DNA from: Methanoregula sp. PtaB.Bin085
GTDB lineage: Archaea > Halobacteriota > Methanomicrobia > Methanomicrobiales > Methanospirillaceae
NCBI RefSeq assembly: GCF_002067035.1
Contig: NZ_MVQB01000025.1
Location: 1 to 37,266 of the forward strand
DNA length: 37,266 nucleotides
Direction: 5' to 3'
Shown here: one piece after another, positions 1 through 37,266 of the stretch
Position numbering within the stretch: position 1 is the stretch's first letter
How the letters are laid out: each line of letters starts with the position of its first letter
The notes under the pieces: generated by a model
Told to the model about the DNA's origin: nothing
The model's input: the letters and a program-made list of their open reading frames with translations, nothing else
Database searches by the model: none
Made by a program: the position numbers and the translations under genes

Positions 1-1
1 G

Positions 2-493
2 GACCGTACCGGGCGGCAGGTCTGGATGGCGAATGCAACGGACATCATCAATGGCGTTGCCGTATCCGATGACGGGAACACCATCGCTGCCGGCAGCCTC
101 GACAGGAATCTCTATGTCTTCAACCATGCCGGCACGCGCCTCGGGACTTTCACGGTGAAAAATGCCATCAGGCCCAATTCCGTTGGGGTGACCGGCGACG
201 GGCAGCTCATCGTGCTCGTTGCCCCGTCAGCAGTCTATGGCTTTTCGCGATCATCGTTTACCGGTGAGACGAGGCCGCTACCGACAATAACAGAAACAGT
301 GACAGAAATTCCGGAGGAGACGACCACGATCGCTGCCTCCATGACGACAACCAGGAAGGTTACGACACGGCCGCAGACGCTGCCCACTCCCTACCCGGTC
401 CAGTCTGCCACACCGGAATCCCCGCTGTCCCCTGCCGTGTTGTTCATTGCGGTGTTCATTCTCGTTCTCGCTTCCCGTCCGGGCAACAAATAA
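2..493 (+). CDS. Beta-propeller repeat surface protein, C-terminal part (5' end outside window)
   Basis: The reading frame is open from base 2, so the ATG at 26 is probably internal: the residues before it (DRTGRQVW) match a repeat edge in the next gene (DRYGNLLW). The visible part holds the last one to two blades of a WD40/PQQ-like propeller, with phrases such as VSDDGNTIAAGSLDRNLYVF and SAVYGFSRS. A Thr/Pro-rich spacer follows, and then a hydrophobic C-terminal segment (about residues 135-150 counted from base 26) ending in a short basic tail. It is a close paralogue of the next gene and is in tandem with it. It is probably an exported, membrane-tethered protein. No ligand or enzymatic role can be inferred. 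Confidence 0.8.
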   Translation, partial: DRTGRQVWMANATDIINGVAVSDDGNTIAAGSLDRNLYVFNHAGTRLGTFTVKNAIRPNSVGVTGDGQLIVLVAPSAVYGFSRSSFTGETRPLPTITETVTEIPEETTTIAASMTTTRKVTTRPQTLPTPYPVQSATPESPLSPAVLFIAVFILVLASRPGNK

Positions 494-496
494 CCA

Positions 497-504
497 TTTT
501 TTTT
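497..504 (+). terminator. T8 tract after first propeller gene
   Basis: A run of eight T starts three bases after the stop codon at 491-493. Archaeal transcripts commonly end at such T-tracts. It could also form part of the AT-rich promoter of the next gene, whose ATG is at 555. Confidence 0.35.
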
Positions 505-554
505 ATGCCGGAATCTTTATCGCGGGCTGCTCCCGATCTCTTTCTGATGATTCC

Positions 555-1778
555 ATGAACGGTACAATCTTCCGATCCTGTCTTGTATTCTTCATCGTTG
601 CCGCCGTGTTCGTGCCGGTATCCTGTGCTGTGAACCCCCTCTGGATCGTCAGCGGGCCTGAATCCGGCGAGCTTACAACCGTTGCTGTCTCCCAGGACGG
701 GTCAACCGTTGTTGCCGGGGGCGATCAGCTGATCACGCTCTCCCGCGACGGGAAGAAACTCTGGACCGGCTGGTCCGGCACAAAACTGGTTGTCAGCCGG
801 GACGGGAATTACATCCTTACAACCCGGGACCAGAACGTGCGCCTGATCTCCGGGAGTGGCCGGATGCTCTGGGATGATCGTCTGGATGTACCGGTGAGCG
901 AGGTTGCCATGACACCGGACGCATCACTCATCCTGGCCGGTGGCGCAAATATCATCCGGCTTATCGGCCAGAACGGGTCCGGGATCCGGCAGAACAGGAC
1001 CATGCCGGTGATGAACCATTTCCGGTTCTTTCAGAGCGGCAACGGGGTTGTTGTCACTTCGCAGAAGGGGATCCAGACCTCAAACCTGACCTTCTTTTCA
1101 AACTGGACGGATACCAACATGACGCAGGAGTATGTTGAAACCGATGCAGGCGACCTCTCCTTTGTCAGCGTGACCAACAACCGCATCCGGTTTTACCGTC
1201 TTGGCGAAAACCTGGACGGGACGCTCGAATGGGAACGTGCCCTGCCCGGCGGGAACACGCTCGGGTTTGCCTTGTCCCGGGACGGGTCTGTGATCGTCGT
1301 GGGCAGGGACGATAATACGATCCAGGTACTCGACCGGTACGGCAATCTTCTCTGGACGGACCGGGCTTCGCACTGGGTCACCAGTGTTGCCGTCTCCGAT
1401 GACGGGAACACGATTGTTGCCGGCAGCATGGACAAAACGGTTGCGGTATACGACCGGGCCGGGACAAAACTTGGCACCGCCGTTCTGAAGAACGCGATCC
1501 GGTCCGGTTCCGTTGCCACCAGCGGTGACGGATCCGTGATCGCGGCCGTGGATGGATCAGCCGTGTACGGCTTCTCCCGTTCGCAGTTTTCGCAGCCGGC
1601 TCCTGCCGGCGCGACCACGGAACCAACGGTCCGGGAAATTCCCCCCTCCCGGGAGGTTGTAACCACCCTGCCGGTAACTCTCCCGACACCGGCAGCAACC
1701 GCGAAGGCTGCGCCCTTCCAGGGTATCCTTCCGGCAGCGCTCTTCCTGTTCATCGCCTGGCGTTCATGGATATCCTGA
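555..1778 (+). CDS. Secreted membrane-anchored beta-propeller repeat protein
   Basis: A 407-residue protein if started at ATG 555. This start is preferred over an in-frame ATG at 447 because it gives a clean signal peptide (MNGTIFRSCLVFFIVAAVF..SCA), whereas the longer form would overlap the previous gene and put about 36 unrelated residues in front of it. The body is made of repeated blades with the pattern VAVSxDGxxxVxGxxD..., typical of WD40/PQQ-like propellers. A Thr/Pro-rich linker and a C-terminal hydrophobic helix (about the last 20 residues) follow. The predicted location is outside the membrane, anchored at the C-terminus. The final blade is nearly the same as that of the upstream paralogue, so the pair arose by tandem duplication. 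The ligand is unknown. Confidence 0.85.
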   Translation: MNGTIFRSCLVFFIVAAVFVPVSCAVNPLWIVSGPESGELTTVAVSQDGSTVVAGGDQLITLSRDGKKLWTGWSGTKLVVSRDGNYILTTRDQNVRLISGSGRMLWDDRLDVPVSEVAMTPDASLILAGGANIIRLIGQNGSGIRQNRTMPVMNHFRFFQSGNGVVVTSQKGIQTSNLTFFSNWTDTNMTQEYVETDAGDLSFVSVTNNRIRFYRLGENLDGTLEWERALPGGNTLGFALSRDGSVIVVGRDDNTIQVLDRYGNLLWTDRASHWVTSVAVSDDGNTIVAGSMDKTVAVYDRAGTKLGTAVLKNAIRSGSVATSGDGSVIAAVDGSAVYGFSRSQFSQPAPAGATTEPTVREIPPSREVVTTLPVTLPTPAATAKAAPFQGILPAALFLFIAWRSWIS

Positions 1779-1865
1779 AACCACGTTTTCCCTGTCGCTG
1801 CCGTCATGATGACGCAACTCCTGGACCGGTATGCAGCCCCAACGGCGTCGTGGCATACCGGCATT

Positions 1866-1873
1866 GTTTATTA
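1866..1873 (+). promoter_or_regulatory. Probable TATA box of TPR gene
   Basis: The AT-rich octamer GTTTATTA lies about 31-38 bases before ATG 1904 in otherwise GC-rich DNA. That distance suits an archaeal TATA box serving a transcript with a very short leader. No clear ribosome-binding site precedes the ATG, which agrees with this. Confidence 0.45.
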
Positions 1874-1903
1874 ACCCCCGGGGAAAACGGTATGTGACCG
1901 GAT

Positions 1904-2653
1904 ATGGTGCACAGCGATCTTCCCGGGGAATGCGAGGAGGCGGGCCAGCTGATGCAGGAAGGCAGGCTCATGGAAGCGGTTGCCTGTTATGACCGGGCCC
2001 TTGCATCCAGCCCGGATAACCCCGCCCTTCTCAGTAACAAGGCCGTTGCCCTTATCAGCCTCGGACGGTACGAGGAATCGCTTGCATGCTCCCTCCGGGC
2101 GATACGGATCAACCCGTACGATGCCGATCTCTGGATCAACAAGGGGATAGCGCTCGACAAACTGGGTCGGTCCACCGAAGCAACCGATGCGCTGGAACAG
2201 GCTGTGGCCATCAATCCCTGCAATGCCTATGCCCGCGCACTGCTCGGGATCATCTACCAGAACCTCGAGATGACCGGGAAAGCCGAAGCCCAGAACCGGA
2301 AACTGCAGGAACTGGTCTTCCCCCGGGAATATGCATGGTTTTATTTTATCACCGCCACGTTCCTTCTCGGGATCCTGCTTGGCGGGATCATGAGCGTGGA
2401 AGGAAAACCCCTTCCCGTCACCATGGGCTCCGCAGGAATCATCATCCTTTTCTTCGGCGTCATCTGCATCCTGTACGTCCGTGCCCGGCGGCTGCAGATC
2501 GAGATCCGCCGGGATGTCGTCTCGTCCCCCTCGCAGGAGTCCGGCCGGCGCGGCCGGGGCCGGGGCAGCGAAGCGGCAGCACTCCTCCTGCTCGTCTTCG
2601 TCTTTATCGCTGGTACAGGTTCCGGGATAGCAGTGTGGCAGTATTTCCGGTGA
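1904..2653 (+). CDS. TPR-repeat membrane protein
   Basis: A 249-residue protein. Residues about 5-130 form three to four tetratricopeptide repeats (for example EAVACYDRALASSPDNPALLSNKAVAL, shortened here to the pattern A..YD.AL...P), a protein-interaction scaffold. Three hydrophobic segments follow at about 145-170, 175-195 and 225-245, with a basic Arg/Gly-rich loop between the last two. The TPR part is therefore likely cytoplasmic and tethered to the membrane. The phosphatase gene begins 30 bases downstream on the same strand with its own strong ribosome-binding site, so the two are probably co-transcribed. The partner is not identifiable from sequence. Confidence 0.85.
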   Translation: MVHSDLPGECEEAGQLMQEGRLMEAVACYDRALASSPDNPALLSNKAVALISLGRYEESLACSLRAIRINPYDADLWINKGIALDKLGRSTEATDALEQAVAINPCNAYARALLGIIYQNLEMTGKAEAQNRKLQELVFPREYAWFYFITATFLLGILLGGIMSVEGKPLPVTMGSAGIIILFFGVICILYVRARRLQIEIRRDVVSSPSQESGRRGRGRGSEAAALLLLVFVFIAGTGSGIAVWQYFR

Positions 2654-2670
2654 GGAGATGCCGGTACTCC

Positions 2671-2677
2671 GGAGAGG
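2671..2677 (+). promoter_or_regulatory. Ribosome-binding site of SpoIIE phosphatase gene
   Basis: GGAGAGG lies six bases before ATG 2684. It is a strong Shine-Dalgarno match and fixes the start of the downstream gene. Confidence 0.6.
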
Positions 2678-2683
2678 TTTCTG

Positions 2684-4801
2684 ATGGTGTTCCCGGTCCG
2701 CCTCAACGTACGGGCAAAGATCCTGCTCCTGTTCCTCTGCCTCTCGGTCATCTCGCTCCTTGTCACCGGTTTTGTCGCCGTCTCTACGATCACCGGTATC
2801 GGGAACCTTGCCGGGGAGAGCAGCGTCACCCTTGGCAGGGAAGCCGTGAATGACAGCAGCGCAGCGCTCATGCAGTCGGCCGAACAGAACCTGCTCCGTC
2901 TGGCATCCGACCAGGCATCGGTGACAAACGTGGTGTTCTCCGATACCGAAGCGGAACTTGGTATCCTTGCAGCCAATGCCGCTGAGCTCCAGCGGGATCC
3001 CCCGGGTATCATCCCTGCGCCCTGGTACGTGAACGAGAAATCCCGCCCGGTTCCGCCTTCAGCGTCTCCGGTAATCTTCATTGCAGGGACCACGGTTTCT
3101 CCGGAGACGGAGGAGTATACAGCCCTTGCCGGCATGGCCCACCTCTTAAACACAGTCCGGGAATCCGATCCGGATCTTGCAAGCATCTATATCGCGAGCA
3201 GCTCGGGAGTGATGTGGCGTTACCCTGCGACCGGGAAAACTCCGGCAGAATATGATCCCCGGACCCGCGACTGGTACCTGAACGCGGTCGCGGCCCGTGG
3301 CAGGCCCGTCTGGTCGGAACCCTATGTCGACGCGGCGGGAAACGGGCTGGTTGTCACCTGTTCCCGGGCCGTGACGGGCCGGTACGGCACCTGGGTAATC
3401 GGGACCGATGTGACCATTGAATCGATCAACACCAATATCCTGGACATCATGCTCAACGGCACCGGGTACCCGGTCCTTCTCGACAGCCGGGGAAATGTCA
3501 TCAGCCGTCCCGGGCTCTCGGCAAACGGCACGCAGTGGAATGAGACTTATATGCAGGACGATGTCTTCTCGAGCGCCAATCCTGCACTTGTCGGCGTGGC
3601 AGCCAACATGACCGCAGGGAAGAAGGGTATCGAGCGGGTGACGTTCGGCAATGATCTTTATTACGTTGCCTATGCACCGGTCCCGTCCCTGAACTGGAGT
3701 TTCGGGGTGTCGATGCCGGTAAAGGAGATCCTCGCACCGGTGGCGAAGACCGAGACCGCAATAGTACTTGAAACAAACAGGACCAGCGCCCGTATTGCAG
3801 AACAGACCGGCCAGGTGCTTACCGTATTCGCTGCCCTTTTTTGCCTGCTCCTCGCGATTGTGGTTTTCCTCTCCTGGCGCCTTGCACGGGTCATCACCCG
3901 CCCGGTCGATGCGCTGAAAGCGGGAGCCGTTGCCATCGGATCGGGCGATCTCGGATACCGGGTGGATCTGAAGACCGGCGATGAGTTCGAGGACCTCGCT
4001 GTCTCATTCAATACGATGGCAAAGGAACTCATGACCAGTATCGACAACCTCCGCCGTACCACGGCCGAGAAGGAGCGGTACACAAAAGAGCTCGAGATCG
4101 CTAAGGAGATCCAGGACACGTTCCTGCCCGAATCGGCGCCGGCCATCCCGGGCATCGGCATCGCCGCGGCAACCATCCCGGCAATGGAGATCGGAGGGGA
4201 CTTCTACGACTTCATCCCTGCCGGGAACGGCCGGTGGGGGATTGTCATGGCCGATGTCTCCGGCAAGGGGATCAGCGCGGCGCTGTTCATGGCGCTTTCC
4301 CGGACGCTCCTGCATGTGAGCGGAGGCGCCGTGCCGGATCCTTCCGCCGCGATCCGGCAGGCGAACCGGTGGATCTACGAGGACGGCCGATCCAGCATGT
4401 TCGTCACAGTCTTCTTTGGTATCCTCGATTCCGGCGCTATGCGGTTTTCTTACGTGAACGCGGGCCACAATCCCCCGATGCTGGTGCGTGACGATCGTGT
4501 GGAGGAACTCTGCCGGAGCCGGGGAATTGCACTCGGTGTCGTGCCTGACGTTTCGATCGCCACAACGACACTTGATCTTCGGCACGGGGATATTCTTGTG
4601 CTCTACACGGACGGGGTGACGGAGGCATTCAATGAGAAGGATGAGGCGTTCGGCGAGGAGCGACTCAGGGAATTCCTCCGTGAGAACCGGGCAAAACCGG
4701 CACGGGCACTTCTCGATACACTGGTCGCGGAGATCCGATCGTTCACCGGCACAGCTCCACAGTCGGATGATATCACGCTGGTGGTCGTGAAGGTAAAGTA
4801 A
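2684..4801 (+). CDS. dCache-HAMP-SpoIIE (PP2C-type) membrane phosphatase
   Basis: A 705-residue receptor-phosphatase. An N-terminal membrane helix (about 10-34) is followed by an extracytoplasmic double-Cache sensor domain (about 40-365). This carries the typical DPRTRDWYLNA and WSEPYVDAA stretches, expected to bind a small ligand. A second membrane helix is at about 375-398, a HAMP linker at about 400-455 (ITRPVDALKAGA...), and a short coiled coil then leads to a SpoIIE/RsbU-type PPM phosphatase domain (about 480-705). The metal-binding acidic motifs are all present: GGDFYDF, MADVSGKG, YTDGVTEA and SDDITLVV. In bacteria this family dephosphorylates anti-sigma-factor antagonists. No such partner is visible here, so the substrate is unknown. 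The gene follows the TPR gene, probably in one operon. Confidence 0.93.
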   Translation: MVFPVRLNVRAKILLLFLCLSVISLLVTGFVAVSTITGIGNLAGESSVTLGREAVNDSSAALMQSAEQNLLRLASDQASVTNVVFSDTEAELGILAANAAELQRDPPGIIPAPWYVNEKSRPVPPSASPVIFIAGTTVSPETEEYTALAGMAHLLNTVRESDPDLASIYIASSSGVMWRYPATGKTPAEYDPRTRDWYLNAVAARGRPVWSEPYVDAAGNGLVVTCSRAVTGRYGTWVIGTDVTIESINTNILDIMLNGTGYPVLLDSRGNVISRPGLSANGTQWNETYMQDDVFSSANPALVGVAANMTAGKKGIERVTFGNDLYYVAYAPVPSLNWSFGVSMPVKEILAPVAKTETAIVLETNRTSARIAEQTGQVLTVFAALFCLLLAIVVFLSWRLARVITRPVDALKAGAVAIGSGDLGYRVDLKTGDEFEDLAVSFNTMAKELMTSIDNLRRTTAEKERYTKELEIAKEIQDTFLPESAPAIPGIGIAAATIPAMEIGGDFYDFIPAGNGRWGIVMADVSGKGISAALFMALSRTLLHVSGGAVPDPSAAIRQANRWIYEDGRSSMFVTVFFGILDSGAMRFSYVNAGHNPPMLVRDDRVEELCRSRGIALGVVPDVSIATTTLDLRHGDILVLYTDGVTEAFNEKDEAFGEERLREFLRENRAKPARALLDTLVAEIRSFTGTAPQSDDITLVVVKVK

Positions 4802-4803
4802 GA

Positions 4804-4817
4804 GGGAGGATCCTCCC
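4804..4817. repeat. 14-base perfect palindrome after phosphatase gene
   Basis: GGGAGGATCCTCCC lies two bases after the stop codon. It is fully self-complementary without a loop and is not followed by a T-tract on the plus strand. It could help end transcription or be a chance palindrome. Confidence 0.4.
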
Positions 4818-4921
4818 CTCCATCCCCCCGGTAATTCCCCAAAAAACCTGCCATAATGCTCACGGGAAGCCAAAAAACATATTGCCGCAGAACCGGGGGA
4901 AAATTTTTCCTGAATCATGAG

Positions 4922-4927
4922 AAAAAA
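4922..4927 (-). terminator. T-tract downstream of lone receiver gene
   Basis: Read on the minus strand there is a T6 run 18 bases after the receiver stop codon, and a further T-rich stretch near 4903-4908. Together these make a plausible archaeal terminator. Confidence 0.35.
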
Positions 4928-4945
4928 CCCGGTACTGCATCGATG

Positions 4946-5317
4946 TTACTGCTCGAGTGTTTTCCGGATCATCTCGGCAAGATCGCGGGGAAATACCGGT
5001 TTGCGGACGATCTCGCAAAAGTCCCCTGCATACTTCCTGCGATCTTCGTCCGGGACATCCCAGGCAGAGACGATAAAGACCGGGATATCCTTCAGCCGTC
5101 CGATGGTCCGCCGCTTTTCGAGGAATTGGAGGCCGGTAAGAGGCGTCATCATCAGGTCGAGAAGGATGAGCGATGGGAGATGCTCCTCCAGCGGGATCTT
5201 AGTCAGGGCTTCGGATGGATCGGTGTACGCTACCGGCTCGTATCCGAAGAACGTGAGCATGTTCGAGTAGACGTCCACAATCGAGGGATCGTCATCGATG
5301 ATTGCAATCCGCACCAT
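4946..5317 (-). CDS. Single-domain response regulator (receiver only)
   Basis: A 123-residue CheY-like receiver with nothing attached. It has the acidic pocket near the N-terminus (IIDDDPS), the phospho-accepting Asp in LILLDLMM (about residue 54), Ser in IVSAW at the position of the usual Thr/Ser, and the conserved Lys in VRKPV. With no output domain it probably signals by docking or by passing phosphate on. It is separated from its neighbours by 144 and 223 bases, so it is likely transcribed alone. The cognate kinase is unknown but could be any kinase in the island. Start is ATG 5317. Confidence 0.92.
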   Translation of the reverse strand: MVRIAIIDDDPSIVDVYSNMLTFFGYEPVAYTDPSEALTKIPLEEHLPSLILLDLMMTPLTGLQFLEKRRTIGRLKDIPVFIVSAWDVPDEDRRKYAGDFCEIVRKPVFPRDLAEMIRKTLEQ

Positions 5318-5411
5318 GATTCTCCAGCCTTGTCAGGAACGATCGCGTTCGCGTGATACGCCCGCTATCCCGCCCCCTCCCGGGACCAATGGAAAACCTG
5401 TTGCATGGTAT

Positions 5412-5423
5412 CGTATATATATC
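5412..5423 (-). promoter_or_regulatory. Possible TATA box for receiver gene 4946-5317
   Basis: The sequence GATATATATACG on the minus strand lies about 95 bases before the receiver ATG. This implies a leader of roughly 70 bases. It is the only strongly AT-rich element in the 223-base gap, and no plus-strand gene uses it. The rest of the gap (5318-5540) shows no other recognisable element. Confidence 0.4.
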
Positions 5424-5540
5424 CGCGTTCGCTATGCAAACAGGTCTGAAAATTCCGGGATCTCTCCGAGAGGGGAAATCCGGAATCGACGATGGCGTAA
5501 CCGCGACCCGGGGGGCGGGCCCTGTCAGGATTCCCGGCAT

Positions 5541-6482
5541 TCAGCCACTCTTTCCGGATATCCCGATTGCCGTGCCAACGATATTTGCCGCGATGCGCAT
5601 GGCATCGAGCTCTTCCGGCGGCCATGAACGATCGCGGTCGCTGACGAAGATGATAAGGCCGTAGGACTGATCGCGGACCTGGAGATCCAGCGCCACCATG
5701 CTCCTGAACCGGTACGAGCGGAGAATGTCCCGCAACGACGGATCGATCGTGTCGATACCAAACGGCACGGCGCGTCCCATCCTGAGATCCTCCTTTCGGG
5801 ATTCAAGCCCGAGGAGTGCCGGATTCAGCGTGGAAACCGGCCGGGCCTTCGGGAGAGGCGAGAGATCCTGTACCGCCCATTCCGCAACAGGCGACAGTGC
5901 CCCGCTGCCGGCATCGGACCGGAAGATCACGATCCGGACCAGGTCCATTGCAATGCCGATGTTCTCGAGGATCGCGGAGTACCCGGCCCGGTCTTTTGAG
6001 GATGCAGGAGGGGGGATCGTATGGCTGGCGATGAATTCCCGGAGGAACCACTCGATACCGGAGCCCAGCGCGAGCAAGATCGCATCGCGTTTTTTCAGTT
6101 CCCTCTCGATCCGGTGCCGGTACAGGGAGATCTCGATGTTTGAATTCACCTCCCGCTCGTTGAACGGCTTGACGATGTAACCGAATGGTTCCGTCAGTTT
6201 CGCCCGGGCAACGAGGTTCTCGTCGGCATAGGCCGTGACGTAGATGACCGGGATATCGTACTGCGCCCGGATCTTTCCTGCAGTCGCGATCCCGTCCAGT
6301 TCCCCGGCAAGCATGATGTCCATCAGGATGACGTCGGGTCTCGTCTCCCCGGCCAGTTCGATCGCGTGTTCGCCCGTGACTGAAATTCCCACGACCTCGT
6401 AACCAAGAGTGACAAGGGTCATCTTTAAGTCTTCTGCAACAATCAGTTCGTCTTCGACAATCAGTATCCGTGCCTTGTTCAT
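5541..6482 (-). CDS. Receiver-GAF response regulator
   Basis: A 313-residue protein. Residues 1-125 form a receiver with the EDE acidic pocket, the phospho-Asp in VILMDIMLAG, Thr in YVTAYAD and Lys in YIVKPF. A connecting helix leads to a C-terminal domain (about 150-310) that reads as GAF-like, with FRSMVALDLQVRDQSYGLIIFVSD near its end; no catalytic motif is seen. The ATG overlaps the stop of the large hybrid kinase by four bases (ATGA, 6479-6482), which indicates translational coupling, so this protein probably receives phosphate from that kinase. The output is not evident, and a ligand-controlled docking role is possible. Confidence 0.88.
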   Translation of the reverse strand: MNKARILIVEDELIVAEDLKMTLVTLGYEVVGISVTGEHAIELAGETRPDVILMDIMLAGELDGIATAGKIRAQYDIPVIYVTAYADENLVARAKLTEPFGYIVKPFNEREVNSNIEISLYRHRIERELKKRDAILLALGSGIEWFLREFIASHTIPPPASSKDRAGYSAILENIGIAMDLVRIVIFRSDAGSGALSPVAEWAVQDLSPLPKARPVSTLNPALLGLESRKEDLRMGRAVPFGIDTIDPSLRDILRSYRFRSMVALDLQVRDQSYGLIIFVSDRDRSWPPEELDAMRIAANIVGTAIGISGKSG

Positions 6483-9400
6483 GGTCTTTTTCCTCCTGTC
6501 ACCGGTATCGAGATGGTGAACCGCGACCCTTTGCTCCCGGTCGCCAGCTCGATGGTCCCCCGCACCTGATCGATGAGCGTCATCACAAGGTGCATCCCCA
6601 GCGATTGCGTGTGTTTCCAGTCGAGGCCGTCGGGGAAGCCGACCCCGTTGTCTTCAATGAAGATGAGAATCCGGTCCTCTTCTTTCTTTCCTGTGATCCG
6701 TACCTCGCCTTTCCTCCCCTCCGGGAAAGCATGCTTCAGGGCATTGGAGATCAGCTCGTTGAGGATGAGGCCGATGGGTATGGCCCGCTGGATGTCGAGC
6801 GAGAGGTCGCCGATGGCTACGCTGAAGGCGATCCGCCGCTGCTCGATTGCGTACGTCGTGAAAAGGTACTGGGTGAGCGCTTTGAGGTAATCTCCGATGT
6901 CAATGTGCTCGAGATCTTTTGAGCGGTAGAGTTTCTCGTGGACGAGCGCCATGGACCGGACACGGCTCTCCCCGTCCATGAGTGCGGTGAGGGTCACGGG
7001 ATCCGTGATGTGGCGTTTCTGCAACCTGAGGATACTGATGATGATCTGAAGGTTGTTCTTGACCCGGTGGTGGATCTCCCGCAGCAGGAGTTCCTTTTCC
7101 TGCAGCGACTTGTTCAGCTCCTCAGTCCGCTGGACGACCCGCTGTTCGAGCGAGCGGTTCAGTGACCGGATCTCCGATTCCATCATTTTCTGGTTCGTGA
7201 TGTCCTGGTTTGCCCCTCGGGTCCTGACAACCCTGCCATCCTTATCCATGATTACACCGAACCGGACAATGACATACCGCATCTCGCCATCCCGGCGGAT
7301 GATCCGGTGCTCGACTTCTGCGGAATAGTTGGGATCGGTTATCGACGCAACGTTACCGATGACACTGGTTGCATATGCCACATCGTCGGGATGCACGAAC
7401 TCGCGCACGTACGTTTCCGCCGGCATCCGGTAACCGCCTTCCTGCTCAGCAGTCGTCCCGTACAGCGCATAGAAACGGTCGTTGAAGGTGAACATACCGG
7501 TGTTCACATCGAACTCCCAATTGACCAGGCTGGCCATGTCCATGGCGGTGGCGAGCCGGATCTGGTTCTCCCTGAGTTCATTCTCCATCTGCTTCCGCTG
7601 CTCGATCGGCCGGATCGTTATCACGATCCCGTCAACGCCGGGAACCCCGAGAAGGTTTGTTCCGATGGCATCGACCCAGAGGTACGACCCGTCAGCCTTG
7701 AGGATCCGGAATTCGGTGGGAACGCCATTATTGGTCCCTTTGATGACTTCCCGGAAATCTTCGCTGACCCGTTCGCGGTCATCCGGGTGGATATAGTCCT
7801 GAGGGTTCCTGCCGACAAGGGACCCGGCGGGATACCCCAGGATTCGCTCGGAAGATGTGGATTCGTACACGATCTTCCGATCGCGGTCCAGGATCCGTAT
7901 GATGTCAGAGGAGTTCTGGATCAGCGACCGGAACCGGGTCTCGCTTGCGCGGAGCGCGTCCTCGGCGATCTTCCGCTGGGTGATATCGCGGTTGCTGCCC
8001 CGGCGGCCGAGGTACTCTCCTTCGGGGCTGAAGATCGGCTGGCAGATGTGCCCAATCCAGACCATCCGTTTGTCCCTTGTCAGGATCCGGAATTCCAGCA
8101 CCTGCGTATCCGGTGCGGCACCGAGGGTCTCCTGGTGTTCGATCACCTTCTGCCGGTCCTCGGGAACAACGATTTCCTGGACGAGATCCTTGTTGTGGTA
8201 AAAGTCCTCCGGCTCGTACCCGCACACCCGATTGCTGGACGGTGAGACATAGACATAGTTGCCGTCTTTTCCTATCCAGTATTCCCAGTCGTACGTGTAG
8301 TCGGCGATCGTCCGGAACTTCTTCTCGCTCTCATACAGGGCCTCCTCCGCCCATTTCTTCTCGGTGATATCGGTCAGGACGTTGAAGGAGGCTGGCTGAC
8401 CTTCGTACATGATACGGGCCCCCCGGATTTCCACCCACCGCGTCGATCCGCCGGGCAGGACAAGGCGGGCAACATAGGGTGCGATGGATCCTCCCCGCTC
8501 CCGGGTCTCGAGCGCCGTCATCACGGTCTGGCGTGATTCGGGTGCGATGTACTCCATGATATTCGTGTGGAGCAGCTCCGTAGCCGTGCTTCCCAGCAGC
8601 CGGATGATCGCCGCGTTGATGTACAGGAGCTCACCCCTCCGGTGGACGATGACGAGATCCGGCAGTTCCTCCACAAGGGTCCGGTACCTCTCCTCACTCT
8701 CGCGGAGAGCTGTCTCGGTTGCTTTCCGGTCGGTGATATCAAGCATGGTCCCGACAATGGAGACAAGGTTCCCCTCGTCATCATACCGTCCCTGGAACGT
8801 TGAATAATACCACCCGTCACTCCCGTCCGGGCAGAGAAAACGCTGTTCGTAGGCGCCCGGCTCGCGGGATTCGGTGGCCCTCCGGATCAATTCCCTGTCG
8901 CGCTCATGCTCCGCGGGCCATGGCGATAATGCCAGGATAGTATCCATCCTGGGGGTGAATTCTGCGGGATCACGGCGGAAAATCCTGAATACTTCATCTG
9001 ACCAGGTGACATCTCCCGTCCTGATGTCCCACGACCAGAATCCCAAGTGTGCCATCTCCTGGGCCTCCTGCAGCCTTTTCGCATACTCCCGCAATGCATC
9101 ATCCGCTTTTTTCCTGTCGGTAATATCCCTTGCAGCGGCAAACACTCCGGTAACCTTTCCATTCTCATCGCGGAATACCGAGGCATTGTACAATACGGGA
9201 ATGGAGTTCCCGTCGCGGCGGCGGATCTCCAGCGGGTAATCCCGTACTTCCCCCTCAGAGAATACGCGGCGATACGCTTCCCGGGCTTTTTCCGGTTCTG
9301 TAAAATAATCGGAAAAATCGGTGCCGATAAGCCGGTCCCGGGGACAGCCGGTTGCCTGTTCTGTCGAAGCATTCACATCCGTGATTGTCCCGTCGGGACC

Positions 9401-11893
9401 TATCGTTACCAGCGGATCAAGATTTGCCTCGATAAGACTCCGGTTATACCGGCTGGCCCGGTGCAGTGCCTCGTCCGCCTGCCTGCTCGCAGTGATGTCG
9501 ATGACGATGCCCGTCACGGTCGCCGGTGTTCCATCGGGATGACGTTTTGTGGTGCCGCCAACGTCGCGGAACCAGCGGTATTCTCCTGTGGAAGTCCGGA
9601 TACGGTATTCAGCAATATATCGTGCCTGCCGGCCCTCAAGGTGATCCCGCATCGCCTGCATCGCCGGTTCGTGATCATCGGGATGGAGGAGCACGGTGAA
9701 ATCTGTGTAATGACAGAATTGGCCCGGGGAATATCCGAGCATGGACGCTTTCCGATCGTCAAAGCGCACACTCCCGTCCGGAAGATCCATCTCCCACCAC
9801 GCGAGGCTCCCGATCGCCATTGCCGCATCCAGCCGCGCTGCGTACTGTTCGCGGGTCTGTTCCGCCTGTTTACGCTGCGTGATGTCCCGGGCAATCCCCT
9901 GGAAACCGTTGAAGATACCGTCGGGGCCGTAGGAGGGATTCGAACTCACCTCGAACCAGCGGAGACCCCCGTCCTTCCTCCGGACCTCGATCTCGAAGAC
10001 TGTTGCGCTAACCTCTTCCCCGCTCCGGGCTTCCTCCATCCGGTGGATAAGCTGGTCCCGGACGTCTGTTTTGGAATTCTCCGTAAGAATGCTAAGCAGG
10101 GACTTTCCTGTCAGCTCCGTTGCCGTCCAGCCGGTCAGCGTTTCTGCGGCCGGGCTCAGGTACGTGAAGACGAGGCCCGGGGTTGCCTGCCAGATGAGGT
10201 CCCGTACATTGTCCACGAGGAAGCGGTACTTCCGTTCGCTCTCCCTCAGGGAACGTTCTGCCTGCCTCTGGCCGGTGACGTCGCAGGCGAAGATAGCAAC
10301 ATGATCCACGTTCCTGCTGCTTGGACTGAAGACCGGGTAGACCTCGTTGTGCAGTATCCTCCCATTGCGCTGGTCATCGAACACCTCGGGTTTCCCTGCG
10401 GCAAAGACGCGGTCGATGTGGTCTTTGCGCGTGCGGGCCAGGTCAGGGGGCAAGAGGTCGTACACGGCTCGCCCGCCCAGCTCCCCGGGAGTACTCCCCA
10501 GCCGGCGTGCACCGGATTCGTTGATGTCGAGAATGATCCCCTGCCGATCGAGCAGTGCTATGCTGTCCTCTGTCGCGTTCAGGACCGTCTTCAGGGTTGC
10601 CTCGCGTGCGGCAAGGGCTTCCTCCGCAAGCTTCCGTTCCGTGATGTCTTCTGAAAAGATGATGATACCGCCGATGGTATTATCCGGCTCCCTCCAGGGG
10701 CGGACCTCCCATGAAATCCACTGTCCGGTGCCATCCGCGCGGATAAAACAACTTCCAGGAGAAGAGATGACTTCCCCTGCAAGACCGCGCTGGTGCACTG
10801 CCCTGATCTCCGGGGAGATCTCCGGGAAGATCTCGTAATGGGATTTCCCAATGATCTCCTTTGTTTCGAGATGGTAATCCGTGATCCAGCGGTTGCTGGC
10901 CGCAATGTAGCGCATCTCCCGGTCGAACATGGCAAGGGCTGCCGGCGAGTGCCGGATGAAGAGCGTGAGGATCTCCTCGTTCCGCTTCATGGAATCCTCG
11001 GCATTTTTCCGCTCTGTGATGTCGCGGATGACCTCAATTGCACCGATACGGTTCCCTGCTGCATCGTACAGCGGGGAAGCGGTCCCCCAGAGGTATGCCC
11101 CCTTCCCCGCGAACATGCCGGGAATGAAGGTCTCGGATGTCAGCCGATCCCCGTCCCGCCGGAGGTAATCGTACCGCTTCTCAATCTCCTTATCCTGCGC
11201 CAGGACGAGGTCGATGAGGATCGGCCGCCGTTCCCCGTAAAAGGGGATGCTGTACTCGTGATCGCCCTTCCCGAGCATTGCGGCGGCGCTGACACCGGTC
11301 AGGGATTCCATGGCGCTGTTCCAAGCAATGACCGTCCCGGTTCCATCGATCGCAAGGACCGCGTCCGGCAGGAACCCGATGATGTCGGCGAGGCGCTTCT
11401 GCGAGTCCCGTTCGGCATCTTCCGCCCGTATCCGATCCCGGATATTCTTCCATTCATGATATGCACGCAGGGCGAAACGGGGCATATCCTTGAACAGCGT
11501 CGAGGACTTGACAATGTAATCGATGGCCCCGGATTTCATGATCTCCACGGCAAGCTGCTCGTCGCCGTGGCTGGTCATGATCACGAGAGGGATCGTCACC
11601 ATCCCGCTGCGGTCGCGGGGCAGGATCTCGATCCCACTGCCGTCAGGAAGGCTCCAGTCGGCGAGGATCAGATTCGGTGGATCGGAAGAGAGAACCTCCC
11701 GTGCCGTGCGGAGATCCGATACAACGGTAAGCCGGAACGGGCCCGGATCGCGCCGGAAGGCGATGCGGATGAGTTCCTGGTGGGAGGTGTCGTCTTCGAT
11801 TACCAGAACATGAAGTGTGTCGTTTCCCGGTACCGTGGCGCCTTCGGAGGACGTACGCACACACCCCGTCTCAGTCCGGGATCGGCTTGGCAT
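6479..11893 (-). CDS. Hybrid histidine kinase: receiver, 11 PAS domains, HisKA_2, HATPase
   Basis: A very long cytoplasmic kinase (1804 residues from ATG 11893). An N-terminal receiver (about 25-145, phospho-Asp in LILADWSLPDG) is followed by eleven consecutive PAS/PAC units. They end near residues 291, 418, 539, 669, 798, 924, 1051, 1176, 1303, 1429 and 1566, each marked by a D(I/V)T..(R/K)K-like motif or a variant. A coiled coil leads to a HisKA_2 domain with HHRVKNNLQI (His about 1608-1609), then HATPase motifs NELISNALKH (about 1712) and EDNGVGFPDG. There is no membrane segment. Start choice: ATG 11893 overlaps the upstream receiver gene by 23 bases; GTG 11860, ten bases after that gene's stop, is a credible alternative. 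It is coupled downstream to the receiver-GAF gene. The ligands of the PAS domains are not predictable from sequence. Confidence 0.93.
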   Translation of the reverse strand: MPSRSRTETGCVRTSSEGATVPGNDTLHVLVIEDDTSHQELIRIAFRRDPGPFRLTVVSDLRTAREVLSSDPPNLILADWSLPDGSGIEILPRDRSGMVTIPLVIMTSHGDEQLAVEIMKSGAIDYIVKSSTLFKDMPRFALRAYHEWKNIRDRIRAEDAERDSQKRLADIIGFLPDAVLAIDGTGTVIAWNSAMESLTGVSAAAMLGKGDHEYSIPFYGERRPILIDLVLAQDKEIEKRYDYLRRDGDRLTSETFIPGMFAGKGAYLWGTASPLYDAAGNRIGAIEVIRDITERKNAEDSMKRNEEILTLFIRHSPAALAMFDREMRYIAASNRWITDYHLETKEIIGKSHYEIFPEISPEIRAVHQRGLAGEVISSPGSCFIRADGTGQWISWEVRPWREPDNTIGGIIIFSEDITERKLAEEALAAREATLKTVLNATEDSIALLDRQGIILDINESGARRLGSTPGELGGRAVYDLLPPDLARTRKDHIDRVFAAGKPEVFDDQRNGRILHNEVYPVFSPSSRNVDHVAIFACDVTGQRQAERSLRESERKYRFLVDNVRDLIWQATPGLVFTYLSPAAETLTGWTATELTGKSLLSILTENSKTDVRDQLIHRMEEARSGEEVSATVFEIEVRRKDGGLRWFEVSSNPSYGPDGIFNGFQGIARDITQRKQAEQTREQYAARLDAAMAIGSLAWWEMDLPDGSVRFDDRKASMLGYSPGQFCHYTDFTVLLHPDDHEPAMQAMRDHLEGRQARYIAEYRIRTSTGEYRWFRDVGGTTKRHPDGTPATVTGIVIDITASRQADEALHRASRYNRSLIEANLDPLVTIGPDGTITDVNASTEQATGCPRDRLIGTDFSDYFTEPEKAREAYRRVFSEGEVRDYPLEIRRRDGNSIPVLYNASVFRDENGKVTGVFAAARDITDRKKADDALREYAKRLQEAQEMAHLGFWSWDIRTGDVTWSDEVFRIFRRDPAEFTPRMDTILALSPWPAEHERDRELIRRATESREPGAYEQRFLCPDGSDGWYYSTFQGRYDDEGNLVSIVGTMLDITDRKATETALRESEERYRTLVEELPDLVIVHRRGELLYINAAIIRLLGSTATELLHTNIMEYIAPESRQTVMTALETRERGGSIAPYVARLVLPGGSTRWVEIRGARIMYEGQPASFNVLTDITEKKWAEEALYESEKKFRTIADYTYDWEYWIGKDGNYVYVSPSSNRVCGYEPEDFYHNKDLVQEIVVPEDRQKVIEHQETLGAAPDTQVLEFRILTRDKRMVWIGHICQPIFSPEGEYLGRRGSNRDITQRKIAEDALRASETRFRSLIQNSSDIIRILDRDRKIVYESTSSERILGYPAGSLVGRNPQDYIHPDDRERVSEDFREVIKGTNNGVPTEFRILKADGSYLWVDAIGTNLLGVPGVDGIVITIRPIEQRKQMENELRENQIRLATAMDMASLVNWEFDVNTGMFTFNDRFYALYGTTAEQEGGYRMPAETYVREFVHPDDVAYATSVIGNVASITDPNYSAEVEHRIIRRDGEMRYVIVRFGVIMDKDGRVVRTRGANQDITNQKMMESEIRSLNRSLEQRVVQRTEELNKSLQEKELLLREIHHRVKNNLQIIISILRLQKRHITDPVTLTALMDGESRVRSMALVHEKLYRSKDLEHIDIGDYLKALTQYLFTTYAIEQRRIAFSVAIGDLSLDIQRAIPIGLILNELISNALKHAFPEGRKGEVRITGKKEEDRILIFIEDNGVGFPDGLDWKHTQSLGMHLVMTLIDQVRGTIELATGSKGSRFTISIPVTGGKRP

Positions 11894-12326
11894 TCCAGCC
11901 GAGCCAGTAAAACCCGAGGTCCTTCATAAGTTTTGTGAACGTCTTGAAATCGAGCGGTTTCACGACATAACTGTTGGCGTGATAATCGTTGGACTTCGCA
12001 ATGTCCGTTTCTGCATCGGAGCTTGTCAGGACGACAACCGGTATCCTCCGGAGGGCAGGGGACTCTTTGACGGTCTTCAGCACGTCGAGGCCGTCGATTC
12101 GGGGGAGACGGAGATCGAGAAGGATAAGGTTGGGCCGGGGGTTTTTGGCAGTGTCGGTAAAAGCGCCCTTGTGGAAGAGATAGTCAAGCGCCTGTTCGCC
12201 GTCCATGATATGGTGGATCCGGTTCGCCACCTGCTGGTCACGCATCCCGCGGATGACCAGTTCGGCATGCGCCTCGTTGTCCTCGATGAGCAGGATGTGC
12301 AGGGGTTCCCCGGTCAGTTCAGCCAT
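11871..12326 (-). CDS. Single-domain response regulator (Rcp1-like)
   Basis: About 151 residues from ATG 12326, which is preferred to the in-frame GTG at 12335 because GAGTGA lies five bases before the ATG. It is a receiver of the Rcp1-like type often encoded beside PAS/GAF kinases: LLIEDNEAHAEL, phospho-Asp in LILLDLRLPRIDG, VVLTSSDAE, and Lys in YVVKPLDF. It ends with a short hydrophobic tail and no output domain. It sits between the broken kinase upstream and the 11-PAS hybrid kinase downstream, overlapping or abutting the latter, so it probably exchanges phosphate with the large kinase. Confidence 0.9.
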   Translation of the reverse strand: MAELTGEPLHILLIEDNEAHAELVIRGMRDQQVANRIHHIMDGEQALDYLFHKGAFTDTAKNPRPNLILLDLRLPRIDGLDVLKTVKESPALRRIPVVVLTSSDAETDIAKSNDYHANSYVVKPLDFKTFTKLMKDLGFYWLGWNAKPIPD

Positions 12327-12345
12327 AGAAGTCACTCTTTTATCT

Positions 12346-13583
12346 TCATGGTATTATTGTTAACGGTAGGGAAACGTCCTGCGCCGGAAGGGTGAAGCGG
12401 AAGGTAGCCCCCTTGCCCGGCCCTTCAGACTCCGCCCAGATCTCCCCCCGTGGGCCTCGATGATGCGCCGTGCGATGGCGAGCCCGACCCCAATGCCCGG
12501 CGATTCCGGGTCCAGTTTTTCGAACAGGTTGAAGATCCGTTGGAGATACCGGGATTCGATCCCGATGCCGTTGTCCTGCACGAAGATGACCGGTTCCATC
12601 CCCCACCGGTCAATCCCGATCCGGATGTGCAGGTCTGGGCGGTCGCCGCGGTACTTAATCGCGTTCTCGAGAAGGTTCACGAGGATCTCCCTGAGCCGGA
12701 GAGAATCGCCGCTGAGTACCGGCAGATCAGGATCGATCCCGATCGTAATCCCACGATCTGCGAGCAGCGACATCCCGAAGAGGTCAACCGCTTCGCGGGC
12801 AACGGTGCCGAACGCGACCTGTTCCGGTGTGCCGATGCTCTTCCTGCCCGCGACAACTTCAGGAGATCGGAGGGTAGGGCATCGATGGTGTTGACCGCGG
12901 ACGAGATCCGGCGGACATATGTTTGCAGCTCGCCTGAGTCCCCGCGGCGGGTGGATTCCTCCGCAATCAGCCCGGCAAAACCCTGGATGGTGATAAGGGG
13001 GCTTTTCAGTTCGTAGGAGACGGTGTACGTGAACCGTGCAAGCTCCGCGTTCTTCTGCTCCAGCTCCCTGACGGTTCTCCTCGGCGTTCCTGCGCCCGGC
13101 GATCTCGGTCTCCAGCTCCTTCACTTTCTTCTCCAGCTTGTGGAACATGGCTTCGCTGTACTGCTGCAGATGGCCGGTCCCTCCGTTCACCGCATTTTCC
13201 GCCGGATTTACCGGCCGTTGCACAAGCAGATCCCTGATGATACTGCCGAGGACCTCGTGTTTCTGGGGCTTGATGACGAAGAGAACCGCCCCGAGGCTGC
13301 GGGCAAGCTGTTCGTCCTTCGGATCGGTGCAGGTCGCGGTATAGAACATGAAAGGGATATTTTTCAGCCGCTCATCGGCCTTCCAGCGCCTACAGAGCTC
13401 GAACCCGTCCATGACCGGCATGAGGATATCGGCAACGATCAGGTCCGGTAGGCTGTCCTCCGCCGCGAGCAGCGCCTCAGCGCCGTTCTGCGCCAGTATC
13501 ACTTCGTACCGGTTTCCTTTCAGGATCGATTCCAGGAGGTACCGGTTCTGCGCATTGTCGTCAACGATCAGGATTCGGGTCAT
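12346..13583 (-). pseudogene. Broken receiver-HisKA-HATPase kinase (three frameshifts, His to Tyr)
   Basis: The original protein can be rebuilt across three reading frames. A receiver (about 1-125, phospho-Asp in LIVADILMPVMDG) and a coiled coil read in the frame of ATG 13583. The frame then changes near 13073, where one base is extra and the text resumes as RELEQKNAELARFTYTVSYEL. It changes back near 12847-12850, where one base is missing before GRKSIGTPEQ. It changes again inside the C6 run at 12444-12449 (one G missing on the minus strand), resuming as EIWAESEGPGKG and stopping at 12346. The corrected length is exactly 413 codons including the stop. The HATPase motifs (LLENAIKY, VQDNGIGIE, GVGLAIARRI) are intact. 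The phospho-accepting His of the related kinase next door (VSHDLKSPL) is Tyr here (VSYELKSPL), so even the repaired protein would lack the usual phosphorylation site. Confidence 0.85.
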
Positions 13584-13722
13584 GGGGAGGGTCCGGATGT
13601 TCGCCGGGAGCCGACGGGAGTCTCCGGTTGTCCGGATAGTCTGAGGGCTGCCTCTGCTGTTATTTCAACTGCGTTCCGTTTGGTAATAAATGATCCCGCC
13701 CGGTAAGCAATCCTAATCGCTG

Positions 13723-16700
13723 TCAGGCACCGGGTTTATCTTTATCGCCGGCAACCGGCAGCGTGAACCGGAATGTCGTCCCCTTCCCCGGCCCTTCCGA
13801 TTCCGCCCAGATACGGCCCCCGTGGACCTCGATGATCCGCTTCACGATGGCAAGGCCGACACCCGTTCCCGGCACCGACGGGTTCAGTTTCTCGAAAAGG
13901 TTGAAGATCCGCGTCAGGTACCGGGGTTCGATGCCGATCCCGTTATCCTGTACGAAGAAAACCGGGCCGCTTTCCCCGGATGTTGCGCCAATGCGGATGA
14001 CGGGTTGCTGCTGGTCCCCCATGAACTTGATGGCATTCTCCACCAGGTTCACCACTGCTTCACGGATCCGGTTATGATCGACATTCACCACGGGAAGATC
14101 AGGGGCGATCTCAACAGTCGCTCCCCGTTCGGCCAGCGGGCCGGCAAGGATCTCCGCCGCTTCCCGCGCAATCCCGCCGAAATCCGTCTCCTGCGGAGGG
14201 GAAACTACCCGCCCGATCCGGGAGAGCTCGAGGACGTCGGAGAGGAGCTGCTGCATGGTGTCCGCAGCCTGCGTGATGCGGAGGACATCTTTTTTCAGCT
14301 GGACGGGGTCGCACTTCTGTGCATCGTCCTCGAGGAGGCCGGCGAAACCCTTGATGGTGATGAGCGGGCTCTTGAGGTCGTGGGAGACGGTGTACGTGAA
14401 TCGCTCGAGCTCGGCATTCTTCCGTTCGAGTTCGCGGATTAACGCTTCCCGCTGGGCTTCGGCCTGCTTCTGTTCCGTGATGTCCACCCACTGGCAGACA
14501 ACGCTCGCCAGCCCTCCCTGCGCATCGGGGATCGGGAAGAGCGAGACATCGATGAACAAATCCTTCGCCCCCCCGAAATCCACGTCGCCGGCATCTGCCG
14601 CCTTCCACGGGATGCTGAACCGCACCGGCACCCGGTCCCTGAAAACGGCCCTGACGCGCGGCATGACCCCCTCGCGCTCAAAGTTTTCGTCCATGAGGAC
14701 ATTGTAGGCGCCGACAATCGCCTCCGGGGGAAGGCGGATCGTTTCGCACATGGACTGGTTCACCCTCGTGACTGTCCCGCTGCTGTCAGCAATCCACATG
14801 GCGAACGGGCTCATGTCGATGACCCTGTCGAGGAACGCCTTCGCCGACCGGATCTCCTCTTCGGAGTGTTTGCGGTCGGTCACGTCCCAGACCATTGAGA
14901 TCATCAGGTTCCGGTCCGGGACCGGCACGTTCCTCGCTTCGATATAGGTGGTGGGCTCACCTTCCCGTGCGATCGGGATGTCGGCCCAATGCATCCTTGC
15001 GGGGTCACCGCTTGCACAGTCCCCGAGCACCTGTGTGCGGATTTTTTCACGTATGGCCGGGTCATGGTATACAGCCTCCCAGAATGCGTTCGGATCCGCC
15101 AGATCTTTTCGGGATATCCGGTAGGTTGCCGGGAACCTGTCGTTCATGTACTCGAACCGGATCTCCGGATCGATTGAATTCACGGCAATCCCGATCGGGA
15201 GGTTGTCGAGCACGGCGCGGGTGAAGGCTTCCTGTTCGCGGAGCGCTTGCTCCGCCTTCTTCTGCTCGGTGATGTCGATCAGGGTCCAGAACCCGAATGC
15301 TTTCAGGTCGGTGTACCGGAACTCGATCAGTTTTACACCTCCATCCCTGCAGGTGACACGGGATACCCGGGGCAGGCTCGTCGTGCTGCGGGCAGCCTCC
15401 TCATACATCTCCTGCGCAGCCTGCAGCCGGTCAGCGCGGTAGACTTGGTCGGGGAATGCCAGGGCCATCCACGCATCCAGCGAGGGGACCTGGCCGATGG
15501 TATATCCGGTGATGGCTGTAAAGTTCCGGTTGAAGTACAGGGCCAGTTCTCCCTGCCCGTCCCTCCGGGTCATCGCAATGCCAACGGGGAGCTCGCCAAC
15601 AAGTGTGCGGAACCGCGCTTCGCTCTCGTGCAGTTTCGCCCGGACCGTGTGCAGGTCCGATATGTCAAGGACGAACGCGACACCATTGTACCGCTGTTCG
15701 TCCAGCATGGCGCAGGCAAGGAGGACCGGTAGCCGGTTCCCGTCCTTCATGAAGTATTCCTTCTCGAACGGCACGTGGTTGATGCCGGTGGTTTTCAGTT
15801 CTTCGACTGCCTTCTCGTCTGCGGCCCGGAACTCCGGCGGGGTTATGGCGCGCCAGTCGATCATCCCTGCGTTCAGTTCATCGCGGGAATACCCTGTCAT
15901 GGCAAGGAACGTGTCGTTTGCGTCCGTGATCTTTCCGTCCATGTTCCAGAAGACAACGCCGAAGAGCCCGGAATCGTAAAAACTGCGCAGGCGCTGTTCG
16001 CTGGTGCGGAGCGCCTGCCGGCCCCGTTCCTCCTCTTCGCGGAGGGCGGATTCCGCTGCATAGAGGGAACGGTAATAATACTTCTGCCGCCGCTGCCAGA
16101 GGAGTCCGGCGATGATGCCCGCCCCTGCGAGCGTCACCGCAACGAGCACGATGATGAAGGCAGCCCGGGACCGCCAGGGAGCAAATGCCTCTGCTGTATC
16201 GACCTTCGCCACCATGAACCACGGGGATCCGTGGACCGGCACCAGCACCGAGAGCACCTCGACATCCCGGTAATCGGTTCCCGTGAACGCGCCGGTCGTT
16301 CCCATGACCGCCTGCACCGCGGGCACGTCGGTCCGGGTGAGGGGCACGGTCAGGTTCAGCGCAGTATCGTTTCGGTAGCGGAGAGTGTTGAGGTACAACA
16401 CATGGTCCCCCTGCCGTTCTACGAGCAGGGTCTCGGCGCTCCCGCTGGGAACCGGCCAGGACTGGATAAGCGGGTAGAGGTCGGTGGCGGGATCGATGGT
16501 GAGTACGATGGTCCCGACCGGCTCGCTCCTGCCGTTTGCCGGACCGGTGAGGGGCGCGATGACGTACAGGGTCGGGGACGCCGTGTCAGAGCCCGGCATG
16601 AGATCCGTGAGAACGGGTTTTCCTGCAGCGAGCGCTCCGGCAACCTGTTCATCCAGCCGTGGATCCAGGGAATTTTCCCGGGTATCGAGGGTTATCGCAA

Positions 16701-17070
16701 CCCTTCCCCTGGTATCGACAAGCCGGACATTACGGTACCGGTACGAGGAGTTGATCTCCTGAAACAGGGAGAGAATCCTCTCCCGTTTTTCCGGAGCCGG
16801 CGAGGAAAGGTACTCCTCCATGCTGGCGACAAGGAAAGGATTCCCGGACAGGACACGGGCATCGCCCAGCCGCTCCCCGCGCCACGCGGTAATCTGGTTC
16901 GCCTTGAGGTACGCGATGGATGTCAGGTCTCCCGTGACCTGCCCGCGGATTTGCTCCTCCTGCTGGTGGTAGAAGACAAATCCCCCGGTGAAGATGACAG
17001 CTGCAAGACCGATGAACAGCAGGACGAGCCCGACAGGGACCCGCGTTTCCGCTTTTCCCGGGGGTGGCAT
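13723..17070 (-). CDS. Membrane histidine kinase: dCache sensor, 4 PAS, HisKA, HATPase
   Basis: About 1115 residues from ATG 17070, chosen over the in-frame ATG 17118 because GGGGAAAGGGA lies just before it and the protein then begins directly ahead of the first membrane helix. That helix (VGLVLLFIGLAAVIFTGGFV) is followed by an extracytoplasmic Cache-like sensor domain of about 270 residues and a second helix (AAFIIVLVAVTLAGAGII). Four PAS domains end near 470, 598, 730 and 865. HisKA is FTYTVSHDLKSPL with His about 897. HATPase carries VENAIKF, VQDNGIGIE, IFNLFEKLNP and GVGLAIVKRI. All catalytic motifs are intact. It is a close relative of the broken kinase downstream, especially in HisKA and HATPase, which suggests duplication. 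It has its own 139-base gap from that gene and is probably a separate unit. Confidence 0.93.
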   Translation of the reverse strand: MPPPGKAETRVPVGLVLLFIGLAAVIFTGGFVFYHQQEEQIRGQVTGDLTSIAYLKANQITAWRGERLGDARVLSGNPFLVASMEEYLSSPAPEKRERILSLFQEINSSYRYRNVRLVDTRGRVAITLDTRENSLDPRLDEQVAGALAAGKPVLTDLMPGSDTASPTLYVIAPLTGPANGRSEPVGTIVLTIDPATDLYPLIQSWPVPSGSAETLLVERQGDHVLYLNTLRYRNDTALNLTVPLTRTDVPAVQAVMGTTGAFTGTDYRDVEVLSVLVPVHGSPWFMVAKVDTAEAFAPWRSRAAFIIVLVAVTLAGAGIIAGLLWQRRQKYYYRSLYAAESALREEEERGRQALRTSEQRLRSFYDSGLFGVVFWNMDGKITDANDTFLAMTGYSRDELNAGMIDWRAITPPEFRAADEKAVEELKTTGINHVPFEKEYFMKDGNRLPVLLACAMLDEQRYNGVAFVLDISDLHTVRAKLHESEARFRTLVGELPVGIAMTRRDGQGELALYFNRNFTAITGYTIGQVPSLDAWMALAFPDQVYRADRLQAAQEMYEEAARSTTSLPRVSRVTCRDGGVKLIEFRYTDLKAFGFWTLIDITEQKKAEQALREQEAFTRAVLDNLPIGIAVNSIDPEIRFEYMNDRFPATYRISRKDLADPNAFWEAVYHDPAIREKIRTQVLGDCASGDPARMHWADIPIAREGEPTTYIEARNVPVPDRNLMISMVWDVTDRKHSEEEIRSAKAFLDRVIDMSPFAMWIADSSGTVTRVNQSMCETIRLPPEAIVGAYNVLMDENFEREGVMPRVRAVFRDRVPVRFSIPWKAADAGDVDFGGAKDLFIDVSLFPIPDAQGGLASVVCQWVDITEQKQAEAQREALIRELERKNAELERFTYTVSHDLKSPLITIKGFAGLLEDDAQKCDPVQLKKDVLRITQAADTMQQLLSDVLELSRIGRVVSPPQETDFGGIAREAAEILAGPLAERGATVEIAPDLPVVNVDHNRIREAVVNLVENAIKFMGDQQQPVIRIGATSGESGPVFFVQDNGIGIEPRYLTRIFNLFEKLNPSVPGTGVGLAIVKRIIEVHGGRIWAESEGPGKGTTFRFTLPVAGDKDKPGA

Positions 17071-17329
17071 AGTGTTCCCTTTCCCCGGTATGTCATAAAT
17101 CTTGCTTTGATACCACAAAAATGGTTTCTTAAACGGGCATGAGGGGACCGGTACGTGCGGTAGCCTGCACTTAATGTTGTCTGCTCAAAGGGTTCCTGAG
17201 TGGATTCGCAACGGAGCATTGTCCTTTGAGTTTTTTCAGATGTTGACGGTCCGGACGACCCGGTGTTTTAGAAAAAAACCTGAAGGGAAATCTGGGCAGG
17301 ATCCGGACAACAACCGGAAAACTCGATAT

Positions 17330-17865
17330 CCTTATGGGAACCAGCGAGGGTTATACTCAACGAAGGCTGAAATGATCTCCGTTCACCCGTTTTTCCGGAC
17401 AAATGACACTGTTTCGCGGAAAAATGACACCATTGTTTCGGGAAATGCCCGTTTCATCTTCTGATTGGCGCAATTCCCCATGTTTCAGGCCCGGAATTGT
17501 CGGGCTGTTGCACTATTCCAGCGGCCCCCGGTCCGGCTCACGGGCAGATGGCTGTTGAGGGGTAAGCAGCCGGGAAACAGCCCTGGTGGCTTCCGGTATG
17601 ATTGTGGAATTTCTCTTGCACTCCCATGGGTCCGGGTTGAGAGTCTCCCAACGGGGGCTGAAATGACCCCCGTTTACCCGATTTTCCGGACCAGATAGCA
17701 ATACTTCATCAAAAAGCGGCACCATTGTTTTCGAAAACGTTCATTTTAACCTCCTATTGGTGCAAATCCCCTGTTTCCGTGCCCGGAATGTGGCCACATA
17801 AGGCAACGATACAAGGGCCGATAATTCTCCGGACGGGCTGGTGGTTGTTGCGGAGAAGAGGACCG
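17330..17865. repeat. Degenerate tandem direct repeat, unit about 292 bases
   Basis: Copy 1 begins near 17330 and copy 2 near 17622. Anchors keep a constant offset: GGCTGAAATGA at 17365 and 17656 (291), ATTGG.GCAA at 17464 and 17756 (292), CCCGGAAT at about 17490 and 17782 (292), and CGGGC..(A/G)TGG at 17541 and 17834 (293). The best-conserved part is the first ~170 bases of each unit. The copies differ at many sites, so the duplication is old or under relaxed constraint. Confidence 0.65.
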
Positions 17866-17891
17866 TCGGAATGCGTTTGTGGCTGTTTTGA

Positions 17892-17934
17892 GGGGATTGT
17901 GGAGGGGATTTTTTGGGGAATAGTGGTGGGTGGG
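17892..17934 (+). other. G-run cluster (possible quadruplex-forming sequence)
   Basis: Three G4 runs at 17892, 17904 and 17915 are followed by two G3 runs at 17928 and 17932, with spacers of one to nine bases. On the minus strand this lies just past the stop of the RecA-like gene, so the transcript would be C-rich. Any role is speculative. Confidence 0.35.
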
Positions 17935-17999
17935 ACAAACTGGAAGGACGTAAAAGACACCCGATCATGTCCATCCGCAGGACCCGCATACGGATCTAC

Positions 18000-18551
18000 T
18001 TACCCGGTATCGATCACGGAATCCACGAACGTGGTCAGCTGGGTCATCAGCATCGGGTCGAGTCCTTTCTCGACTGCAAGGAAGATGCCGGAAATATCCA
18101 TGAGCCGGAGCTTGTTGGTGACGAAGTGGATGAACTTGGAGATATTGGGGGACGAGAGGTAGATGAGCATGGTGCTGATGGAGTCGTACAGGATGCAGAC
18201 CTTCTGGCCGGAATGTTCCTTGAGTACCTCGGTGACGGCAATGCCCATGTCCGTGAGGTTGGCAGGGTTGTTGATGAACCGGACGACGCCCGGGATGTTC
18301 TCCGCACTGCCCAAGGAATTCCGGGTCACGGTGTCGATGAACGATACTTTCGCGGGATCGATCCCCTGTTCGGCATAGAGCTTGGAGAGGATTGCGTAGG
18401 GGAAATTTGTGGTGATGACAATGGTATGGTACCCGAGCCCCGAGATCTCCTTGATCAGGTCGATATTGCGCTGGCGGATGGTTGCCGGCGTTGCGAGCAC
18501 GAGGAAGATCTCCTTCTTGGCAAGCTCGTCCGGGCTGACGATTTTGGGCAC
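18000..18551 (-). CDS. RecA/KaiC-like protein without P-loop
   Basis: A 183-residue protein not assigned to a named family with confidence. The visible pattern (FLVLATPAT..., GYHTIVITTN, KVCILYDSISTMLIYL) resembles the RecA/KaiC fold, with a Walker-B-like strand ending in Asp (about residue 123). There is no GxxxxGK(S/T) Walker A motif, so ATP hydrolysis is unlikely. Archaeal signalling proteins of the DUF835/DUF7504 kind share this look; that comparison is from memory. Start is GTG 18551, three bases after the stop of the PAS gene upstream, with a GGGGG run about nine bases before it. The two are surely co-transcribed and probably work together. The role is unknown. Confidence 0.75.
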   Translation of the reverse strand: MPKIVSPDELAKKEIFLVLATPATIRQRNIDLIKEISGLGYHTIVITTNFPYAILSKLYAEQGIDPAKVSFIDTVTRNSLGSAENIPGVVRFINNPANLTDMGIAVTEVLKEHSGQKVCILYDSISTMLIYLSSPNISKFIHFVTNKLRLMDISGIFLAVEKGLDPMLMTQLTTFVDSVIDTG

Positions 18552-18554
18552 GGT

Positions 18555-19565
18555 TCAGCCCCCGAGGAACTTCCGGTAGGCATCCGGGATCTCACGGTTC
18601 TTCTCGAGCACCGCCTTCTGGAACTCCTGCACATTGGCCTCGACCTGGGTGGCATTGCGGATCTGCGCGTCAAGGAGCATGGCGATCTCGTCCCCGGAGA
18701 CTTTTTTATCGCGGGTCAGCCGGGCGATGTCCTTCAGGTTGTCCCGGATGATACCCACCGGCTGCCGGATCCGCATCGCCATCTCGCTCATGTACGCGAT
18801 CAGCGCTTCTTCTGCCTTTTTCTGTTCCGTGATATCCCGGCCGATGGCAATGGAGTGCCCTCCGTCTTCGCCGGAAATCTGCCGGGTATTCCACGAGATG
18901 ATCCGGGTATCCCCGCCTTTTGTCGTTATCGTTGTCTCGAGGTTCTCGAAGAATTCGTTTTCTGCGATGATACCGGTAATCTGCCCGGTAATTTTCTTCC
19001 GGTACTCGGGATCCGGGTAGAGCCGTTTCCAGATATCGCCCGGTCCGGCAGCTTCCTCCCGGGAATACCCGGTGATCTCTTCTGCCGCCCGGTTCCAGAG
19101 AAGGACTTCGCCCTTCTTCCCGAGCACTGCGATCAGGACATTGGCGTTCTCGGCAACGCTTGTCCGGAACGCATCGAGCTCCCGGAGCTGCGTGATGTCC
19201 TGCCCCACGGCAACGACCACGGGGCCTGACTGTGTCTGCGTCTCCTTGGTGTTCCAAAGAATGGTCTTCTTCCCGCCGGTACGGGTCGTGATAGTCGTTT
19301 CGAGGCCCTCGAAAAAATTCTTTTCCGCAAGGATACCGGCAATACGCCGCGTAACGTTATTGCGGTACTGCTTTTCCGGGTACATCTTTTTCCAGACCCC
19401 GGTGTTCCCAACCACGTCGTCCCGTGCATAGCCAGTGATGGTCTCGGCCGCATGGTTCCATGCAAGGACCTTCCCGTTCTTCCCGAGGACGGCAATCATC
19501 ACAAGGGCATTTTCCAGGATGCCCGCCTCGATGCATCCTGGACCGTTGTCGGCTTTCGGTTTCAT
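18555..19565 (-). CDS. Two-PAS protein with His-less DHp-like tail
   Basis: A 336-residue soluble protein. Two PAS domains (about 15-130 and 138-252) are very alike (IAVLGKNGKVLAWN versus IAVLGKKGEVLLWN; FFEGLETTITT versus FFENLETTITT) and are the product of an internal duplication. The tail (about 258-330) looks like one DHp helical hairpin: MAMRIRQPVGIIRDNL aligns with LNDHIRNPLSVIAMI of the protein at 28727-30163, with Arg in place of the phospho-accepting His. There is no HATPase domain. It cannot be an ordinary histidine kinase; a sensor or dimerising adaptor is more likely. ATG 19565 has GGGGGG before it. It is followed at once by the RecA-like gene. Confidence 0.85.
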   Translation of the reverse strand: MKPKADNGPGCIEAGILENALVMIAVLGKNGKVLAWNHAAETITGYARDDVVGNTGVWKKMYPEKQYRNNVTRRIAGILAEKNFFEGLETTITTRTGGKKTILWNTKETQTQSGPVVVAVGQDITQLRELDAFRTSVAENANVLIAVLGKKGEVLLWNRAAEEITGYSREEAAGPGDIWKRLYPDPEYRKKITGQITGIIAENEFFENLETTITTKGGDTRIISWNTRQISGEDGGHSIAIGRDITEQKKAEEALIAYMSEMAMRIRQPVGIIRDNLKDIARLTRDKKVSGDEIAMLLDAQIRNATQVEANVQEFQKAVLEKNREIPDAYRKFLGG

Positions 19566-19605
19566 CGGATCCCCCCGGTACCAGCAAGAGATACCTGGCT
19601 ACGGG

Positions 19606-19613
19606 GATATAAA
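19606..19613 (-). promoter_or_regulatory. TATA box for the PAS / RecA-like pair
   Basis: The minus-strand sequence GTTTATAT, preceded by CCG, lies about 42 bases before ATG 19565, at the usual distance for a short-leader archaeal promoter. A second AT-rich box (ATTTATATTG) lies further upstream at 19622-19631. Confidence 0.5.
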
Positions 19614-19642
19614 CCGGAGGACAATATAAATATGCCCACAGA

Positions 19643-19659
19643 CCCGGCAGCCTGCCGGG
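19643..19659 (-). terminator. Stem-loop after receiver-PAS kinase gene
   Basis: Arms CCCGGCA and TGCCGGG (7 bases, perfect) enclose a 3-base loop, seven bases past the stop at 19666. A T/A-rich stretch follows on the minus strand. It is a plausible terminator between the kinase gene and the promoter of the next gene. Confidence 0.45.
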
Positions 19660-19665
19660 CAGCCA

Positions 19666-21954
19666 TTACGCACGCAGCCGGTACGCTCCTTTCGGCACGG
19701 AAATCTCGAACCGCGCTCCCTTGCCGGACGTACCGGTTTCCCGGATCTCCATGCCGGTGATACCGAGGATCTCGCGGCTGAGGAACAGCCCGAGCCCGGT
19801 GTTCTTCCCGAACCCTTTCGTGAACAGGTGCGCCCGGTCTTCCGGAGCGATCATCGCCCCGTCGTCCTCGATAACGATGGTCAGGCCCTGCGGCGTCTCC
19901 AGGGAACTGATCCGGATCTGTGTCATCCGGTCCCCGCCGTACCGGAGGGCGTTGTCGATAAGGTTGTAGAAGATCTTCTCGAAAAGCGGATCGGCAAGGA
20001 CCTTGATTTCATGGAGGTCCGTGGTTACCCGGATGTTTTTCATGGGGAGCGATGCGGTTGCCCGGTACACGCACGCGCCTACGTCCTGCCATTCGGGCGC
20101 CTGGTCGCCGATGGTCTGGTAATCGCGGGTGAAGGTGATATGCCGTTCGATCGAGGCGGAGACTTTCGCCATGGTTTTCAGGTGAGTGATGATCGCCGGA
20201 TCTGTGGCCTCTTCCCGGCAGAGTTCGATGTAGGCGTTGAGGGCCATCAGCTGGTTGATGATATCGTGCCGGGTGATGCTGGCCATAAGGCCGAGTTTCT
20301 TATTGGCAAGGGCAAGGGCGTCCTGCGCAATCTTCCGGTCGGTGATATCCACCACGAAGACGAGGATGCCGGTCACCTCCCCCTTTTCGTCCAGGATCGG
20401 GACCTTGTCTGACTGGACCCAGAGGGTATCGCCGCGTGCTGTGGTCATCTGCTCGGTGATGCCCAGTTTCGGTCGTTTCGACCGGATGACCTCGAGGTCG
20501 TCCTGGTAATATCGATCAGCAAGACCGGGGAAGAGGTCGGCAGAATTCTTCCCGACGATCCGATCCACCGGCATCCCGAACACCCGTGCCCCGTCCGGGT
20601 TGACCCTGACGAAATTATTCTTCGTGTCCTTGTACCAGATCATCCCGGGGGCGTTGTCGATGATCACCTGGAGCTCGGTGCTGACTGCCCGCAGGGCATT
20701 CTCATCCCGCTTGCGCCGCGAGATGTCGTGGAGGACGTGGATGCTGCCGGTCACCGTCCCGTCCTTGTCCCGTACCGGCGTGACCGAGAGCTGGAAGTCG
20801 CCGCCCAGCCGGTCCTCGCGGATATCGAGGGTATGGCCACGGCCGTCGGCGAGCAGCTGGCGGTGGGGGCAGATATCCGGCGGTTCCCCTGCCTGGTGGA
20901 CGACCTCGTAGCAGAATCGCCCGGTCAGGGACTCCGGCGTTGTCCTGAGGCTGTCGGCCATCGCCCGGTTCGCCCGTATGATCCGGAATTTATCGTCAAT
21001 GATCATGATGAGATCGGGCACAGCGTTGAAGGTGTACTCCCACTCATCCCGCGCACGGAGGATCGCGTCCTGCGTCCGTTTCCGTTCGCTGATGTCCCGC
21101 ATGACGGAAAAGACATACCGGTGCCCGTCGATTTCGAGCAATCCGGCGTTGTATTCAATCGGGAACACGGAGCCATCCTTCCGGACATGATCCGATTCGC
21201 CCCCGATCCATGTGCCGTCGAGGATGGTCCGGAATGCGGAGGCACCCGATCCTCGTTTCTCCGGTGCCGTGAGATCGGCCATGTTCTTCCCGGCCAGTTC
21301 GCCGGCAGAATACCTGTGTATCGCTGCCCCGGCCGGGTTGACCTCGACGATCCTCCCCGGCGTTTTGCCTTCGGCATCGAAGATGAAGATCCCTTCCCCG
21401 GATCGCTCGAAGAGGAGACGGTACCGCGCCTCGCTCTTTTTCAGGGCATCGTTCGCCCGTGCAAGATCCTCGGTCCGCTGCCGGACCCACTCCGTGAGGA
21501 TTTCGCATTCCTTCCGGAAATTCTGGTCGAGCCCGGCCTTGTACAGCGCGATCTCGATCTCCGTCCGGATCGCCCGGTCGTCGTAGGGCTTGATGAGGTA
21601 ACCGTAGGGTTTCGTCTTCTTGGCCTGTTCAACGAGATCCGGGTCCGCGTATGCCGTGATGTAGATGATCGGGACGCTTTGGCGGGACAGGATGATCTCG
21701 GCGGCTTCGATCCCGGACATTTTCCCGGCAAGCTGGATATCCATCAGGATGAGATCCGGCACCCGTTCATCAACCATCCGCACCGCTTTCTCGCCGGTCG
21801 GCGCAATGCCGGTGATCTCGTACCCGAAAGAAACGAGCGTTTCCTTGAGATCGAGCGCCGGGATCTGTTCGTCTTCCAGGATGAGGATGGTCTTTGGGGC
21901 CATGAACTGTTCCGTGGATTTGCGTTGTGCAGGTGAGTTCTTGGTCTTTTTCAT
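19666..21954 (-). CDS. Hybrid histidine kinase: receiver, 3 PAS, DHp, HATPase
   Basis: A 762-residue soluble kinase. The receiver (about 20-140) has ILEDEQIPALD, phospho-Asp in LILMDIQLAG, YITAYAD and Lys in YLIKPYD. Three PAS domains end near 288, 413 and 536. The middle one carries a Cys/His cluster (CYEVVH...P..CPH). The kinase core is the methanogen type with SITRHDIINQL as the His box (His about 556), then FYNLIDNALRYGGD, EDDGAMI and NTGLGLFLSREI. The DHp and HATPase are very similar to those of the MASE3 kinase upstream, 18 bases away, so the pair is likely one operon of related kinases. ATG 21903 (MAPKTILILEDE) is an alternative start that removes a Lys-rich leader of 17 residues. Confidence 0.92.
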   Translation of the reverse strand: MKKTKNSPAQRKSTEQFMAPKTILILEDEQIPALDLKETLVSFGYEITGIAPTGEKAVRMVDERVPDLILMDIQLAGKMSGIEAAEIILSRQSVPIIYITAYADPDLVEQAKKTKPYGYLIKPYDDRAIRTEIEIALYKAGLDQNFRKECEILTEWVRQRTEDLARANDALKKSEARYRLLFERSGEGIFIFDAEGKTPGRIVEVNPAGAAIHRYSAGELAGKNMADLTAPEKRGSGASAFRTILDGTWIGGESDHVRKDGSVFPIEYNAGLLEIDGHRYVFSVMRDISERKRTQDAILRARDEWEYTFNAVPDLIMIIDDKFRIIRANRAMADSLRTTPESLTGRFCYEVVHQAGEPPDICPHRQLLADGRGHTLDIREDRLGGDFQLSVTPVRDKDGTVTGSIHVLHDISRRKRDENALRAVSTELQVIIDNAPGMIWYKDTKNNFVRVNPDGARVFGMPVDRIVGKNSADLFPGLADRYYQDDLEVIRSKRPKLGITEQMTTARGDTLWVQSDKVPILDEKGEVTGILVFVVDITDRKIAQDALALANKKLGLMASITRHDIINQLMALNAYIELCREEATDPAIITHLKTMAKVSASIERHITFTRDYQTIGDQAPEWQDVGACVYRATASLPMKNIRVTTDLHEIKVLADPLFEKIFYNLIDNALRYGGDRMTQIRISSLETPQGLTIVIEDDGAMIAPEDRAHLFTKGFGKNTGLGLFLSREILGITGMEIRETGTSGKGARFEISVPKGAYRLRA

Positions 21955-21972
21955 GGCTGCCGCAGGAAAAGG

Positions 21973-23853
21973 TCAGGAAGGCGCGGCCTGCCGCCATGCG
22001 CCCGGCGGGACAACGATCTCAAACCGCGCTCCGTTCCCATGCTCGCTGTTCTCGGCGATGGTGATGCCGGTGATGGACAGGATCTCCCGCGAGAGGAAGA
22101 GGCCGAGGCCGGAATGGCGGCCGAATCCCCGCTCGAAGATCTGTTTCCGGTCCGTCGCCGGTATACCCGCCCCGTCATCCTCCACGCGGATCAGCAGCCC
22201 CTCTCCTGATTCCTCCGAGGTGATTCGGACACGTGTCATCTGCTGGCCCCCGTACCGGAGTGCATTGTCGATGAGGTTGTAAAAGACTTTTCCGAGCAGG
22301 GGATCGGCATAGATCTCGATATCGGCTATGGTAACGTCAAGCCGGATATCGCGCATGGGCAGGGAAGCAGCCGCCTCGTCCACTTTCCTCCTGACCTGCT
22401 GCCAGACTGGCGACCTGACCCCTAGATCCTCGTATTCCTTAGTGAAGAGGATCTGCCGTTCGATCGCATCCACCGCCCTCTCCTCCTTGAGGATATATTC
22501 GGCGGTCTTCCCTGCGTCCCCGAGGGTCTCCTTGGAAAACCCGAGGTAGGCTTTGAGCGTGAAGATCTGGTTTTTGATATCGTGCCGCGTGATGGTGGAG
22601 AGGAGATTCAGCTTGGCGTTTGCCTGTTTCAGGGCTTCGGCAGCCTGGCGGCGTTCGGTGACATCCTCGAAGACCGCAACGAAATATCCCTTCTCCGGGC
22701 AGAAGACCGAGACGCGGAGCCACATCTTCAGCGGTTTGAAATCGATCTCGAACGTCTCCGCGTTCCCGGTCGATGCAACGCGCCCGTAGATGTCGAACAG
22801 TTCAGGATTCATCTCGCGGATGCCCGGGATCGCATCCAGGGCCCGCCTGCCGCGGATATTGGAGAGCCCCGTCAGCCGGCCGAACGCCTTGTTCACCTCG
22901 AGATATTCCCAGTCCGCGGGCCTGCCGTCCGCATCGTAGATCATGCGGCAGTATGCGAACCCTTCCATCATATTGTCGAAGAGCTTCCGGTACTTCTCTT
23001 CTTCATCGCGCACCTGCCTTTCGCTCATCCTGAGCTCCCGGAAGATCAGATCGTACGGCCGGGTCAGCCCGATAACAACGAAGACCCGGTAGAAGAAATA
23101 GACCGACAGGAGCCGGAAAAGGTGGCCGAGCATGTTCATGAACCCGTACACGCCCACGTATGAGGTGAATGCGATTTCGCCTGCGATGAGGAATGCCTGG
23201 GCGGTCACCAGCAGCCGGAATACCCCGGGTTCGAAATGGTCCCGTTTCCGGTACATGATGAGGATGGTTGCAACAAGGATTGCAGAGATGACGTACTCGC
23301 TTACGATCTTGAAAGGGGTAAGTCCGCTGCCCTCGATATAGCATTGCGGGAAGTTTTTCCAGAAGAAGATACTGGCAAAAAACAGGGCGGCAACTGCAGA
23401 GCAGGCCGCGACGACGATCGCAGTATCGTATTTTCTCGTTTCTGTCAACGGCCTTCCGATGAAGAACGTGGCGACAAGGAACGCGATGCTCTGGAAGTAC
23501 CGTGCCGCAATCCAGAGCTGGGTGGGAAGGTCGGCATTGCTGCCGGGAAAGACCCCCATCCCCTTGTAGGCAAGGGTGTGGACGAGATCAATGCACCCGA
23601 AGAACAAAAACGAGATGCCGACGATAAGGAAGAAACCGTCGGGCAGGAACCGGCGGGAATTCCAGATGATAACGAAGATCGAGAAGACAACCGCGATGCC
23701 GGCGAGCTCCACGAGCGCATGGAAGAGCAGGAAATCGGCCGTGCTGATGAAGTACAGGATACAGAGGACTCCTGCGATGAGGACGACTTCGTAGCCTGAG
23801 ATCAATGTTTTGCCAACCCGCTCGCTCTCCCCGGCAGACGACGTTCCATCCAT
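21973..23853 (-). CDS. MASE3 membrane histidine kinase with one PAS domain
   Basis: About 626 residues from ATG 23853, preferred over the in-frame ATG at 23940 because GGGGA precedes it at good distance. Residues about 15-275 are a multi-pass MASE3 sensor with its hallmark phrases FHALVELAGIAVVFSIF, DLVHTLAYKGMGVFPG and LPTQLWIAARY. A PAS domain (about 290-400) follows, with a DHp containing TITRHDIKNQI (His about 422), and HATPase with FYNLIDNALRYGG, EDDGAGIP and HSGLGLFLSREI. The signal sensed by MASE3 is not known. The next gene, 18 bases on, encodes a receiver-PAS kinase with a sister catalytic core. It is divergent from the 9-PAS membrane kinase gene. Confidence 0.93.
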   Translation of the reverse strand: MDGTSSAGESERVGKTLISGYEVVLIAGVLCILYFISTADFLLFHALVELAGIAVVFSIFVIIWNSRRFLPDGFFLIVGISFLFFGCIDLVHTLAYKGMGVFPGSNADLPTQLWIAARYFQSIAFLVATFFIGRPLTETRKYDTAIVVAACSAVAALFFASIFFWKNFPQCYIEGSGLTPFKIVSEYVISAILVATILIMYRKRDHFEPGVFRLLVTAQAFLIAGEIAFTSYVGVYGFMNMLGHLFRLLSVYFFYRVFVVIGLTRPYDLIFRELRMSERQVRDEEEKYRKLFDNMMEGFAYCRMIYDADGRPADWEYLEVNKAFGRLTGLSNIRGRRALDAIPGIREMNPELFDIYGRVASTGNAETFEIDFKPLKMWLRVSVFCPEKGYFVAVFEDVTERRQAAEALKQANAKLNLLSTITRHDIKNQIFTLKAYLGFSKETLGDAGKTAEYILKEERAVDAIERQILFTKEYEDLGVRSPVWQQVRRKVDEAAASLPMRDIRLDVTIADIEIYADPLLGKVFYNLIDNALRYGGQQMTRVRITSEESGEGLLIRVEDDGAGIPATDRKQIFERGFGRHSGLGLFLSREILSITGITIAENSEHGNGARFEIVVPPGAWRQAAPS

Positions 23854-23893
23854 CGTGATTCCCCGGCCTGTATGCTTCGTGATTGGGGTTTGA

Positions 23894-23905
23894 CGAAATA
23901 ATACT
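23894..23905 (-). promoter_or_regulatory. Possible TATA box for MASE3 kinase operon
   Basis: The minus-strand sequence AGTATTATTTCG lies about 45 bases before ATG 23853, just upstream of a GC-richer leader. Confidence 0.35.
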
Positions 23906-23990
23906 TTTTTCTTCGTACCATCTTCCTGCTCCTGCACCATTACGGGTATTCCATAACTCCATGCCGGTCCCGTGCAATATCCCGATGGTG

Positions 23991-24005
23991 AAATATATTA
24001 TATAG
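23991..24005 (+). promoter_or_regulatory. TATA box for 9-PAS membrane kinase
   Basis: AAATATATTATATAG lies about 41-55 bases before ATG 24046 and is strongly AT-rich against a GC-rich background. Its near symmetry means it could also act towards the divergent MASE3 gene, but that would give a leader of over 100 bases. Confidence 0.5.
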
Positions 24006-24045
24006 TTCCTGCAACGACATCCCCTTCATATTGCCGGGATGAACC

Positions 24046-27000
24046 ATGATGAGACCCGCCTCGTTACGTGACAGCCGGGCCTGGGTGCCGCATGCTGCGG
24101 TCGCAGGAAGCACATTTGCCGTTCTGCTCCTGACAATCTTTTCCTTAATGCAGGGCATCAGCACAGTCTTCATGCACCTGTATTATCTTCCGTTGGTACT
24201 CGCCGGATATTATTACCGCAGACGGGGCATCCCGCTGATCATCGCACTCTCGCTTGCCTATCTCCTCCTGGTTGCCTGGTTCGACTGGTCTTCCCCTATC
24301 GAGATCGGGGCGGCCGCGCTCAGGGCAGGAATGTTCACCCTCATCGGGTCCGTTGTTGCATACCTTTCCAACCGGCTTTTCGCAAGGAGCGCGGAAATTG
24401 AAACCCTCGTTGCCAATATGCAGGACGTCGTGTACCGGGCCGACTCGGACGGGACCCTGATCATGGCGAGCCCGAGCTGGGCAGCCCTTCTCGGGTATCC
24501 TTCGGTGGAAGACTGCCTCGGGAAGAACCTTGCACGGGATTTCTATGTTAACCCGGCCGACCGGGAGGCATTCCTCCGGGCACTTGCTCAGGACGGAAAG
24601 GTATCGGGATATATCATCACCCTCAAAAAGGGCGACGGACAGCCCGTGATCGTCTCAACGAGCAGCCATTACTGGTACGGCCCTGACGGGAATATCGGGG
24701 GGGTGGAGGGCGTCTTCCGGGACGTAACCCGGCAGCAGGATCTCGAGAAGGGACTCCGCGAGAGCGAGGCGCGGTACCGTGAGTTCTTCACCACATCCCG
24801 CGACTGCGTCTTCATCACCACCCCGGAAGGGCGGTGGATTGATTTCAATGACAGCGCCCTCGAGCTTTTCAGATACGACCGGCGCGAGGACCTGTTTGCC
24901 GTGCCCATTGGAAGCCTGTACGCAAGTTCCGTTGACTGGGAAAACATTGTCCGGCAGATCGTCCGGGACGGGTACGTGAGGGACTTTCCCGTCCGGCTGA
25001 AACGCCGGGACGGGATCCTGATCGATGCCCTCATCACGAGCGTTGCTGTCCGGGACGCTGACGGGGCGGTCCGCCACCTTACCGGGACCGTGCGGGACAT
25101 CACCGAACATAAGCGAGTGGTGGAGGCCCTTCAGGAAAGCGAGGAGAAATTCCGCCAGTTCTTCAACAATGTCAACGACGCGGTCTACGTCCACCGGATT
25201 CACTCTGACGGCAGGCCGGGTAGGATCATCGAAGCTAACGACGTAATGTGCCTCCGGCTCGGGTATTCCCGCGACGAGCTGCTGGCTATGGAGATGCCGG
25301 ACCTTGTTGCCGGCGAGGGGATGGGGATGATCCCCGATGTTGCGACCCGGATCCGGCGCGACGGCCATGCAACGTTTGAAACCTTCCATAAGACAAAGGA
25401 CGGAAGCAGTATCCCGGTCGAAGTGAACACCCATCTTTTCGTGCAGAAAGGCGAACGGCTGGCACTCGCAAGCGCCCGCGATATATCGGAACGCAGGAAA
25501 GCAGAGGCGGCACTGCGGGAAAGTGAAGAGAAATTCCGGGCAATCTTTGATAGCATCAACGACGCAGTCCATATCCACGGGATTGGAAAAGACGGCCTTC
25601 CCCGGCAGATCATTTCCGTGAACGATGCAGCCTGTATCATGCTGGGCTATTCGCCGGAGGAACTGCAGAAAAAGAATCCGCTCGACCTCGTTACCGGGTA
25701 CCATAACCGCCCGCTCGAAGAGATTGGCAATGATCTTGCAACAAAGGGGCAGGCGGTGTTCGAGACAGAACATATCCGTAAGGACGGGGCCGTCATTCCG
25801 GTGGAAATCAATGCCCGTGTCAGCATGATTTCCGAAGAAAAGGTAGTGGTATCCGTTGTCCGGGATATCACGCAGCGGAAACTGACCGAAACAGCGCTCC
25901 GCAAGAGCGAGCAGCGTTACCGGTCGCTCTTCGAAAACATGCAGGATGGGCTTGCGTATTGCCGGATGATATTTGACGACAACGGCGCTCCGGTCGACTT
26001 TGTCTATCTTGCAATCAACCAAGCATTCGATCGCATCATCGGGGGCGGCACCGTGACCGGGAAACCTGTTACGGAAGTCTTCCCCGGGATCCGCGAAGCC
26101 TTCCCGCAGCTCTTCGTAATCTATGGGCGGGTGGCCCGTACGGGTGTTCCCGAATCCTTTGAACTCTATTTCTCTCCCGCAGAAAAATGGCTGCACATTT
26201 CCGTCTATTCGCCTTCCCGGGATCATTTCGTTGCCGTTTTCTCAGATATAACAGAAAAACACCGGGCAGAGGAGGCGCTCAGAGCGAGCAGCCGTGCACT
26301 CCGCGAGAACCAGGTCCAGCTGGAGAATGCCATGGACCTTGCACATATGGCAAACTGGGAGTTCGATGCCGGGACCGGCGTCTTCACCTTCAATCCCCGG
26401 TTCTATGCCCTGTATGGTACGACAGCGGAACGGGAGGGGGGCATGCAGATGCCGGCATGGGTCTATGCACGGGAATTCTCTCACCCGGATGATGCTGAAA
26501 TGGTTGCCCGCGTTATCCAGAAGGCGGTGGAGAATCCGCAGACCCCGGCATTCAACCAAATTGAACACCGCATCATAAGGAGGGACGGAGAGGTCAGGGA
26601 TATCGTTGTCCGGTTGTCGGTTGTCACGGATGAATACGGCAGGGTCATCGGAGCCCGCGGGGTAAACCAGGACATAACCGAGCGGAAAAAGGCCGAGGCT
26701 GCGTTGCGGGAATCCAACCAGATCCTCGAAGCCGTCCTCAACACGATCCCCGCCAGGGTCTTCTGGAAGGACACAAATCTCGTCTATCTCGGCTGCAACA
26801 CGGCGTTTGCCCGCGATGCCGGGTATGATAAACCCGAAGAGATCCTCGGGAAGGACGATTTCGCAATGGCCTGGCGGGACCAGGCGGAATTATACCGCGC
26901 GGATGACCGGACAGTTATCCAGACCGGGAGAGACAAAATCCTGTACGAAGAGCCGCAGACAACCCCCTCGGGGCAGAAAATCTGGCTGCTCACGAGCAAG

Positions 27001-28593
27001 GTCTCGCTGAGGGGCCCCGGGGGGGAGACAATGGGTATACTGGGAACGTATCTGGATATCACTGCGCGCAAGCTTTCCGAGGAAGCAGTGCGGGACTCCT
27101 CGCGCCGTTTCTCCGATATCATCAACTTCCTCCCGGACCCGACATTCGTGATCGACAGGGACGGAAAGATCATCGCGTGGAATGCCGCGATCCAAAACCT
27201 TACCGGAGTCCCGTCAGGAGAGATCCTGGGGAAGGGGAACTATGAACATGCATTCCTCCTGTTCGGCGAACGGAGACCGCTCCTGATAGATCTGGTCATC
27301 CATCCGGATCCGGATGCCATCCGGCAGCACTACCCGAAGCTGCAGCGGGATGGTAACCTGCTGTCCGGCCAGTTTCACGTCCTCTCCCTTCGCGGGAAAC
27401 CTTCCGATCTCTGGATTGTTGCAACCCCGCTCTATAACAGCGCCGGTGAAATCACCGGCGCGATCGAGTCGATCCGTGACATCACGGAGATCAAGAAGAC
27501 CGAGAATGCCCTGCGGGATCTCAATCTCACGCTGGAGGAGCGCGTGCGCGAACGGACGCAGGAGCTCGAGAACGCGAGGATCTATACCCGCAGCCTGATC
27601 GAGGCGAGCGTCGACCCGCTTGTCCTGATCGGCCCCGACGGGACCCTCCGCGACGTGAACAGCGCCGCAGAACGGATGACCGGACTGAGTCGGGATATCC
27701 TGATCGGGACTCCGTTCACCAATTATATCCTTGAGAAGAACCAGGCACTGGAGGGTCTTGGTTCAGTGATGCAGACCGGTTCTGCCACGGGCAGCCGGTA
27801 CACCGTCATCAACCAGGACGGTTCAGCAACACCGGTCATTGCAAGCGCAGCGCTGTTCCACGACCGCGGGGGATCTCTTGCCGGCGTGTTCATAGCCCTT
27901 CACGATATCACCCGGATCCTCGAAGACGAAGAGAAGATCAGCACCCAGCTCCGGGAGAAGGAGATCCTGCTGCGCGAGGTCCACCACCGCGTCAAGAACA
28001 ACCTCCAGATCATCGTCTCCCTCATCAGTCTCCAGACGCGTGCTGTGCAGGACCCGGAGACCGCCGAAGCCCTGCGCGATACCCAGAACCGTGTCCGGGC
28101 CATCGCCATCGTACACGAGCGCCTCCACCTGTCCGGCGAGCTCGGGACCATTGATTTCGGGGGGTACCTCCGCTACCTCGGGACAAGCCTCTTCTCGTTC
28201 TACCAGAAGAATCCCGCGGATATCCATTTTGTCGTTGCCATGGAAAACGTGATACTCGATATCGACACCGCATCGCCTCTCGGCCTGGTTTTCAACGAGC
28301 TCATCTCGAATATGCTCAAGTACGCTTTCCCCGAAGGGCGGAAAGGCGAATGTTCGATCGCGGCGAGGAGAGACGGGAGGATGCTTGTCCTCACGATGCA
28401 GGACAACGGGATCGGGCTCCCCCCGGACCTTGACTGGAGAAACAGTCCGACGCTCGGCCTGCGGCTGGTCGGTCTCCTCGTCGGGCAGCTGAAAGGGACC
28501 ATAGACCTCGACAGGACCGCAGGAACGAAATTCACGATCGCAGTTACCCTGCCGGAGCAGGCGACCGGCATCCACCGGGTCGGGGGATTATGA
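24046..28593 (+). CDS. Membrane histidine kinase: N-terminal TM module, 9 PAS, HisKA_2, HATPase
   Basis: A 1515-residue kinase. Residues about 15-115 hold three or four membrane helices with short loops (IFSLMQGIST, HLYYLPLVLAGYYYRRRG, FTLIGSVVAYLSNRLF), related to the N-terminus of the kinase at 31116. Nine PAS domains end near 228, 355, 481, 608, 736, 878, 1006, 1146 and 1288. The HisKA_2 box EVHHRVKNNLQIIVSL has His about 1313-1314, and HATPase has NELISNMLKYAF, QDNGIGLPPD and TLGLRLVGLLV. Several PAS units match individual PAS units of the 11-PAS kinase. There is no attached receiver, but the next gene downstream starts with one. An ATG at 24049 is an equal start alternative. Confidence 0.93.
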   Translation: MMRPASLRDSRAWVPHAAVAGSTFAVLLLTIFSLMQGISTVFMHLYYLPLVLAGYYYRRRGIPLIIALSLAYLLLVAWFDWSSPIEIGAAALRAGMFTLIGSVVAYLSNRLFARSAEIETLVANMQDVVYRADSDGTLIMASPSWAALLGYPSVEDCLGKNLARDFYVNPADREAFLRALAQDGKVSGYIITLKKGDGQPVIVSTSSHYWYGPDGNIGGVEGVFRDVTRQQDLEKGLRESEARYREFFTTSRDCVFITTPEGRWIDFNDSALELFRYDRREDLFAVPIGSLYASSVDWENIVRQIVRDGYVRDFPVRLKRRDGILIDALITSVAVRDADGAVRHLTGTVRDITEHKRVVEALQESEEKFRQFFNNVNDAVYVHRIHSDGRPGRIIEANDVMCLRLGYSRDELLAMEMPDLVAGEGMGMIPDVATRIRRDGHATFETFHKTKDGSSIPVEVNTHLFVQKGERLALASARDISERRKAEAALRESEEKFRAIFDSINDAVHIHGIGKDGLPRQIISVNDAACIMLGYSPEELQKKNPLDLVTGYHNRPLEEIGNDLATKGQAVFETEHIRKDGAVIPVEINARVSMISEEKVVVSVVRDITQRKLTETALRKSEQRYRSLFENMQDGLAYCRMIFDDNGAPVDFVYLAINQAFDRIIGGGTVTGKPVTEVFPGIREAFPQLFVIYGRVARTGVPESFELYFSPAEKWLHISVYSPSRDHFVAVFSDITEKHRAEEALRASSRALRENQVQLENAMDLAHMANWEFDAGTGVFTFNPRFYALYGTTAEREGGMQMPAWVYAREFSHPDDAEMVARVIQKAVENPQTPAFNQIEHRIIRRDGEVRDIVVRLSVVTDEYGRVIGARGVNQDITERKKAEAALRESNQILEAVLNTIPARVFWKDTNLVYLGCNTAFARDAGYDKPEEILGKDDFAMAWRDQAELYRADDRTVIQTGRDKILYEEPQTTPSGQKIWLLTSKVSLRGPGGETMGILGTYLDITARKLSEEAVRDSSRRFSDIINFLPDPTFVIDRDGKIIAWNAAIQNLTGVPSGEILGKGNYEHAFLLFGERRPLLIDLVIHPDPDAIRQHYPKLQRDGNLLSGQFHVLSLRGKPSDLWIVATPLYNSAGEITGAIESIRDITEIKKTENALRDLNLTLEERVRERTQELENARIYTRSLIEASVDPLVLIGPDGTLRDVNSAAERMTGLSRDILIGTPFTNYILEKNQALEGLGSVMQTGSATGSRYTVINQDGSATPVIASAALFHDRGGSLAGVFIALHDITRILEDEEKISTQLREKEILLREVHHRVKNNLQIIVSLISLQTRAVQDPETAEALRDTQNRVRAIAIVHERLHLSGELGTIDFGGYLRYLGTSLFSFYQKNPADIHFVVAMENVILDIDTASPLGLVFNELISNMLKYAFPEGRKGECSIAARRDGRMLVLTMQDNGIGLPPDLDWRNSPTLGLRLVGLLVGQLKGTIDLDRTAGTKFTIAVTLPEQATGIHRVGGL

Positions 28594-28673
28594 ATGGGAC
28601 GGACTGCAGCAGGCCGGTTCAGCGCCGGACGCGTCTTCCGTGGATCGACGGTAACCTGCCCCAAGCGACAGGA

Positions 28674-28684
28674 TAATAATATAT
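28674..28684 (+). promoter_or_regulatory. TATA box for receiver-PAS-DHp gene
   Basis: TAATAATATAT lies 43-53 bases before ATG 28727. It gives this gene its own promoter despite following the 9-PAS kinase by 133 bases. Confidence 0.45.
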
Positions 28685-28726
28685 GACGGATAGTATGCGA
28701 TGAGAACATTGTACCTGTGATGGACC

Positions 28727-30163
28727 ATGACCGCAGCGCGTATCCTGATCATCGAGGACGAACGTATTGTCGCCGAAGACCTGCGGTTCACGCTCGAGCA
28801 GCTGGGGTATACGGTTGCGGGCAGCGTGGCAACCGGTGAGGAGGCGGTGGAGCAGGCAAAAACGCTGGCCCCGGACATCATCCTCATGGACATCTTCCTT
28901 GCCGGGACCATGGACGGCATTGCGGCTGCCGAAACGATCCGGGCGTCCGCGGATATCCCGGTCATCTTCCTGACCGCGTTTGTCGATCCGAAGATCATGG
29001 AGAAAGCGAAGATCACCCAGCCATACGGGTACATTCTCAAACCCTACGAGGAGCGGGAACTCCACACCGTCATCGAGATCGCCCTCTACAAGCATAGCGC
29101 CGACCGGCAGCTCAGGACCATGAACGAGGAACTGGAACGCCGGGTGCTGGAACGGACTGTCGCCCTTAACGACCAGGTGCGGTTCCTCCAGCAGCTGATC
29201 GACACCATCCCGAGCCCGGTCTTCTACAAGGACCGGTCGATGAAGTACCTGGGATGCAACCGGGTCTTCGAGAGTTATGTCGGCCTGCCAAAGGACGCCA
29301 TCATCGGGAAGACCGTGGACGAGATCCTCCCACCGGATATTGCCCGGCTGACGCACGAGAAGGACGAGTACCTGCTCAGCCACGAGGGAATCCAGGTGTA
29401 CCAGCTCCGATTCCCCCACCCGGACAAGTCGGTGCGGGACATGCTGATGCGGAAGGCGACGTTCGGCGGCAACGGTACTGTCCCGGCGGGAATCATCGGA
29501 GTCATGGTGGATATCACCGACCGGATCCGTATGGAGGAGGCGCTCAGGGAGAGCGAGAAGCGGTTCCGGGCCGTTGTCCAGGACCAGTCGGAACTGATCT
29601 ACCGCTTCCGTGTGGACCGGGTCGTGCTGTTTGCCAACCGGGCGTTCCTTGAATTCTTCCGGCGGGAAGAGAAGGATACGGTCGGCTACATTTACAGGTT
29701 ACCGGTCCACCCGGAAGATGCCGACGCCGTTGCAGCCCATTTTGCCTCGCTCGTTCCCGCACGCCCTTCGGGGATGATCGAGTACCGCTGTCTCGGGCCC
29801 GGCGGGAAGGTCCTGTGGCTCCAGTGGAATAACCGTGCCTTCTTCGATTCCTCGGGGAATGTCACGGAATACCAGTCGGTCGGCCGGGACATCACCCGGA
29901 AGAAGGAGATCGAGGAAGAGCAGCAGCGGTCCTACCGGCAGATCGAGGAGAACCTCCAGCAGTTCGCCACGCTCAACGACCATATACGAAATCCCCTGAG
30001 CGTGATCGCGATGATCGCCGGCCTGAAGGATGATACCGAATCGCGGCGCATCACGGAGAAGGTGCGCGAGATCGACGAGATCCTCGGCCGGCTCCACAAG
30101 GGTTACGTGGAATCGGAAAAAGTGAGAATGTTTCTTCGTATCCATTACGATATCGGCAGCTGA
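28727..30163 (+). CDS. Receiver-PAS-PAS protein with lone DHp, no ATPase domain
   Basis: A 478-residue soluble protein. The receiver (about 4-122) has IIEDERIVAEDL, phospho-Asp in IILMDIFLAG, FLTAFVD and Lys in YILKPYE. A coiled coil is followed by PAS domains at about 150-265 and 275-390. The last ~75 residues read as a DHp hairpin with a candidate phospho-accepting His (LNDHIRNPLSV, about residue 418) and a second helix (ITEKVREIDEILGRL). The protein then stops, with no HATPase domain. It may act as a phosphotransfer protein, taking phosphate from another kinase, or as a dimeric adaptor. Its stop at 30163 faces the convergent receiver-PAS gene 27 bases away. Confidence 0.88.
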   Translation: MTAARILIIEDERIVAEDLRFTLEQLGYTVAGSVATGEEAVEQAKTLAPDIILMDIFLAGTMDGIAAAETIRASADIPVIFLTAFVDPKIMEKAKITQPYGYILKPYEERELHTVIEIALYKHSADRQLRTMNEELERRVLERTVALNDQVRFLQQLIDTIPSPVFYKDRSMKYLGCNRVFESYVGLPKDAIIGKTVDEILPPDIARLTHEKDEYLLSHEGIQVYQLRFPHPDKSVRDMLMRKATFGGNGTVPAGIIGVMVDITDRIRMEEALRESEKRFRAVVQDQSELIYRFRVDRVVLFANRAFLEFFRREEKDTVGYIYRLPVHPEDADAVAAHFASLVPARPSGMIEYRCLGPGGKVLWLQWNNRAFFDSSGNVTEYQSVGRDITRKKEIEEEQQRSYRQIEENLQQFATLNDHIRNPLSVIAMIAGLKDDTESRRITEKVREIDEILGRLHKGYVESEKVRMFLRIHYDIGS

Positions 30164-30168
30164 ACGGT

Positions 30169-30182
30169 CGGGGATATCCCCG
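30169..30182. terminator. 14-base palindrome between convergent genes
   Basis: CGGGGATATCCCCG is fully self-complementary and sits in the 27-base gap between two convergent stop codons. It could serve both genes as an end-of-transcription signal, although no T-tract follows. Confidence 0.3.
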
Positions 30183-30190
30183 TATGGCCA

Positions 30191-30961
30191 TTACGCCAGG
30201 TTGGTGGGGCCGGTGTCTTTGAGGAGAATGAAGACGTTCTTGTGATCGTCCCGCTCTTCGCGGACAAGGCCTGCCCGGAGGAACGCGTTCCGGCGCCTGC
30301 CGCTTTCGGTCGAGAGAGCGGCAACGGGAGGGAGGTAATCGATGGCACCGAGCGCAAGGATCTTCTGGACTCCCTCGTCCTCCGGCTCCCCCCGCTGGGA
30401 GGGCGTGATATTGAGCAGTTCGAAAAAATTCCTGCCGATCATGTGTTCCGCCTTGTTGCCGGTGAGGACCTCGGATGCCGGGTTGGCGTACACGATCCGG
30501 TTCTTCAGGTCGAGGATGAACCCGCTCTCGGGCATCTTTGTCAGGGCAAGCTCGAGTTTCTCGCGGGCGGAACTCGCCTGGTCACGCAACCGGCGCTTGT
30601 AGATGGCGAACTCGATGTTGGAATACAGCTCCCGCTGGTTGACCGGCTTGACGAGATAACTGTGCGAGCGGGTTTTTAATGCCCGTGCGACCGTCTCGTC
30701 GTCGGCATACGCAGTCAGGAAGATGACCGGGATATCCGAGAACTCGTTGATCTTCTCGGTGGTCTGGATACCATCCATCGTGCCCTTGATGTGGATATCC
30801 ATGAGTATGACGTCCGGGACCCGCTCCTGCGCGAGTTTAACAGCCTCGTCGCCTGTGATGGCGGTCCCGATGATCGTATAGCCCATCTTTGTCAGGATCG
30901 ACTGGAGGGAGAGGGCGACGACCCCCTCGTCTTCGACAATGAGTACTTTTTTCTGCTGCAT
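30191..30961 (-). CDS. Receiver-PAS response regulator
   Basis: About 256 residues from ATG 30961. This start is chosen because GGAGG and GGGAAG precede it and the receiver begins at once (MQQKKVLIVEDEG); the longer open frame back to 31213 would cross the divergent promoter and encode unrelated residues. The receiver is at about 4-122, with phospho-Asp in VILMDIHIKG, FLTAYAD and Lys in YLVKPVN. A short coiled coil leads to one PAS domain (about 135-245, FILDLKNRIVYANPASEVLTG). There is neither a kinase nor a DNA-binding domain. It is divergent from the membrane kinase at 31116, from which it probably receives phosphate. Confidence 0.88.
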   Translation of the reverse strand: MQQKKVLIVEDEGVVALSLQSILTKMGYTIIGTAITGDEAVKLAQERVPDVILMDIHIKGTMDGIQTTEKINEFSDIPVIFLTAYADDETVARALKTRSHSYLVKPVNQRELYSNIEFAIYKRRLRDQASSAREKLELALTKMPESGFILDLKNRIVYANPASEVLTGNKAEHMIGRNFFELLNITPSQRGEPEDEGVQKILALGAIDYLPPVAALSTESGRRRNAFLRAGLVREERDDHKNVFILLKDTGPTNLA

Positions 30962-31051
30962 GCTTCCCGTAACCTCCGGTGTTTTGCCGCGGGGGCCGCA
31001 GCCACGCCCGGCCCCCTGATCAGTTCCGGATAGATAATCCCTTAACCCCGG

Positions 31052-31074
31052 CTTATATAAAACTATATAATACC
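31052..31074. promoter_or_regulatory. Divergent TATA region between receiver-PAS gene and membrane kinase
   Basis: Two adjacent boxes lie here. TATATAA near 31055-31060 reads TTATATA on the minus strand, about 95 bases before ATG 30961. CTATATAAT at 31064-31072 lies about 45-50 bases before ATG 31116. The shared position suggests coordinated control of the two divergent genes. Confidence 0.45.
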
Positions 31075-31115
31075 ACGATACAGATGAGAAATCCGGAAGA
31101 GCATGACAGCGATGC

Positions 31116-33194
31116 ATGAGCCCATGGCCCGTTCCGGGAGAACCGGCCGTGGCTGATATCGGCGGAAAACGGCTTGCAGCCCTTACGGCTGCGGGGCTCC
31201 TGACCATTGCCAATATTGTCCTGTCTATTTTCAGCCTGAAGCACGGAATTCCTGAGATTTATACTTACCTGTACATCGTACCCGTCATCCTCGTTGCCTA
31301 TATCTCCCCGCGTGCCGGTGTCTATTTCACCATCGTCCTCGGCTGGCTGTATCTCGGCCTCGTGTACCTGTACGGGGCGCTCGATCTCCGGCTCCTCGCT
31401 TCAAGTTTCGCATGGTTCTACATTTTCGTATCGCTTGGCGTCCTCATCTCGGCATACTCCAACGAGATCGTAAAACAACGGAAATACCAGGAGATCTTTA
31501 CCGGGTCCCAGGCAGCTATCTTCACATTTCACCTCAACACGTGCCGGATCCACCAGTTCAATGCGCGGCTTGCGCATATCCTCGGTTACACAGACCGGAA
31601 TCTTGAAGGCGAGGATATTGCGCTGATCTGGAATGACCCTGCCGATCTTGAAGGTTTTCTCCGGCAACTGGGCGGGGACGGGATGATCAATGATAAAGAA
31701 GCGGTATTCCGGAAAGCCGATGGAAGCGAGGTCTGGGTCCAGGTGACTGCGTCGGTGACGGGAGAAGACATTGTCATTCTTTCCGCTGTCGACGTAACGG
31801 CACGGAAACAGATCTCGGATAAACTTCGCCAGACGGAGATCCAGTACCAGCTCCTCTTTGACCAGGCCGGTGATCCCATCATCATCCACGATTACGGGAA
31901 CAGGATCCTTGCAGCGAACCGCATTGCTGTCCAGCTGTCCGGGTATCCTCTCGGGGAATTGACCGCCATGAACTTCACCGATCTTGACATCGAACGCTGC
32001 ACGGAATGGACCCGGCAGTGTATGCGGGAGGTCGAGGCCAGGGGGACTCTTATCTTCGAGACTATCCATCATAACCATTCAGGTATGGAGATTCCCGTGG
32101 AGATCAGCAGCAGCAGGTTCGAATTCATGGGGAAACCAGCAGTGATCAGCATAGTCCGGGATATCTCGGAACGGAAGAAGGCCGAGGCGGCAATCCGGGA
32201 ACGCGAACAGAGGTTCCGCATGACCGGCGACCTGATCCCGTACGGGGTCTGGATTGCGGATGCCGCTGGTGAGTTCACGTACTGTTCGGATTCCTTCCTC
32301 TCGCTGCTCGGGATGACGCTCGAGGAGTGCCGGGGCCTGGCATGGATGAAACGGCTGCCGGAAGCGGACGCGGACCGGACCCGCCATGACTGGGAGGAGG
32401 TTGTGCGCGTTGGGGGATTCTGGGACTATGAATACCGCATGACTGACCGTAAAGGGCGGGAGCATTTCATCCTCAGCCGGGGTTCGCCGTTCCGGGACAG
32501 TTCCGGATTGATCGTTTCGTACGTGGGCATCCACCTTGACATTACCGACAGGCGCCAGTACGAGAACAGGCTGGAGGCATCGCTTGCCGAAAAAGAGGTG
32601 ATCATCAAGGAGGTCCACCACCGGGTCAAGAACAACATGCAGGTCATCTCCGGGTTCCTCCAGCTCCAGTCGACGTTCACGGATGACCCGGCGGCTTCGG
32701 AGATGCTTGCCGAATGCCAGCGCCGGGTCCGGTCCATGGCGCTCGTGCACGAGAAGCTTTACCAGTCCCGGCACCTCGGGTTCATTAATGTCGCGGAATA
32801 TATCAAAAGCCTTGTCTCGGAACTGCAGGAATCGTACGTTGTCCAGGCCGACATCACTTTCAAAGTCGACGTCGAGAGCGTGAACATCAACCTCGATATC
32901 GCCATCCCCTGCGGACTTATCATCAACGAGCTGCTGACGAACTCCCTGAAATATGCATTCTGGGAACGGCCGTCGGGAACCATCACGATCGAACTCCGTC
33001 TCTCTCCCGACCACCAGTTCCATCTCAGGGTCTGCGACGATGGCAAAGGACTGCCGGAGAACTTCGATATCGCAAGTACCTCGACCCTCGGCATGCAGCT
33101 TGTCCAGGTACTGGTCCGGCAGCTTGGCGGGACGATCGCAATCGTTTCGAAAGCCGGGACGTGTTTCGACATCACGTTCCCGGAGAAGTTCTGA
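31116..33194 (+). CDS. Membrane histidine kinase: N-terminal TM module, 3 PAS, HisKA_2, HATPase
   Basis: A 692-residue kinase from ATG 31116. GTG 31149, with GGGAG about nine bases ahead, is a good alternative start. Four membrane helices (about 20-125) with little between them include GIPEIYTYLYIVPVILVAY and WFYIFVSLGVLISAYS; they resemble the N-terminus of the 9-PAS kinase. Three PAS domains lie at about 130-235, 245-360 and 365-480. The HisKA_2 box EVHHRVKNNMQVISGF has His about 501-502. HATPase carries NELLTNSLKYAF, CDDGKGLPEN and STLGMQLVQVLV. It is divergent from the receiver-PAS gene, a likely partner. A T8 run follows ten bases after the stop. Confidence 0.92.
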   Translation: MSPWPVPGEPAVADIGGKRLAALTAAGLLTIANIVLSIFSLKHGIPEIYTYLYIVPVILVAYISPRAGVYFTIVLGWLYLGLVYLYGALDLRLLASSFAWFYIFVSLGVLISAYSNEIVKQRKYQEIFTGSQAAIFTFHLNTCRIHQFNARLAHILGYTDRNLEGEDIALIWNDPADLEGFLRQLGGDGMINDKEAVFRKADGSEVWVQVTASVTGEDIVILSAVDVTARKQISDKLRQTEIQYQLLFDQAGDPIIIHDYGNRILAANRIAVQLSGYPLGELTAMNFTDLDIERCTEWTRQCMREVEARGTLIFETIHHNHSGMEIPVEISSSRFEFMGKPAVISIVRDISERKKAEAAIREREQRFRMTGDLIPYGVWIADAAGEFTYCSDSFLSLLGMTLEECRGLAWMKRLPEADADRTRHDWEEVVRVGGFWDYEYRMTDRKGREHFILSRGSPFRDSSGLIVSYVGIHLDITDRRQYENRLEASLAEKEVIIKEVHHRVKNNMQVISGFLQLQSTFTDDPAASEMLAECQRRVRSMALVHEKLYQSRHLGFINVAEYIKSLVSELQESYVVQADITFKVDVESVNINLDIAIPCGLIINELLTNSLKYAFWERPSGTITIELRLSPDHQFHLRVCDDGKGLPENFDIASTSTLGMQLVQVLVRQLGGTIAIVSKAGTCFDITFPEKF

Positions 33195-33204
33195 TTGGAA
33201 GGTG

Positions 33205-33212
33205 TTTTTTTT
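33205..33212 (+). terminator. T8 tract after membrane kinase
   Basis: Eight T begin ten bases after the stop at 33192-33194, and an imperfect inverted repeat (GGTAA-gatt-TTACC, 33227-33240) lies just beyond. This is a plausible archaeal terminator. Confidence 0.45.
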
Positions 33213-33299
33213 GCGGCATTGTGAAAGGTAAGATTTTACCGGCTGATGTTCACCCGAGACCATGGGCAAAATTCTCGTTCTCTGATCAAACCCGGAGTT

Positions 33300-33307
33300 T
33301 TTTATTT
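33300..33307. repeat. Left target-site duplication of IS element
   Basis: TTTTATTT is identical to the octamer at 34203-34210 on the other side of the element. Eight bases is the length usual for the IS1595 family. Confidence 0.85.
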
Positions 33308-33330
33308 GGTAATTATCAAAGATCAGCCCC
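33308..33330 (+). repeat. Left terminal inverted repeat of IS element
   Basis: This pairs with 34180-34202 at 18 of 23 positions. It contains the transposase stop codon (33316-33318). Confidence 0.85.
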
Positions 33331-34158
33331 TAAAATGATATGAATCAAGTCGGCAAATAACACTTTTTCTCTGTTGTTGTATCTCCATTCCATTTCCTTG
33401 ATGTAATAGAGGAACATCTCCTTCGAGATTCCATGATGTTTCATCAGCCGTTCTTTAGCAAACGACCAGAATCCTTCGATGCCATTGATGTAGACTTTTC
33501 CCTGCTTGAATTTGTATTGATGATCAATACTGAGGTGACGATATCCACAGAACATGAGAGAATCATACCCGCACCATTTGTCGGTATAAACAATGGATCC
33601 TCTTCTAACCTTTTTAACTGTTTCATTCAACAGGGATTCAGCTTTTACATTCGACAGAATACTGACTGAAACCTTCCCGCCCCGTTCCAGGATCCCGAAT
33701 ACAATCGTTTTGTGACCGGCACCCCGGCCTCGCTTACCTTTTCGTCTTCCACCGAAGTATGATTCATCGGCCTCGATCTCACCTTTCAGGAGAATATCCT
33801 CTCGCGCGAGATGAGAGGCAATTGATCTTCGAAAGAGTTCAAATGCCTTCAGGGTTGTCGGATAACTGATGTCGACTTGACTGCATGCTTTCCTGGCACT
33901 GACTTCCAGTTCGAATAATTTTATGAGAAGAAGTAAGGAGACGATGGGTATTTTCTGCCCGGATATCGGTGTGTTGGTAAATGGGGAATAATCTCTCCGA
34001 CACCGTTTACAACGAAGTCGGGTTTGGTTCATCAGGTAATAGTCCGGACTACCACACGATGGACATTGAATCCCTTTTATCTTCTGAACTTCTCGTAAGA
34101 GGTAATCAAATGCCCGTTGTTCTGTTTTACAGATTTTTATTAGTTCAGGTAAATCCAT
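33316..34158 (-). CDS. IS1595-family (ISXO2-like) transposase
   Basis: About 280 residues from ATG 34158, preferred to GTG 34167 because AAGGTG lies six bases before it. An N-terminal zinc ribbon (CPSCGSPDYY...CKRCRRDYSP) is followed by an ISXO2-like DDE domain. The first acidic residue is in EADESYFGGRRKG, the second in VYTDKWCGY, and the last catalytic block is YINGIEGFWSFAKERLMKHH, which fits the N/E variant seen in this family. No frameshift or internal stop is present, so it should be functional. The protein ends inside the left inverted repeat. AT-rich codon use unlike its neighbours supports arrival by transposition. Confidence 0.95.
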   Translation of the reverse strand: MDLPELIKICKTEQRAFDYLLREVQKIKGIQCPSCGSPDYYLMNQTRLRCKRCRRDYSPFTNTPISGQKIPIVSLLLLIKLFELEVSARKACSQVDISYPTTLKAFELFRRSIASHLAREDILLKGEIEADESYFGGRRKGKRGRGAGHKTIVFGILERGGKVSVSILSNVKAESLLNETVKKVRRGSIVYTDKWCGYDSLMFCGYRHLSIDHQYKFKQGKVYINGIEGFWSFAKERLMKHHGISKEMFLYYIKEMEWRYNNREKVLFADLIHIILGADL

Positions 34159-34179
34159 CTGCCCCACCTTTTATTTGTG

Positions 34180-34202
34180 GGGGCGGATATTTTACAATCA
34201 CC
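34180..34202 (-). repeat. Right terminal inverted repeat of IS element
   Basis: This is the partner of 33308-33330. It lies just upstream of the transposase start and probably contains or adjoins its promoter. Confidence 0.85.
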
Positions 34203-34210
34203 TTTTATTT
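34203..34210. repeat. Right target-site duplication of IS element
   Basis: TTTTATTT is identical to 33300-33307. It lies only 30 bases before the ATG of the CDF-like gene. Confidence 0.85.
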
Positions 34211-34239
34211 TTTAAGGGTCAAGTATCTCCATACCAACA

Positions 34240-35184
34240 ATGTTGCATGCAGCACCTGCCGGCGGGGACGGATCCGGAGCATCCCTTGCCGAAAAGCAGC
34301 GGACCGTCTTTATCAGCCTCATCGTTGACTTCGTCCTCTGGATCCCGGATGTCATGGCCGCGGTCCTCTCGATGTCCATCGTGCTCTTTGCCGATGCTGT
34401 GAAATGTCTCAACGAGATCCTGGCAACGTTCTTCTCGTACCTTACCCTCCGCAAGATGGCAAAGGGCGGGGGCGGCACCTACGATTACGGAATGGGAAAG
34501 TTCGAGACCATGACCTCCGTGATTACCGGTGGCGTCATGTTTGTCTCTCTTCTCCTGGTCTTCTTTGTTGCCATGTACCGGATTGTACACCCGGAGTCAA
34601 TCGTGCACGAGGGGGCATATCTTGGCATGGTCCTCATGGTCATCGGCGTCTGCATGAACACATTTCTCTGGAAGAAGAATTACCGCGTATCTCTCAGGGA
34701 GCCCTCGCCCATCATGGACTCCCAGTGGCGGCTCTTCCGCACCAAGGCCATATCGGATTTCTCGGTTCTGCTCTCGCTCATCTTCTCGCTCGCCCTGTCA
34801 GAGTATGCCTGGTCGTATTATATCGATCCTGTCGCGTCCTTCTTCATCGCCGGCGTCCTCTTCCTCTCCGGCTGGCGTGTGATCACCGCGTCCGTTCCGG
34901 ACCTGCTGGACAGGACCCTGGATGAGGAACTCCAGATGGTGATCGTCCAGCACCTTGCCGTCTTCTTCAACGAATACGCAGCGCTCCACGGTGTCCGTTC
35001 CCGCCGATCCGGCAGCAACATCTATATCGAGATCTTCCTTGAGTTTGACAGCGACAGGAAAATGGGAGACGTACAGGCAACCATAAACCGGATCAAGGCG
35101 GCACTCGAAACGCAGATCCCGAAGAGCACGGTCAGTATCGTACCGACAACTGTGGATATGAGCCGGAAGGAAGACGGGGCGTGA
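34240..35184 (+). CDS. Cation diffusion facilitator-like transporter with altered metal site
   Basis: A 314-residue protein with about six membrane helices (residues ~20-210) and a cytoplasmic C-terminal domain (~215-305) like the CDF dimerisation domain. Fold markers are the GKFE motif after TM2 (YDYGMGKFE, usually Y.FGHGKxE) and the DP in TM6 (YIDPVAS). The transport-site motifs differ from the usual HxxxD pairs: TM2 has K55-x-x-x-E59 and TM5 has K169-x-x-x-D173. It may therefore carry another ion, couple differently, or not transport a divalent metal at all. No ribosome-binding site precedes ATG 34240, so the mRNA may be leaderless. The IS element ends about 30 bases upstream, where a TATA box would be expected. 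Confidence 0.85.
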   Translation: MLHAAPAGGDGSGASLAEKQRTVFISLIVDFVLWIPDVMAAVLSMSIVLFADAVKCLNEILATFFSYLTLRKMAKGGGGTYDYGMGKFETMTSVITGGVMFVSLLLVFFVAMYRIVHPESIVHEGAYLGMVLMVIGVCMNTFLWKKNYRVSLREPSPIMDSQWRLFRTKAISDFSVLLSLIFSLALSEYAWSYYIDPVASFFIAGVLFLSGWRVITASVPDLLDRTLDEELQMVIVQHLAVFFNEYAALHGVRSRRSGSNIYIEIFLEFDSDRKMGDVQATINRIKAALETQIPKSTVSIVPTTVDMSRKEDGA

Positions 35185-35189
35185 GAAGA

Positions 35190-35205
35190 AGAAAGAGATC
35201 TTTCT
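35190..35205. terminator. Stem-loop between convergent genes
   Basis: AGAAAG and CTTTCT flank a 4-base loop in the 20-base gap between the CDF-like and radical SAM stop codons. It is a possible shared terminator, though weak because the stem is short. Confidence 0.35.
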
Positions 35206-35918
35206 CAAATCCCCGTCAGCGCCTCCCGTAACCGTTCGAAGTACTCATCCGTAAGCGCGTACTCCAGCCCGTGCTCACGGTACACATGGTCCGCATAATG
35301 GTAGTTCATCCGGTCGATGAAGACGTAGTCGACCTTACCCTTCAGGAGCCGGACCAGATCTTCCGCACCGGGCAGCACCGGAGCGATCATGGCATAGGTC
35401 CGGACACCGGCCCGGTGCAGGGTGTCCAGCGCTTCGATCCGATCTTCGACCGCAGGGGCATGAGGTTCGAAGATCTGCCGGATACGATCGTCGGCAGTCG
35501 GTATGGAGAACCCTGCCTCGATATCCGGGGCGCTCCGGATGAGATCAAGATCGCGCAGCACCAGCGGCGAGCGGGTCTGGATCACTACGGGCCACGAGTT
35601 CCGGGCAAGGATCTCAAGGCACTGTCGGGTCAGACGGTATTTCTCCTCGAGGGGCTGGTACGGGTCGCACACGCCGCTGATCCAGACCTTATTACGTTTC
35701 TTCTTCCGGATCTCCTTCTCGAGAATGCGGGGGGCGTTGACCTTGACATCCACGAACTCCCCCCATGGTTCCCGGTGCCCGGTCACCCGTTTCATGAACC
35801 GGGCATAACAGTAGCTGCACCCGTGCTGGCAGCCGGTGTAGGGATTGACCACGTACGGGTAGATCTTCGAAGGGGTGAGAATGGATTTTGCCTGGACTTC
35901 CTTGACAATCAGGGCCAT
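35205..35918 (-). CDS. Radical SAM protein of the SPL-like (COG1533) group
   Basis: About 237 residues from ATG 35918. GGAGG lies ten bases before it; a longer frame back to TTG 35981 adds a Pro-rich leader without family features. The cluster-binding motif is CQHGCSYCYAR (CxxxCxxC, about residues 30-37), preceded by NPYTGC as in spore-photoproduct-lyase-like proteins. Further marks of the group are WISGVCDPYQPLE, VVIQTRSPLVLRDLDL and IEAGFSIPTADD. Such proteins bind a 4Fe-4S cluster and S-adenosylmethionine and make a 5'-deoxyadenosyl radical. The substrate is not known, and in methanogens a spore photoproduct role is not expected. It sits 87 bases from the stop of the agmatine gene upstream on the same strand. 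Confidence 0.88.
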   Translation of the reverse strand: MALIVKEVQAKSILTPSKIYPYVVNPYTGCQHGCSYCYARFMKRVTGHREPWGEFVDVKVNAPRILEKEIRKKKRNKVWISGVCDPYQPLEEKYRLTRQCLEILARNSWPVVIQTRSPLVLRDLDLIRSAPDIEAGFSIPTADDRIRQIFEPHAPAVEDRIEALDTLHRAGVRTYAMIAPVLPGAEDLVRLLKGKVDYVFIDRMNYHYADHVYREHGLEYALTDEYFERLREALTGI

Positions 35919-36005
35919 TCCGGTGCTTCCTCCTGCGCTGTTGGCGGGATCCTGCCGGGGAAGAGGGGGAGGTGTTTTCAATGATTCCCGGTCGGAACCG
36001 GTATC

Positions 36006-37265
36006 TCACACCCGCGGCTGCTGCTGGGTGGCGCAGTGGAACGTCCCGCAGCCCTCGACCAGAGCCCGGGCATCGATCCCGGCAATCGTGCGGTCCGGGA
36101 AGAGATCCTGGATGATGCGGAGGGCTTCTGCATCGTGAGGGTCGTTGAAGACGGGGACGACAACGACCGTGTTCCCGATGTAGAAGTTGGTGTAACTCGC
36201 CGGGTACCGCTGTTCGCTGTCGGCCACCTTTGCAGGCATCGGGAGCTTTATCACGGTCAGGGGCCTGCCGTCCTGGTCCGACGACTGGCGCAGGATTTCG
36301 TAGTTTTCGTGCAGGGCAGCGTAATTCTCGTCACGAATATCCGTCTCGTACGCGCAGACGACCGTGGATGGATTGACAAACCGTGCAATGTCATCGACGT
36401 GCCCGTCCGTGTCGTCTCCAGCGATGCCGTCGTTGAGCCAGATGACCTTCTCGACACCGAGATATTCCTTCAGCAGCTCCTCAATCCGGTCGGCCGAGAG
36501 GGACGGGTTGCGGTTGGGATTGAGCAGGCATGCCCGGGTTGTAAGTACGGTCCCCCTCCCGTTGACATCCACCGATCCCCCCTCGAGCACGATGCCCGGT
36601 TCGAACATCGGGAGGCAGAGGCGCCGGTTCATGGTATGGGGCATCTTCCCGTCGGCAAGCTGGTTCTCGTACTTGTTTCCCCAGGCATTGAAGTTCCAGC
36701 GGACCATGGCGATCCTTCGGAGAGCCCGGTTGACCACGAAGGTCGGCCCGTAGTCGCGGATCCAGACGTCCGAGTACTCGCTCGTGTGCAGGACAATCCT
36801 GGTCATATCGGCTCCCATCTCGCGGAGCCGCGCCCGGACCCGCCGGTGGATCACGGCAGTCGGGACGAAGACTTCGACACGCTCGGATGCGTGGACTGCC
36901 ATAATGAACGCAAAACAGGCATTTTCCACGTCAGCCAGGCGGGGGAACGTAAGTTCGTTGTGGGGCCATGAGATCCAGACGGCATCGTGGGGCTCCCATT
37001 CCGCGGGCATGTGGAATCCGCGGTTTCGCGGCGTGTCGCCCGGCCGGATGGCCGGGAAGACCCCGGACTCGCCGGGGAACGGGGCAACGAGCCGGCCGTA
37101 GGTATCCGGCCTGCGGTTCCGGAAGAACCCCCACGATTCCCGGACATTATTGTTCATTGAGAGGTCAGCGGTGGCAAGCAGGATCTCCTCACTGCCGGAT
37201 GCCCGGGCAAGTACCTTGCCGAAAGCGTCGCACACAAAGGATCCGCCAAAGAACGAGCAGTCCCC
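36006..37265 (-). CDS. N-carbamoylputrescine amidase (C-terminal end) fused to agmatine deiminase; 5' part outside window
   Basis: The frame is open to the window edge. The first ~60 visible residues match the C-terminus of nitrilase-type N-carbamoylputrescine amidase: FFGGSFVCDAFGKVLA, then EILLATADL and WGFFRNRRPDTYG. After a linker of about 20 residues the chain continues in the same frame as a full agmatine deiminase, from TPRNRGFHMPAEWEPHDAVW. Its motifs are VWIRDYGPTFVV, VLEGGSVDVNG, DDTDGHVDDIARF and the catalytic Cys in GCGTFHCATQQQP. Together the two activities turn agmatine into N-carbamoylputrescine and then putrescine. An internal ATG at 37157 falls inside the nitrilase-like end, so a separate deiminase gene starting there is less likely. 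A radical SAM gene follows on the same strand. Confidence 0.88.
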   Translation of the reverse strand, partial: GDCSFFGGSFVCDAFGKVLARASGSEEILLATADLSMNNNVRESWGFFRNRRPDTYGRLVAPFPGESGVFPAIRPGDTPRNRGFHMPAEWEPHDAVWISWPHNELTFPRLADVENACFAFIMAVHASERVEVFVPTAVIHRRVRARLREMGADMTRIVLHTSEYSDVWIRDYGPTFVVNRALRRIAMVRWNFNAWGNKYENQLADGKMPHTMNRRLCLPMFEPGIVLEGGSVDVNGRGTVLTTRACLLNPNRNPSLSADRIEELLKEYLGVEKVIWLNDGIAGDDTDGHVDDIARFVNPSTVVCAYETDIRDENYAALHENYEILRQSSDQDGRPLTVIKLPMPAKVADSEQRYPASYTNFYIGNTVVVVPVFNDPHDAEALRIIQDLFPDRTIAGIDARALVEGCGTFHCATQQQPRV

Positions 37266-37266
37266 C

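Follow-up and report, generated by a model that had tools for sequence, protein, structure and literature searches.

We found that the gene running off the edge of the analysed window, a 37,266-nucleotide stretch of Methanoregula sp. PtaB.Bin085, is the back end of a genuine 640-residue two-enzyme protein, a result far beyond chance. This protein is very probably a bifunctional AguB-AguA enzyme which turns agmatine into putrescine, with both activities and the substrate inferred.

The edge gene and the contig join

The window comprises the entire contig C25; the genome to which it belongs spans 2.9 Mb and is 98% complete. The minus-strand frame at the window edge holds 419 codons with zero stops up to that edge. 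The first-pass annotation had read this frame as the C-terminus of an N-carbamoylputrescine amidase passing into a complete agmatine deiminase with its catalytic Cys, and profile searches agree on both parts. Residues 3-58 of the frame align with positions 222-278 of the 279-position NCBIfam aguB model (E 1e-10), and residues 85-417 with PAD_porph (E 5e-121, 404 bits), the latter domain occupying the last ~340 residues of the ORF and including Cys632. With the window protein as query, a search of this genome showed that residues 1-24 recur, 100% identical, at the extreme end of contig C20, where a CN_hydrolase domain is also present, and the final 75 bases of C20 are exactly the first 75 of the reverse complement of the window. 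Such a shared end looks like the typical leftover of a k-mer assembler at a broken graph edge. Joining C20 to the window yields one uninterrupted 640-aa ORF that starts with ATG and stops at 36006. It encodes a full nitrilase-type AguB and a full agmatine deiminase AguA, with a linker of ~20 residues between them. Thus the complete nitrilase domain anticipated beyond position 37266 lies in the same frame, with its Glu45-Lys118-Cys154 triad, and neither a stop nor a frameshift interrupts the gene upstream; the single long product predicted earlier is borne out as a single ORF, albeit of 640 aa rather than ~700.

The join is supported by the upstream neighbours on C20, a Trm5-like (tRNA-methyltransferase-like) ORF and an acetyltransferase-like ORF (names given by eye from the sequences), since they match the gene order of a close relative, G017; the Trm5-like neighbour is also present beside the fused homologue L034. 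The gene is cut by the window end, as would be expected if assembly had linked two genes artificially. However, the fusion junction sits within the window, away from the contig end, and dozens of genomes show the same junction inside single contigs, which rules out an assembly artefact and leaves it a negligible probability. Furthermore, a single stop-free frame of at least 640 codons spans the region in 27 genomes of the same genus.

Table 1. Features of the fusion gene in the window and on contig C20.
Feature	Location	Strand	Basis
3' part of aguB-aguA fusion gene, residues 222-640 + stop	36006..37265	-	ORF, join
5' part of fusion gene, residues 1-245 (overlapping)	C20:17918-18654	+	join to window
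75-base exact overlap with C20 end	37192..37266	.	sequence identity
AguB domain C-terminal part, residues 222-281, includes Trp266 tail	37086..37265	-	aguB profile, MtCPA alignment (PMC4812014)
Inter-domain linker, about residues 282-302	37023..37085	-	no stop; predicted from L034 homologue model
Complete agmatine deiminase domain (pentein, PAD_porph), residues 303-640	36009..37022	-	Pfam, PDB matches, conserved residues
Catalytic Cys632 codon TGC (= MtAIH Cys366)	36033..36035	-	alignment; PMC6447857

Elsewhere in the window, a 283-aa ORF (33316-34167, minus strand) reads like an IS1595/ISXO2-type transposase and adjoins a cation-efflux-like gene at 34240-35184.

The two domains and their probable substrate

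Amidase residues were mapped onto MtCPA (numbering from PMC4812014) and deiminase residues onto MtAIH (numbering from PMC6447857). In the CN_hydrolase fold of the N-terminal domain, the triad residues Glu45, Lys118, and Cys154, together with Glu129, Gln157, and Trp158, are invariant among 65 fused and 58 split sequences. Likewise invariant is Trp266 of the swapped tail, corresponding to MtCPA Trp277, which lines the active site or its entrance in the partner subunit (PMC4812014). Among PDB sequences, the matches of the front half are plant N-carbamoylputrescine amidohydrolase (5h8i) and a carbon-nitrogen hydrolase of H. pylori (6mg6), and a Foldseek comparison of the L034 homologue model with 5h8i gave a TMt of 0.87. 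Like both of these proteins, the fusion protein keeps Glu-Lys-Cys and the equivalents of Glu132, Gln161, Trp162, and Trp277; unlike it, they have no extra C-terminal domain. It also differs in lacking the amine-binding Glu187 of MtCPA, which is reported to hold the amine of the substrate (PMC4812014); this specificity residue is not conserved, and Pro183 stands at the aligned position. The loop around this position differs, length included, in all relatives examined, Bacteroidota among them. Considering that the NCPAH of B. thetaiotaomicron has been studied by genetics and biochemistry as a putrescine-making enzyme (PMC10135574), the Bacteroidota-like type of this loop may by analogy be functional.

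In the deiminase domain, Asp387, Asp392, Asp506, His510, Asp512, and Cys632 are essentially invariant: Asp392, Asp506, His510, and Asp512 are found throughout both the 65 fused and the 58 split sequences, and Cys632 is gapped in one split sequence only. The agmatine contacts of the plant deiminase (Asp89, Asp94, Asp220, His224, and Asp226) are all retained, and Asp89 and Asp220, which contact the agmatine amine in MtAIH, correspond to Asp387 and Asp506 of the fusion protein. The best structural matches of the back half are the agmatine deiminases 1xkn, 6nic, 3h7c, and 2jer. The domain shares the pentein fold, Cys-His-Asp, and the substrate-binding Asp with agmatine deiminases/iminohydrolases (1xkn, 6nib, and 2jer), which, in contrast, are stand-alone monomers, dimers, or tetramers (PMC6447857).

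In the proposed pathway, pyruvoyl arginine decarboxylase (PvlArgDC), which is present in the genome, would supply agmatine; the C-terminal pentein domain would convert it to N-carbamoylputrescine and ammonia, and the N-terminal nitrilase domain would release putrescine, ammonia, and CO2. It is rather improbable that fold and chemistry are the same and the substrate is another one, such as aminopropylagmatine or a different guanidino amine. The loss of MtCPA Glu187 would fit such a substrate, as would profile scores under the NCBIfam equivalog cut-offs, both for the amidase (241 vs 410 bits for TIGR03381, nonetheless its best-scoring nitrilase equivalog) and for the deiminase (295.5 vs 381.8 bits for TIGR03380). 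The split Bacteroidota proteins also score under these cut-offs, at 319 bits for AguB and 271-278 bits for AguA. Aminopropylagmatine does exist in other archaea (PMC12979288), but searches of this genome found no gene of the SpeD or spermidine synthase families for making it, and the plant agmatine contacts are retained in full.

The distribution of agmatinase also speaks against another substrate. The genome search found no agmatinase family gene, and in a set of 43 high-quality genomes from the order, the fusion alone occurs in 24, an agmatinase-family gene alone in 11, and both in 8, with no genome lacking both, so that every relative without the fusion carries an agmatinase-family gene. 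This complementarity (Fisher p 1.3e-5, uncorrected for kinship among these related genomes) provides good support for agmatine as a substrate of the fusion.

The fusion is probably not the sole putrescine route of the genome, since a decarboxylase search found an ornithine-decarboxylase-like gene. This gene encodes a decarboxylase of the alanine-racemase fold, with lysine/ornithine decarboxylases as its nearest structural matches, and directly follows a saccharopine-dehydrogenase-fold, homospermidine-synthase-like gene (L153:1-2568). This arrangement is a probable second route, which weakens the case for a physiological need for the fusion, and the organism probably has two putrescine sources. 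The genome also contains two deoxyhypusine-synthase-family genes. Across the same 43 genomes, the decarboxylase is found in 27 and SpeD in 15, never together, and one genome has neither. This mutual exclusion fits a report that the SpeD homologues found in Methanomicrobiales, e.g. Methanospirillum, decarboxylate ornithine (PMC10407285). For the agmatidine of their tRNA-Ile, most archaea have to produce agmatine (PMC8503589, PMC12979288). With agmatine obligatory for this purpose, the fusion may use agmatine that is made anyway, and may thus be an outlet linking the agmatine level to putrescine.

The linker and the number of products

The fused homologue L034, which shares 75% identity with the part of the protein encoded in the window, was modelled as a monomer, whereas amidases of this family are known as domain-swapped dimers and octamers (PMC4812014). 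The model has a mean pLDDT of 91 and a pTM of 0.60, with a single break at residues 282-292 (pLDDT < 50), and Foldseek searches with it recover both parent families. It therefore predicts both domains confidently, joined by a disordered linker, with their mutual placement uncertain. Measured between aligned ends, linker length varies from 7 to 39 residues among the sequences.

Linker disorder, as predicted, would also suit a cell in which AguA is made separately, in addition or mainly, by internal initiation or linker proteolysis, leaving two enzymes in the cell; 40 of the 61 fused relatives have a start codon in frame close to the junction. However, junction starts bearing a ribosome-binding-like motif are rare, occurring in 4 of 61 fused genes as against 17 of 58 split ones, or in 1 and 14, respectively, when the start is ATG. 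In the linker of the window gene we found no stop, no in-frame ATG ahead of the deiminase domain, and no such motif; its first in-frame ATG lies inside that domain (MPAEWE), where the motif is also absent. A separate AguA is thus very improbable, and judging from these signals one uncleaved product is likely.

The first-pass annotation held that the fusion would keep the intermediate near the two active sites, a claim not upheld by the low-confidence linker and the pTM, or by the nested genus in which the genes have apparently separated again. True substrate channelling as the reason for the fusion is consistent with the two enzymes being consecutive and with retention of the fusion across two archaeal groups, and Trp266, in the amidase tail just ahead of the linker, corresponds to an MtCPA residue that lines the active-site entrance of the partner (PMC4812014). 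Nevertheless, a flexible linker, its variable length, and the re-splitting in one genus argue against it, and we consider channelling unlikely. Less likely still is a combined version, in which the swapped tail positions each deiminase by the entrance of the partner amidase and, in the re-split genus, the complex is preserved by non-covalent contacts or translational coupling. For the bifunctional enzyme, the simplest gain from fusion would be fixed 1:1 production and co-assembly of both activities. Because known homologues swap their amidase tails between subunits, the tether may by analogy leave near the active site of the partner subunit, and it is possible, as a hypothesis, that the amidase mouth lies near the tethered deiminase.

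Distribution, history, and significance

We surveyed 393 genomes of the phylum; strong matches came from 62, and 55 contained a fused ORF, so the same architecture does occur in other archaea, as the first-pass annotation had proposed to check. All 55 belong to the order of the window or to family f22, identified by its named loci as the Methanothrix family, and the named loci with the fusion are those of Methanoregula, Methanoculleus, Methanolinea, and Methanothrix. Outside these groups (in Acidobacteria, Bacteroidota, Chloroflexota, and DPANN, among others), the two genes are separate and in most cases neighbours, with aguB lying upstream. Among L047-L113, a large proportion of the split pairs share a frame, which is likely a selection effect of the search, where a long in-frame match scores higher. 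A single-protein search of viral contigs found no relative. In a Methanoculleus-like genome (G200), a short ORF (L151:8820-9092) containing pieces of the aguB and aguA ends lies ~1.6 kb downstream of an intact fusion and looks like a deleted duplicate.

The domain order had been described as reversed. This is true relative to the pathway, but it is no oddity, and it needs no special explanation because aguB-aguA is the usual operon order. In an ancestor of the Methanomicrobiales/Methanothrix gene lineage, a lost stop would have joined the neighbouring aguB and aguA into one gene. On trees of both domains jointly and of each domain alone, fused sequences cluster, with some split ones among them. 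Six split pairs lie deep among the fused sequences: L052, L068, and four from genus g16 (L123, L124, L125, and L126), the sampled members of a genus in the window's own family. In g16, a TGA at the former linker terminates aguB in 4/4 genomes, the downstream gene is in the same frame in 3/4, and a purine-rich stretch lies beside the stop, with a start a few bases further. Several branches support the nesting of g16 (support 87-98). A constraint placing all fused sequences in one clade was rejected (AU p 0.0036), which supports either re-splitting or a second fusion; a basal row, L050 (JAKATK010000007.1), also contributes to this test, which therefore does not single out g16. The simplest reading of the sequences is one early fusion followed by at least one re-splitting; g16 and the other nested split pairs would be probable re-fissions, and for L050 a second fusion is possible.

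The aguBA operons of Pseudomonas aeruginosa (from a title cited in PMC10135574), Bacteroidota, Acidobacteria, and others encode the same enzymes with aguB first and adjacent, but as two genes with a stop and a new start between them. A fused aguA-aguB gene in a Ca. Diapherotrites archaeon (DPANN) was mentioned in one sentence in 2023 (PMC10407285). It is clustered with speDA and speY, whereas no such cluster was seen around the fusions of methanogens among the listed loci. A literature search, with most subscription journals outside its reach, turned up no publication about the methanogen fusion, and the AguB-AguA pair is absent from a paper on fusion families in archaea.

In summary, the AguB-AguA protein is a real enzyme fusion of an ordinary kind, widespread in two methanogen groups. 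It clarifies the polyamine metabolism of methanogens in that the step from agmatine to putrescine is always covered in the order, by the fusion or by an agmatinase-family enzyme, although an ornithine-decarboxylase-type gene is nearly always present as well. The nested re-splitting provides a natural test of what the fusion is worth.
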